From positions 1-51,687 of IMG/VR virus record IMGVR_UViG_3300042806_000379: a stretch of 51,687 nucleotides of DNA; one strand, written 5' to 3'. Positions 1 through 51,687 of the stretch are shown here, in pieces; position 1 is the stretch's first letter; each line of letters begins with the position of its first letter. A program made the position numbers and the translations under genes. The notes under the pieces are model-generated. The model searched no databases, had not been told where the DNA came from, and worked only from the letters and a program-made list of their open reading frames with translations. Origin of the DNA: a virus.

Positions 1-15
1 AGAAAGTTAGACGTA

Positions 16-177
16 ATGAAGATAAATAAAATGCCATCTAAACAGTTGGTCAGTATCAAAGCCCGACTCGAAACGATAAGTGAGAAGACGGACACCGCAC
101 CTGCCAAGGGTGACGAGTCCCCTTCCCTCTACTACAAGCACATCGCCGAACAACTACAACGGATAGGAGGCAAATGA
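16..177 (+). CDS. small hypothetical protein (53 aa)
   Basis: An ATG opens a 53-residue frame starting MKINKMPSKQ and ending RIGGK. I do not recognise the family. The protein is basic at its N-terminus, with a short polar linker in the middle. Its TGA (175-177) overlaps the next ATG (174-176) in the ATGA arrangement used throughout this operon, and the tail carries GGATAGGAGG, a good ribosome site for the next gene. These features support real coding. The next in-frame ATG (MPSKQ) is a possible alternative start. Genes to its left lie outside the window. Confidence 0.6.
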   Translation: MKINKMPSKQLVSIKARLETISEKTDTAPAKGDESPSLYYKHIAEQLQRIGGK

Positions 178-308
178 AAGTAGCCCTTAAACGCATCATC
201 AAACTAGTCGAAGACTGGTGCGACAACCCCAAGAAAGATCACGTTGAGACGCTGAACAAGATCCTTGAGACAGCACTCAACGCCTTGAAAGGAGGCAAAG
301 ACAAATGA
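174..308 (+). CDS. small hypothetical protein (44 aa)
   Basis: A 44-residue frame, starting MKVALKRIIK and ending ALKGGKDK, is preceded by GGAGG five bases before the ATG. It looks like two amphipathic helices rich in Lys, Leu and Ile, with one Cys. I recognise no family. It overlaps the upstream gene by ATGA at 174-177 and the downstream gene by ATGA at 305-308. Its own 3' end supplies the AAAGGAGG ribosome site for that next gene. Translational coupling with both neighbours is inferred from these overlaps. Confidence 0.6.
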   Translation: MKVALKRIIKLVEDWCDNPKKDHVETLNKILETALNALKGGKDK

Positions 309-751
309 GCTCAGCCGCACTCGATACGTTGGATGAGATGGACGTAGGCATCGACCAGCTTCTACCTACCACAAGCGATAAACCTGCAGGTAAAGACCTA
401 TGGGTTATCTGTACGGAAAGCCAATGGGTTAGCCGTGCCTGTGGTTGGGAGAAGATCGACAAGACAACAACCGATCAGTTCCCCGACAACAAGGCAACCA
501 TTCGGGCTAACCGCAACACCGGCAAGTCGAACATGATTTACACGGTGTACTTCAACCAAGGTACACGAACACACACCAACAGTTGGGGTACCTACCACAC
601 AAGAAGCCGCATGATGATCAGCGCAACAGGAGAACCAGTTGATCGTCGCTTCGACTTCAATGGTGGTTGTCCCACCGAGGGAGAACTTCAGAAGATCACC
701 GACACAATGGAGTTCATTGAGTCGAGGATCCAGGCCGCGAGTAACGGCTAA
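305..751 (+). CDS. hypothetical protein (148 aa)
   Basis: The 148-residue protein begins MSSAALDTLDEMDVG behind a strong AAAGGAGG site and ATGA overlap. It has an acidic N-terminal stretch of about 30 residues. A likely beta-rich core follows, with Trp, Tyr and Thr-rich strands around residues 32-110 and a Cys-containing turn near 121. The C-terminus is helical (about 125-145). No catalytic motif or known family is apparent. It is the third member of the coupled operon and is followed by a 60-base spacer holding a small hairpin. Confidence 0.7.
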   Translation: MSSAALDTLDEMDVGIDQLLPTTSDKPAGKDLWVICTESQWVSRACGWEKIDKTTTDQFPDNKATIRANRNTGKSNMIYTVYFNQGTRTHTNSWGTYHTRSRMMISATGEPVDRRFDFNGGCPTEGELQKITDTMEFIESRIQAASNG

Positions 752-757
752 TCGGTA

Positions 758-772
758 CGGTTCTATGAACCG
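758..772 (+). other. short intercistronic hairpin
   Basis: CGGTTC and GAACCG form a perfect 6-bp stem around a TAT loop, a few bases after the stop of the preceding gene. No T-tract follows, so it is not a standard intrinsic terminator. It may be an mRNA-stabilising or processing structure. The following gene has its own AACGGAGGA ribosome site. Confidence 0.35.
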
Positions 773-811
773 CGATCGACAAATCAATAAACTAAAACGG
801 AGGATACACAC

Positions 812-1162
812 ATGGCTTACGTCGTCACAGCGACACCTGACCAGGTTGACTTGTTCGGCAAGGCATCTGATCAGCTCAACAAAGCGAAGAAGGTACGCGA
901 TGATCTCGTCAAACGGGTCTTCATACCTTCGTCCGATAACGGTAACACGCACTGGGCAGGGTCACATTATCAGATCACTGCCTCTGAAAGGCGTGTTAAC
1001 CGGTTCGATCTACCCACGTTGATCGAGAAACTTCAGGAGCGTGGCATCGATGATGCCAACGCGTTGGTTGAATCCTGTCAGAAGGATTCCATCAGCGTCT
1101 CGTTCCGATCCACCGTCCTTGTTGGACGGCTGGCACTACAACTCGCACAAGCAACTAGCTAA
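812..1162 (+). CDS. hypothetical protein (116 aa)
   Basis: The 116-residue product starts MAYVVTATPDQVDLF, eight or so bases after a CGGAGGA ribosome site. It has a helical N-terminal half rich in Lys/Asp (residues 8-38). A segment around 50-65 (YQITASERRVNRFDL) leads into a second helix. I recognise no family. It sits between two coupled gene sets and is followed, after 14 bases with AAAGGAGAT, by the DUF932-like gene. The role is unknown. Confidence 0.7.
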   Translation: MAYVVTATPDQVDLFGKASDQLNKAKKVRDDLVKRVFIPSSDNGNTHWAGSHYQITASERRVNRFDLPTLIEKLQERGIDDANALVESCQKDSISVSFRSTVLVGRLALQLAQATS

Positions 1163-1176
1163 AGGAGATACCCATC

Positions 1177-1923
1177 ATGGCTAAACTCAAAGCAACTGCA
1201 CCCGTGTCCGTCGAAGCACTCGACGTACATCCCCTACCCCAAGCAACCGAAACCTTCCACCCCGTAGCACACGGTAGCCTGCACAACATGTTCTTGCAGG
1301 CATCCGAGGCTGCCGGACTGACTGTGGTACCGGCTAAGTTCCAGCTCGCACCCAATGGCGAGATGGCAATCGGTACCTACAACCTCATCGACTCACGCCT
1401 GGATGCGACAGAGACCAAGGCGCAGATCGGTTGGTTCAATAGCTGGGACAAGTCCTGCTCAGCCCGCATGTACATGGCGGACGAGATCAAGTGGTGCACC
1501 AACGGAATGGTCTTTGCTATGCGGGTGCTAGCCCGTAAGCACACGGCCAACATCCTGGCTGACCTGCCCGGTGGCATAGCCAAAGCTATGCACGACGCAG
1601 TACCCAAGTTCCTGGGTAACCGCATGCGTATCGACACCTACAAGTCGGTGGCCTTGGAGACCAAGGACGCTGACCACTTGCTCATGGAACACTGGCGTCA
1701 AGGTATCCTTGGTGACCGGCAGTTGAAGCGTGCTCACTCCGAGTGGGTCGAGCCTACCTACAATGCGTTCAAAGCACGCAGTGTCTGGTCCTTCCACAAC
1801 GCCATCACCGAATCCTTGAAGTCAGCTGTCGTGTTCGATGCCCCGCATCTGACCACGCTGAGCAACGACATCTTGGATGCGTACACAAACTTCAGCGAAC
1901 CCGTATTCGCTGGAGCCAACTGA
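1177..1923 (+). CDS. DUF932-like phage protein
   Basis: The 248-residue protein has the DUF932-type core near residues 85-130. There a WFNSWDKS segment is followed by a WCTNGMVF segment and an ARKHT motif, the usual NS-x-DKS / C-x-N-x / RKHT layout of this family in phages and plasmids. DUF932 proteins are common in phage early regions but their biochemical role is not established. The start is set by AAAGGAGAT nine bases upstream of the ATG. A 14-bp hairpin begins seven bases after the TGA and separates the gene from the rII-like genes. The family call rests on motif resemblance by eye. Confidence 0.65.
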   Translation: MAKLKATAPVSVEALDVHPLPQATETFHPVAHGSLHNMFLQASEAAGLTVVPAKFQLAPNGEMAIGTYNLIDSRLDATETKAQIGWFNSWDKSCSARMYMADEIKWCTNGMVFAMRVLARKHTANILADLPGGIAKAMHDAVPKFLGNRMRIDTYKSVALETKDADHLLMEHWRQGILGDRQLKRAHSEWVEPTYNAFKARSVWSFHNAITESLKSAVVFDAPHLTTLSNDILDAYTNFSEPVFAGAN

Positions 1924-1929
1924 TTGGAT

Positions 1930-1962
1930 GGGGAGGTGGTCACAATACGTGACTGCCTCCCC
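1930..1962 (+). promoter_or_regulatory. strong intercistronic hairpin upstream of the rII-like genes
   Basis: GGGGAGG (1930-1936) pairs with CCTCCCC (1956-1962), and GTCAC (1939-1943) pairs with GTGAC (1949-1953). The TG/TG steps between them can form two G-U wobbles, giving a continuous 14-bp stem with an AATAC loop. No T-tract follows. The stem holds a GGAGG ribosome-site-like sequence and a GTG that is a possible start of the small membrane gene, so folding could block its translation. It could also protect or separate the two mRNA parts. Confidence 0.55.
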
Positions 1963-2059
1963 TCCCCCTATGGCAACCCTAAGCAACAAACTCGGTAAGA
2001 TCCTAGCCATCCTATCGGTGGTTGGTTTCATACTTCTATTACTACTGATGAAAATATGA
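1949..2059 (+). CDS. tiny single-pass membrane protein
   Basis: A short frame encodes a polar N-terminus followed by an uninterrupted hydrophobic segment (ILAILSVVGFILLLLL) and a C-terminal MKI. This is a typical single-pass membrane protein. Its TGA overlaps the ATG of the rIIA-like gene (ATGA at 2056-2059), which argues it is real and co-translated. Two starts are possible. GTG at 1949 has GGAGGTGG upstream and gives 36 residues, but that site is inside the hairpin. ATG at 1970 gives 29 residues but lacks a ribosome site. The function is unknown; membrane placement fits the rII proteins' link to membrane physiology. Confidence 0.5.
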   Translation: MTASPPPMATLSNKLGKILAILSVVGFILLLLLMKI

Positions 2060-4401
2060 TCATAACAAACTCAAGACAGACACCGTTCCAGTCAGCACAG
2101 TTTGTAGAAAAACAATTCAGTATCCGCATCAACCCTAAACTATTCGAGGCTCTCGGTTCGTTGTATACGGACCCAATCCTAGCCATCTGCCGTGAGTACA
2201 TGACCAATGCAGATGAGGCACACCAGCTTGCCGGTCACAAGCAACCCATCCGGGTTACGTTACCCACGGTACTAAAGCCTGAGCTCGTCATCGAGGACAA
2301 GGGTCCTGGCTTATCGCAAGATAAGATCTTTGAGCTGTTCACCACATACGGTGCAAGCGGCGATGAGAAAGAGACAAGCAATTCGTACGAGGGCGGCTTC
2401 GGTCTAGGCGGTAAGTGTTGGCGGTCCTATGCCGACAGCATCATCGTCGAGTCCAAGCACAGTGGGACTAAGACAACCTACTCGTTCTTCCTGGACGAGA
2501 CGGGTATGGGTAAGGCTGCTGTCCTTGATAAGACCGCAGCCACCGGCACGGGTGTAACCATCCGTATCCCCATCAAGAAGGATGACATCGGTACCTTCAC
2601 TGCACGTGCAGTAAAGATCGGCTCGATGTTTCCTGTCCGGCCCATCTTCACCAACCTGACAGACGCACAGTTCAAGGAGTCAATGGATGACGACATGGAC
2701 TTTGCTAATCGGACTACCATCCACAAGACGGATAAGTTCAGTTACTTTGGTGATGGCTCTGCTTCGTATGTTCGTATGGGTAGGTTGGTCTACCCCGTCA
2801 CCAGTCAGCATCTTCCCTCCAACTTCAGCGCGATTCTAAAGAGTCTGCTCGAAGCTGGCGTGTTGATTAACTACACAGTTGGCGAACTGGATCTTGCGCC
2901 TAGCCGTGAGACGCTCAAGTACACCACCAAAACCGTATCGGCTTTGTTCGGTGAGCTGAAAGCTGCGGCTGACGGCATGGCAATAGGTATCCTCAAGGAA
3001 GTTAATGACCTTCCCTCAGAGTACCAAGCCATCCTCAAGATCAATGAGCTGACCCGTAAAACATATCGGGGTGGCAATCACTACAGTAGCGACGTCGAGA
3101 AGTTCAGTCGTCAACTAGCTGAGAAGCTGGACAAGAAGTGGACGTGGCAAGGCAAGCCGCTTCTACACAGCACCTATGAGTTGAACAAAGCGTTCCCACC
3201 TGAACCATCGGGCTATCCGAATACAACGGTTGAATACTACAAGTCACTAGGCTTGTGCAGTCGTGTGTTCTGGTTGAAGAACTGGGGCACTAAAAACCTA
3301 CAGTTCCAAGACGACCGGGAGATCATCCCGTCCAAGCGTGCTGCCTTCGTAACCACAGGTACTCGTATGTCCTCACCCAATGCGAGGATTAAGAAGTACC
3401 TCAACGACCACAAGGAGTTTGACCACGTCTATGTGCTGGGTCTTAGCGACGCAGCCAAAGCCAAGGTCTTAGCCAAGTACCCGGGGTTGATGAGCTTACC
3501 GTTCATCGAAGCCGATACCTTGCCGCTACCTGAAAGGGACAGCTCCGGCGACGGCAACACAGCTGCTGGCGTTAAGAGTAAGAAGCACTGCAAGGGCAAC
3601 GTGTTTGTGTTCGATGGCAATAACTCGAATGCAGAGAAACGTTCCGACTTGTGGAGCATAACCAAAGACTACGACTTAGACGTACAAGAGATCTATGTCG
3701 TGTTGGATAACTTCCACGCTACCACCCTGAAGGGTGCGCACTTTGGTATGTGTCTCAACACTGCAAGGAAAGCATTGGCTTCAGTAGGTATGAAGTTTGA
3801 TCACATCCACGGTATCAAGACTAGCGAACTGGATAAGGTTAAAGACTCCGCGTGGTTGCATATCACCGAAGCCTTCGACTTAGCCTGCGCCAAGCTTGAT
3901 GCTGACGAAGCATTGAAGGCCAAGGTTTACCCGATCATGGCTTACTCGATGGTTGGCAAAGGACTTCATTGGTCCGACAGACCAAAGAACATGACGGAGA
4001 AACAACACGGCAATCTGTCTTATCTGAGAGAGATGCTCAAGCGAGTGAGCTTGTTTGTTGAAGGTTCAAAAGGACTTGATGAAGTTCTGTTGGATCTTAA
4101 CCGCGAGTTCAAAGCGTTGAGCGATGAACGTTCAACCTACGAATGTTGGTTGAGCATGGCATACACCCTCGACTTTAAATGGTCAAAGGTTGTGGGGTAT
4201 GAGCCAGCAATCTTCGACAAGATCCGTTCCTTACTCAGAGATTACCCACTGCTGCGTTACTTCAACTACAACTCCAATAGTTTGAACGACACGTTCAGAT
4301 CTAAAGGGGTCGCAGCCTTGAATGAATACATAACTTTGAAGCAACCCCTGGTTCAGAAGAATCAGGCTCAGCTTCCCAACAAAGAAAGAGAGGTAGCATG
4401 A
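2056..4401 (+). CDS. rIIA-like: RIIA-like GHKL ATPase-fold protein
   Basis: The 781-residue protein carries an N-terminal GHKL (histidine-kinase/Hsp90-type) ATP-binding domain. The N-box is E47-x3-N51 in REYMTNADEAH. The D-box is D81-x-G83-x-G85 in EDKGPGLS. A glycine-rich lid, GGFGLGGK, lies at about 113-120. This arrangement, together with the rIIB homologue encoded next, matches T4 RIIA (725 residues). RIIA in T4 is membrane-associated, affects lysis inhibition, and is needed for growth on lambda lysogens (RexAB exclusion). The start overlaps the small membrane gene by ATGA, and the stop overlaps rIIB by ATGA. The remaining 600 residues show no motif I can name. Confidence 0.85.
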   Translation: MIITNSRQTPFQSAQFVEKQFSIRINPKLFEALGSLYTDPILAICREYMTNADEAHQLAGHKQPIRVTLPTVLKPELVIEDKGPGLSQDKIFELFTTYGASGDEKETSNSYEGGFGLGGKCWRSYADSIIVESKHSGTKTTYSFFLDETGMGKAAVLDKTAATGTGVTIRIPIKKDDIGTFTARAVKIGSMFPVRPIFTNLTDAQFKESMDDDMDFANRTTIHKTDKFSYFGDGSASYVRMGRLVYPVTSQHLPSNFSAILKSLLEAGVLINYTVGELDLAPSRETLKYTTKTVSALFGELKAAADGMAIGILKEVNDLPSEYQAILKINELTRKTYRGGNHYSSDVEKFSRQLAEKLDKKWTWQGKPLLHSTYELNKAFPPEPSGYPNTTVEYYKSLGLCSRVFWLKNWGTKNLQFQDDREIIPSKRAAFVTTGTRMSSPNARIKKYLNDHKEFDHVYVLGLSDAAKAKVLAKYPGLMSLPFIEADTLPLPERDSSGDGNTAAGVKSKKHCKGNVFVFDGNNSNAEKRSDLWSITKDYDLDVQEIYVVLDNFHATTLKGAHFGMCLNTARKALASVGMKFDHIHGIKTSELDKVKDSAWLHITEAFDLACAKLDADEALKAKVYPIMAYSMVGKGLHWSDRPKNMTEKQHGNLSYLREMLKRVSLFVEGSKGLDEVLLDLNREFKALSDERSTYECWLSMAYTLDFKWSKVVGYEPAIFDKIRSLLRDYPLLRYFNYNSNSLNDTFRSKGVAALNEYITLKQPLVQKNQAQLPNKEREVA

Positions 4402-5240
4402 ACATAATCATAACCGAAAACGACCTGACAGCGGTCATCAACAACAAGTCCTACACCCTCCGCAAGGAACACCCAAACTTCCGGTTGGTGGTGGATGGCA
4501 TCAAGAACAAGCTCCCTGAAACGGAGATCGTTGACTTGATGGACGTCACCAAGAGCGTTGTCCACTACACCAACGGTAAGGTGGAAGTGCGTAACGGCGA
4601 GGTGTTCTACGACAACGAGCCCGTACAAGGCACGTTGGTAGAGCGTCTGCTCAGCTTCATGCAGGAAGGTCTCCCGCATGAACCCTACATAAAGTTCTTA
4701 GAGAACCTTATGCAGAACCCTAGCAGTCGTAGCCGGTCTCAGTTGTACCGCTTCCTTGAGCACAAGAGTCTGCCCATCACAGATGATGGCTGCTTCCTTG
4801 CGTACAAGGGAGTCCGAGATAACTACCTGGACTGCCACTCAGGCTCGATCGACAACCATCCCGGACGGCGCATCACCATGCCCCGCTCTAGGATCTCGGA
4901 CGATCCTGACCTAGGTTGTCACACCGGGTTACACGTGGGTAGCGAGGGGTATGCGACCAGCTTCGGTCAGCGTACCGTTATCGTTAAGGTTAACCCACGT
5001 GACGTGGTATCTGTGCCACTCGACTGCGAGTGCCAGAAGATGCGGGTCTGTGAGTATGAAGTCACGTCGGACTACGCCGGCTCCATGCGTCAGACCTACA
5101 GTTCCAACAACACTGGGTATGGCGACAACGCCTACTACAACACCGATGACGGCTGGGGTGAAGAGGATGAGTCGGGTGCACACAGCACATCAGTCCTCAA
5201 CCCTAATCGTTACGAATACAAGTTCACACATCAGGTCTAA
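4398..5240 (+). CDS. rIIB-like: RIIB-like protein
   Basis: The 280-residue protein is close in size to T4 RIIB (312). It has the recognisable central segment of that family: a helix reading FLENLMQNP, then LYRFLEHKSLPITDDGCFLAYKGV, then a conserved Cys/His stretch ending HTGLHVGSEGYA (about residues 95-190). The C-terminal 60 residues are Tyr, Asn, Ser and acid-rich and likely flexible. RIIB works with RIIA in T4; the mechanism is still debated. The ATGA overlap with the rIIA-like gene mirrors the abutting rIIA/rIIB pair of T4 and suggests coupled translation. A GC-rich hairpin follows the stop. Confidence 0.85.
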   Translation: MNIIITENDLTAVINNKSYTLRKEHPNFRLVVDGIKNKLPETEIVDLMDVTKSVVHYTNGKVEVRNGEVFYDNEPVQGTLVERLLSFMQEGLPHEPYIKFLENLMQNPSSRSRSQLYRFLEHKSLPITDDGCFLAYKGVRDNYLDCHSGSIDNHPGRRITMPRSRISDDPDLGCHTGLHVGSEGYATSFGQRTVIVKVNPRDVVSVPLDCECQKMRVCEYEVTSDYAGSMRQTYSSNNTGYGDNAYYNTDDGWGEEDESGAHSTSVLNPNRYEYKFTHQV

Positions 5241-5264
5241 TTACTGACTGATGATGGCCAGTAA

Positions 5265-5292
5265 GGGGCGGTCGCCCCTATCCGACCGCCCC
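5265..5292 (+). terminator. GC-rich hairpin after the rII-like genes
   Basis: GGGGCGGTCG (5265-5274) and CGACCGCCCC (5283-5292) form a perfect 10-bp stem with an 8-base loop, 24 bases after the rIIB-like stop. No T-tract follows (TGAAAACC), so a classical intrinsic terminator is not shown. It may pause or partly terminate transcription, or protect the upstream mRNA's 3' end. Confidence 0.5.
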
Positions 5293-5313
5293 TGAAAACC
5301 ATAAGGAGGACAC

Positions 5314-5514
5314 ATGAGTGGAGTTACATACGGACAGTGGCAAGCAAGGATGTCGTCTCAAGCCGCAGCTGAAAGCTCTCGTGAATACCACGATCTTAAA
5401 TCTCAGATGCTCAGGCTTGAGAACCAGAAGCTAAAGGAAGAACTCCTGCAGCTTAAGAAAGACAACAGGCAGATCGAACGGGAGCAACAGCTCCAGTCAG
5501 ATCGTTGGGCATGA
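5314..5514 (+). CDS. small coiled-coil protein (66 aa)
   Basis: The 66-residue protein starts MSGVTYGQWQ after an AAGGAGGACAC ribosome site. From residue 22 to 60 it is a single heptad-rich helix (Leu, Glu, Lys, Gln) and so a probable coiled coil or oligomerisation helix. The stop TGA at 5512-5514 overlaps the next ATG at 5511. The function is unknown; such proteins in phage early operons often act by binding a partner. Confidence 0.65.
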   Translation: MSGVTYGQWQARMSSQAAAESSREYHDLKSQMLRLENQKLKEELLQLKKDNRQIEREQQLQSDRWA

Positions 5515-5729
5515 GCTTGCTCAACAAGGCAGCAGTTAAACGCAGTGCCCTTGACCTGGCGTCAGCCAAGTTCAAGGAGCGCAACAAGACTAGGTTGGAG
5601 ATGGGCATCGCCCCGCTGAAGGCTGCGCCTTCACGGGTCAGCGGCGAGTTCATCGACAACTTCGAAGCCAAGGTGATTGGCTTACTCAACAGTATGGTCA
5701 GCGACCATAAGACGGGAGCAACACTATGA
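5511..5729 (+). CDS. hypothetical protein (72 aa)
   Basis: I chose ATG 5511 because it overlaps the upstream stop as ATGA, the rule in this operon; TTG 5505 is an alternative. The 72-residue protein (MSLLNKAAVKRSALDLAS...) is helical and basic, with no recognised motif. It ends in an ATGA overlap with the next gene at 5726. Confidence 0.6.
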   Translation: MSLLNKAAVKRSALDLASAKFKERNKTRLEMGIAPLKAAPSRVSGEFIDNFEAKVIGLLNSMVSDHKTGATL

Positions 5730-5998
5730 AGAAACCTAAGATGCATTATTACTTTGGGGAAGTTGAAGAACACAACGGCGAGTATGAATACAACCAGAAG
5801 TATTTATTCAAGACCACAGGTAACCCAGAAGAATATACCAAGAAAGTCGCCAGAGATTGGTACGGTGAAGACACATCGAAAACCGAAGAAGACGGCGGCT
5901 TCTGGCATAACGGTGAAGTTATAACTTACCCCGGGTCACATCAGAGAATATCTGAAGACAACTTCAAAGTAATGAAACGGTACTTACTCGTACTGTAA
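5726..5998 (+). CDS. hypothetical protein (90 aa)
   Basis: The 90-residue product (MKKPKMHYYFGEVEEHNG...) is rich in Tyr, Glu and Trp. It reads as a small alternating beta/helix protein, with strand-like YYFGEVEE and YLFKTTG segments and a final YLLVL. It is coupled by ATGA to the gene before it, and an AAAGG site lies between it and the next gene. I do not recognise the family. Confidence 0.6.
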   Translation: MKKPKMHYYFGEVEEHNGEYEYNQKYLFKTTGNPEEYTKKVARDWYGEDTSKTEEDGGFWHNGEVITYPGSHQRISEDNFKVMKRYLLVL

Positions 5999-6015
5999 CC
6001 GAAAGGAACAACACC

Positions 6016-6654
6016 ATGACATTAGCTATGGCTGAGTCCACGATCGGGGCTCTGTCCAATCCAAGCAAGATGCCCGGCTGGGGCTGGGGCATCTCCGCAC
6101 TTAACTGCAACATTGGCGGCAAGCTAAGAGAAGTTGTCGATAGCGTATGCGCTGAGTGCTACGCCTTACGCAATCGATACGTCATGCAGAATGTGGTGCA
6201 GGCTCACGCTAAGCGTCAGCTTGCATCCAACCGGCACGACTGGGTCGACATAATGGCTATGATGATCAACCTGAAATCAAAGAATAAAGGTGGCGACGCC
6301 TTCCGTTGGTTTGATTCTGGTGATCTTCAATCGGTAGAATTACTGACAAAGATCTGTCAGGTCTGCGTCAAGACACCTAAGGTAAAGCACTACCTACCAA
6401 CAAAGGAATACAAGATCGTACAAGACTATGTCCAGGGTGGCGGGGTTATCCCCGACAACCTGTGCATCAGGTTATCCGCTTACATCATCGACGGTCCCCT
6501 GCCTCAAGCCTTGGCCCAACGCCTCGGCGTACAGACAGCTGTAACCGTTACTAGCAACGCTACCTGCCCAGCTAAACAGCAGAACAACAAGTGCTTGGAC
6601 TGCCGCATTTGCTGGGACAAATCCACACCCAACGTCAGCTACATCAAGCATTAA
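6016..6654 (+). CDS. Gene-product-88-like cysteine protein
   Basis: The 212-residue protein has the layout of the phage Gene product 88 (GP88) family. An N-terminal cysteine cluster (C31, then C45-x2-C48 in VCAECYA) is followed by an RWFDSGDLQS segment near residue 95-105. Next come a TPKVKHYLPTKE segment and a C-terminal C-x2-C-x2-C cluster (CLDCRICWD, about residue 193-200). The cysteines suggest a bound metal or iron-sulfur centre. The family's reaction is not established to my knowledge. It begins after GAAAGGAAC and is followed by a 48-residue gene. The family call is by motif order only. Confidence 0.65.
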   Translation: MTLAMAESTIGALSNPSKMPGWGWGISALNCNIGGKLREVVDSVCAECYALRNRYVMQNVVQAHAKRQLASNRHDWVDIMAMMINLKSKNKGGDAFRWFDSGDLQSVELLTKICQVCVKTPKVKHYLPTKEYKIVQDYVQGGGVIPDNLCIRLSAYIIDGPLPQALAQRLGVQTAVTVTSNATCPAKQQNNKCLDCRICWDKSTPNVSYIKH

Positions 6655-6668
6655 GAAAGGATACATCA

Positions 6669-6815
6669 ATGGACAACAAAGAACTTCAGCTAGAAATCAA
6701 GGCCGAGCAAAAGGCCAAGGCGAACACCCTTAAACGGATTCGCAAAACACACGGCAAAACGTTTGATGACTGGTCGCAGTTCGACACCCAAGGAATGGAC
6801 GACCACGGAGAATAA
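6669..6815 (+). CDS. small charged hypothetical protein (48 aa)
   Basis: ATG 6669 follows an AAGAAAGGATAC ribosome site of the type used elsewhere in the operon. The 48-residue product (MDNKELQLEIKAEQ...) is a charged helix of about 35 residues, then an acidic tail ending DDHGE. I recognise no family. It lies between the GP88-like and the first glycosylase-fold gene, with seven bases before the latter's start. Confidence 0.55.
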   Translation: MDNKELQLEIKAEQKAKANTLKRIRKTHGKTFDDWSQFDTQGMDDHGE

Positions 6816-6822
6816 TACTCAA

Positions 6823-7395
6823 ATGATACAACCCATTAACCCTGTCAATGTTACGGACTACCAACGAGACGACGTCAACCTTCAAGCCTTTTGGATCTTC
6901 TGCATACTGACCGCCGGCAAGAATGCCGACACGGCAGCTAAGAAAGTATCGGAGTTACTGAACCGATTCACTACGCAGAAGCCCTTCGAATACATCAGAC
7001 AGCTTGGGCCTATTGCCCTACGCAACGCCCTGCTCTCCGCCAAAAGCGGACAGTATGAGCGGATCTCCCAAGCCTTAATGGAATCATGCAACCTCAACCT
7101 TAGATACGCCACGACGGATGAACTAGACGATGTCTACGGTGTAGGTCCCAAGACAGCTAGGTTCTTCATCCTACATACCAGACCCTTGGTTAGGGTCGCT
7201 GTGCTCGACACCCACATCCTCAAATGGATGAAGAGTGTCGGCGTAGAAGATGTGCCTGAGGCATCCCCAACAGACAAAGACGTGTACGAAAAGTATGAGC
7301 GCATCTGGCTCACGCTTTACCCGTCACACTTCCCCAACTGCACGCCGGCTCAAGCCGACTTGCTTATCTGGAGATTAATGAGCGGACGCGAATGA
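6823..7395 (+). CDS. HhH-GPD-fold DNA glycosylase-like protein 1
   Basis: The 190-residue protein contains a helix-hairpin-helix with LDDVYGVGPKTAR (about 101-113). Nineteen residues after K110 comes Asp129 in VLDTHI. EndoIII-type glycosylases use a hairpin Lys and an Asp at nearly this spacing, so base excision or a related base reaction on DNA is plausible. There is no C-terminal iron-sulfur cysteine set. I chose ATG 6823 because the longer frame from 6763 lies inside the preceding gene. It overlaps the next gene by ATGA. An alternative is the glycosylase-fold enzymes proposed to act in thymine hypermodification. Confidence 0.65.
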   Translation: MIQPINPVNVTDYQRDDVNLQAFWIFCILTAGKNADTAAKKVSELLNRFTTQKPFEYIRQLGPIALRNALLSAKSGQYERISQALMESCNLNLRYATTDELDDVYGVGPKTARFFILHTRPLVRVAVLDTHILKWMKSVGVEDVPEASPTDKDVYEKYERIWLTLYPSHFPNCTPAQADLLIWRLMSGRE

Positions 7396-7604
7396 GATTC
7401 TTTTACCACTTCAACAAACCCTTATCGGTACAACGCAAGGACGTCTGGTGGACTATCCACTACCAGGGTCGTTGCGTTCCCATCACAGGTTTCGACTGCC
7501 GTGTGCCGACACACGATCGCAAACGAAAATCACAACCCCGTGCAGTTGTTTGGGGCGATGCCCACAGCATCAGCATACAAGACAACCGCGCAATTATTAC
7601 ATGA
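7392..7604 (+). CDS. hypothetical protein (70 aa)
   Basis: The 70-residue protein (MRFFYHFNKPLSVQRKDVWW...) starts by ATGA overlap with the glycosylase-fold gene. It appears to be a small beta-rich protein with alternating aromatic and basic residues (WWTIHYQG, VVWGDAHSISI). I recognise no family. It sits between the two glycosylase-fold genes, so a shared role is possible but unproven. Confidence 0.6.
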   Translation: MRFFYHFNKPLSVQRKDVWWTIHYQGRCVPITGFDCRVPTHDRKRKSQPRAVVWGDAHSISIQDNRAIIT

Positions 7605-7615
7605 AGGATACCCCT

Positions 7616-7831
7616 ATGACGACATACGCCATTAAGAATAACCGCAACCTTTGGCTCTCAATCGACGATACCTGGCTCGACCTTGAAGAAGGCATACGCC
7701 AAGACACGATACGTGGCTACACAGAGTTGGAAGCAGTTAACGAGGATCTACTCAAGTACCAGCAGGATCAGGCTACAGTTGCCTACCATCCCTGGCAGAT
7801 GGGTAAGACCCGGGAGCTGCAGCTTACATGA
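7616..7831 (+). CDS. hypothetical protein (71 aa)
   Basis: I chose ATG 7616 because TGAAGGATACCCCT upstream gives a ribosome site at normal spacing. An earlier in-frame ATG at 7601 overlaps the preceding stop as ATGA and would add five residues. The 71-residue product (MTTYAIKNNRNLWLSIDD...) is acidic and mostly helical, with no motif I know. It ends in an ATGA overlap with the second glycosylase-fold gene. Confidence 0.55.
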   Translation: MTTYAIKNNRNLWLSIDDTWLDLEEGIRQDTIRGYTELEAVNEDLLKYQQDQATVAYHPWQMGKTRELQLT

Positions 7832-8472
7832 CAGCCGCCATTAGGGATCTCTACTACAACCTTAAACAATCCGACATCGACAGCTACACCCGCTACTGGG
7901 ATGAGATTAATCCCAGAGGAGATAAGATGCGGGAGTTCAAGTTCTGGATGTTCAGTATCTTTGCAGCCAACATGGGCTGGGAAGACAACGTCAAGTGCAT
8001 GGAGGCTGTCGGCAACCACAATGATTGGATCGACAATACAGCCGAGTTGGAACGTAGATTATACAACGCACGCACTGGTTTATGGCGGAGCAAAGCCAGA
8101 GACATCCAGCGTTTCACACAGTTGTTTATGCACAAGTATCACAGCTTTGTGCGTCAATCCAACGAGAGCTGCACTGAATACCGCAACCGCATTGCCGCGA
8201 CTGTCCCTGGTTTAGGGCTGGCTAAAGCCAGCTTTGCCATTGGCATGTTGAATCCTAACTGCATGGTCGTCTGCCTGGATCGATTGATCCTACGTGGAAT
8301 TCATGCATTAAAAGGACGGCAAGTAAACAAAACGGAGTACACAAAAATGGAGAACCATTGGACTAGACTCGCCTCTGACTATGACGTTAAACCGTTCATT
8401 GCCAGAGAGATCTGGTGGAACAAGCTTCAAGGCTTTAAGTCCACACGATATTGGAGTAAGACACTGGAATGA
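7828..8472 (+). CDS. HhH-GPD-fold DNA glycosylase-like protein 2
   Basis: The 214-residue protein carries VPGLGLAKASFAIG (about 126-139), a helix-hairpin-helix in which K133 occupies the EndoIII lysine position. Asp151 follows eighteen residues later in VVCLDRLILRG. That spacing equals K120-D138 of E. coli EndoIII. It is a distant paralogue of the first glycosylase-fold gene, with low similarity outside the core. No iron-sulfur cluster cysteines are visible. Possible roles are DNA base excision or processing of a modified base. It is coupled by ATGA to both neighbours. Confidence 0.6.
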   Translation: MTAAIRDLYYNLKQSDIDSYTRYWDEINPRGDKMREFKFWMFSIFAANMGWEDNVKCMEAVGNHNDWIDNTAELERRLYNARTGLWRSKARDIQRFTQLFMHKYHSFVRQSNESCTEYRNRIAATVPGLGLAKASFAIGMLNPNCMVVCLDRLILRGIHALKGRQVNKTEYTKMENHWTRLASDYDVKPFIAREIWWNKLQGFKSTRYWSKTLE

Positions 8473-9056
8473 CCAACAAGAGATTACTATGGAGAGCAGA
8501 TAAAGACTATAAACATTACCAAGAAGGAGACATTAAACTAGGCGTAGACCTTGCCAACTGGGCTCATGCTCAGACGCAAGTTGAACTTAAGAACTCCAAG
8601 CAACTAGCTAAGAAAAGTAAAACGTATTGGATGACTTGGGACGAGTGCAGTGAGTATTACCAAAAGCACTGCAACTATGTTCTACCTCATGACTGTGAGT
8701 TTGGGCACGAGAACTGTTCAGATAAACCTGACGGTGTCTGTGTGTACTGCACAGCTATGTTTGAGCATATGCGGTCTCATGAGTCATCGTTGCTTGCCGC
8801 ATTCCAAGACGAAAGGATCCAGGAGATCCTTGGCCCGGAGGAAGTCAACGCATACTACAAACGTATGCTTGGCTATGACGCCGAGCTTAACAAAGATATC
8901 AACAAGAACCTTCTAGATAAGAAGTGTTTGATCGATATTCCTTCAAGATACAAAGGTCAAGGCAAGCAGTTAAAGGAACTGTATGATGCCTTCAAGGGTC
9001 CAAGCCCAATGGTCAGGGCTGACGATCCTCCTGAACCACCTTGTAAAGTGTTCTAG
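8469..9056 (+). CDS. hypothetical protein with possible zinc site
   Basis: The 195-residue product starts by ATGA overlap. Between residues 68 and 104 it has a set of Cys and His (HC, HDCEFGHENC, VCVYC, EHMRSH) that could bind zinc. The second half is helical and charged, ending PPEPPCKVF. I recognise no family. It is the last gene of the rightward operon. Its TAG (9054-9056) shares CTAG with the stop of the opposing gene, so the two coding regions overlap by four bases. Confidence 0.6.
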   Translation: MTNKRLLWRADKDYKHYQEGDIKLGVDLANWAHAQTQVELKNSKQLAKKSKTYWMTWDECSEYYQKHCNYVLPHDCEFGHENCSDKPDGVCVYCTAMFEHMRSHESSLLAAFQDERIQEILGPEEVNAYYKRMLGYDAELNKDINKNLLDKKCLIDIPSRYKGQGKQLKELYDAFKGPSPMVRADDPPEPPCKVF

Positions 9057-10300
9057 AGAAGCCTGCCAGACGGCGAGCGTCTTGATCCCCCACCTGCCAT
9101 GGTGCCAAATCTTCCCGTGTTCACAAAGAAACGTGGAGGGGGTCGGACGTTCGCCGTTGTGGTGGATGAGGGGCTCATGCCGTCCTCATCCTCTTCATTT
9201 TTTTTACGCGGTTTAAAGTCGGGAATATTACCGGCAGACTGAACTCGATTAGCCTGCTTGGCAGCAAGCTCGGCAATCATTCCTTGTGTGTCGGGGTTGT
9301 TCAGGAAGGACATGATGTCCGGCTCCGGGGCTTTGTCCTGAATCCCGATGGGAGCTTTAACTGCCTGCTCTGCCATCGCTACGGATTCTTTGGCGGAAGG
9401 TTTGAAAGTATCGGCTGAGGGTTTGGGCGCAGGAGTCTTGTTGATCTGCTCCTGTTGTTTCTTGTTCAGCTCTTGAAAAGCTTTTTGGAAGTTACCTTCG
9501 GTAGCGTCCATATTGTTTGCCTTAAGCCAGTCGCTGGCCTCATTAAAACTAATAGAAGGCATGGTCTTTGCGGGCTCAGTCTTTGCCTCGTCACCTTTTG
9601 CTGTGGGTTCATCTTTTAAAATCCCGAGTTTATCCATGACATAATTACCCGCCATAGGAAGCGCTATGCCGCCGGCCGTCGCTCCGACAGTGGGCACTCT
9701 TAAAGCTCCCCCAGCAAGACCACCGAGTTTTATACCAGCTGCCGTTAGCCCTGTATCTACAGCTGCCCGAGCCAGCTGTCTGTTTGATTTGGGTTTATCA
9801 AGCGCCTCGCCAAAAGACTTTCCGGCGCTTACATCATCAACAAACTCTTTACCTCTACCGAGAACATTCGCCCCAAGATATAAACCGCCCGCTGCCTTAC
9901 CTACATTCTTTTTAATTCCTTTCCCAATAACCTTTGCCTCATCACCCAAGTTGCCGAAGTACCCCTTGGCTTTACCAGCGGTGTCGGCTGCAGCTTTACC
10001 CGCTGTGCTCGCTTTGGCCGCAACCGCGTCCTTCGTAGCTTTGGCTGCAGGGTTAGATGCTACCGACTTTAACTTAGTACCCTTGGCTTTTGGGGCTGTA
10101 GTTTCAGCAGACTCAGCTTTGGGAACGCTTTGAACCGCGTTCTTTTTGCTCGCCCACCCAGCAGGAAGCTCGGCCTTTACTTCCTTTATCAAACCTTTTT
10201 GAAGCATATCCCCCAAGCGACTTTGCTTATCGGCAGGCTGCGTCTTGAGCCATTCTCTTATCTTCGCTATTTCTTTATCGGTTGCTGTTGCTGTCGCCAT
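9053..10300 (-). CDS. Ala/Gly/Lys-rich internal virion-like protein
   Basis: The 415-residue protein starts MATATATDKEIAKI behind AAAAAGGAG. It has a helical N-terminus and a long Ala-Lys linker (about 50-110). A glycine/alanine hydrophobic region follows (about 125-230: KAAGGLYLGANVLG, TAAGIKLGGLAGGA, GATAGGIALPMAG), then a Pro/Lys-rich flexible tail with acid and Gly/Ser/Arg patches. Membrane-active ejection proteins of phages often look like this. It is the last late gene, directly after the lysozyme and a 53-residue gene, so a virion or ejection role is likely but inferred only from position and composition. Confidence 0.6.
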   Translation of the reverse strand: MATATATDKEIAKIREWLKTQPADKQSRLGDMLQKGLIKEVKAELPAGWASKKNAVQSVPKAESAETTAPKAKGTKLKSVASNPAAKATKDAVAAKASTAGKAAADTAGKAKGYFGNLGDEAKVIGKGIKKNVGKAAGGLYLGANVLGRGKEFVDDVSAGKSFGEALDKPKSNRQLARAAVDTGLTAAGIKLGGLAGGALRVPTVGATAGGIALPMAGNYVMDKLGILKDEPTAKGDEAKTEPAKTMPSISFNEASDWLKANNMDATEGNFQKAFQELNKKQQEQINKTPAPKPSADTFKPSAKESVAMAEQAVKAPIGIQDKAPEPDIMSFLNNPDTQGMIAELAAKQANRVQSAGNIPDFKPRKKNEEDEDGMSPSSTTTANVRPPPRFFVNTGRFGTMAGGGSRRSPSGRLL

Positions 10301-10334
10301 ATGTATTACTCCTTTTTAGCTACTGTCAACTATT

Positions 10335-10340
10335 AGTCAA
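10335..10340 (-). promoter_or_regulatory. TTGAC gene-junction element upstream of the last late gene
   Basis: ATATTGACT on the late strand begins a few bases after the stop of the 53-residue gene, 40 bases before the next ATG. A second TTGACA lies 11 bases further on. TAAAAA sits 16 bases after the first. The match to a sigma-70 type promoter is weak, and the AAAAAGGAG ribosome site would lie upstream of the predicted transcript start, so a promoter role is doubtful. Confidence 0.25.
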
Positions 10341-10342
10341 TA

Positions 10343-10504
10343 TTATCGCTCTTGATCTTTTTCCCATCGATCATCTTCGCCGTCATCATCCTTGTCTTTG
10401 AAGGCCCAGGGCATGCGACTGCCCGGACGTTTAGAAAGAAGCCAGTCTGTTTCTGGTGATTCCTCACGGGCAATCTGTCTTGGCTTTCTTTTCTTACCGG
10501 CCAT
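10343..10504 (-). CDS. small charged protein (53 aa)
   Basis: A 53-residue frame, too short for many gene finders, runs from ATG 10504 to TAA 10343. It is basic at first (MAGKKRKPRQIAREE), then has LLSKRPGSRMPWAFKD, and is acidic at the end (DKDDDGEDDRWEKDQER). It lies two bases after the stop of the lysozyme gene and fills an otherwise empty 200-base gap between late genes. The start sits so close to the upstream stop that coupled translation is likely. The function is unknown. Confidence 0.5.
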   Translation of the reverse strand: MAGKKRKPRQIAREESPETDWLLSKRPGSRMPWAFKDKDDDGEDDRWEKDQER

Positions 10505-10506
10505 GA

Positions 10507-11466
10507 CTACCCGTTAAAGAACCCTGGGAACTTATATTTAGTTGGCTGTTTAAAATCAAAGGTCGGCTTGTTCAAGCTACTGGCGTAATCAGCAAGCATC
10601 ATGTTGGTCGCGTTCGACCCAGCCGAATCCCCTGCCCCAGCAAATCCCTCAAGCAATCCAGCTATCCCGCCCATAATATCAAATCCTGGGCTAGCCGCAC
10701 CCCCTGCTACAGTTCCTTGACCCATACCTTTCCCCATCAAAGCACCTCGACTCGGGCTGGTCGAAGACATCAAGTCCTCCCCGAAAGGAGACTTGCCCTC
10801 ATTGCTTCCGTCCGGGGTATTTCTCTTGTACCAATCAAGCACGTCACCCGTCGTATCTCGACTGCTCGGTATCCTCGCGGCAGCCACCGAGGTGTTCGGA
10901 TCCATAGGCTTATCCATTTGGGCCGACCCTTTTTTAAAGGAGAACCCAGGTTGAGCATCTACTGGCTGACTGGTGGCTTGATTACCTGCGGGCATTGAGG
11001 ACTTAATCTCTGGAAGCAGGCGATCCACACTCTTCATCGCGCCCATGATAGAGTTTGAGTATTCACGGGGATTGGTTGTGGCGTAGCCAGAAGTAGCTAA
11101 GGCATTGGCAAACCCCATGGGGTCTGATTGCCCACGAACATTCTTGTACCTGTCTGTAGATAAGAACTTGCTGTACTCATCTGCGTACTGATTGAAGTCA
11201 TTAAACTTTTTGAAGTTAGCCTCGGTGTTGATCACCTTCCCGTTCACGGTCTCCTTGGTCGGCATCCGCACAGCTGGACCATTCTTCCACTCCTTGATAC
11301 CCCCGAAGTTGTTTGCGACCTTTGCAAGCTTGCTTGTTCCCCACCCAGATTCCATAGCCCATTGCGCCATGACTGCGTTACTTGGAACCTTTAATCTTGC
11401 GGCTACGCGTTCGGCAGGGATGACCGCCGCTCTGATGAAGTCGATCTGTTCTTGTCTTGTAGCCAT
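10507..11466 (-). CDS. glucosaminidase-domain virion lysozyme
   Basis: The 319-residue protein has an N-terminal mannosyl-glycoprotein endo-beta-N-acetylglucosaminidase (FlgJ-type) domain over roughly residues 1-155. A key motif is NAVMAQWAMESGWGTSKLAK (about 28-47), whose Glu is the expected catalytic acid, followed by NNFGGIK and a YATTNPREYSNSI segment near the end. Residues 160-319 are a flexible Gly/Ser/Met-rich tail with a hydrophobic glycine patch, as in virion proteins. It should cut peptidoglycan glycan strands. Its place directly after the giant ejection-type gene suggests a virion lytic enzyme that opens the wall during DNA entry, rather than the lysis endolysin, which is elsewhere. 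Confidence 0.8.
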   Translation of the reverse strand: MATRQEQIDFIRAAVIPAERVAARLKVPSNAVMAQWAMESGWGTSKLAKVANNFGGIKEWKNGPAVRMPTKETVNGKVINTEANFKKFNDFNQYADEYSKFLSTDRYKNVRGQSDPMGFANALATSGYATTNPREYSNSIMGAMKSVDRLLPEIKSSMPAGNQATSQPVDAQPGFSFKKGSAQMDKPMDPNTSVAAARIPSSRDTTGDVLDWYKRNTPDGSNEGKSPFGEDLMSSTSPSRGALMGKGMGQGTVAGGAASPGFDIMGGIAGLLEGFAGAGDSAGSNATNMMLADYASSLNKPTFDFKQPTKYKFPGFFNG

Positions 11467-11497
11467 ATATTTATATTCTAATTACTTACGTTTTGTG

Positions 11498-11503
11498 GTC
11501 AAT
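11498..11503 (-). promoter_or_regulatory. TTGAC gene-junction element upstream of the lysozyme gene
   Basis: On the late strand ATTATTGACC follows the giant gene's stop, and TAGAAT lies 16 bases later. The element is 37 bases before the lysozyme ATG. It looks like a -35/-10 pair, but transcription would then begin almost at the start codon, so either a leaderless message or a non-promoter signal is possible. The same ATTGAC sequence occurs at four other late-strand sites. Confidence 0.3.
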
Positions 11504-11507
11504 AATC

Positions 11508-14500
11508 CTACAGCTTTACACCTTGTCGGATTAGCTCCGGTGTCAGCTGTGCCTTTGCGGCCTCTGTCGCTTGCTGCCCAAGTTTGCTTAGGTAGGCATC
11601 CAACTGCTCGTTGTTCATTCGTTTAGCCATAGCAAAGAACGATGGTCTACGAACAGTCTGGGCAATTACTTTCCCGCGTAGTTCTCTAAACCTATAGAAC
11701 TGCTCGTCGGTGAGGGGCTGATTGCGAATCTCCTGCCCTCTTTTAGCATCCGGAATAAATGCGTTCTTAGACATCAAGAGTTTAAACAATGGGTCGGCTT
11801 CCGAAGTATTGATAAACCTCTGCAGGAACAGCATCCGCTCCGCACCGGCTGGCGCATTAACCACTTCGCCCAGCACGTTGAGCTGAGGCTTTCCGGTCAT
11901 GCTCTTTAAGATAGGTACTTTATTAAAGAGCCACTTACCCACAAAGCTTGTCTGCTGTTGCGGGATAGGCTCGAAGATCTGATCCGCTTGCTTGATAACA
12001 TTAGGTACTACGTTGCCTACAGCACCCGAGAAAAAGTTCTGTAGCGCCGACACGTCTTGGCCTTCAGAGGTTCCGTCGAGCATCTTAAACAAGTTGGACA
12101 ACCCCTGAAGAAACGACTGGTTGAACGGCACCTGGGCAACGGCAAGGGCCGCGGAAGTCAGTTTCTCGACGGAATCTTTATCGCGACCTCTTGGGTAGTT
12201 AGATTGATCGAACCACGTTCCGACAATCGACAAAGGAATGGCTAAGGGCGTGGAGAGGTAACTTAGCTTGACGCTGTTACCACCAAACGAGAATGAGTAA
12301 GGTACGTAGCCTGCCTCCCGTGCCTGCTTCCTGGCTGCAGGATCCGAAGGTCCGCCACCGGTGATAGTAAAGCCGTCGTCTTGGCCGTCATCGTCATCGT
12401 CCTTCAACATTGCTGACAACCCGGCCAGTATCGCCATGGCGCTTGTCCCAAGAACAGCCTGAACAGCGTACAGACTTCCCTGCTCAATCTTTTTGATTTG
12501 CTCCATTTGCTCAACAGTTTTAGCCAACCCACTGGTCTTTGTGGTGCCAGCCTCCTTCCAAGCTTTAAAGGCTCGGTACGCACCGATTGGGGTGTAATTG
12601 ATACTCTCGTTGGTCACGTTCGATACGATCTTGGTGAAAGGAACAAACAGCGGGACAAGAATTGGGTGCTCCCTAGACAAGGCGCCAATGCCTTCGGCGA
12701 TATGACCCAACAACCCATAAGGTTTATTGTTATAGGTCGAGTAAAGCGAAAGGTCTTCAGCCCGGCGCATGATCGAAGCTCTTTCCGGATCAGCCTGGAT
12801 CGCTAAGTCGCGGAGTTCGTACACTCGCTTAGTAAAGTCCGAGGTGCCGACCTTTAGATTTTCACCAATAGCTTGTTTTGTTGCTTGCTCTACGAACGCA
12901 TCCGTTTGGTTGAGTAGTCTCGCGGCTTCTTCCTCAATCGAAAGATCGCTTATCCCACCTTCCACATTCTCGATTGCTTGGATCTGCGCTTGGATAGCCG
13001 CAAATCCTTCCATCGCAGAACGACCGAACAATGCGTCCGAAGCCGACATAATTCTGAAAATATACTTACCTTTTGACAGCACCTTCTGCATTAAGGTGTC
13101 GGTACCCATAGATTCCAAGGCATTGATGCTGGCCTCGTCCACGTACTTACCGTTTGTCCTTGGGTTGATGTCTCCATGAAGAAGGATTCCTTTAGCCTCA
13201 GCCAAAGCGATGGTGTTCAGGGACGCTAAGAATGTTTTATACCCAAGCGTCATGTATTTGATCGCCAGCGCCGGGTTTCTCCGGGCTGTAGCTGCCGCCA
13301 CCGAATAGGTTGCGATATCGGCAACCGCCTTAATAGCCGTCGAAATAAAGTTCATCCAGAATGTCGCTGGACCAGATAGCATAGACATGTACCAATATGC
13401 GGAAACCTGAGGCAGAGCATCGGACTTGGTGGCGTTGTGTAAAATCTTAAGAGCTTCGTTAAACTTTCTATCCCGCTGGAACCCATAAGGCGTTCTCGAA
13501 GCATCGACCATCATCTTGCGAAGAGTCTCAGCCGTGTTTACATCGAACGAAGGGAACTTGCCCAGGCTTTCAATGGTTGAAAGAACAACGTCATCATTGA
13601 TTGCCCCCAGCGCAGCCAGCTCAAGGATCTTTCTGGCGTCGCCTGAGATAGCGTCCTCGATGGTGTTACCGGACTTGGAGATCGGTGGCTTCACCACTTC
13701 GTGCATCTCGCCGATCAATTGCTCGATACGCTCAGCTCGCATTTCGGCGTTGTTCATACCTTTACGATTTACAATATTCCTACGAAGCGTACGGCCACGG
13801 AGACTCAAAGCCTTGCCGAGCTGGGTCTGCATGTTCTTTTGAACCATTTCAGCCAACTCAAACAGCAGAGGTTTGTTCTCATATTCGGGCAAAAGCTTGG
13901 CTAACACGCTTGTAAGCTGCTCGCCGCTAAACTCTGTGTAGTGATCCGCGATGCTGTTTCTGATGATAGTTGCCAGGGTATCAGGATTGATTTCGTTCAA
14001 AGCCTGCCCATAAAGATCATTGATCTGCTTAATCAAAGCCTGAACCCCTGCGTCATTCAGAGTAAGCCCCAAAGCTTCACCTTGAGCCTGCTTAACCTCT
14101 TCCCCAAGCGACCCCAGCTGCTCGCCCACCTTGTTCTTCAAGGCGCCTCTTGTTTCCGCAAGTCGAGACACGTACTCACTGACCATACCGGCTGGAGACT
14201 GCATGAGGAACTGTTTAAGAAGTCTGTAAGCGATAGAGATAGTTTGACCCATCCCTCGTCCAAGTTTACTTACATGCTTTAACAACATCGTGGCTTTGTG
14301 GTTTTGCCCCGTCTCAGAGAATCTTCCGATAGCGTAGCTGGCCAAGGTAAAGATCTGAGTGTTATCCAAGTTGAAGGTTTGATTACCGATTTCAACGGCA
14401 GCTGTTGTGTCTGGAAGCGGATTGTAGCCAAGCCATACCGCGACTTTATCGGCATCCAGCTCACGAAGAATACTTTCAACCGCATCAATTGCCCCGATGT

Positions 14501-17500
14501 TCTTTAAATACGCAACTTCTTCAGGTGAGGTTTTCTCGGCGTAGTTGGGTACGCCACCCTGATTTTCAAATAGGTCTGCCCGTCTGGCAGCAGCCGCTTC
14601 CTCTCTTTGAGCCCCGATAGGCCGAGCCCGATCGAAAGCTTCGCCCATTGGCAGCAACCCCTCTGTTTCGACGGTTGGCGTGTTGACCTCTGGGGGTGCG
14701 ACATAATCAGAATAAAAACGATCATAAATGGCACTGAGCTTATTATAAGTTGTATAAAGCTCCCTTGCCCGAGGATCGGAGGAGGCTTTGAGTGTGCTGA
14801 AAAGATTAAATACGGAATCAAGAACCGTGCGTAGCCAGCCCAAGAACGACTTCCGTTGCGATCTAGCGAACTCATCCATCGCCATAACTTGCTGACGGGA
14901 TTGTCCGCGGATCAGGCTGGATACCCGATCTTGAACCTGGAGGCTTCTCTGAAGCTCTAAACCTTCCGTAAATACTTTAGCTCCCCTGCTCTTGTCCAAC
15001 TCAAGAAGTAGTCGCAAGAACTCCGCCACCAGGACTTCATCGCTTTGCTTTGTTTCTGGGTAGAGTTCGCCAAGAGCTTCCGTAACAGAAACAGCCTTTT
15101 GCCCAGGGAGCTTGACCTTGAGTCCGTTATCTTCGGATCGCAGGAAGTTTGACACATCTCGGACACGGCCATTGTAATAGGACTCCCATGATACGCCACC
15201 GTTAGGGAAGCGAGCTCTGTATTCTTGTCGGAGCTGTTCAAAGTAGGAAAGGTGCGCGACCTCATGGGCAATAAGTTGTTCCATTAACTGCTCGGTCAGC
15301 TTGCCGTAAGTGTTCCTGGCTACTGGGTCTAAGAAGTTAATATCTTTTTGCTGAAAGAGTTTCTCTGCCAGAAGTTCTGGGTTAACGAAGATGGTCGAGT
15401 TAACGGGGTCCATTGCATTGTCGGAACCGCGAACCGTAAACACGGGGTAATTCTCTACGGTGTTAGACTGGAATCTGACATTCTTTAGCCCTTTGCGACG
15501 GGCGGAAGCACGCAGATACTCCATCGCTTGCTCTTGTCGAGGATCTTGGAGGTTAAGAAGATTTGAATCAAAGCTTACGCCTGCGTCTGCAAAGCCTTGT
15601 TCAGTCGCATACTTGGAAGCTCCGGATACATCAGCTTGAATCTTCCTTACTCGAGATAGGTTGGCCTGCCTGCGGTACGGATCGTTGATCGCACGCATCT
15701 GGTTAAGCGTCGCAGCTGAATCAAAAGAACCCCTGTTCTCAAAGGCGGGCAAGAGAGCATTGAACAAGATATCCCGCATACGCGCCCGATCGTTCTCAGG
15801 GCTTATAAGATCTTCAGGAGCCAGTGTTCCGTCAAATTTTCCGACTGGGTCAACAAGTTGCTCCATCAACTGCTCCAAGGTAGTTCCATTAAACTTGTAC
15901 TGTTGTCTTAGCCGATTAATTAGAAGCTCCGAGGTATCTCTCAAAGAGGCCAGCGGGCTATTCCCAAGGATATTGAGCAGTGCTTTTGGCAAGGAACCAA
16001 CCCTCTTTGGGTTTGCAGCCAAGTTCATTGCTCTTATTTCTGGGGTTGATTTATTGCCGATGGGTATTCCGGCCTGTCTTATATCCTTCCGTAACTGAGA
16101 CGACCGGCTTTGTTCGTCGACGACTTCCTGCTCATATTGACGAAGCGTTTCACGGACTTTTTCAGCATCCGAGAACTCTTGCATATCGTTGCGTACAAGC
16201 TCTTGAAGAATTCCTTCATACCGCTCTCTTGCAATCTGACTGAGAACAGCCGGTTCAATGAAAGAGGACGGAATGCCAGGCAGTGCCCCGAATATCGAGT
16301 TAAGGAGCTTACCACTGAGAAAGCCCTTACCCTTTCTAGCATCTCCGATCTGCGACTCTTCTTTAAGTTTGACGGTGGGAAACAGAATATCCAGCTGGGC
16401 GTTGCTTTTGCCGTTGTACAAGGAAGGTCGGTAACCCGAAGTAAACCCAAACCCTTCCCGCATAACGATGTCATGTACAGCTCGCTGTATGAAAGGAAGG
16501 CTTTCGCGGTATTTAGCCATCTGCTGGATAAACGCCTCGTACTTCTTCCTGCGTTTGTCTTTGGTTGGTAGTGTTTCATATTTGTCTAGCTCCGTATCGT
16601 ATGCTTCGCTTGCTAAACCTCTCTGTGCGTCATAATCATTGCCCATTTCTTCGGGGGAGAAGGCCGCGTCGAAAGTACTTGATACGCTTTCCCCCGCTTT
16701 AACTTCTTCGGTCTTACCCTCCAGAGAGATAAACGACTGCTCGTTTATCTTCATATTGCTTGCAATGCCCACAACCCTTTTCGCTAAGCCGTCAACACCA
16801 CCGTAGCCTTCAACAGACATGGCGGTCACAAAACCGTAAAGCGTATTTGTCGGACGAGATTCGTTGAGGTACTCATCGGTATACAGTTCGCGCATCTCTT
16901 CGTATTCGGAAAGAATCTTATCGATTGCGGCTTTGAGTTTCACGCCGTCAGCAGTTCTGCTCTTTAAGAGGGCTTCGATAAACACTCTTCGCATTAACTC
17001 ACTATCCTTAAAAGTCTCGGTCTGATTGATGTTTAGATTATCGACCAGGTTGTTCGCCTCCTGCTCCGGGATACCGCTTTTCTTTACGCGGCTCAGGAAA
17101 TGCTCTCTTGGGCGACCGGAGGTATTTGGAAACTTTCTTAGGACTCCAGCATTCCAACCCCTGGTCGTATCATTGGTATCTACCGGGCTGTACACCACAC
17201 CGCTGTTAAATACGTTAATCGCATCTTCAATGAGCCTCGGTAATAGACGGAGTTCTTTGGCATCAAAAGCTCCCTCGTCGATAGCCTGCTGGAAACGCGA
17301 CTCCACATTTTCAAGAAATAGATAGTTCTGTTTCTCTCTAGTCTTTAAACTCATCGCGCTAGCTAACCCCTGTTCCAACGACTCCCGGGTCTTACCAAAA
17401 CCATCTAGATATGATTGAGCAACGGTTTGAAGTAGCAGCACTCGGTTCTTAATTTCATCATCCGAGAAAGTAGTGTCGTCTAGTGAAAGAACATCGACCC

Positions 17501-20500
17501 CCGCCTTTCTCTTTTCACGCAACCACTCGTTGATGTTATTGCCGAGATCAATAGCCTGTTCGCGTGTCATTGAGGCTATCTCTCCTGCACTCATCCTTCT
17601 GGCCCCATAAGGCAGCTGGCCAATCCACTCTCCTTTAACCTGGTCATAAACCCCAGTTAGGTAAATGCCGTCGTCGGTAGCATCAAAGGAAACGACATTT
17701 TGAAGAGCCTGGAGCTGTTGGTTAAACTCAATGACATCTCTTGAAACAAGAACAGGACCGCTAGATCCTTTGACCGTATTTAATATATTTTGATACGTGC
17801 CGGTCAGATCCTGAATCGTAATACCTTTTGGTAGAAAGATGTATTGACCCAGCTTGTCCTGCTCTGCAGCAACGTCGGTAGCGGCTTGGAGGCTCTCCTC
17901 TTCAGAAGTTAATTCAGAAGCTGGCCGTTGTGGGAGCGGAGCTTTATCTCCCATATACTCTCCTGTACGGGGATCTGTAATTCCGGTGACAATGGCATAG
18001 CCGTCTTTGGTTGTGACTGGCAATTCCTTGCCCGTTTTTCTTGAGATATAAGAAATCTTTGGCAATACAATCATCCGAACGTACTTACCTTCGGGATCAG
18101 CTTTTCGGATAAGCTCCGCTTTTTCTGGCGAGATCAACATATTCAACCTGGCCGACTTAACTTCTTTAGCTCCCTCAGTCGACTCAAGTAATTTGTTGTA
18201 TTCAGCCCCGCCCATTCCGCGACCCACTTCGCCAGCACCCTTTTGTGTTTCGATCTCGGGGATGGATTCATCAGCGAGACCTTCTTCGAACCTACGCTCC
18301 CCCTCGCTCAGTTGCTTGTTAACGGAAGGAATGGATTGTCCAGCAGCGTCAAACGCCGGAATCGTGTCCCCAACCGAACCAACCCCACCACCTACGATAT
18401 CATCGGGGGATTGAGCGAAGGTCTTCTTTAAGCCAAAGTTGTTCTCTTCTTTGACACCCAAATCGATCTCTTTATTAAACTCACTCTCCTGAAGCGCAAA
18501 GAAGGGTTGAAGAAGTCGGTAAAATATATTTGTAAACTCTTGCGGCAAACCAGCTACAGGAGCTTCAGACGTGAAAATACCTTTTTTTGTTTTCATCTCA
18601 GTGACCATGATGCTGTCGCCATACCGGGTTACCCCCGTAAAGATTCCTGGATACGCACGCACAAACTGAACTGTGTCTTGGTCGGTAATGACAACGGGTT
18701 CGCCTCGGCCAAGTTTATTAGCTACATCCAGAGCAAACCTGCCCCTCCAGTCAGATCTCGCGATTTCACCTAGCAATCCTTTGGACTGCGCCCAGCTTAA
18801 ATCTTGGAGTTCTTCTGGTGTTAGGCTTTTTTGAGCCGCCATTTCGCGAGAATCAAAAGCTTTGAGCGATGTTGTCGGGTGAAGCACATCAGAATCTGGA
18901 ACAATATTCACGCCTCCCGCATTTGCTATAAAGCGGTGCCTAAACGAAAAAGGCAGCACACGCAGGATCTGTCCTTTGTTGTCATACAGATATAGCGAGT
19001 TAGGTTTAAATTGTTTTTCTAGGCTATTTTCCTCAGTGAGTCCTGTGGTATCGGCGGGCGTAAACTTGGCTGCGACCGGGCTAACAGAACCCGTAAGCTC
19101 CCCCTTTGAAAAGGTCTGAACTTGGTCTGGAGTAAATGAAACAGAACCAACTCCAGGCAAGAAAAGGTTTAGGTTGCCCAAAGACCCAGCACGAGGGTCT
19201 CTGGAAATTACCTTGGCCAACATTTTCATGTAGGTGCCAGGTTGATTTAATGCATAGGTGTTCTCATCGCGAACCGCCATATACATCTCCGAAGCAATCT
19301 TCTCATTTTCCGCGTAGTCTTTAACGATATTGAGCGCCTCCTTGAGAAGGTTTTGGCTGGCCTTTGTGGGTTTTGTCCCTGGTTTAAAAGCGTTTACGGT
19401 GTTAAAGGCGTCCTGAAGAGTAGTGACTTGTTGAGGGGTTAGGTTTTTCAATACCGGGAAAGACTTTTTACGCATGCGCTCCGGATCGTTATCAAAAAGC
19501 ACGGCCTCAATATGTTTAGCTAGATCCTCATTAGGCACGGCCACTTGCGGCCCACCTTCAAATACCTGGCTCATGTAACTCGACTCAATCTCTGTAGAGT
19601 CTTTAGTTACCTTAGCGTTATTGTTTTTAGTTAAAGGAACCACGGCTGACTCTGGTAGACTTGGATCTTTCGGGCCACCCCACCAAGTCTCAGCCTGTGC
19701 TCCAATCGGCCTCGCCGCTTCTTGTGGAGAAGCAAGTAATGTATCCGCATCAACCTGAGTTACCTGCCCGCTAGCTTTAGCTTGAGTAACTACCTCTGTC
19801 TCACGTTCGTAGATTTTAGAAATTGTTCTTCTGTAGTCCGAATCAACCGGGACCACAAAATCAAGATCAACAAGATATTGTGCCCCGATTCCGATCTTAG
19901 TTTGAATAGTTTCTGGGTTGGTCTTGGCTAGCTCGGCCGCTGTTTGGACATCAACTTCTTTACCGATTTCGGATATGTTTTTGACCCGAACAAGAAAGGT
20001 GCCTTTCTTGGAATTTGCAAACGCCGTAAACGGATACGATGAAAGTTGGGTAATCCCCCCTGGAGCAACAGCTGGATTGTACATCGTACCCTGTTTGGGT
20101 GTACCCACTATTTTCCGGCGGCGCTCAACTCTTTCGGAGGTAGCTGCAGATAATAGTTCACGTGCTTGACGCTCACTTAAGATAATACCTCTAAGCGACG
20201 GTCCCCTGCCCTTATTAGAAATACGATCCCCTACAGATAAATCTTTATCTATATCGTTTGGGTCGAGGGCTTGCGCCTCACCCAACGCGCGATCCACATT
20301 AGGGATAGAGGGGCTTCTTGTGGACTTTTTGCCTCGGTTTACGTAAACCCGACTCTTTGGTGCAGTGGTGCCTTGGAATATATTAGCAGCTGTACTGCTT
20401 AGAAATCTTACATTGGCTGGGACATTAACCCCACCAAACATTGCACGCTCCTGGCTTTTTGAAAATGTATGCGGGTACGCCCCAAACATGAGCCAAAAGT

Positions 20501-22757
20501 CTTTTCCGGGGTTTTGTTTCGCAAACTCAAAAAACTTTTGCATTTCAAGTTTTGCAGATCTCGGGTTAAAGGACTCTGATGCACCCTGCCTGTTATTCTT
20601 TCCTTCGGGCCCTTTGTAGCCTGGGTCGAATATTGGAATAGCGTAGGTTCTGCCAACTGCTCCTGTCTTCCCCTTTTCAGCCCCTAACCGCTGAGCGATC
20701 GGGCCGTAGACTTTATCGTGTCTTCCAGCAACATCGGTGCCAAAGACAAGAACACGGTCGTTAGCTGTCGGCTCGGTAGCAGGATCAAACTCAGATAAAA
20801 GCTCTTGAGCTTTTTCCTGGCTTTGTGTGTATTTCCCTGCCGGAATCATGTTCGCAACAATGCTCTCGGGCGAGGCAGCTCTAGCATAATCCATTCCAGC
20901 AGCCTTACGTCGGGCACTTGCTTCCGTGTTTAGATCCCGCAAGGCCGGTTCTTTCGGGATCGACCCAAGAACCTGCATAATTTCTCGGGCAATCTCCTGA
21001 GCTTCACGAATCTTTAACTCAGTATTTACGCCCGACGGTCGCGTGGTTCCAACAAAACTCCGGCCGGCCGTAGTTTGAGGTCCTATGATAGTGAACTTAG
21101 TTTTGTCTGGGTTCGCCTTAAGATATTCTAGGACCCTTGGAATAATAACATCAGCGCTACGACCTTCGATTATAGGTTTTTCACTATCGACGGCAACGTT
21201 TCTACCGACAGATTGACCCACATCGTTCTTAAGAGATTCGTCATTCGCGATATCAATAATGAAGTCCACATTGTCGATGTTGTTTTTGTCGGCTTCATCA
21301 GGGTTTTCGGTGGTGTCAAACTCTGCAAGAGAGTCCCTCTCGTCTTGAGAAGCATTCTTTGAGACAACCTTCCAACCCCCACGCTTAACTCCCTGTGCTT
21401 CTGCTAAAGATTCAGCAACAGCTGCAAAAGGACCAAAGCCGCTTCCGTAGTATGTAAAGGCGCCATCGTTCCTGGGCTTCGGCATATTCTCTTCTGGAGA
21501 TACAACCGCAGGAGCTCCAACTCCCTCCAACGTCTCGACATCAACCACTTCAGGCTCGTTTAGAACATCATCAACCGCAGGAGTACTAGACTGACCAGGA
21601 GCTGGCGCCGGTGCTGAAGCGTTAGCCAATTTTGTTACCGCAGCAGGTGCTACCCTCGGCAGACCAAATTGACCTTTTTGTTTGTCGGCCTGGATTGTGG
21701 GAGCACTGGTCTGACTGGGAAATAAAGCGTTGGTCTTAGACTTTTCTTGAGCTGCTTGTTCGGTCTGCGGGATAAGAGTACGAGCCCCGCCAAGGCCAAG
21801 CTCAACCATACCGGGAACCATTTCACCGATGAACTCTGCCCAGGCATCAGCAGGATTAGACTCTTCGCCAATCGCCGCGCTTCCAGCGACTTCACCGGCC
21901 GCACCCAACATACCTTGTAGTGCCGCATCACCAACACCTCGAGCCGCGAGACCTTTCAGTCCTTTAGCTGTTTTGAAAAGCATCGAAGAAGGAAGAGCAA
22001 CAGAGGCCGCGTCAAACGCACCAACCGTAACGCCCCGGGTAAGCGCCCTATTTTTTATTTCTTGAAGTTTTGCTGGGTCGCGAAGAATAGCAGCCACCGC
22101 TTCGGTATCCTGGAGATCGCCAGCTTGCTCACGTAGGTCTTCTAAAATCTTTGATCCGCCTTCAACAAAAGCTGAACCCGCCCCAACACCAGCCATAGTC
22201 GAAAGAAGGACGGCTTCTTTTCCACCACCCGCAACCCTAGTCCCAATACTTCCAGCTGCGCCCATGGCGAGCCCAGGAATGCTTGATCCCAAACCTTGAG
22301 CTGTAATAAGAGCCGCTGCCTCTGGGTTACTGAAAATATTAAGAACAGGAGCTACCCAACCCTGACCCCCTGCTTTTTGGTACTTGAGCATGGAACGGGC
22401 GATAGGCCGGGCTTGAAGTTCTCGCTCTTGTTCCGCCAACTCAGCCGCAGCTTCTTCAGGAGTATCAAGACCGTTGACCGCGCGAAGCGCCTTGGCCGCT
22501 TGCATCGATGAAGACATACCATTAACGAACTCGTCCTTCATTCTTTGGAAAGTAGACCTCGGGTCAGGCTGAAGATTTAAAGCTGTCTTAGCTGCATCAA
22601 CCTCTTGCCTGGCCTGCGCATACTGACGCATATTGAAATTACCTGGCTTGAAAGCCTCGTCATGCATGGCCTGCTCATACAAGTTAAGGATCTCTTCCTG
22701 TTGATCAGGATCGGCCCCCTTGAACTTTTCGTTCTGAAGGATATCGGAAATTTGCAT
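11508..22757 (-). CDS. giant polyvalent ejection-type protein (3749 aa)
   Basis: One frame encodes 3749 residues. Going from the N-terminus: Gly/Ala hydrophobic segments (about 150-330); a Pro/Ala linker; a Rossmann-like region (about 430-560) recalling the SLOG/putative molybdenum carrier family (YYGSGFGP, then YLKANPDKTKFTIIGP). Next is a domain near 665-790 with FGTDVAGRHDKVYGP and GRTYAIPIFDP, like the phage FGSN-x2-GRHGAGA family. Long charged helical regions follow, then a zinc-metalloprotease-like HEVAH at about 2498. A hydrophobic C-terminal domain spans about 3120-3480 (PATFWMNF, YSTYNNKPYGLLGH, HPILVPLFVPF), typical of large polyvalent proteins. In T7-like order this is the gp16 position (T7 gp16 is 1318 residues). 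It is probably injected with the DNA, with several enzyme activities. Function is inferred from domains and position. Confidence 0.75.
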   Translation of the reverse strand: MQISDILQNEKFKGADPDQQEEILNLYEQAMHDEAFKPGNFNMRQYAQARQEVDAAKTALNLQPDPRSTFQRMKDEFVNGMSSSMQAAKALRAVNGLDTPEEAAAELAEQERELQARPIARSMLKYQKAGGQGWVAPVLNIFSNPEAAALITAQGLGSSIPGLAMGAAGSIGTRVAGGGKEAVLLSTMAGVGAGSAFVEGGSKILEDLREQAGDLQDTEAVAAILRDPAKLQEIKNRALTRGVTVGAFDAASVALPSSMLFKTAKGLKGLAARGVGDAALQGMLGAAGEVAGSAAIGEESNPADAWAEFIGEMVPGMVELGLGGARTLIPQTEQAAQEKSKTNALFPSQTSAPTIQADKQKGQFGLPRVAPAAVTKLANASAPAPAPGQSSTPAVDDVLNEPEVVDVETLEGVGAPAVVSPEENMPKPRNDGAFTYYGSGFGPFAAVAESLAEAQGVKRGGWKVVSKNASQDERDSLAEFDTTENPDEADKNNIDNVDFIIDIANDESLKNDVGQSVGRNVAVDSEKPIIEGRSADVIIPRVLEYLKANPDKTKFTIIGPQTTAGRSFVGTTRPSGVNTELKIREAQEIAREIMQVLGSIPKEPALRDLNTEASARRKAAGMDYARAASPESIVANMIPAGKYTQSQEKAQELLSEFDPATEPTANDRVLVFGTDVAGRHDKVYGPIAQRLGAEKGKTGAVGRTYAIPIFDPGYKGPEGKNNRQGASESFNPRSAKLEMQKFFEFAKQNPGKDFWLMFGAYPHTFSKSQERAMFGGVNVPANVRFLSSTAANIFQGTTAPKSRVYVNRGKKSTRSPSIPNVDRALGEAQALDPNDIDKDLSVGDRISNKGRGPSLRGIILSERQARELLSAATSERVERRRKIVGTPKQGTMYNPAVAPGGITQLSSYPFTAFANSKKGTFLVRVKNISEIGKEVDVQTAAELAKTNPETIQTKIGIGAQYLVDLDFVVPVDSDYRRTISKIYERETEVVTQAKASGQVTQVDADTLLASPQEAARPIGAQAETWWGGPKDPSLPESAVVPLTKNNNAKVTKDSTEIESSYMSQVFEGGPQVAVPNEDLAKHIEAVLFDNDPERMRKKSFPVLKNLTPQQVTTLQDAFNTVNAFKPGTKPTKASQNLLKEALNIVKDYAENEKIASEMYMAVRDENTYALNQPGTYMKMLAKVISRDPRAGSLGNLNLFLPGVGSVSFTPDQVQTFSKGELTGSVSPVAAKFTPADTTGLTEENSLEKQFKPNSLYLYDNKGQILRVLPFSFRHRFIANAGGVNIVPDSDVLHPTTSLKAFDSREMAAQKSLTPEELQDLSWAQSKGLLGEIARSDWRGRFALDVANKLGRGEPVVITDQDTVQFVRAYPGIFTGVTRYGDSIMVTEMKTKKGIFTSEAPVAGLPQEFTNIFYRLLQPFFALQESEFNKEIDLGVKEENNFGLKKTFAQSPDDIVGGGVGSVGDTIPAFDAAGQSIPSVNKQLSEGERRFEEGLADESIPEIETQKGAGEVGRGMGGAEYNKLLESTEGAKEVKSARLNMLISPEKAELIRKADPEGKYVRMIVLPKISYISRKTGKELPVTTKDGYAIVTGITDPRTGEYMGDKAPLPQRPASELTSEEESLQAATDVAAEQDKLGQYIFLPKGITIQDLTGTYQNILNTVKGSSGPVLVSRDVIEFNQQLQALQNVVSFDATDDGIYLTGVYDQVKGEWIGQLPYGARRMSAGEIASMTREQAIDLGNNINEWLREKRKAGVDVLSLDDTTFSDDEIKNRVLLLQTVAQSYLDGFGKTRESLEQGLASAMSLKTREKQNYLFLENVESRFQQAIDEGAFDAKELRLLPRLIEDAINVFNSGVVYSPVDTNDTTRGWNAGVLRKFPNTSGRPREHFLSRVKKSGIPEQEANNLVDNLNINQTETFKDSELMRRVFIEALLKSRTADGVKLKAAIDKILSEYEEMRELYTDEYLNESRPTNTLYGFVTAMSVEGYGGVDGLAKRVVGIASNMKINEQSFISLEGKTEEVKAGESVSSTFDAAFSPEEMGNDYDAQRGLASEAYDTELDKYETLPTKDKRRKKYEAFIQQMAKYRESLPFIQRAVHDIVMREGFGFTSGYRPSLYNGKSNAQLDILFPTVKLKEESQIGDARKGKGFLSGKLLNSIFGALPGIPSSFIEPAVLSQIARERYEGILQELVRNDMQEFSDAEKVRETLRQYEQEVVDEQSRSSQLRKDIRQAGIPIGNKSTPEIRAMNLAANPKRVGSLPKALLNILGNSPLASLRDTSELLINRLRQQYKFNGTTLEQLMEQLVDPVGKFDGTLAPEDLISPENDRARMRDILFNALLPAFENRGSFDSAATLNQMRAINDPYRRQANLSRVRKIQADVSGASKYATEQGFADAGVSFDSNLLNLQDPRQEQAMEYLRASARRKGLKNVRFQSNTVENYPVFTVRGSDNAMDPVNSTIFVNPELLAEKLFQQKDINFLDPVARNTYGKLTEQLMEQLIAHEVAHLSYFEQLRQEYRARFPNGGVSWESYYNGRVRDVSNFLRSEDNGLKVKLPGQKAVSVTEALGELYPETKQSDEVLVAEFLRLLLELDKSRGAKVFTEGLELQRSLQVQDRVSSLIRGQSRQQVMAMDEFARSQRKSFLGWLRTVLDSVFNLFSTLKASSDPRARELYTTYNKLSAIYDRFYSDYVAPPEVNTPTVETEGLLPMGEAFDRARPIGAQREEAAAARRADLFENQGGVPNYAEKTSPEEVAYLKNIGAIDAVESILRELDADKVAVWLGYNPLPDTTAAVEIGNQTFNLDNTQIFTLASYAIGRFSETGQNHKATMLLKHVSKLGRGMGQTISIAYRLLKQFLMQSPAGMVSEYVSRLAETRGALKNKVGEQLGSLGEEVKQAQGEALGLTLNDAGVQALIKQINDLYGQALNEINPDTLATIIRNSIADHYTEFSGEQLTSVLAKLLPEYENKPLLFELAEMVQKNMQTQLGKALSLRGRTLRRNIVNRKGMNNAEMRAERIEQLIGEMHEVVKPPISKSGNTIEDAISGDARKILELAALGAINDDVVLSTIESLGKFPSFDVNTAETLRKMMVDASRTPYGFQRDRKFNEALKILHNATKSDALPQVSAYWYMSMLSGPATFWMNFISTAIKAVADIATYSVAAATARRNPALAIKYMTLGYKTFLASLNTIALAEAKGILLHGDINPRTNGKYVDEASINALESMGTDTLMQKVLSKGKYIFRIMSASDALFGRSAMEGFAAIQAQIQAIENVEGGISDLSIEEEAARLLNQTDAFVEQATKQAIGENLKVGTSDFTKRVYELRDLAIQADPERASIMRRAEDLSLYSTYNNKPYGLLGHIAEGIGALSREHPILVPLFVPFTKIVSNVTNESINYTPIGAYRAFKAWKEAGTTKTSGLAKTVEQMEQIKKIEQGSLYAVQAVLGTSAMAILAGLSAMLKDDDDDGQDDGFTITGGGPSDPAARKQAREAGYVPYSFSFGGNSVKLSYLSTPLAIPLSIVGTWFDQSNYPRGRDKDSVEKLTSAALAVAQVPFNQSFLQGLSNLFKMLDGTSEGQDVSALQNFFSGAVGNVVPNVIKQADQIFEPIPQQQTSFVGKWLFNKVPILKSMTGKPQLNVLGEVVNAPAGAERMLFLQRFINTSEADPLFKLLMSKNAFIPDAKRGQEIRNQPLTDEQFYRFRELRGKVIAQTVRRPSFFAMAKRMNNEQLDAYLSKLGQQATEAAKAQLTPELIRQGVKL

Positions 22758-22772
22758 TACTCTTAGAAATGT

Positions 22773-23816
22773 TTATTTCGAAGGTGTCTTCAAGGCATTT
22801 ATGGCGTTTTTAAGCCTATCTAGCGTTGAGGGTTCGCCTGAGTTAGCAGCCGGTGAAGGCATGCCCGGCATCATTGCCCCATTCAAAAGACCAGATTTTC
22901 CAGCAGCATTGATAATCATTGCTTGGAACATTTCTTTTTGCTCCGGAGCCATCATAGGATCAGCTGCGATAATACGGCCCAGGTTACCCATAAGGCTTGA
23001 AGCATCCCTAACCGACATCCTGCCTGAACCATACTCCGCGTCCTCCAATCGACTCTTATCTGCCCCTTGAAGTTCCATCTTATATTGATCAACAATATTG
23101 GAATCAATCGCTTGAGATTTCGGATATTTGGCGCGATAGAATGCGATTCTATCTTTAATGTTTTCGATTTGCTGCTGGGGTATGGCCGAGGTTCCGCTTT
23201 GCACCAGGGTCGACCCAATCAAGGAAGCTAAAGCCATAGCGTCTTCGTTGCCTTCCCCAGTGAGTTTCTGAACTCGTTCGGCAAGATCTTTCTTAACGGT
23301 CTGGGAGGCGGCTATTACACCGCTGTTTGCTACCGACAACTGTGCTTTGTTTAATTGGTCTCGGAGCGCTGAAAACTGTTCGATCGAAGAACCCTCAAGA
23401 ATCTCTGGCCTAAATGTGAAGTTTGCTAATTCCGCCTGGGCATTCATGTCGCCTTTGTAAGCGCGGGCATGGAGTTCGCCGATGGTCTTAACTTCGTTAT
23501 TCAAAAGCGACTGCATGTCCATCGCGCGGTTGTATTTGATTCGCTCAAGATTGGGCTGCGACTTTTCCAGAACACTCTGCATTCGCTCCAAGACGGCCCA
23601 AGGTTCCGCATCCTGCAAAGTCTGACGAGCTAGATTATCTCTAGTTGTCTGCTGCATTTGCGACTGAACCAACGGCATAGTCTGTTGAGGCTGGAAAAGC
23701 TCGAAGTTGACGTTAGGAGAGCTGAAGTTTCCGGGACGAAACAAGCCCTCATTGTTTACGGCATTAACATACTGCGCCGGTTGCATCTGCTGTTTGTTTG
23801 CTGCTCCTAAGGCCAT
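22773..23816 (-). CDS. putative internal virion protein (347 aa)
   Basis: The 347-residue protein (MALGAANKQQMQPAQY...) is mostly alpha-helical and rich in Gln, Asn, Ala and Met. Long helices cover residues 60-170 and 190-240, and the tail is Met/Pro/Gly-rich (GAMMPGMPSPAANSG). I see no catalytic motif. It lies between a glycine-rich protein and the giant ejection-type gene, the place of T7 gp15-like internal core proteins. A role in the ejection apparatus is inferred from position and composition. Sixteen bases separate it from the giant gene. Confidence 0.6.
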   Translation of the reverse strand: MALGAANKQQMQPAQYVNAVNNEGLFRPGNFSSPNVNFELFQPQQTMPLVQSQMQQTTRDNLARQTLQDAEPWAVLERMQSVLEKSQPNLERIKYNRAMDMQSLLNNEVKTIGELHARAYKGDMNAQAELANFTFRPEILEGSSIEQFSALRDQLNKAQLSVANSGVIAASQTVKKDLAERVQKLTGEGNEDAMALASLIGSTLVQSGTSAIPQQQIENIKDRIAFYRAKYPKSQAIDSNIVDQYKMELQGADKSRLEDAEYGSGRMSVRDASSLMGNLGRIIAADPMMAPEQKEMFQAMIINAAGKSGLLNGAMMPGMPSPAANSGEPSTLDRLKNAINALKTPSK

Positions 23817-23819
23817 AAA

Positions 23820-24977
23820 TTATCTCCCGAATAAGGGTACGGTATTTCTGGAAGACCAAGACGCACCTGGTGAGAACGGGTTGAAACTTCCGGCTCCGCC
23901 GCCAAGACCGCTTGCCCTCGGAATAGGTGTCGCACCTAACGATGAAGACCCACCACCACTTCCACCGCCCCCACCAAAAATGCCGCCAAGAAGATTTCCC
24001 ATCCCGCCCAATCCACCGGAAGACCCAGCTGCACCCCCACCGATACCGCCCAATGCCGACACCCCAGAGAGTAACCCGCTGGACAATCCACCAAAGCCCT
24101 GACCACTGACCGCACCCTCGACACCTCCACCCAAACCAGCACCAATCTTTGCACCCGCCAGGGTGCCGATCCCAGGCACTATAGAACCTGCGATAGCTCC
24201 CAGACCACCACCGATAAGACTGCCGAGCCCACTACTGCCCCGCTGTTGGAACTTCATCAGGTCGTAGTTGTACTTGTTCATGGCGTTTGTGTTCGCCGTG
24301 TTTGTATCCGCAATAGCCTGCTCGTTCTTAATCCCGGTGTTGTAGTACCGCTGTTGATTCTCGATGTCGTTATTGTAGACGCTTGTGTAGTTGGTCAGGT
24401 TCGTGTTGAACGCGACCTCTTGATTCCCAATAGCCGTATTCGCATCCTGACGGGCTAGGACATCTGCGGGGCTGAACAAAAGATCCGTTGATTTGACGGG
24501 GGTCAAGGCATTGGCGAGACCGAGTACGTTTTGATAGTTCTGGAGCCCCGCATTTTGCATATTCATCGTGGTGGTTCCAAAGTCACGAGCTGTAAGGTTT
24601 CTAGCCCTTTGACTGGAAGATCCTGCCCCTGAAGAAAAGTCCCTAAAAGCGGCGCTCCCAAACAATTGATCTTCCACATCCTGAGGAATGTCGCCCCGCA
24701 TCTGGGCAGAAGCTGTGTCAGCCGCAGTTTTAAGATTATCCATGACCCCAGGAGCAACGCCTTCAAGCGTGCGCTGGGCCGATTGATTTGCTGCGTCTGA
24801 GAAGCCTTCGAGGTCGCCAAGGACGCTCTGTTGCTGCATGAAATCTGGGTACGCATTGAGGTAAGAGCCCAGATCGTTTAGATCTAGGTTTAATAGCTGA
24901 CCAAGTTTCTCCAGATCAATCTGAGAGAACTTCGGAGCCTGAAGTTCTGGTGGTTTTGGAGGACTTTTTTTGCCCAT
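23820..24977 (-). CDS. glycine-rich internal virion protein (385 aa)
   Basis: The first 250 residues are helical and Gln/Asn-rich (LGQLLNLDLNDLGSYLN, NQQRYYNTGIKNEQ). From about 250 to 370 the protein is a hydrophobic glycine-rich region (GLGSLIGGGLGAIAGSIVPGIG, then repeated GG and GGGGSGG runs). This pattern of a helical head and a membrane-inserting Gly/Ala tail is typical of podovirus internal proteins in the T7 gp14 position, which form part of the channel through the cell envelope. It stops three bases before the next gene's start. Assignment is by architecture and gene order, not by a named motif. Confidence 0.65.
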   Translation of the reverse strand: MGKKSPPKPPELQAPKFSQIDLEKLGQLLNLDLNDLGSYLNAYPDFMQQQSVLGDLEGFSDAANQSAQRTLEGVAPGVMDNLKTAADTASAQMRGDIPQDVEDQLFGSAAFRDFSSGAGSSSQRARNLTARDFGTTTMNMQNAGLQNYQNVLGLANALTPVKSTDLLFSPADVLARQDANTAIGNQEVAFNTNLTNYTSVYNNDIENQQRYYNTGIKNEQAIADTNTANTNAMNKYNYDLMKFQQRGSSGLGSLIGGGLGAIAGSIVPGIGTLAGAKIGAGLGGGVEGAVSGQGFGGLSSGLLSGVSALGGIGGGAAGSSGGLGGMGNLLGGIFGGGGGSGGGSSSLGATPIPRASGLGGGAGSFNPFSPGASWSSRNTVPLFGR

Positions 24978-24978
24978 A

Positions 24979-25389
24979 TTACAGCCCCATCCTGGCTAGC
25001 CGGTCAAAGAAAGACGCTGGGTAGATCGACATACGATCAAAATGTTTATGTCTGGAAAAACCTACATGTGTAGGCCGTCCGAGGTTTTCAAATACAGGTT
25101 TAATCATGCGACCCAAACCCCCATGCAAAAGACTGACTGTCCAATCCACCCAGAGCAGCTTGCCGTCGGCCTTATGAGCCCAGCGATCACGAGCCTGCTC
25201 AGGATCATCAACTCTGCGAAACAAAGTAACCCCTTGCACCGCCTTGTATTTGTTTACATCCCGATCAAGAACAAGGGCCATATTCTGCATATGCCACTGA
25301 ACAGACTTCTCGGGCTCCTGGCAGTGAGGAAGCATGACTTTCACAAAATCAATGGTTTCCTGTATAAAGGGAGGATTGGCCGGGGTCAT
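24979..25389 (-). CDS. hypothetical protein, gp13-like position (136 aa)
   Basis: I chose ATG 25389; an in-frame GTG at 25401 would add four residues. The product is a small alpha/beta protein. Residues around 45-90 (NKYKAVQGVTLFRRVDDPEQ, DGKLLWVDWTVS) resemble the strands of GNAT-type folds, which occur in the T7 gp13-like family, but I cannot confirm the fold. There is one Cys and no acetyl-CoA loop that I can recognise. It sits just before the glycine-rich internal protein, where T7-like phages carry gp13. The role is unknown. Confidence 0.5.
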   Translation of the reverse strand: MTPANPPFIQETIDFVKVMLPHCQEPEKSVQWHMQNMALVLDRDVNKYKAVQGVTLFRRVDDPEQARDRWAHKADGKLLWVDWTVSLLHGGLGRMIKPVFENLGRPTHVGFSRHKHFDRMSIYPASFFDRLARMGL

Positions 25390-25419
25390 GTGTATTGTCA
25401 CTATTCTGCCAGTAATAGT

Positions 25420-25719
25420 TTACAGATCAACAACATTTTCAGGTGCAGGGGTTTCCTGCTCTGGGGTCGGTACTACCTCGGGCTCTGGGGCTGGGGTTAC
25501 CTCGGAAACTGGCTCAACTTCAGGTTCTGGGGCTGGCTCCTGGGGGGCAACGGGTGGCAGATCCTCTGGTAGCGGTTCGTTGCCTTCCGAAAGCCATCTT
25601 AAGTAAGCTTGGTAGTCCGCGTTGGCTGGATCAAAAGGGATACACGCGCTGTCACTGAGTCGTTTAATTGCCGAATCATTCACTAAGCCCGAAAAAGTTA
25701 TTTTTTGATATTGGTTCAT
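25420..25719 (-). CDS. tail-fibre-associated small protein with Pro/Glu tail
   Basis: The 99-residue protein has a folded-looking N-terminal half ([20 protein letters not shown], then [26 protein letters not shown]). The second half is a flexible Pro/Glu/Val run (repeats like PAPEPEVEP). The ACIPFDPAN-x-DYQAYLxWL segment is common in small proteins encoded next to phage tail fibre genes. Its stop-start junction with the fibre gene is immediate (25719/25720). It could be a fibre assembly factor or part of the fibre; the evidence is positional plus this motif. Confidence 0.6.
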
Positions 25720-26778
25720 TTATAGCTCCGCTGAAAAAGCAAGGAATCCAGTGCTTGAAGCATTTATCATAAGGCTTTGAGAATAGCCAGAAGATGCAGT
25801 TGCTGTGTTAGCTGTATATAATAATACAGACTTAGTGGTGGCATTATACGAAAGAATACTTGTAGGCACTACATTTGTGTTTCTTAAGGCGAATGTTGAA
25901 GCAGCTGATGAAGTAAAGGTAGGAGATACTCGCATCTCTACCGGGAACGAGTAAACACCCTCCCATTGGGTTGAAGCAAACATATAGCCGTTACAAACAG
26001 TAACAAAGTTTCCAGCAGTTGTAGTTGCTCCGTGCAGGTTGTAGTACCTTTGACACAACACCAACTCCGTCCCAATCGGCCTGCGCTCAAACTCTGTTGC
26101 GGTTGATCCTGCTTCGAGTTGGACTCCTGTGATTTGGAACCAATCATTTGCTCCAGCAGTTCCTGTTGGCGTCACTCCGAACCTAATAAGAATTTCGTTT
26201 GTGCCGACCGGAACTGTAACAGTAGTCGAATATCTTGTTCTTGTAGTTGTTAGGCTTACGGATGAGTTAATAGCCGAGTACGACGTCCAACTTCCGAAAG
26301 TTCCGCTAACTAAACCCTGATCATTTCCGGACCCAAAACTAATATTAACTTCTAACTGCGCTGAAGCAGGAGAAAAGTTAGCTCCGGCATTAGCATAGAA
26401 GGACAGCGTTGCTGTTTGGCCCGCCAGATCCCTACAATTTGTAGATTCGATAACTTGCGTAACATACGCAGAACCCACGTTTGTAGCCCCAGCGATTCTT
26501 TGCACTCTTGAAGCCGATGCAAAATCATTATTCCCAGTTGCGACCCTCTGATGCGTCCATGTCATTGGGGTTGCGGCTCCAGTTAAAGAGGCCCACCTAT
26601 CGCAACTAGTGTAAGAGGGGGTATTCCATGGAATGCTACCAGCAGCTCCACTGCTCCTCTGGTCAATACGCATATCACCATTGATGATGCGATTGCGGAA
26701 GCCAACCGCGGAACGAGTGTTCTGCGTTGACCCGTCATTGAAGGTGATTCCGTTAGTTCCGTGGATTGTGGTGGGCAT
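25720..26778 (-). CDS. tail fibre protein (352 aa)
   Basis: The protein starts MPTTIHGTNGITFNDGST, the short strand-turn opening typical of phage fibre tips. FRNRIINGDMRIDQR (about 27-41) leads into a carbohydrate-binding-type jelly-roll region. VQLEAGSTATEFERRPIGTELVLCQRYY follows (about 221-248), a stretch repeatedly seen in fibre and collar proteins. The last 100 residues are Ser/Thr-rich beta structure. It probably contributes to host surface binding. It is one of several fibre genes lying head to tail, each with little or no spacing. Confidence 0.75.
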   Translation of the reverse strand: MPTTIHGTNGITFNDGSTQNTRSAVGFRNRIINGDMRIDQRSSGAAGSIPWNTPSYTSCDRWASLTGAATPMTWTHQRVATGNNDFASASRVQRIAGATNVGSAYVTQVIESTNCRDLAGQTATLSFYANAGANFSPASAQLEVNISFGSGNDQGLVSGTFGSWTSYSAINSSVSLTTTRTRYSTTVTVPVGTNEILIRFGVTPTGTAGANDWFQITGVQLEAGSTATEFERRPIGTELVLCQRYYNLHGATTTAGNFVTVCNGYMFASTQWEGVYSFPVEMRVSPTFTSSAASTFALRNTNVVPTSILSYNATTKSVLLYTANTATASSGYSQSLMINASSTGFLAFSAEL

Positions 26779-26781
26779 AAA

Positions 26782-27468
26782 TTATCCTTCGTACATCACG
26801 TTGACGGAGCCGGAGTCGAATGTATCTGATCCATTCGCAGATAGAATTTGAACTCGATCTAAAACACCCGTCGTAAGAACTTTTGACCCACCAGACATAA
26901 TTGTAGAGTTCGTACTGCCGGTCCACGCGTAAGTACCTGAGGATGTCCACACGTTGCTGCCCATATGACTAATTGTCATTGTGCCGTTAGAAAGAGAAGT
27001 AGCTTCTGGCCAGTGCATTATAAAGCCTATCGTACTATTTCCGGTAGCGCTCCCTGAGTTGGTGATTGAAAGTTGCGACTTATATCCTGTTTGCTCGAAA
27101 CCGCTCGAAGTCCCTAATCGAACAAGAATGTGGTTGGCTCCTGTGATGGATATTTCGTAAAACATGATTGTTATTCTTTTAGCCCAACTAGGGATGCCAG
27201 TATAAACAACAGAGGAAGTGCTTGCCGCGACACCAGTCATAAGCGTCATTGGCTGAGATAGTTTGGCGGGCGTAACAATTCCATTAGCGAGAGTAGTCGT
27301 AACATTACCACTTGCATCTACCGTCAGAATATCAGCCGTAGTTTCGCCGCTATTGCCCCTCGCCAGTTTAATCGTGCCATCGGGTGAGGATGGGACGGAG
27401 AGGGTGAAATTTTGAGTGGCAGTTGCTGACTGGCCGATTTGAACTGAGTTGGATTTTAATAAGCTCAT
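26782..27468 (-). CDS. fibre-like structural protein (228 aa)
   Basis: The 228-residue product opens with a short fibre stem (MSLLKSNSVQIGQSATATQN..., then DASGNVTTTLANGIVTPAKLSQ, about 1-75). A globular Ser/Thr/Gly-rich beta domain follows, containing WAKRITIMFYEISITGANHILVRLG (about 93-118). Such domains form trimeric fibre tips. It starts by ATGA overlap with the upstream fibre gene at 27465-27468. The specific receptor cannot be told from the sequence. Confidence 0.65.
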   Translation of the reverse strand: MSLLKSNSVQIGQSATATQNFTLSVPSSPDGTIKLARGNSGETTADILTVDASGNVTTTLANGIVTPAKLSQPMTLMTGVAASTSSVVYTGIPSWAKRITIMFYEISITGANHILVRLGTSSGFEQTGYKSQLSITNSGSATGNSTIGFIMHWPEATSLSNGTMTISHMGSNVWTSSGTYAWTGSTNSTIMSGGSKVLTTGVLDRVQILSANGSDTFDSGSVNVMYEG

Positions 27469-28052
27469 CCTGCAATCTCCACAAGAGTTAGGGTTGAAAT
27501 TCCAAGAAACGCATATGATGCGTTGGCATTCGCATAAGTAGTATTCAAGTAGAGCACTCCTCCCGTAAAGAGGTAGTACTGGACTTTATACGTAAGACTG
27601 GAGGTTGAGCTTGGTGTATCCAAAAAGAAATGTGTTTGTCCCTGGCCCGCACCGCCACCACTTCCTGATCCATAGAAATCACCACCTGACCCAACTATTC
27701 GACTTCCAGGAGAAGGCTCTGTGCTTGCCCCAATAACTGTTGAGCCCCTTAAAATTCTACTAGTACAATTTTGAGAAGATTGTGCTTTTATGTTAGCGAT
27801 AACCAGTATTTTGCTTGATGTGCTGGACGGTGTGATACTTGCAGATAATCCTGTCACATCGGACCATGAATTAACCGTTGAAAAAGATATTGCGGTAGTA
27901 ACAACTCCCTGCACAACTTGAAGAACTGCTCCTGACCCAAAGTTTGTACGAGCCGCCCCAGAAGCAAGATCCGCTGCAGTAACACATGCGTCGGGCAAAC
28001 CGCCCGCGGAGACTCCGGTAATCGTTCCTGTTCCGTTAATGGCAATAGGCAT
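27465..28052 (-). CDS. fibre-like structural protein (195 aa)
   Basis: The 195-residue protein opens MPIAINGTGTITGVSAGGLPDACVTAADLASGAA, a fibre stem motif, and ends in a compact beta domain. VTGLSASITPSSTSSKILVIANIKAQSS (about 67-94) is a common phage fibre domain, with a glycine-rich loop (SGSGGGAGQG) before it closes. It overlaps the downstream fibre gene by ATGA and is adjacent to the large repeat fibre gene upstream. A host-binding or fibre-tip role is likely. Confidence 0.65.
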   Translation of the reverse strand: MPIAINGTGTITGVSAGGLPDACVTAADLASGAARTNFGSGAVLQVVQGVVTTAISFSTVNSWSDVTGLSASITPSSTSSKILVIANIKAQSSQNCTSRILRGSTVIGASTEPSPGSRIVGSGGDFYGSGSGGGAGQGQTHFFLDTPSSTSSLTYKVQYYLFTGGVLYLNTTYANANASYAFLGISTLTLVEIAG

Positions 28053-28053
28053 A

Positions 28054-29415
28054 TTAAACCACCGTCCAAACCCCGCCGGTCGGGATTGTTACTGTGACTC
28101 CTGTGTTTACGGTGATCGGGCCAGCGGTCACAGCGTTCTTGTTTGAAGTTAGTGTGTAGCTCGTCGTCACAACCTTATCATTCTCCCAGAAAATTCTATC
28201 GGTTCCACCCCCGACGGCTCCGGCAGCTACCGTGATCGCATTGTTTGAGATCGAGGTAACCCTCCCCTTGGCATCGACCGTAATGGAAGGAATAGCCGAA
28301 GTGCTTCCATAGCTACCCGCTGTAACACCCGTTGTAGCCAAGGTAGCCGTACCCGTTACGTTTGCGGCGCCACTAAACGAGCCAGATGTGTAAGAGACAT
28401 CGCCCGTCATACCGATTGTTCTTCCTGTACCTAATTCTTGAGCGTAATCAGCGACCCCAGCTACTGGGACTTTATAAATCACGCCAGTACCAATATTGGT
28501 TATTCTGCCTTTAGCATCGACTGTAATTGTCGGAATACGGTTAGTAGAAGTCGCGGAATCAACGCTCCCGTAACTCCCAGCCGTAACCCCGGTAGTGGCT
28601 AAGGTCGCAGTTCCAGTTACATTAGCTGAACCATTAAACGCAGCTGATGTGTATGAAACATCTCCCGTCATTCCGATTGTTCTTCCCGTGGCTAGCGCTG
28701 TAGCAGTTGAAGCATTTCCAGTAACATTTCCAGTTAGTCCACCCGTAGCTGAAATCTCTCCCCCTATTGTGACTGTTCCAGTAGGTCCAATTCGAAGACG
28801 CTCGACTCCGTTTGTTGTAAGAGCCGTTGTGTTGGCTGCCGGGAAATACACCCCCGTGTCTTCGTCCCCAAAAGTTGTAATGGATGGAGCTGCGGCTGAC
28901 CCAGCTGAAAACTTGAAGGTCCCTGATATACCTGACCCAGCTGCTTCCCAGCCCGAAGCCGTCTTAACCTTCATGCCAGGCATTGAGGTCGAGTAATACA
29001 AGTCTCCTGTTTGAACTGCCGATCCATCCAAGCGAAGTGTTGGGTCTGTCGCGCTAGTCCCCAAGAAAGTTGTGTAGTACCGGTTTAGCTCGCCGAGCTT
29101 GTCATAAACGGTTTGAACCTTGGTCATGTTATCCGAAACGTTTACGACCTGCGTATTGCTCGCCGCGACAGTGTTGATTGAAGTTATGTTGTTCGCATCT
29201 GTTACAACGCTGGCGATATTGTTGGAAACAATATCAATGGCCGAAAGATTACCCGCCACAACCGCGATATCGCCGCTATCAACCGAAGCACTGCCACCTA
29301 TTGCAGAACTTCCAATTACTGTGACCGGAGTGACTGTCTCCCCGCTTGTGACGGTCGAGGCAACGCCGATCGCGGAGTCCCCGATAACGTTTACCGGGGC
29401 GATAACCTCGCTCAT
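28054..29415 (-). CDS. tail fibre with duplicated module (453 aa)
   Basis: The N-terminus (1-130) holds two similar stretches around V-I-G-[DS]-S-A-I-G and a helical coiled segment (VSDNMTKVQTVYDKLGEL). Then a stem leads to two copies of a module of about 70-80 residues: TGRTIGMTGDVSYTS-x2-[FN] ... VTGTATLATTGVTAGSYGS ... ITVDAKGR (about 243-310 and 332-392). The tail ends in NTGVTVTIPTGGVWTVV. Such modules form long triple-stranded fibre shafts. It is the first gene in the fibre block after the tail-tube adaptor, with ATGA overlap to it, so it may attach directly to the tail. Confidence 0.75.
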   Translation of the reverse strand: MSEVIAPVNVIGDSAIGVASTVTSGETVTPVTVIGSSAIGGSASVDSGDIAVVAGNLSAIDIVSNNIASVVTDANNITSINTVAASNTQVVNVSDNMTKVQTVYDKLGELNRYYTTFLGTSATDPTLRLDGSAVQTGDLYYSTSMPGMKVKTASGWEAAGSGISGTFKFSAGSAAAPSITTFGDEDTGVYFPAANTTALTTNGVERLRIGPTGTVTIGGEISATGGLTGNVTGNASTATALATGRTIGMTGDVSYTSAAFNGSANVTGTATLATTGVTAGSYGSVDSATSTNRIPTITVDAKGRITNIGTGVIYKVPVAGVADYAQELGTGRTIGMTGDVSYTSGSFSGAANVTGTATLATTGVTAGSYGSTSAIPSITVDAKGRVTSISNNAITVAAGAVGGGTDRIFWENDKVVTTSYTLTSNKNAVTAGPITVNTGVTVTIPTGGVWTVV

Positions 29416-31136
29416 ATGATCGGGATAACGCCGCCGAGGGCGAAGTTCTCAGCCTGAACGCGGATCGAGTGGTGCTCTCCTGATTTGGATTCCCGCAACT
29501 CATCACGGAGAAGTAGTAGCGCCTTTTGCTCGTGCATAGCTGACTGCTCGGCATTGCTTGTCAGGGTCAAGGCCGCCAAGGCCATATTGAAAATAGCTGG
29601 GTAGTTTTTGATGCTCATCACATCGCTATCCAAGGTCTTGTAGACTGGACGCTTCTTGACCAGAAGACGGACATAAGAACTGTTGGCCCAGTTTCCTCGA
29701 ATGAAGTATGCGCGGTACTGGACGTTATCGATCCGGGTCTCTCCTCTTGCGATCAGGCAAGGAGAAGCTGTTAGGTTCTGGGTGTTGTAGGTATCGATCT
29801 CGGTCTGTTGGTAGCCAGGTCCGTTTTCCTTGAAATCATAAAACTCGTCGTACACAGGGATCGGAGATCCGTTAAAGGTTGCCCCAAGAATGGCCTCTAC
29901 GTCGTTCGGCACGTAGACAAGCCCATCCTTCTGGTCGATTGTCAGGGTGTAAGTTTTGATCGTACCAACAAAAGTACCCATCCGCATGCACTGCTCTTCG
30001 CTTTGGTTGATAAATCGGGTCAACTCTGAGTCAGACAGACGCAAACCCAATGGCGCTTCCAGGGCGAAACGAGCTTTCATATACCCTAGTGTCCCCGGGA
30101 TGGCCGTAGATAAAGCCGTTGTATAAGTTCCGTGCCGCTTGGATTCCAGCTCCACATTGAGCTCTTCTTCCAACATCTTGATGGCTTCAGCCTCAAACTT
30201 GGCCGCTTGATCCAGGCTAAGCTGGGCGTTTTTGGATGATAGTGAAATGGCTGTGATTGCGAGAACGACAAGCTTTACGATCTGGTAATTGGGCACAGGA
30301 AGCATAGCTGTGTCGGAAACTATGTAGCTGTAAGTCGGGAGAGCTAGGCCATCCTTTACCCCGTAACGCAAAGAGGAGAGCAAAAGACGCTTCTTGGTGA
30401 TCAGAAGGTCTTGAGCTTTATTGACCAGGTCAAACAGCTTTGCGTCCTCAAGCTTGATACCAAACTCAAGATCCAAGCCGAGCTTAGCTCGGACATAACC
30501 CATACTGCCAACAGGATGCGTTGAAAGTTTGGATTGATAAACGAGCCGGCGAGCTTCTTCAACTGACATGTCCGTTTTGTAGGCCAGATGCTCCACGGCT
30601 TTAGCCTGGAGACTTGTAGCCATGTCGATTTGGTTGTTTTCTTCACGCCACAACGCAAGAACCATCAACTTGAGAGCTTCAAGATCGGCAATGATGAGTT
30701 CGTCTCCATCATTCTCCACCTCGACCATTTTCTTTTTACCCGTAACCACGACGCTTGTGGGCGCGGGGCTTACGGAGGCGTCAATTCTGAATTGAATGAC
30801 GTTGGCCGTAGATCCGATGGGTTCGAAGTTTAAAGGCACGAGATCCCCGTCATCGTGAATAAAGACATAAGCGTTGTCACAAAGAAGTACGTTACCGGAA
30901 CCTAGGTTTGAGTTGTTGTTCTTGGCTACGCGAACAATGGATTCCAACTGCGGTGGCAAAGTAAATACACCGGTTGTGACGTCCACTTTATACTTAGCGA
31001 TCGTACCCAACCATGCGCGAATAGCATGGAGCCGACGCTGAGCCTGGTTTACACGCTGAACAACGCGAGCATCCGTTGACGGAACTCCATTATCAACGAC
31101 GCGTGCGATTTCAGATTTGATTTCGCCAAATGTCAT
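29412..31136 (-). CDS. tail-tubular A-like adaptor, three fused modules (574 aa)
   Basis: Three related modules follow one another, each with an N-terminal helix (VNQAQRRL at 29, VNKAQDLL near 245, INQSEEQC near 370) and a C-terminal long helix (LQAKAVEHL, FEAEAIKMLEEEL, HEQKALLLLRDEL). Modules two and three both begin G-[ST]-[ML]-GY-[VM]-[RK]-A-[KR]. T7 gp11 (196 residues), the ring below the portal, has one such unit. A three-fold fusion gives 574 residues, so fewer subunits could build the ring, or modules may have different partners. ATGA overlap links it to the fibre gene. The gp11 assignment is by architecture and gene order. Confidence 0.6.
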   Translation of the reverse strand: MTFGEIKSEIARVVDNGVPSTDARVVQRVNQAQRRLHAIRAWLGTIAKYKVDVTTGVFTLPPQLESIVRVAKNNNSNLGSGNVLLCDNAYVFIHDDGDLVPLNFEPIGSTANVIQFRIDASVSPAPTSVVVTGKKKMVEVENDGDELIIADLEALKLMVLALWREENNQIDMATSLQAKAVEHLAYKTDMSVEEARRLVYQSKLSTHPVGSMGYVRAKLGLDLEFGIKLEDAKLFDLVNKAQDLLITKKRLLLSSLRYGVKDGLALPTYSYIVSDTAMLPVPNYQIVKLVVLAITAISLSSKNAQLSLDQAAKFEAEAIKMLEEELNVELESKRHGTYTTALSTAIPGTLGYMKARFALEAPLGLRLSDSELTRFINQSEEQCMRMGTFVGTIKTYTLTIDQKDGLVYVPNDVEAILGATFNGSPIPVYDEFYDFKENGPGYQQTEIDTYNTQNLTASPCLIARGETRIDNVQYRAYFIRGNWANSSYVRLLVKKRPVYKTLDSDVMSIKNYPAIFNMALAALTLTSNAEQSAMHEQKALLLLRDELRESKSGEHHSIRVQAENFALGGVIPII

Positions 31137-31960
31137 TAGGTGTTCGGGTAGAAAGGAATCTTTCTAATCGTTCCGTTAATTGTTACTTGAAGATAGCCAA
31201 CAGGAGTTGCCGGGAGAGCTGCTGCACCACCAGCAGAAACACTTGTTGTAGCCGTTGTTGCCGAGGGTAGAACGATGCTCCCTGCGGTTAAAACTCCAGC
31301 CGTTGTGATGTTAGCCGCAGTCAACAATCCAGCCGAATCGATCGAGGCTGCCGTAAGGGCGAGTGATCCTCCCGTGATGGCTCCTGAGCCCACACTGATC
31401 GCAGTAGCGGAAAGAGTGCCCCCAGAAGAGGTGATGTTGCCCGACGCGGTAATAGCTCCGGCCGTAATGCTAAGGCTTCCGCTCGACATGGTGATACCGC
31501 CGGTCGTAGAAAGACCGCCAGTTATTGCTAAAGTTCCACTTGTGGGGTGAATCAAAGCGGGAGTGGTAATAGAAGTGTCGGTTTTAATCGCCCCAACCAC
31601 ATCCAACTTTGTCGTAGGTGTCTCGGTTCCGACACCCACTCGACCAGCATACGTACCCGTGTTGTCGATCGAGAGCGCAGGGTTGATCAATCGAACGTTT
31701 CCGCCCGAAACAGTAAACCCGCTAGTAAACGTGTTCTGAGCGCTGATTGAAATCCATCCGCCGTTATAAATCTTAAGAGTCGGATTGGCTGTAGAAGAAT
31801 CCAGCCAGATCTTGGACTGATCGTTTGGGGCCGTTGTGCTGAGAACAAATACGCTGGCGTCCGAAGCTGGGACGGAAAGGTTTTCAGCAAACAAAGACAA
31901 CAACTCTTGTGGAGTTGCGTACTTTGTACCGGCTGGGAGTGTAGATGCTAATAGAGCCAT
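31136..31960 (-). CDS. fibre-like structural protein (274 aa)
   Basis: The 274-residue product starts MALLASTLPAGTKYATPQELLSLFAENLSVP. A domain containing IWLDSSTANPTLKIYNGGWISIS follows (about 70-93), then a long Gly/Ala/Ser/Thr beta-repeat shaft (VGVGTETPTTKLDVVGAI onward, about 125-245). The last 30 residues (PVGYLQVTINGTIRKIPFYPNT) look like a fibre tip or C-terminal strand. It overlaps the adaptor gene by one base (TAATG). The repeats are short and degenerate. It is probably a fibre or collar component; attachment is unknown. Confidence 0.6.
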   Translation of the reverse strand: MALLASTLPAGTKYATPQELLSLFAENLSVPASDASVFVLSTTAPNDQSKIWLDSSTANPTLKIYNGGWISISAQNTFTSGFTVSGGNVRLINPALSIDNTGTYAGRVGVGTETPTTKLDVVGAIKTDTSITTPALIHPTSGTLAITGGLSTTGGITMSSGSLSITAGAITASGNITSSGGTLSATAISVGSGAITGGSLALTAASIDSAGLLTAANITTAGVLTAGSIVLPSATTATTSVSAGGAAALPATPVGYLQVTINGTIRKIPFYPNT

Positions 31961-31963
31961 AAT

Positions 31964-32659
31964 TTAACTTGTGCCTCCTAGGAGTGCGTTTCCTATTACT
32001 GTTAGTGTGTTGCCTTGCGTTACGACAGCAGATGAAGTCGCTCTGCCACCGGCTCCCTGACCTAGGTTGCCTGCGTTTACGCCGATACTTGTTCCGCCAA
32101 CAAGGTAAGAACTCACCCATCCCCCATTGGTGTAATTGTACCGACCTTGACCGCCGCTTCCTGGGTCAATGCCCGCACCACCTCCGTGACCACCAAGAGC
32201 GTTGTTATCTCTGTTTTGGGTAATTCCCAATCCGCCGGTACCCCCAGAACCAATAACGCCGTTGTTTTGAATAGTAAGCGGATAACTTAACAGAATAGCC
32301 GGACCCCCCGGATTAAAAGAGTTGGCCCCGACATAAATATCGCAACAACCAGTAGTGATTGCATTTCCACCTTTTCCTGCAATAACCCCGTTCGCGGGAT
32401 TATTTCCACTTCCCCCGCTTGTAGCTGGGAGAATGAGTTTTAAATTTGTCCCGGCAGGCCAACTGCCGGTTTGCAATGCATATTCACTCGTGGAAGTGCT
32501 TCCGATATTTCCTAGTACGGTAATCTCCACTGTCGCGCCAGGCCCAACATAGGGATAGGAAGCCACAAAATGGTTTCGAAGGTTTAGATTATATGAGTTG
32601 GTATTGGCCGTGCCTATATTCAGCTTAAATGTCGCGCTGTCGACGATGCTAACCATCAT
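31964..32659 (-). CDS. glycine-rich adhesin-like fibre protein
   Basis: I chose ATG 32659; an upstream in-frame TTG at 32680 overlaps the previous gene and is less likely. The N-terminal 90 residues are beta-rich (NYNLNLR-type strands, PGATVEITVLGNIGS). The C-terminal 140 residues hold many glycine clusters (SGGSGN, GKGGNAI, GSGGTGGLG, GGHGGGAGIDPGSGGQG, GQGAGGR). Clusters of this sort form polyglycine sandwiches in receptor-binding adhesins such as gp38-type proteins of T-even phages, where loops between them define host range. The likeness is compositional; I cannot align it. Confidence 0.55.
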   Translation of the reverse strand: MMVSIVDSATFKLNIGTANTNSYNLNLRNHFVASYPYVGPGATVEITVLGNIGSTSTSEYALQTGSWPAGTNLKLILPATSGGSGNNPANGVIAGKGGNAITTGCCDIYVGANSFNPGGPAILLSYPLTIQNNGVIGSGGTGGLGITQNRDNNALGGHGGGAGIDPGSGGQGRYNYTNGGWVSSYLVGGTSIGVNAGNLGQGAGGRATSSAVVTQGNTLTVIGNALLGGTS

Positions 32660-32663
32660 AACG

Positions 32664-33269
32664 TTAGCTCGTGTACCCAAATGAAATAGTTACGTTATTA
32701 ACGACACCTGAGAAATTAGAGAAGGTTGCAGTGACGCTTGTATTGGCGGGAATAACAGTCCCGTCAGCAAGCGCAGGCGAAAGTGCTACGGTAGCAGTAC
32801 CCGCAGTGCCAAAAGAAGTCGCCACAGCTGTATTGATCGTCATCGCATGAGTAGTTCTAAAAAGAACTACTACTTGCCCGTTAAAAGGCTGGTAAACATT
32901 CGCACTCACCTGTTGACGGAGGCTTGTGGAGCCTGCGGCAGTAATAAGCCCTTGGCTGTTTACGGTGAATGTCGGAACGGCGCTGTTCGACCCGTATGAA
33001 CCGGCTGTAAGTCCCGGCCGGGGCTCAAGGTTTTCTGGAAGAATTGTGCCTAGAGCTATTTTGCCGCCATTGATTGCACGCCCTGCAATTTTATCGGTAA
33101 TAACCGAAGAGGTAGCTAACTGCTGAGAAGATACTGAACCGCTTGAAAGGATGTTCCCTCGAAGTTCGGAGATAGCTATTTGCTTGGTTACCGAAGAGTT
33201 TACGACCGGAAGCACGTCCGTGCTGCTTAAAGTCCCTGAGAATGATTGTAGGTCTGTGATCTTAGGCAT
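32664..33269 (-). CDS. fibre-like structural protein (201 aa)
   Basis: The 201-residue protein opens MPKITDLQSFSGTLSSTDVLPVVNSS. This is a frequent N-terminus of phage fibre proteins, which attach to the virion by a TDVLPVV segment. A stem with ELRGNILSSGSVSSQQLATSSVITDKIAGRAI (about 36-67) leads to a C-terminal Ser/Thr-rich beta domain (about 115-201). AGGAG lies eight bases before the ATG. It is followed by the glycine-rich adhesin-like gene, so the two may form one fibre. Confidence 0.65.
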   Translation of the reverse strand: MPKITDLQSFSGTLSSTDVLPVVNSSVTKQIAISELRGNILSSGSVSSQQLATSSVITDKIAGRAINGGKIALGTILPENLEPRPGLTAGSYGSNSAVPTFTVNSQGLITAAGSTSLRQQVSANVYQPFNGQVVVLFRTTHAMTINTAVATSFGTAGTATVALSPALADGTVIPANTSVTATFSNFSGVVNNVTISFGYTS

Positions 33270-33302
33270 AGCGGAATCTCCTATTCTGGCGTACTGTCTG
33301 GC

Positions 33303-33503
33303 TTATGTCAATAATGGAGTATCACTCTGATCTGTAAGGGGTTCGCCAAAGAGTGTAGAACCTCCCGACAAAGTTAAAGTACCCGGCTCAGTAAGTAGTT
33401 CTTCAGAAAACACAGAGCCGCATACCTCGGAGTAGTGGAGAAACAAAGACGGCTCAACGGCGTCAAGCTGTTGCCACTGTGTTTTGTTCAGTTCGTTACT
33501 CAT
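33303..33503 (-). CDS. small hypothetical tail-region protein (66 aa)
   Basis: The 66-residue product ([31 protein letters not shown]...) starts by one-base overlap (TAATG) with the stop of the tail nozzle gene. It is acidic, with a helical first half and a Leu/Thr/Gly-rich second half (LTLSGGSTLFGEPL). I recognise no family. Its place between nozzle and fibre genes suggests a small tail or collar component or assembly factor. Confidence 0.55.
   Translation of the reverse strand: MSNELNKTQWQQLDAVEPSLFLHYSEVCGSVFSEELLTEPGTLTLSGGSTLFGEPLTDQSDTPLLT
33306..33311 (-). promoter_or_regulatory. TTGAC gene-junction element upstream of fibre genes
   Basis: ATTATTGACA on the late strand overlaps the 3' end of the 66-residue gene. 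CAGAAT lies 17 bases downstream and the next ATG 42 bases downstream. Spacing suits a sigma-70 type promoter, but the predicted transcript start falls after the ribosome site. See the related elements at 10335, 11498, 38846 and 41653. Confidence 0.3.
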
Positions 33504-36500
33504 TAGATATTCCCTCCAACTTGCTCAACCAGGGTCTGGCAATGTAAAAACATCTTCTGGAGAGTGGCTGCACCAGTCCACACGATACGACCTTGAAAGT
33601 CATACCCGTGTGAAAACATTCTGTTTGTCAAAGGGTCTGCTTGTTCACGGGGGTTCATGAGTCGGATCTGTGGGGCAAATTGAGGTTTAAGATTCGGTAT
33701 AGTCGACAAGAAGCCCGTTGTGTCGACAGCGTCAGGAGTAGCGCCACTTTGATTAAAGCCGTATGGCGTTACAGTCACATCATAAAATGAATTCGGCAAT
33801 GTTCTCGGGTAGGATAATTTAACATAGAGGTAGTTTCCGGTAGGTCGGTATAGGTTAATGAACCTTGAGGCTTCTCTGTCGGTAGGGAGATTAACGTTTA
33901 CTGTTCTGAAAGAATTATAAAAAGCTGTATAGTCAGACGTGCCATTCACAAGAGCTGCCACTTCAGTCGGTGTTAGTGTGGACACAAGATAAGACACGCC
34001 GATGTGGTAGGGCGCAGACCCGGTGCCTGGAGGAGTTTCGCCCGTTGCAAAGTCGAGACGAAGCCCTAAGCCACGAGTAAGGCGAGAAGAGTATTTTGTC
34101 AGATCTATTTTGTGTAATACGGCCGATTTAGTTGCTAATGTATTGTCGCTCATAGTCGACGATAATCCTTTTTCCGCGATTGCGTCACCACTTAACGCCC
34201 GGATAGATACTGATGTTTCTGGCAGCATGTAAAAGTTATCCCAGAATATCCAGCTGGGGTATTGGTCTGGCTTGTAATACACCTCAACATCTGTCTGGTC
34301 TCGAAGATTTGAAAACCAGAAATCTGCGCGTATGAGTTTTTTCAACTCAAACATTGAGCGGAATGAATAAGCCGATGTTTCTAGCTCAGCACGAATAGGT
34401 ACTGCCCCAGAAGATGCTCCGGTAAAAGCAACCGAGAAGGTAGAAGAGTTTTCTGCGGGTAAGGCTCCAGAGGCAACCGCGGACACATATAAGAAGCCAG
34501 TAGTATTAATTGGGCCCAGGTCTACTTCACCAGAAGTCTTTCCGGAAGCCTGGGTCGAAAGTTTGACATAAAGGTTCTTTGCAAATGGAAGGATTCTTGC
34601 ATCGGAAAGGAATGCTTCTTCTGAGACATCGTAATTACTCACGACGTAAGTAAGAGACACAGCTTGAAGTCCCATCCCAGAAGAAGTCCATGTAGTGGCA
34701 GCAGACTCGTTTTCAGTGCTAAGGGTAAGTTTTACACTCTGCGGTCCAAGTGCGGCTATCCTGCTAAGGTCAAACTTTGCCTTACGAGTCCCTGCAAGAC
34801 TTGTACCCTGATAGGTCCCAGACAAAAGGCTGTTTGAAAAAGTTAATTCGCTGCCTGCGATTGGGCGATCCTCGTGAGCGGTAGAATCAATCTCCCAGAT
34901 ACTGTTAAGATTACAACTGATCCCAAGAATGAAGGCTTTGTTTCTTCGCCCAAAATCACCCGCAATAACTTGAAGCATATCTATGCCCGTCCATATCCCG
35001 TCATAGGCAGCTGCTGTTTTTCCGAGACTCCCGGTCAAAGTGTTAAAGTCCAAGCTAATCAAAGCTTTGTATACTTTTTTAGATTTACTGTTGATTGTTT
35101 CTGGTTGGTACTCCTGGGGCAAAGCGGTCATAAGAACCCGACCGCGATCTGTGTAAGCAAGGCTCACGTCTTGCAAAAGATGAATCGGTTCCTGCTCGAG
35201 AACAGAATTCATCTCGGCACTCATCGCCGTGTTTCCATACGAGGCCATCTCTGCGGTTGCATTCTTGTACGTGCGAAGACCGTCGTTGGACCGGAAGAAT
35301 AGATCGCCGTTAACCTGGGCAAAAGCATCCGGACCGACAGCTCCAATGTTGGTGTAGAGAACTGTTTGGAAACCAGACGTGGTGCCCCATTGTGATCTGG
35401 GGGCTGTCACAGCAAAAGTTGCCGCGCCGAACTCGCAAAACACAAACAACTGCCCCTGCCCTGCGGTAGTGTTCTGAGTAGGAACGAACTGCATGCCCGT
35501 TATCCTTCCCATAAACGACGGCATCAGCAGACTCCCACCTTCATTGAGGTAGGTGTTCTCCGTATTAAAAAGAACTGAGGATCTTGGGTCTGATAACGGG
35601 TAATTGACAGCCCCAGAGCTCGTTGTTCCCGCTTTGACGTTTACATGAGACCCAACAAGGTCGAGTGCCTGAATCTCAAAACGATTAGGATTAGCTATGA
35701 AGAGTCTTCCCTGACCGTAAGCCATAATTGAGCCGGTTGGAACTTCTGACGGATTTTCAAGAATGGCATAAGCTTTAGCTCCAGATCCACCGCCTCCGGA
35801 GAAAGTGACCGTTGGAGCTGATGTGTAGTTTGTGCCGGCGTCCGTAACCGTAATACGCTCAACCTGCCCACTTGAGGCCCCAATCATTGCGGTGGCCGTC
35901 GCGGTTGTTGCGCCCCCGGCACCGGGAGCAGATATGGTAACCGTGGGCGCTGAGGTGTACCCAGAGCCTCGGTCTGTAACTAAGATAGAAACAACTGTCC
36001 CGCTTCCGATACCCATTGAAATAGCTGGATTAGAAGTTATGTGGGCACGACGAATGTTCTCTCCGTCAAAAATAAAAGGTGCGTTTACCCCGTCTTGAAT
36101 GATGAGGTATTTTTCGGCCTGGCAGAAGTAATGACGGTTAGTCTGGTGGTTTCTATCTGGCCAAGGTCTTTCGGATGCGGAGGAGTCTCTTGAAAATCTT
36201 AACGCGAGCGAAGCGTTCGTAGTTCCAACAACGTAAGCTTTCGCGTTCTTGCTGAAGCCGGTTCCACCGTCGGAAACGGTGACGTAGTCGAGCCCGCCCG
36301 AGACAGTTGTTGCGGAGGCAGCAAAGTCTGTTCCTGTTTTACCAAGCAGAACGCCAGTCGGGAGCGGGTCTTCAACAATAACCTTTGAGCTATTAGTGAG
36401 TCCTGCTCCCGTGGTCGCCTTCCCTGCCCCGGCGATGCGTAGCGTGTAATACGTCGTGTCCATGAACTTTGGCAAGTTCACGTAACCGACGGACGGGTTA

Positions 36501-37129
36501 TATATAGTATAAGAGCCAACAGATGACCCGACCGAAGAAGATGAATTAGCTGTATAGGTAAATGAAGTTAAAGTAGGCGTCGTTAAAATTGTAGCTTCAG
36601 AGACGTTCAAGTGTGCTTGAAGTGTGTCGGTAACGGTAATCTTGTCTCCTGGGTTTAATTGATGCGGAGCACTTGTTGTAAGAGTGGCGGTTGTGCCAGA
36701 ACAAGTAATACTGGATATAGCCTTAGCTGAAATTGCAGTTCCAGGAGTTCCGTTAATTCGAATTATCTTTTTAGTTTGCGGGTCAATTCGGTAAAGCCAC
36801 CCACCAGCGGCCGCAATAATGTAGGTCTTACCCTTGCCGGCATCGGCTAAATCAGAGGCTTCGTCTCGATTGGCGGGCTGGGTAAATAGCGTAGCTCCTT
36901 GAAAGTACCCTACTTGAAACGCCTCAAGTGCGTCGGGATCTTCGGGATCTGGCTTCAAATCAAGCTGAACAAACCCGGGCCGTGTCTTTACTGTACCTCC
37001 TCGAGCCGTGACGTTAACGCCAAGGGCGTAGCTTTTTGGACTGATCAGGTTTGGCTCCCTAGAGGAATCCATGCCACTTTCTAACCCGTTGAACCCTGCT
37101 CTCTCGCGTCCTGAATCTTCTATGGCCAT
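33503..37129 (-). CDS. tail nozzle / tubular protein B-like (1208 aa)
   Basis: The N-terminal segment [21 protein letters not shown] with [11 protein letters not shown] (about 13-52) is the usual opening of podovirus nozzle or tail-tubular B-like beta-propeller proteins. Inserted beta domains follow, including one with [18 protein letters not shown] (about 152-169). Three copies of a short repeat contain V-x-D-x-G-[ST]-[GN]-[FY] (near residue 290, 387 and 425), two of them followed by TSAPTVT. The rest is a long beta-rich body with typical tail strands. T7 gp12 is 794 residues, so this is enlarged. It should form the tail tube tip through which DNA leaves. Confidence 0.7.
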
Positions 37130-37159
37130 ATGGTTATTTTCTCAGAAATAAAAGCCGTT

Positions 37160-37579
37160 TCAACCTTTGGACCGTAATACTTCCCAGTTATCTCGCCAGG
37201 CTGAGTTAGCAGCGAAATAGATAGATTTTGTCTTGGGTAGCTTTGCCCGCGGGATTACAAACACGGCATCCTGCGGAATGTGGTAGAAAATAAAGATATC
37301 GCAGTCGGTTTTGTTGTAGATTGTCTTTACTTTATTGGTTTTAAGAAGAGCTCCGTATCCGTACCCAGGACCTTTTACAGCCAGGAATTTAAGCTTGTTT
37401 CGAGTCTTGGTGTCCGAGGCGCCTGCCGTGGTCTTAACCTGGACTCTTTTAAGTTTGCCTCTCCAGTCAGTTATCAAATCGTACCCCTCGTCAATTACAG
37501 GTGTGCAAACCAAAAACCCCTGCTCCAAGAGCTTTGCGGCCACTCTTTGAACGCCAATAGCCCCTATGCGAAGGCTCAT
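37160..37579 (-). CDS. PD-(D/E)XK nuclease-like protein
   Basis: I chose ATG 37579 because it overlaps the endolysin stop as ATGA; TTG 37585 is two codons earlier. The 139-residue protein begins with a helix (IGAIGVQRVAAKLLEQGF), then VIDEGYDLITDW and LKRVQVKTTA. This is the Asp and Gln-x-Lys strand pattern of the PDDEXK_5 group, which includes the intron homing enzyme I-Ssp6803I. The helix lacks the usual Glu after G-x2-, so activity is uncertain. A single Cys and an IFIFYHIP strand follow. It may be a resolvase, a homing enzyme or a derived inactive form. Confidence 0.6.
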   Translation of the reverse strand: MSLRIGAIGVQRVAAKLLEQGFLVCTPVIDEGYDLITDWRGKLKRVQVKTTAGASDTKTRNKLKFLAVKGPGYGYGALLKTNKVKTIYNKTDCDIFIFYHIPQDAVFVIPRAKLPKTKSIYFAANSAWRDNWEVLRSKG

Positions 37580-38103
37580 AGCCAAGACCTCCCCAGGACA
37601 TTGGTTGCCAGCCTACGACGTCTATAAACCCCGTCTCCGTCACGGGAACCGCCCCCATTGGTGTTGCCTTCAATCGTTAAAAGCCATTCCCCGTCATTTT
37701 TCTCTACAAGCCCGGTATGTGCTACCCGACCCATGCTATTGAACCAAATACCAAAAACGTCGGCTGGCTGGAGAGGTGTGCCTTTTCTGGATCTATCCCA
37801 AATAGGACGGTACAGCATTGTAGGCGACCAGGCTGTCCGGGGGTACGGGTTAAGAGCGCGAGTAAAGGTCTTGTCCCCTACCCAAACAACGAAAGCCGCG
37901 CACCAAGGCGCTCGAGTACCTTTTAAGCCTACGGAGTCTAGGATCTCGTCCACCACGGGCCCGTCGTTTCGGCCTGTGGCTTCCTTTGTCCCGATGGCTT
38001 TTTTTGCGGTCTCGACGACGCGATGCCTCGCATCCGTATCACCCAAAGAAATATTGGAGTGGGCAAGAGCAAGAGTAATCGCAAAAACATACTTTATCGG
38101 CAT
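37576..38103 (-). CDS. secreted CHAP-type endolysin
   Basis: The 175-residue protein has a hydrophobic N-terminal segment (about 5-20, YVFAITLALAHSNISLG) that should act as a signal peptide or signal anchor. Next comes a CHAP/NlpC-type amidase domain. The catalytic Cys68 lies in RAPWCAAFVVWVG, His129 in VAHTGLVEK, and Glu145/Asn147 in IEGNTN. The enzyme would cut peptide bonds in peptidoglycan at lysis. The signal means export may not need a holin hole. It lies between a membrane protein gene and the PD-(D/E)XK gene, with short overlaps on both sides. Its partners are the holin-like and spanin-like genes upstream. Confidence 0.8.
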   Translation of the reverse strand: MPIKYVFAITLALAHSNISLGDTDARHRVVETAKKAIGTKEATGRNDGPVVDEILDSVGLKGTRAPWCAAFVVWVGDKTFTRALNPYPRTAWSPTMLYRPIWDRSRKGTPLQPADVFGIWFNSMGRVAHTGLVEKNDGEWLLTIEGNTNGGGSRDGDGVYRRRRLATNVLGRSWL

Positions 38104-38435
38104 GACAGGATGGCTGCCAGTAGCAGGACTGAGAACACGGCTGCAAAAACAATCAGCCTTGTACGGGGTCCCGATTCCTTCCAGTCATCGCTGAGCACAC
38201 CTCGGTCGACGTATTGATCCAGTATCTTCCAGTCTAATTGAAGCACTGTCCAAGCCATGAACGTGCAGAAAAGAAAACGAACTGCCCCAAAAGCCAGGAC
38301 GTGCAAAGAGCCTAGATCAACTGTGCCGGCTGTCGTGTCAAAGCCCTGGAGGATTGGACCTAAAAAGAAAAAGATGATAGTGGCTGTGGCAATAGCCAAA
38401 AGCCCCTGGAAGTTTGAAAAGAGCCAATGTTTCAC
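38094..38435 (-). CDS. three-pass membrane protein of the lysis cassette
   Basis: I chose GTG 38435 because it overlaps the upstream stop (GTGA at 38432-38435); the longer frame from 38528 would run through the neighbouring gene. The 113-residue product has three hydrophobic segments: LLAIATATIIFFFLGPIL, VLAFGAVRFLFCTFMAWTVLQL and LIVFAAVFSVLLLAAIL. A charged loop (DWKILDQYVDRGVLSDDWKES) lies between the last two. It may be a holin, an antiholin or an accessory membrane protein. It lies directly upstream of the endolysin and downstream of the spanin candidate. Confidence 0.65.
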   Translation of the reverse strand: MKHWLFSNFQGLLAIATATIIFFFLGPILQGFDTTAGTVDLGSLHVLAFGAVRFLFCTFMAWTVLQLDWKILDQYVDRGVLSDDWKESGPRTRLIVFAAVFSVLLLAAILSCR

Positions 38436-38815
38436 CAGGGAATCCCAATAAACTTGCGAACTGCCCAAAGGATGGGGCCACGTGCGGCAAAAAGAATTGC
38501 GGCAATCAAAGCCCCTCTCCACATCCATAGCTCACCAAGAGCTTTACGCTGTTTAGATTTCCAAATCTCGGCGTCTTTAACCGCCTCGTTACGCTCTTTG
38601 ACTGCTTCCTCAAGAGCCTCGGTATTTACAAAACAAGCCTGCTTGGCTGACTCTAATTGCTTTTTAGCCTCCTCGATATGGACTTTAGCTTCGGGATTGG
38701 CAACGGCAGAGGCCGCGTCCAAGCGGGCTTCTGTAGTAGCAAAATTAGGCAAACGCTTGGGAGATACGGTAGAACAACCCGTAAAAAGCAACGCAACCAC
38801 TAGTAGGGTCGGCAT
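38432..38815 (-). CDS. candidate unimolecular spanin (lipoprotein with C-terminal TM)
   Basis: From ATG 38815 the 127-residue protein starts with a signal ending in a lipobox, LLFTGCS, so Cys would become lipidated. A helical, charged, coiled-coil-like region follows (about 35-95: ATTEARLDAASAVANPEAK, EALEEAVKERNEAVKD). Near the C-terminus is a hydrophobic segment (GALIAAILFAARGPILWAV). A lipoprotein anchor plus a C-terminal transmembrane segment is the layout of the T1 gp11-type u-spanin, which joins inner and outer membranes. An upstream TTG at 38830 would add five residues. It overlaps the next gene by GTGA. Confidence 0.65.
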   Translation of the reverse strand: MPTLLVVALLFTGCSTVSPKRLPNFATTEARLDAASAVANPEAKVHIEEAKKQLESAKQACFVNTEALEEAVKERNEAVKDAEIWKSKQRKALGELWMWRGALIAAILFAARGPILWAVRKFIGIPW

Positions 38816-38845
38816 ATGTACGAGTATCAATTACTTCCTTGTATT

Positions 38846-38851
38846 TGTCAA
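38846..38851 (-). promoter_or_regulatory. TTGAC gene-junction element upstream of the spanin candidate
   Basis: TTATTGACA begins next to the holin gene's stop. GATACT lies 17 bases downstream, and the ATG of the spanin candidate 36 bases downstream. It closely matches the capsid-leader element (TATTGACA, 17 bases, CATACT). The predicted transcript start would coincide with the ATG, so a leaderless message would be needed. Confidence 0.35.
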
Positions 38852-38854
38852 TAA

Positions 38855-39061
38855 TTAACGGCCGTGAACCTTTTCCCAAAACCACTGACCAAACATCGTG
38901 AGCCCCAGGGTAAGCGTAGCGACAATCCCGTATCCCCTGTTTATGTGACCTTCTACCTTGTGAAGACGACCGTCGTGGCCGGTAAGCAGATCAAGCGTGG
39001 AATCGACTTTAGTCTCGATTCGAGCCAAGCGCTCCCGGATCTCGGATTGTTCTTCGCTCAT
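38855..39061 (-). CDS. XhlA-like holin
   Basis: I chose ATG 39061, which overlaps the upstream stop as ATGA; the longer frame has no clear ribosome site. The 68-residue protein begins with a coiled-coil helix (EEQSEIRERLARIETKVDST). A transmembrane segment near the C-terminus (GIVATLTLGLTMFGQWFW) and a basic end (EKVHGR) follow. This layout, a soluble coiled coil then one membrane pass, matches XhlA-type phage holins. With the spanin candidate and CHAP enzyme downstream it forms a compact lysis set. The family call is by architecture. Confidence 0.6.
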   Translation of the reverse strand: MSEEQSEIRERLARIETKVDSTLDLLTGHDGRLHKVEGHINRGYGIVATLTLGLTMFGQWFWEKVHGR

Positions 39062-39342
39062 TTGAGGTTCGCAATAACAGGTCGTAGCCGGTCGCAAATT
39101 GCGTCTCCGTTTAGCCCGAGCAAATGCCAGAGCTCATTCTTCTTGTTGAAGAACCAGGCAAAGTGTTGCTTGGTCATCAAATCCTCTGGGTACGCAGATC
39201 GGGTGCCGTATTTCTGAGCATATTTCAAATCCCAAACAGCCTGCTCAACGATAGCCAGGCCGAGGTCTTTGATTAAATGCTCAGGACATCCCGGTCTCGA
39301 TTGAGTCGACGAAGTTGCCGTCTTGGGCTTGCGGGGTTTCAT
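39058..39342 (-). CDS. hypothetical protein before the lysis genes
   Basis: The frame is open to 39480 but its upstream part lies inside the neighbouring 80-residue gene. ATG 39342 gives 94 residues and a 62-base overlap; no ATG or GTG lies after the neighbour's stop apart from internal Met. The likely conserved portion starts about CPEHLIKDLGLAIVEQAVWDLKYAQKYG. It continues with AWFFNKKNELWHLLGLNGDAICDRLRPVIANLK, a helical protein of a type frequent near phage packaging or capsid genes. I do not recognise its function, and the true start is uncertain (TTG within WDLKYA is another option). Confidence 0.5.
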   Translation of the reverse strand: MKPRKPKTATSSTQSRPGCPEHLIKDLGLAIVEQAVWDLKYAQKYGTRSAYPEDLMTKQHFAWFFNKKNELWHLLGLNGDAICDRLRPVIANLK

Positions 39343-39523
39343 TCGAGGCCATTTCGTCCATGGGAGCTTCTTCTTTTGTCTCGCCGACGGGATTACCTTC
39401 GACGGAAGAAACCACGAGCATATCACCTTTGATATAGCCCCCTGCCATGAATTCAAACGTCTCACCTTCTTTAACTCCATCGGGGAGTGTAAAACCTTGC
39501 GGGATCGGAAATTCTACTTTCAT
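39281..39523 (-). CDS. small capsid-proximal protein, paralogue B (80 aa)
   Basis: The 80-residue protein (MKVEFPIPQGFTLPDGVKEGETFEFMAGGYIKGDMLVVSSVEGNPV...) has a short beta domain, then an acidic linker, and ends NFVDSIETGMS. The upstream gene's product has the same layout: IP-x-P-x-GF, then FDFVASGIIDGEELVVTKLEGLPV, then FVDSVEKGFEL. The two are tandem paralogues. The end also resembles the scaffold C-terminus (SFLDALEKGLR). Such small proteins directly after the capsid gene may be head decoration or assembly factors. It starts by ATGA overlap. Confidence 0.6.
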   Translation of the reverse strand: MKVEFPIPQGFTLPDGVKEGETFEFMAGGYIKGDMLVVSSVEGNPVGETKEEAPMDEMASNETPQAQDGNFVDSIETGMS

Positions 39524-39861
39524 AGTTCAAAACCTTTCTCAACGGAATCTACGAAAGCCATTTTCTCCCTCTCTTTGTCTTCTTCACTTTCAGCTCCTGG
39601 ATTAGGAACTGGGAGGCCCTCCAATTTGGTTACAACGAGCTCTTCCCCGTCGATGATGCCTGAAGCTACAAAATCAAACTCAGCTCTCGGTTTGACGGGG
39701 GTGGGAGCTGAAAACCCAATGGGGAGTGGAATACGTATTCCGGAAACCTTATCTGTGCTCTTAGGTTCACCAGCGGCTTTGGCAGTCTTTGAGTCTTCAG
39801 CCTTTGCTTTAGCCTCAACCTTGCCCTTGCCAGAAGGGAGAACCAGGAGGATAGATTCCAT
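39520..39861 (-). CDS. small capsid-proximal protein, paralogue A (113 aa)
   Basis: I chose ATG 39861. The longer frame from 39906 would be translated from the terminator stem. The protein opens MESILLVLPSGKGKVEAKAK, followed by an Ala/Lys linker. Residues from about 42 to 90 form the beta domain shared with the next gene (IRIPLPIGFSAP, AEFDFVASGIIDGEELVV). It ends AFVDSVEKGFEL, close to the paralogue and to the scaffold's end. It follows the capsid gene and its hairpin terminator, so it may be made at a lower level than capsid. The function is not known; decoration or assembly is a guess. Confidence 0.6.
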   Translation of the reverse strand: MESILLVLPSGKGKVEAKAKAEDSKTAKAAGEPKSTDKVSGIRIPLPIGFSAPTPVKPRAEFDFVASGIIDGEELVVTKLEGLPVPNPGAESEEDKEREKMAFVDSVEKGFEL

Positions 39862-39876
39862 TTTATAAAAAGTGAC

Positions 39877-39905
39877 TGCCTCAGGGGGATTGAACCCCTG
39901 AGGCA
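39877..39905 (-). terminator. intrinsic terminator-like hairpin after the capsid gene
   Basis: GCCTCAGGGG and CCCCTGAGGC form a perfect 10-bp stem (11 with a flanking T-A pair) around a 7-base loop, 15 bases after the capsid stop. On the late strand the stem is followed by AGTCACTTTTTATAAA, so a five-T run lies six bases on. This is a good rho-independent or attenuating terminator limiting read-through from capsid into downstream genes. Confidence 0.7.
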
Positions 39906-39919
39906 ATCGTTCGAATCAA

Positions 39920-41431
39920 TTAGGCAACCCAGAGCAGGTCAGCCTCGCCACGTTTGTGACGAATGACATAACCCCATTCAGGGCGAACCGGCTTAGAACC
40001 GTTAGCGAACGTCGCGCGGAAGAAGCCAACTGAACCGTCGGGGTTAGTGCCCCGATCAGGGATGTTCTTCCATTTGAAGTCACCACGGTAGCCTTGAGCA
40101 TCAAAGCCCATCTGTCCCATCGAGCCGAGAGGCTTCGGAACAACGGAGTGATACACTTCGTTGACCAGGATGATGGAATCTTCGTAAGCAGCCGAGAGGT
40201 AGCTTGCGTTGATGTCGTATTTGTTGCCTTTGGTAGCCGAGGTACGAGTGAACGGAAACACGCGCTTCCAGGCGAAGAGCTTGTCCGTTGCACTCGCGCC
40301 AGTAACAGCGGCAGCGATTGTCACCGAAGTGCTAGTCACAGCTGTAACAGTGCTTGCAGCCGAGCGAACAGTCGCTTCGTCGTTACTCGTAACCGTAACC
40401 ACGTCGCCAATTTCTAAACCGCCGTTGCTGGCAACCGTGTATACTCCAGCCGCATGCGCAGTTGCCGTGAGGGCAACGCGGTTGTACCGGGGAGGATACG
40501 GATCAATGATGTGGTAGAAGCCACCGTAGGACCGTTCCACACCGAGAGGAGCGAGAAGCTCATTCGGCTTGGTGGAGTAACGGAAGTCGCTACGGATGTC
40601 GCTGTTGAGCTTGATGATGTCGTCGCTAGTCTCAGCGCTGGTGATCAAGTTGAACACAGGGGCTCCGTTTTCCTTGCCCTGAGCGGCCGAACCGGCGCCG
40701 TCACGCAGCAACCGCATGTAAACCCGACGCAGGATTCCCTGAGTCAGTTTGCTAGTCGCATTAACCGCGGGGCTAAAGGAAGAAAGATCGCTCGACACAG
40801 TCGCAAAGTTCAACGCTGCGTCTGAAGCGCTTGTGCCGGTAGGAGTGATCTTGTTCTGCGCCAACCGGACGTATTCGTCCTGGTAGCGAGTCGTCCAGAC
40901 CAAAGCGGTTTGCTCGGTCAGGATGTTCATGATCTGGGTCAGCTGCTCTTTCCGGCGCACGGGGAAGCGCAAATCTTCGAGCGAGATGTTCGGAGATTCG
41001 AGCGCAACACGACGGAGGTCGTAAGTGCGGAGGGTTTGAGCAAACTCAACGTTAGCAAACTTAGGCAGGCTGGCGTTGTTAGCAGAATCCGTCGAAGCGG
41101 TCAACGCACTAGCTGCACCTGAGGTGGCTTGAGTATATGCATTGAAGCTGGTGTAGGTCTGATCGGTAGGATTGGACCCGAGGATCGCCGAGCTACCTTG
41201 CCAGACCGACTGAAGATCGAAATCATTCTGCCGTCCGTTACGGGCCGCCTGCGGGATAGAACGCTCGTAGGTCAGCACGCTGACCCGATCGCCCATCTCG
41301 TCGGGGAAAGTATCTTGTTTGATTAATTTGAGCCAAACGTTGTTGTCGACCGTTTTGCGGTAGATCTCTGGCCCAATTCGCCCAGCTTCCTTAACAAGGA
41401 GCTGCTCGATATTTGTATATTCTGTAGCCAT
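39920..41431 (-). CDS. major capsid protein
   Basis: The 503-residue protein opens MATEYTNIEQLLVKEAGRIGPEIY and contains N-arm and spine-like segments typical of HK97-fold capsids: WLKLIKQDTFPDEMGDRVSVLTYERS (about 33-58), ALVWTTRYQDEYVRLAQ, and YEDSIILVNEVYHSVVPKPLG (about 417-437). An inserted Ig-like or Thr/Val/Ala-rich domain lies near residues 325-385 (YTVASNGGLEIGDVVTV, STSVTIAAAVTG). It follows a strong AAAGGAG site. The gene is separated from the scaffold by about 6 kb of fibre-like genes, which is unusual. A terminator-like hairpin lies right after it, so it is probably the most abundant late product. Confidence 0.8.
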   Translation of the reverse strand: MATEYTNIEQLLVKEAGRIGPEIYRKTVDNNVWLKLIKQDTFPDEMGDRVSVLTYERSIPQAARNGRQNDFDLQSVWQGSSAILGSNPTDQTYTSFNAYTQATSGAASALTASTDSANNASLPKFANVEFAQTLRTYDLRRVALESPNISLEDLRFPVRRKEQLTQIMNILTEQTALVWTTRYQDEYVRLAQNKITPTGTSASDAALNFATVSSDLSSFSPAVNATSKLTQGILRRVYMRLLRDGAGSAAQGKENGAPVFNLITSAETSDDIIKLNSDIRSDFRYSTKPNELLAPLGVERSYGGFYHIIDPYPPRYNRVALTATAHAAGVYTVASNGGLEIGDVVTVTSNDEATVRSAASTVTAVTSTSVTIAAAVTGASATDKLFAWKRVFPFTRTSATKGNKYDINASYLSAAYEDSIILVNEVYHSVVPKPLGSMGQMGFDAQGYRGDFKWKNIPDRGTNPDGSVGFFRATFANGSKPVRPEWGYVIRHKRGEADLLWVA

Positions 41432-41558
41432 AGTAGTATTCTCCTTTCAGAGAAAAAAAGTAAGAGTTTAAAAACAAGAGGAGAAACCAACACGGTTTCC
41501 CGTAGTTTTCAAAATTGGATCTCCCGGCGGCATCCCGAGACTTTTATTGCCCGTGTGA

Positions 41559-41611
41559 CCTCTTCCATTTTTATAGGTCGTGCCCTCAAAACCCGCTTCC
41601 GTTTTTATAGG
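41559..41611 (-). repeat. two 19-bp direct repeats in the capsid leader
   Basis: On the late strand CCTATAAAAACGGAAGCGG (41611-41593) recurs as CCTATAAAAATGGAAGAGG (41577-41559), 17 of 19 identical, start-to-start spacing 34. The second copy is flanked by GACCT/AGGTC, which can pair. They lie in the leader of the capsid gene or the 3' part of the intron. They may bind a regulator or be paired promoter-like elements (TATAAAAA). Confidence 0.6.
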
Positions 41612-41629
41612 ATCTCTAAGGCAGATCAG

Positions 41630-41658
41630 AGTATGCGCTACTGACTACGGTCTGTCAA
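41630..41658 (-). promoter_or_regulatory. candidate sigma-70 type promoter for the capsid gene
   Basis: TTGACA (41658-41653) and CATACT (41635-41630) are separated by 17 bases on the late strand. It has the TATTGACA context seen at four other late-strand junctions, and here the predicted start leaves a leader of about 190 bases before the capsid ATG. It lies downstream of the intron core, so messages begun here would lack the intron core. Confidence 0.45.
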
Positions 41659-41700
41659 TACCTGAATTATGCTTTGACCCGCGCCCAGAGGAGACGCGCA

Positions 41701-41908
41701 TTTATACCGACCTGTTACCAGGTGGATTGGACTATATCTTGATGTCGTTAGACACCCTGCTTGTTCGTGCTGGTTATTAAGGCGTCCTAAGCCTCCAGTA
41801 GTCTCTACACCTTACATGCAAGCGTGCATGTCTTGGCTCGGTATTGTCTTGGGAATCTCCCAAGAGTTTCACCGAATTAAAGCAGTACGGGCCGATAATC
41901 TGTTAAAG
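41701..41908 (-). ncRNA. group I intron core (late strand, no ORF)
   Basis: All four conserved group I elements occur in order on the late strand: P AATTCGGTGAAAC (41878-41866), Q AATACCGAGCCAAG (41845-41832), R GGTGTAGAGACTA (41811-41799), S AAGATATAGTCC (41740-41729). They pair as expected. P3 is CTGCTT (41885-41880) with AAGCAG (41762-41757), P4 uses CGGT with ACCG, P5 is TCTTGGG/CCCAAGA. P6a is a 7-bp hairpin ACATGCA/TGCATGT, P7 is GACTA/TAGTC, and P8 is GGTGTC/GACATC. P9 is ACCTG-GTAA-CAGGT with a GNRA loop. An extra stem of P7.1/7.2 type suggests subgroup IA. The best P1 pairs TAGTT (41913-41909) with GATTA (41900-41896), putting the 5' splice site two bases after the fibre gene's stop. 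The 3' splice site is unresolved; G41493, near the capsid start, is one option. Confidence 0.85.
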
Positions 41909-41910
41909 AA

Positions 41911-42459
41911 CTAACTAAAAATAGCATACCTACAGCAAACACCAGCGGAGGATGTAAGATACGAAAAGCTTCTTTGTCTATCGTACCGCCATTGTTGCCC
42001 TAGATCGTACTCAGGATAGAAATCAAAACCTCTAGGAGATACCGAAACATATTTGTCCCAGGATACCCATACCTTGATAAGCTTGTTGGTCGGTAAGCCA
42101 CCCGAATGATAAGTGTTAAGGAATGAATAGAGATTTGGGGACACGGACTGCCAAAACGAATACCTAGGATTACTTGAGTCGGCGTACGTTGGAGTGCCGT
42201 AAAGGAACGTTTCATTCCAGTTGCGTTGGTTCAGGCTTGAGTAATACCGATACGTTGGCGTACCGCTTGAAGGCTTTACAAACTCAAATCCAGTAGCCCC
42301 GCAATTCCATCTGCGAGCTGCATATAAATTTGGGTTATAAAATGTTCCAAGCCTATTAGCAGAGAACTTCCTGTTCCCCGTCATCCCGCTCTTTTTTGTG
42401 TTGTTGACCTCGTAAATCGTCGGAGCTTTACGGATCTTTAATGGGAGGACAGTGGGCAT
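41911..42459 (-). CDS. fibre- or decoration-like protein (182 aa)
   Basis: The 182-residue protein (MPTVLPLKIRKAPTIYEVNNTKKSGMTGNRKFSANRLGTFYNP...) is rich in Tyr, Ser, Asn, Trp and Arg with few acidic residues. This suggests a beta-rich surface protein. No motif or family is evident. It is the last of five genes between scaffold and capsid. Its TAG stop (41913-41911) lies immediately before the predicted 5' end of the group I intron, so splicing would leave the protein unchanged. If P1 used the alternative GGTAT site (41930-41926) the final four codons would be replaced. Confidence 0.55.
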   Translation of the reverse strand: MPTVLPLKIRKAPTIYEVNNTKKSGMTGNRKFSANRLGTFYNPNLYAARRWNCGATGFEFVKPSSGTPTYRYYSSLNQRNWNETFLYGTPTYADSSNPRYSFWQSVSPNLYSFLNTYHSGGLPTNKLIKVWVSWDKYVSVSPRGFDFYPEYDLGQQWRYDRQRSFSYLTSSAGVCCRYAIFS

Positions 42460-42460
42460 C

Positions 42461-45109
42461 TTAGTTCGGAAGCACTATCCCCTCCCCCAGGGTGTCACGA
42501 TAGATTCGATACACAGTTGCACGGTTCGTATCACTTAGGTATGAGTTCCAAACAGCAGCAAAAGGTATAACCCCGTTAAAGAAGAAATTAGAGTTACTTG
42601 CAGACCCAATTGAAACACCTGCTGTACCAGCAGACATTGTCCCAGAGGTTGTTGTTGTCTGAGTTGGATTGCTATACCACTGCCCTGGCTGGGCGTTTGT
42701 AAGACCCGCACTATTGCGAAGAACGATTGACCTAAAGGCTCCAGCAACGGGTGTTCCAACAAATATACTTCGAGCGGTAGTATTCCAGACCTGACTCAGA
42801 TATGAGCTCCCGTCCGAAACGTGGTTAAACTGTCGGTTCGCGCCTTGGTCGTCTTTAGCTAGGGTAACCTGAAAACCCGTGGTTATGGTTTGTTTGAAGA
42901 TACTCATCGAGGTGTGATCACTTGTAATTGAAGTAAGAGCTGTTGAGACTCGACCTGTAGATCCGTTAAAGGTTATGCCTTCGGCACCCCAAGTAGCACC
43001 CGCGGCCATAGTACCGTTAAATGTCCCACCTCCCCCAAGGCTATACACGGTTGAACCTGTTCCAGCGTTTTGTGAGCTTCGCATCGGCCAACAGACCATA
43101 GTAGACCAGGCACCTAGAGCTTTAACCCCGACAACAAAGTCATTTATTTGTCGACGTGCCGTAAGATCTGTAATCCCCGTGTTTGTAAAATAAGTTAAGG
43201 CATCCGCATCGTAGCTCGGGATATGATTTAAGTTAAAATCGGTAGCCATGACCTCAAAGTTATTAATAAACGTTGGGTAAGAATTATACATTCTGATTCT
43301 TGGGTCGAAGATAAACACGATCGAGCTAGCGTTGTGTGCGGCAGCTGTGGTGCCTGCGTAGCCTCTTGTTACTGTGAGTACTGTTGCGTTAACCGCTGTT
43401 ACCAACATCTGTTCGTTGTCGATTCGAATTATACTACCTACAGTGTAGAGTGGGGATGGGGTTGAGGTGATATTAAGCGTAACCGTCGTGGCTACGTTGG
43501 TGGTCGCTTGAGAAGTTACATTCTGGATCGGCGTGAAATGCAGACTAGTTGTTGCGTAAGTAGCAGAACAAAGCTTCCGATAAGTCTTGTACCCCGTCCC
43601 TAGGTTTCGCGTGATTGTCCCGCCGCCCAGCGTAAAGGAATTTGGAGAGGTTGGGAAAGTAATGTTGTTTTTACTAAACCCGTTATGGATGCGGTACTGG
43701 AGGGAAAGAAGAAAGCTCTGAAACTGAGCCGAGGTTAAGCTGGAAGTTATGGAAGACGGAAAAAGACTATACTCTTCGTCCTCGCACCACATATCGAGCG
43801 TAAACGATCCGTAGGCATTGGCGGGATCGTTACAATGAGTGGATAAAGAACCGTTTACCCCAAAATAGACTCTCGGTGGAAGTGTCTCAGTGGATGTTCT
43901 GTTCTTAGCTGTTCGTATGCGGCAGCGATCAGGATACGGGGCGAACTTATTAAAGACTCTTTGATGGCCCGCTATCTGTTTATCTAAGGTCTGGTGAAAA
44001 CTAATTAGTTTTTCGGCTCGTCTAAACCCGAAGTTAGTGTCTTTTTGAAAAACAAAGAAAAAGAAAGGGGTTGAGCCTGCGCCTTCGTTGGGGTTGATTG
44101 AGTTGGCTTTTAAGGCATGACATCGTATTTGAGTATTAGACGGCGTTCCTACCCCCGCATCAATTAAGAATCCGGGGCTCGATTGTGAGGTAGTCACCGC
44201 GTAAGGAGGTCTAGAAAAGCCAACGGTACCAGACTCGTTTGTTAGAGGTTGCATAGAAGCGTCAAATTGACGAACGCTTGGAACCGTACCGGTGCCTGGT
44301 TGTCCAAGCCTGTAGTGAGAATTGTAGTTGTAGCACCCAACAGTATTGCCCCCTACGGTGTTATTGGTGAGATTGTTAGCGTCTAATACTGAAAACGTAT
44401 AAGATGCGGTGGGATCGAAAACAATAAATAGCGGGTAATCAAAGTACGCTGGCCCGTTTGAGATTATTCCAAATCGCATTCCTCTAGTTGTCGGAGCATT
44501 AAACCTAAAACGCCGTGTGTAGTACTGATTAGTAGGGCTATGCAAAGAGCCTGAGCCCGATGTAGAGGCTTGAAATATCATAGTGCTATAAGAGCCAGAG
44601 CCGTGACTAAAAGTAAATGGAACAGAACCAGTTGACGGACCGCTTCCAGAAGAAGTTCCAGTTGAAAAATCAATCGGTTCATCCCACAACCCGCCCCAAA
44701 CAAAACCAGGGTCTTCCCCGTTCACATAGCTGGTATTACCGAATTGCCCAATAGTTGGCGTATTCCCAAGAAGTTGAGATCGTAACGTGGCTATTCCGTT
44801 TTCCCAGATGTGCGGACCGTTGACTGTTTGAGTCTGCCCAGCTGCAGCAAACCCAGTCATGGTTAAATTCATTACTCCTTTTAAGTCGTAAAATACTCCC
44901 GTTGTTGCACCGACTGGCACTCCACTGTGTTCGGGCAAATAGAGCCAGCCGTGAGCGCAGGTAGACCAAATGCCCAACTCTTTCATGTTTAGAATGAGAG
45001 CGTTGACCTGGGTCTTGCCCAAGTCGCTCAGCGGAGTGCCAACCTTGTTGAAGTAGGTTATGGCGTCCGCGTCGTATGAAAGAGGACGTAAGAGGGGTAA
45101 AGAGGGCAT
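42461..45109 (-). CDS. large fibre protein with two LamG-like modules (882 aa)
   Basis: The protein begins SLPLLRPLSYDADAITYFNKV and repeats this opening near residue 630 (SYDADALTYFTNTG). Each copy is followed by a helical stretch ending GIWST or GAWST, so two homologous modules are fused. Around 545-590 lies a beta segment IRIDNEQMLVTAVNATVLTVTRG, common in phage structural proteins. The C-terminal module resembles a LamG/jelly-roll carbohydrate-binding domain (FNGSTGRVSTALTS, FFFNGVIPFAAVWNSYLSD). It probably binds glycans on the host or decorates the head. The gene is one base from each neighbour. Confidence 0.65.
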   Translation of the reverse strand: MPSLPLLRPLSYDADAITYFNKVGTPLSDLGKTQVNALILNMKELGIWSTCAHGWLYLPEHSGVPVGATTGVFYDLKGVMNLTMTGFAAAGQTQTVNGPHIWENGIATLRSQLLGNTPTIGQFGNTSYVNGEDPGFVWGGLWDEPIDFSTGTSSGSGPSTGSVPFTFSHGSGSYSTMIFQASTSGSGSLHSPTNQYYTRRFRFNAPTTRGMRFGIISNGPAYFDYPLFIVFDPTASYTFSVLDANNLTNNTVGGNTVGCYNYNSHYRLGQPGTGTVPSVRQFDASMQPLTNESGTVGFSRPPYAVTTSQSSPGFLIDAGVGTPSNTQIRCHALKANSINPNEGAGSTPFFFFVFQKDTNFGFRRAEKLISFHQTLDKQIAGHQRVFNKFAPYPDRCRIRTAKNRTSTETLPPRVYFGVNGSLSTHCNDPANAYGSFTLDMWCEDEEYSLFPSSITSSLTSAQFQSFLLSLQYRIHNGFSKNNITFPTSPNSFTLGGGTITRNLGTGYKTYRKLCSATYATTSLHFTPIQNVTSQATTNVATTVTLNITSTPSPLYTVGSIIRIDNEQMLVTAVNATVLTVTRGYAGTTAAAHNASSIVFIFDPRIRMYNSYPTFINNFEVMATDFNLNHIPSYDADALTYFTNTGITDLTARRQINDFVVGVKALGAWSTMVCWPMRSSQNAGTGSTVYSLGGGGTFNGTMAAGATWGAEGITFNGSTGRVSTALTSITSDHTSMSIFKQTITTGFQVTLAKDDQGANRQFNHVSDGSSYLSQVWNTTARSIFVGTPVAGAFRSIVLRNSAGLTNAQPGQWYSNPTQTTTTSGTMSAGTAGVSIGSASNSNFFFNGVIPFAAVWNSYLSDTNRATVYRIYRDTLGEGIVLPN

Positions 45110-45110
45110 T

Positions 45111-45899
45111 TTAGTACACAGCCCACTTTGAGTTTAGGTAGTTTGTTACTGAATCCGATTCGGCATCTGTTAGTGATTTTCTGTATATTATTACTTCTGC
45201 AACTGGAGAGTTTATAAATGAATTTGCAGGCAATAGAGTCGGAAGAATAAATGACCCAATTCTAAATGCAGAGAAATTAAAGTTTAGTGTATGTGAGAAT
45301 GAAGAGCCTTCAGATGCATTTAGCTTAAGAGTCAGACTTGAACCTGAATGTCTGGCTCTAGCTATATAATACTGGTTTGGTGTAGCGGATACAGAACTAA
45401 CAAATCCGTTACCAGCCCATGAAGCAAATTGATCATTTGAACCATTTCTCACGACTTGTATATAGTGGTTTCCGTTAAAATCGTTGCTTGTTGAGTTTAC
45501 CGCTTGGGTTAATCCTCTTGCGTTTGCCAAAGAGGCACTTAAGTATTGAAACACAATAAATGATGTTTGTGCGTTGTAGTTAACCCCCGTAAAACTTGAT
45601 GTTAAGTATTTTGAAGTTGCAAAATTTATAACATTCTTTCCATTTTTTCCATTAGTTGTTAGGGTTGGGAATATGTCAGTATGGCCAGCGCAACTAGCGT
45701 GTCGGCCACCACCACTTTTATCTTCCCATCTTTTTACAGCTGACCCATTTGTAGTCACATAATTACCCCCGCTTGCTCCATCAAACAGTGTGTTGCTATC
45801 TGCGGCGTCAAGCCATAAATCTAGCTCAGCTATGCTAGCTGGAGTAAAAGCTCTTTTTCCCACAAACTTCAAGCCAAGCGGAAGCGGTAAGATTTTCAT
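45111..45899 (-). CDS. LamG-like concanavalin-fold fibre protein (262 aa)
   Basis: The 262-residue protein contains IAELDLWLDAADSNTLFDG (about 23-41) and SAVKRWEDKSGGGRHA (about 52-67), the opening of phage LamG/concanavalin-like jelly-roll proteins. It ends RIGSFILPTL and VAEVIIYRKSLTDAESDSVTNYLNSKW. It should bind sugars or other surface groups. The DNA is visibly more A+T-rich than the capsid and scaffold genes, consistent with recent exchange. It lies 37 bases after another small fibre gene. Confidence 0.7.
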   Translation of the reverse strand: MKILPLPLGLKFVGKRAFTPASIAELDLWLDAADSNTLFDGASGGNYVTTNGSAVKRWEDKSGGGRHASCAGHTDIFPTLTTNGKNGKNVINFATSKYLTSSFTGVNYNAQTSFIVFQYLSASLANARGLTQAVNSTSNDFNGNHYIQVVRNGSNDQFASWAGNGFVSSVSATPNQYYIARARHSGSSLTLKLNASEGSSFSHTLNFNFSAFRIGSFILPTLLPANSFINSPVAEVIIYRKSLTDAESDSVTNYLNSKWAVY

Positions 45900-45936
45900 T
45901 TACTTGCAACCATGGGGTGGGAGGGGAGGAGGAGCA

Positions 45937-46605
45937 TTAGACAGCAATTCCAGAAAAACAGAATTGAACAATCGAAGATCCGTCCATTGTTCTACCTTTA
46001 TTAAATAAAAATGGAGAATAATACCCAGCATTTTTGTCGGCAAGATTGGCTGGTGCTGGCGTAAAATAGATTCCCGCAGCGGGGCTTGTTCCAAAACCTG
46101 TGTTAGTAATTGCTCGACCAGATGGAGTCCCATTTACAGTAAAGTTTGTATCTGCCGTTGAGAAAAGATCTCCAGACAAGTCGTATAACCAAGTATCTGT
46201 AAGACTTCCGCTTTTATAGACTTTCCCGCTTGCACCAGTAACATTTCCAACAATTACATCATTTTGAGCTAATGTGATTGCGCTAGACCAAGCTATCCAA
46301 TAAGGACCGTTATTAGCGATAATTCCACCACCAGTAGTTGTGAGACCTTGGTTACCCCTAAACTTTATCGTTGCGCCATACCCAGTCGAATTTGTGGCAT
46401 AAACATCTAGGTAGCAATTTCCAGTCCAAGTACTACCAATGCCTGTGCTTGTCCAATTCGGCATAACTAAACCAGAGTTTGAAGCTGGTGGCGCAAACAG
46501 CGTGTAGTAATAGATAAACTGTGTGGTAACCCCAGGAACTGCAAATCTCCTGAAGGTCGTGGTAGAGTTTAAAGGAGGAACTGGAAGAAATCTGGAAAGA
46601 GGCAT
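45937..46605 (-). CDS. small beta-rich fibre protein (222 aa)
   Basis: The 222-residue protein (MPLSRFLPVPPLNSTTTFRRFAVPGVTTQFIYYYTLFAPPASN...) is rich in Tyr, Thr, Gly and Asn and looks wholly beta-structured (GYGATIKFRGNQGL, NDVIVGNVTGASGKVYKSG). No family is recognised. Like its neighbour it is A+T-rich. It is the second of five genes between the scaffold and capsid and is probably a fibre or head decoration. The start has GGAG upstream. Confidence 0.55.
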   Translation of the reverse strand: MPLSRFLPVPPLNSTTTFRRFAVPGVTTQFIYYYTLFAPPASNSGLVMPNWTSTGIGSTWTGNCYLDVYATNSTGYGATIKFRGNQGLTTTGGGIIANNGPYWIAWSSAITLAQNDVIVGNVTGASGKVYKSGSLTDTWLYDLSGDLFSTADTNFTVNGTPSGRAITNTGFGTSPAAGIYFTPAPANLADKNAGYYSPFLFNKGRTMDGSSIVQFCFSGIAV

Positions 46606-46614
46606 CGCCTGCTC

Positions 46615-47901
46615 CTAGATCAAGTTTGTGATGTAGGCCGTGCCGGAGGTGGCAAATACGCCTGTATGACTCAGTAGTACTTGGCTCGCTGGGCATTCCC
46701 AGAAATCTCCACTGCTCAATTTGAGTTGGAAATTTGTAGTCGTGCAAGTTGCCGTCGGAGAAATGTAAAGGTCGCCTGGCCCAGAATTATAAACTGTGAG
46801 TGCTTTGCGAGTTAAGCCGACTGCAACAAGGCTTGTCGAAGCAGTAGTACTTGTGAAGGTCGTGATTGTAGCGGTGACTCCCTGGGGATTTTGAACGCTA
46901 AGGACGTCAACGCTTGGGGAACCATACGTTCCAGTCTCAGCATACGTAACGGCTGTTCCAGAAGAGTTTAAGATCTTTGTGTTTACGGCTGTTCCAGCGG
47001 AAGCCCCTTGAACTGTTATTACGTCGGAAGATGGGCTACCCGCAACACCAGTAGATCCATAAGTAAGAAGTGAACCAGCAGAATCTAGAATTTGAGCCTG
47101 AGCTTTAAGTGAAGAGGCGGTTGCTTGAGCCGCAGTAAATGAGCCAGATCCGACAACTGTAGCGTTGAGGTTGGCTGCAGTAGGTTGGGCTGCGGTAAAT
47201 GAACCAGACCCAACTACGGTGGCGTTAAGATTTGCTGCGGTAGATTGAGCTGCTGTAAATGAGCCAGATCCGACAACTGTAGCATTAAGATTTGCTGCTG
47301 TTGCTTGCGAAATTGGGACAGAAGCAGCCCTAAGTTGTGTGTCGGTTAAAGGCTGAGTTAACCCAGTATTCGCAGTAACTGTTCCGCTAATAGGAACGGC
47401 AAGTGCTCGTAGTTGAGTATCTGTTAACGGCTGCGCTAACCCAGTCTCTACGGATCCGCTAATTGGAAGCGAAACTCCGCCATTAATACCCTGCACGCTG
47501 AGAACGCCTGCAGACGGAGTTCCGGCCGTGCCGGCAGTGATATAGGAAACGTCTGCCCCAACTGAATCAACGATCTTTGTTTTGGCATTCCCGCTGGTCA
47601 TGTCGTTGATTGTCAACCCAGCGTTAGTGACGTTTACATTCTGAGTTGCTGGGAAAGTTACGCTGATGCTCTCTAGGGCTGCCAAGCTTGTTGCATCCAA
47701 TGCAACGGTTCCGCTTACCGGAATCGGGTTGCCTGTGCTGTTGGTGACTTCAACCTCATTATTGACCGTAACCGGACCAGTAAGGGTGGTAGAGCCAGTT
47801 TTAGCATCGATACTCTTTAAAAGATTATTAATCTTATGAAGAGACCTCCCCGAAGGGTCGGCTAGTTTCGGCTCGTCGCCTTCCGGGTAGAAAGCGGGCA
47901 T
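46615..47901 (-). CDS. repeat-rich head fibre or decoration protein (428 aa)
   Basis: The N-terminus (1-45) has a helix HKINNLLKSIDAK, typical of attachment. Next come short beta repeats. Two copies of TGL-[AT]-QPLTDTQLRA (about 158-195) are followed by three nearly identical 20-residue units (TAANLNATVVGSGSFTAAQ, about 200-260) and two more stretches with A-G-[ST]-PS/D-V-x-[ST]-VQ. The C-terminal domain (about 325-428: TVYNSGPGDLYISPTA, FWECPASQVLLS) is a beta domain. The gene lies directly after the scaffold, so a head-fibre or capsid-bound decoration protein is a good guess. Confidence 0.65.
   Translation of the reverse strand: MPAFYPEGDEPKLADPSGRSLHKINNLLKSIDAKTGSTTLTGPVTVNNEVEVTNSTGNPIPVSGTVALDATSLAALESISVTFPATQNVNVTNAGLTINDMTSGNAKTKIVDSVGADVSYITAGTAGTPSAGVLSVQGINGGVSLPISGSVETGLAQPLTDTQLRALAVPISGTVTANTGLTQPLTDTQLRAASVPISQATAANLNATVVGSGSFTAAQSTAANLNATVVGSGSFTAAQPTAANLNATVVGSGSFTAAQATASSLKAQAQILDSAGSLLTYGSTGVAGSPSSDVITVQGASAGTAVNTKILNSSGTAVTYAETGTYGSPSVDVLSVQNPQGVTATITTFTSTTASTSLVAVGLTRKALTVYNSGPGDLYISPTATCTTTNFQLKLSSGDFWECPASQVLLSHTGVFATSGTAYITNLI
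47119..47300 (-). repeat. three tandem 60-bp coding repeats
   Basis: Within the repeat-rich gene the 20-residue unit (S/P/A)TAANLNATVVGSGSFTAAQ occurs three times in tandem. The first and third DNA copies share a long identical stretch ending GATCCGACAACTG, while the middle copy differs at several third positions. Slippage or gene conversion can change the copy number. Confidence 0.75.
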
Positions 47902-47908
47902 GAGTTAC

Positions 47909-49141
47909 TTACCTCAGACCTTTTTCGAGTGCGTCCAAAAAGCTAACGTCGGAAGCGATTTCAGGAGAACCAGTCTTGGATTCGCCCCCACCAGCTCCTG
48001 GCGTGGCGGTACGATACTCACCTAAAGCCTTCTTAAGGCCGGCGATTTCGCCCTGGCTCTTTTTCACGTAGCCCTGGAACAACTGAACCATAAGAGGCAT
48101 TGCTACCGCTTGGTAGGTCAAGGCTGCCCGGGTTTCGGTATCCAAGTCAGACTGCTCTACAAGCATGGCTTGTTCACGAAGCCCATCGACGCGAGCGTCC
48201 CACTCGGCGTTGCCAGTCTTTTTAAGAATCGGCACTTCCTGAGTAAAACGATTCCACATTTCGCTATAAGTAGTTGTGGTTTCTTCCTGAGCTTTCTTTT
48301 GAGCGAGCTCCTGCTGACGAGCCAACTCGACCTGCTGAGCGGCTTCACGCTTACTAATCTCGTCCATTGCTTTTTCGGCGTTGGTTAGAATTAGATCTCG
48401 TTTGTTGTACAAAGAATTGAGTTCATCAACCCGACGACGCACATCAACTGCATCGATTGGGTCGAGACCTGTAAGCATTTCTTTGACCGCGGCTCTGCGT
48501 TGCGCGGGATCATTAATTGCTGCGGCCCGAACGACGGCGTCAGCATCCATCTCGTACATCTTGGCCATCTCTTGAATGGTGTTGGTGGCCTCACGAATAG
48601 GCGCATCAATCGCAACCTTGTACTGCTTGGTGGCCTGTACGCGGGCTACAGAAAGCTCACTCTCGTACTCATCGCGCTCGGCTTTGAGGGTCTCGAGTTC
48701 TTTACGAAGAATATCAAGCTGAGGAGAAGTCTCCTCCCCTGAGTCCTCAACCTTGGTCGTCTCCTTGTTAATTTTAGCTTCAAGCGCGGCCAACTTGGCT
48801 TTGGTGTCACGGAGTTCGGTCGTAACTTTTGCAAAAGCTGTTTGAGCAGACTTGGTGGCCTCTTTTGGAAGTTCAGGAGTAGCTTCTTCCTTCGCAGCCT
48901 CGGGCTCTTTTCCAATCGCCTCGAGCACGTCATCCGGAATATCGAGCTTGTTCTCTAAAACCTTGGCAGGAGTTGCCTCAGCCTTCGCCTCTGTTTTTGC
49001 GGGCTCAGCTTTAACAGCTTCAGGAGCTGCGACAGTTTTAGGTTCGGGAGTTGTTGGAGCCTCTGCTTGAGGAGCCGCGGGAGTATCCAGCGCGACGTTT
49101 AATGCATCCAATAATCCAAGCTCAGGAGCGGGTGTGCTCAT
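47909..49141 (-). CDS. capsid scaffolding protein
   Basis: The 410-residue protein is highly charged and mostly helical. An Ala/Pro/Glu/Lys-rich N-terminal region (1-90) is followed by long coiled coils (AFAKVTTELRDTKAKLAALEAKINK, LRKELETLKAERDEYESELSVAR). A helical middle (about 170-330) leads to a short C-terminal helix after a Gly/Ser linker (SDVSFLDALEKGLR). A charged coiled-coil body with a small C-terminal capsid-binding helix is the layout of podovirus scaffolds. It lies between portal and capsid, as in T7 (gp8, gp9, gp10). The last ten residues resemble the ends of two small proteins after the capsid gene. Confidence 0.75.
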   Translation of the reverse strand: MSTPAPELGLLDALNVALDTPAAPQAEAPTTPEPKTVAAPEAVKAEPAKTEAKAEATPAKVLENKLDIPDDVLEAIGKEPEAAKEEATPELPKEATKSAQTAFAKVTTELRDTKAKLAALEAKINKETTKVEDSGEETSPQLDILRKELETLKAERDEYESELSVARVQATKQYKVAIDAPIREATNTIQEMAKMYEMDADAVVRAAAINDPAQRRAAVKEMLTGLDPIDAVDVRRRVDELNSLYNKRDLILTNAEKAMDEISKREAAQQVELARQQELAQKKAQEETTTTYSEMWNRFTQEVPILKKTGNAEWDARVDGLREQAMLVEQSDLDTETRAALTYQAVAMPLMVQLFQGYVKKSQGEIAGLKKALGEYRTATPGAGGGESKTGSPEIASDVSFLDALEKGLR

Positions 49142-49431
49142 TAGTTATTTTTTCCTTTGTTTTCAGTCCAGGGTTCCGGCAACACTGCCGGTTGCTCCGC
49201 CAAATTGGTCAAAGCCCCAAAGTTTCTGAGACAGTCATAAAATCCTTCGCGACGTGCGTTTTGAAGAGCGCCCCACAAGGCAATGTCCGCGCCCTGCGGA
49301 ACCGGCATAGCTTTAGGCAACGCAAAATCCACAAGCACTTCGAAAGCTTTTGATAATGCGGGGTGCTTGAGCAGTTCTCTTAATTCTAGTTGAAGGTCTT
49401 CCCTTTTACGCCATTCGTCGATAGTCATCAT
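49141..49431 (-). CDS. small hypothetical protein between portal and scaffold (96 aa)
   Basis: The 96-residue protein (MMTIDEWRKREDLQLELRELLKHPALSKAFEVLVDFALP...) is helical. It has an SKAFEVLVDFALPKAMPVPQGADIALWGALQNARREGFYDCLRNFGAL core, often seen in small phage proteins encoded with portal and scaffold. Its stop overlaps the scaffold start by one base (TAATG). The upstream side has no clear ribosome site, and a second ATG follows directly. The role is unknown. Confidence 0.6.
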   Translation of the reverse strand: MMTIDEWRKREDLQLELRELLKHPALSKAFEVLVDFALPKAMPVPQGADIALWGALQNARREGFYDCLRNFGALTNLAEQPAVLPEPWTENKGKNN

Positions 49432-49450
49432 ATATATCTTATTGACAGAC

Positions 49451-49473
49451 TTGTGCCATTATGGCAAGCACAA
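49451..49473 (-). other. hairpin between portal and downstream gene
   Basis: TTGTGC and GCACAA form a 6-bp stem with an 11-base loop, five bases after the portal stop on the late strand. An alternative inner fold pairs TGCC with GGCA. No T-tract follows on the late strand, so it is not a clear terminator. Confidence 0.35.
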
Positions 49474-49477
49474 AATA

Positions 49478-51687
49478 TTAGGAGTTTCTGATCTTGCTGG
49501 CGATTTCAGCATCACGCAGAGCCATCTTCTGTTGGTGATCCGCCAACTTGATTTGCTGGTCCACCTTCGCTTCTTCGACTCGCATCTGCATGTTAATTTG
49601 GTGGTCTTGAAGTTTCGCGGCCGTGTTGGGGTCAATACCACCCTGCCCACCGCCACGCCTGGCCATTGCTTCTTGTTGCTTACGCATGTTCTCTTGCTCG
49701 GCCCGCATGTTGTTTTCCAAAGCCACAATAGCTTCACGCATCAAGTTCAGCATTTCGTTGTACTGCCCAATCTCAATCTTGCGGGTCGGATCTCCGGCGA
49801 TCTGCTGAAGGTGCATCATTGAGTGCTGGTAGTTCAGTGAAAGATAAGCCAAAGCCATGTCGGGCTTGGCGATGCCTTGAGCGGTAGCGTCGAGCATCCC
49901 GCGGGCGTCGGCCAAGTGAACACGAATATGAACCGAGTGGTTCTCGGTAGGCATAACAGAAATAGGACGTCCGTCTTGGAACTGAGCGTTTTCGAGCTCG
50001 GCAATCTTGGCGTCGGTCGGTAGCCGTTCTTTGAGTTTCCCGGCTGGGAGATACCGATCGACCTGGTCGTAGCCGACACGAGCGGCAACACGATCACGGA
50101 TAAGATTCTGCTGACCCACTTCGTCGAACCGAGGAAGGAGTTGGATAAATTCGTTGAAGGCCAAGATACGAGCGCCGCTAGATCCGTAACCAACAGCACG
50201 AACTGGGATGACGTCGTGAACGTCGAGAACAGCTTTCCAAGGCACGCCACGCTGTTCGAGCCTAGAGCGGAACTTTGCATAACCTTCGTAGCCGGCGTCG
50301 CCAGGCTGCCAGGTATCTTTTTGTAAACGCTTGAAGCTTTCTTTAAGGAGCTTGCCCCAGGTCACATAAAACAAATTGATGCTGGCGGTGGTGAGAACAG
50401 ATTCGTTCGCCAGCTGAGCTTGAACCTCGGTCGCTGTTCTTTCCTTACTCCCCTGCACCTGCTGGTGGGATCGGTAGCTCCCCGTGTTCGCTTGGCGGGT
50501 CATGGAAAGTTCCTGAACAACCGGCATTACGCTGTTGTTGTAGTTGGGGAACTGAGTCGATACGACCTCAAGGTTCGGAGGAAGGAATGAAATAGGTCCT
50601 GCAAATGCGAGAGACAGACGACTCACGTCCTCTGCGGTTTTGGGTTGGAGAACCAAGCTGGTCGACATCATCGAGCCGTCTACCATCGCGCAACGGAGAC
50701 GATTGCTTACCTGGATGTGAGGGAAGATTTTGTAACCTAACCCACGGATTGAATGGTAGGTGCCGTTCCCGACGCCAAAGGTAAATATGTTGAAAGCTTC
50801 CGAGGCTTTCTTGAATCGACTCTCCTTCTTATACAAGAAGTCAGTATTAGATCCGTCACGCAGCCCAATGTAGTGACTGACTGTGCCGTCGTATTCACGT
50901 ACGTAATAGTGATTCACCCGAATCTCGCCGGCGCGAGCGTAGGAGTGATATAGGTCGTTGTTTTTAAACTCCCGCTCCAGTTCCTCCCAGCTCTGATCGC
51001 CAGGGCGGTTATTTTTGTGAAGCGCAGCTAGAGCCTTACGAACTTCCTCCACATTCCAGCCAGCTTCTTTGGCAGCCTTGGGGTTCTTGATGAAATTATA
51101 AAGTTCGTGAGCCAGGTAGACCCGGCGGGCTACGGCAAACTCAATTCGATCTTCTGTGGCCTGCGTGCCCCGTGGAATAAGAAAATCGCCAATCCCGCAA
51201 ACACGCCAGCGCCAATCTTTATCGTTCTCGAAGAAAGTAACTCCGAGACCTTGTGAAATAAAGTGATGCGCCAGCAGTTGGAAATTGAAATGAAATTGAT
51301 CCCACTCAACCAAGGTCTTGTGGAACTCCTCAGAGATTGCTCCCGCCCAGTTCTGTCGTTCGCTCTCGTCGCCGAACGTAGTCTTAACTTCGACTAGCTT
51401 CTCTACGCCGTTCACCAAATCGGTGTAGGCGGCTAGTGCATTCTCCAGATCGGCCGCAGCTTCACCAAAGTTTAGGTTGGCGCGATATGCCTGCCCCATA
51501 CTGCGAAGCGTGTTCGGATTGTAGGGTGGATCTCCATCGAACATCGCTTGGACCTTACTGCGGTCCTGGTCAGCGTGCGCATCCGACTCTCTCAGCGTAG
51601 TATAAATACTGTGAGCCGACTTGGCGTCTTTAAGACGTGCCTTTGGCGGGGCTCCTGTTTCGCTGATATTCTCGAGTAAGATGTCCA
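49478..51687 (-). CDS. portal protein (5' end beyond the window)
   Basis: The frame stays open to the window edge. Beyond ATG 51544 it reads DILLENISETGAPPKARLKDAK..., so the gene is either partial or starts exactly at the edge (the last codon is incomplete). The visible part is over 730 residues with portal-type features: DGDPPYNPNTLRSMGQAYRANLNFGEAAADLE near the start, and a wing and stem region with LVEWDQFHFNFQLLAHHF. A crown region (QELSMTRQANTGSYRSHQQ) and a helical, Gln/Met-rich C-terminus (NNMRAEQENMRKQQEAMARRG) follow. Portals form the DNA channel for packaging and ejection. The first gene of the leftward block here, it precedes scaffold and capsid as in T7. Confidence 0.8.
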   Translation of the reverse strand, partial: DILLENISETGAPPKARLKDAKSAHSIYTTLRESDAHADQDRSKVQAMFDGDPPYNPNTLRSMGQAYRANLNFGEAAADLENALAAYTDLVNGVEKLVEVKTTFGDESERQNWAGAISEEFHKTLVEWDQFHFNFQLLAHHFISQGLGVTFFENDKDWRWRVCGIGDFLIPRGTQATEDRIEFAVARRVYLAHELYNFIKNPKAAKEAGWNVEEVRKALAALHKNNRPGDQSWEELEREFKNNDLYHSYARAGEIRVNHYYVREYDGTVSHYIGLRDGSNTDFLYKKESRFKKASEAFNIFTFGVGNGTYHSIRGLGYKIFPHIQVSNRLRCAMVDGSMMSTSLVLQPKTAEDVSRLSLAFAGPISFLPPNLEVVSTQFPNYNNSVMPVVQELSMTRQANTGSYRSHQQVQGSKERTATEVQAQLANESVLTTASINLFYVTWGKLLKESFKRLQKDTWQPGDAGYEGYAKFRSRLEQRGVPWKAVLDVHDVIPVRAVGYGSSGARILAFNEFIQLLPRFDEVGQQNLIRDRVAARVGYDQVDRYLPAGKLKERLPTDAKIAELENAQFQDGRPISVMPTENHSVHIRVHLADARGMLDATAQGIAKPDMALAYLSLNYQHSMMHLQQIAGDPTRKIEIGQYNEMLNLMREAIVALENNMRAEQENMRKQQEAMARRGGGQGGIDPNTAAKLQDHQINMQMRVEEAKVDQQIKLADHQQKMALRDAEIASKIRNS

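Follow-up and report, generated by a model that had tools for sequence, protein, structure and literature searches.

A probable ORF-less group IA-like intron in the last codons of a fibre-like gene upstream of a phage capsid promoter

Results

The stretch of viral DNA analysed here, referred to as the window, comprises all 51,687 bases of IMG/VR record IMGVR_UViG_3300042806_000379. On its minus strand, a small fibre-like ORF (41913-42459) is followed by a group I intron, a sigma70-type promoter (TTGACA-17-CATACT, 41630-41658), a structured leader (41432-41623) and a 503-aa gene. Mainly on the basis of gene order, the latter is the probable major capsid gene. Its AlphaFold model has low confidence (pLDDT 50), and fold searches returned only weak capsid-like matches. 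Translated up to the UAG at 41913-41911, the fibre-like ORF gives 182 aa. It has no Pfam or PHROG match, and its AlphaFold model is also of low confidence (pLDDT 47). Homologs in three related loci (L004, L007 and L048) are 67-79% identical to it and share an invariant C-terminal GVCCRYAIF. Decay of the intron's host gene, one possibility raised in the first-pass annotation, is not seen: the fibre gene has stayed intact and is conserved.

A search with the Rfam group I intron model (RF00028) gave a significant match on the minus strand at positions 41953-41708 (66.9 bits, E 6.9e-15, model positions 1-253 of 253; gathering cutoff 50 bits), and this was the sole Rfam family match in the whole contig. 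The core is readable with its P, Q, R and S elements and with P3, P4, P5, P6/P6a, P7, P7.1/P7.2, P8 and P9. This agrees with the first-pass annotation, which had described a full group I core on the late strand and no endonuclease frame. No coding frame was found inside the 214-nt element, and there is no endonuclease ORF.

We aligned the window with its homologs in L004, L007 and L048. In a 67-pair model of these four sequences 99.3% of the cells are paired, a value that falls to 28-42% in a control with slid partners. Eleven pairs are changed on both sides, found in P6a, P8, P9 and a stem in the 3' exon, and P3-P5 and P7 are nearly invariant. The P3 strands, CUGCUU (41880-41885) and AAGCAG (41762-41757), are paired in 100% of the cells. 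The same model contains the P4-P5 domain (41838-41875), consisting of UCGGU/ACCGA and CUUGGG/CCCAAG. In P6 and P6a (41808-41837) six pairs are changed on both sides, the entire P6a stem having been swapped by compensatory changes in L004 and L048. Both RF00028 and the four-homolog model place P7 between GACUA of the R element (41799-41803) and UAGUC (41734-41730) of the S element AAGAUAUAGUCC. The P7.1/P7.2 extension (41770-41798), between P7 and the 3' strand of P3, keeps CUGG/CCAG and AGGC/GCCU in all four homologs. Compensatory changes are also seen in the P8 hairpin (41742-41755; UA to CG in L007) and in the P9 hairpin (41706-41729; a UA/CG pair), whose base is an AUC/GGU pairing. Since the core has kept its pairing through compensatory changes while the surrounding gene has diverged to 59-75% nucleotide identity, the fold is under selection. 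Judged from its sequence, the element is a genuine ORF-less group I intron that shows all the group I features accessible to sequence comparison apart from an unambiguous P1, and its P7.1/P7.2 feature marks it as group IA-like.

IMG/VR contains 41 loci related to the downstream 503-aa gene. The same intron lies upstream of this gene in L001/L016, where intron and fibre gene are identical to those of the window, and in L004, L007 and L048/L051; it is absent from the tested intronless relatives. The fibre gene is present in all records that carry the intron and in none of the intronless relatives searched. The intron therefore moves or is inherited with the fibre-gene cassette, whose end is marked by the capsid promoter. 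An intronless fibre-gene allele was found neither in IMG/VR, by protein, profile and VCCRYAIF pattern searches, nor in GTDB genomes or phage GenBank records; pattern matches in L069-L071 looked like chance. A free-standing PD-(D/E)XK protein (PF11645, PDDEXK_5; 37163-37585, minus strand) was rejected as a homing partner because it is present in intronless relatives too, irrespective of the intron.

Immediately upstream of the capsid promoter (45109-41668 in the window, and the corresponding stretch in relatives), phages that otherwise resemble each other closely carry unrelated genes. The interval separating the scaffold-like gene from the capsid gene is a swapping hotspot for fibre-like genes.

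The 3' splice site could be placed by homology. Two further introns, which interrupt the DNA polymerase genes of L052 and L060, have the same S element and P9 region as the window, and both terminate in GGUAnAAAUG. In L052, joining ...ACAUCCU to UAAAAUGG restores the protein sequence ...ARRTSLKWCEY..., and in tblastn the joined protein aligns to phage polymerases as single pieces over the join. Since this motif ends the homologous polymerase introns and the window has GGUAUAAAUG followed by CGCG, the 3' splice site probably lies after G41699, which would be the omega G and the final intron base. Identity to relatives is 0.89-0.93 up to G41699, then 0.75-0.78 in the 3' exon. Taking the RF00028 match, the covariation, the L052/L060 junctions and this drop in identity together, the best coordinates of the intron are most likely about 41912-41699 on the minus strand, or 214 nt, about half the length first described. 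No convincing P10 pairing with the 3' exon was found in any register. A stem-loop directly 3' of the splice site (41697-41680, minus strand), which opens the 3' exon, covaries in all four carriers, though it is probably exon.

An intron spanning 41493-41913, as first proposed, would include sequence of another kind, since its 41664-41493 part consists of promoter and leader. The 3' end suggested at G41493, with a P10 formed through UGUUGG, falls inside the capsid leader, in sequence that intronless phages carry unchanged, and so was rejected as the intron end. A block starting near GGTATTGACA is common to the close relatives irrespective of the intron and contains the promoter and the approximately 200-nt leader up to the capsid start; in L048 the start of the block is present and the leader has diverged. 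The promoter is thus kept in intronless relatives. It also lies downstream of the intron, so the idea that the intron regulates capsid expression is unsupported.

The leader itself (41623-41432, minus strand), seen in A5 and L002-L021, contains two hairpins sharing an almost identical 15-nt loop, UAUAAAAAYGGAAGY, as well as a terminator-like hairpin ahead of the ribosome site and what may be a pseudoknot. Across 15 relatives, 98.3% of the cells are paired and eight pairs, mostly in the first hairpin, are changed on both sides; the putative pseudoknot stems are invariant. The leader matched no Rfam family, and it may represent a new RNA element, for example an attenuator or an antiterminator.

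The 5' splice site is the least certain boundary. The best P1 was originally noted at the stop codon region of the fibre gene, and this fits a pairing of UAGUU (41913-41917) with a putative internal guide sequence GAUUA (41900-41896) in the window, L004 and L048. It comprises five pairs, none of them G-C, with a U.G wobble at the splice site. We infer from it a 5' splice site after U41913, the last exon base, which would split the 182-aa ORF's apparent stop codon between U and AG. Group I introns often have an in-frame stop following the 5' exon, a feature thought to assist folding (PMC3984707). The fit is weak and not unique. The repeat UAGUUAGUU in the window, L004 and L048 allows two P1 registers, with cleavage after U41913 or U41909, and other short pairings can also be drawn. 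Only the second register, 4 nt downstream, is fully paired in L007.

Joining U41913 to C41698 would give ...AIFS-SRLLWARVKA and a stop in the window, the 3' exon (41667-41698; (U)CG CGU CUC CUC UGG GCG CGG GUC AAA GCA UAA) supplying SRLLWARVKA. The same join reads ...AIFS-SSLIWAWVKA in L004 and ...AIFS-SILIWDRVKA in L048, each again followed by a stop. In L007 the frame is kept (VLVRERVNA, then a stop) through compensating 4-nt and 1-nt shifts, yet an in-frame UAG stays in the exon; the 1-nt deletion is in the 3' exon, and the shifted region is at about 5515-5545. The stop after splicing is TAA or TAG in all four carriers and always lies 8 nt before the TTGACA of the -35 box, and the unspliced stop lies about 250 nt before this box. 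Intronless relatives with a long ORF at this place have gaps between stop and -35 box of 7, 7, 10, 11, 11 and 22 nt, figures that leave out L008-L010, whose ORFs end further upstream.

The intron therefore most likely interrupts the last codons of the small fibre-like gene. The original description of an intergenic element that does not clearly split a gene is probably wrong, given a 5' site in the stop codon and, beyond the 3' site, a frame that continues to a suitably positioned stop. If the 3' site is at G41699, splicing in the window, L004 and L048 would not leave both flanking proteins intact, as had been supposed. It would remove 214 nt, delete the UAG and add ten residues, yielding 192 aa instead of 182.

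Discussion

We propose, with moderate confidence in the explanation as a whole, that the fibre-like gene is split at its 3' end by an ORF-less, self-splicing intron of group IA-like type, 214 nt long (41912-41699, minus strand). Sequence comparison establishes the core and its conservation, the shared promoter and leader, and the linkage to the gene; splicing, its exact sites and the longer protein are inferred. Ribosomes on the precursor would halt at the stop codon on the exon-intron border, leaving the ribozyme free to fold. P1 (UAGUU/GAUUA, with its U.G pair) would present the 5' splice site, guanosine would attack after U41913, and the freed exon would then attack after G41699, joining the exons. 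The joined mRNA would read ...AIFS-SRLLWARVKA-stop and encode the 192-aa protein in place of the 182-aa one. Having no homing gene, the intron would be inherited inside a fibre-gene cassette that is swapped among related phages at a position immediately 5' of the capsid promoter. Speaking against this explanation are the weak, five-pair P1, the competing short pairings, the lack of a convincing P10 and of any intronless allele among the sequences searched, and the fully paired P1 of L007 4 nt downstream, which leaves an in-frame UAG in the exon. In addition, the stem in the 3' exon covaries like RNA, so it may belong to the intron.

One alternative is that the intron splices from a 5' site after U41909, at the second UAGUU. 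The UAG would then stay in the exon, and the element would be an intron of the 3' UTR without effect on the 182-aa protein. UAGUU, cut at its 3' end and followed by CUUU(AA/UU)CA-GAUUA, is the only five-pair P1 close to P3 to remain unbroken across the four homologs, including L007, and GVCCRYAIF plus a stop would make a clean protein end. However, this arrangement leaves a long untranslated stretch between stop and promoter, in contrast to intronless relatives, and reduces the in-frame continuation and the matched 1-nt and 4-nt shifts of L007 to coincidence. We consider it unlikely, though it is the alternative to be taken most seriously.

A 5' splice site further upstream, around GGUGUU (41943-41938), is less probable again. 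VCCRYAIF would in that case be the translated start of the intron. Conservation at the level of the intron begins abruptly at GGUGUUUG, the Rfam alignment prefers to place P1 near GGUGUU, GUGUU can pair with GGUAU or GAUAU in all four homologs, and VCCRYAIF was never found without the intron. However, the P1 helices available there are weak and consist mostly of G-U pairs, the reading frame produced by the join continues into the promoter, and the VCCRYAIF block is modelled, with low confidence, as a terminal strand. An upstream site is further disfavoured by the VCCRYAIF codons of the intron carriers, which vary only synonymously (four of four substitutions, P=0.0046); the end of the 5' exon is coding.

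The UAGUUAGUU tandem could also offer both sites at once. Cleavage at either of two 5' positions separated by 4 nt, one keeping the stop and the other removing it, would make a ribozyme-controlled switch between 182-aa and 192-aa fibre proteins. This suggestion is speculative and we give it little weight. If true, a tandem-site intron would switch forms of a virion host-contact protein.

At the other end, the intron might continue through the stem-loop at 41697-41680 as a P9.1-like domain and end just before GGUAUUGACA. The stem covaries in all four homologs and occurs only in intron carriers. Against this, both polymerase introns end at the same GGUAnAAAUG motif, conservation falls at G41699, and the dinucleotide preceding the alternative G is not preserved as a P9.0 pairing partner, making this extension improbable. 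Least probable of all is a relic that no longer splices and is kept by linkage to the fibre gene: the weak P1, missing P10, absent homing gene and P1 register conflict in L007 would suit it, but the core has retained 99.3% pairing with compensatory changes in a gene at 59-75% nucleotide identity.

An ORF-less group IA-like phage intron is of a known kind; its host gene is unusual. Like phage group I introns of subgroup IA (RF00028), the window intron has the full core with P, Q, R and S elements, P3-P9 and P7.1/P7.2, an omega G and an in-frame stop at the border. A 2025 survey found phage introns mainly in genes of nucleotide and DNA metabolism (PMC11878797). Unlike most described phage introns, the one in the window probably lies within the final codons of a fibre-like gene that is small and variable. 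We found no published report of this case in a search whose coverage excluded most subscription journals. The polymerase introns of L052 and L060 share with the window the motif running from the S element to the 3' end (AAGAUAUAGUCCAAUCC...GGUAnAAAUG), but they carry endonuclease frames, GIY-YIG-like by sequence appearance, and interrupt a conserved enzyme; L052 also differs in its strong P1 and P10. IStrons and homing introns have a group I ribozyme, as does the window, whereas the window element lacks both an IS605-type transposase and, within its 214 nt, a homing endonuclease ORF.

If our preferred reading with splicing after U41913 and G41699 holds, the annotation of the fibre-like gene would be corrected in this phage group, its C-terminus probably lying behind the intron, and an apparent intergenic ribozyme would be removed. 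It would add an ORF-less intron in a rapidly swapped gene outside DNA metabolism, one inherited with its gene and not by homing. The analysis also separates a conserved, structured capsid leader RNA from the intron with which it had been merged, and this leader may deserve more attention than the intron.

Flavobacterium phage immuto (MW353175, L062) has an unannotated group I-like core at 1935-2215. Like the window intron it is ORF-less, and it lies downstream of a small gene beside a tail fibre gene, is about 75% identical to the window intron over 82 nt and has the 3' motif AUAAAUG. It differs in being followed by a terminator and not a promoter, in scoring below the Rfam cutoff and in its host gene. 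Intron-core-like DNA, also unannotated, is present in Alteromonas phage AD45-P1 (L063, 2001-2093), in a gap of about 370 bases between two hypothetical genes.
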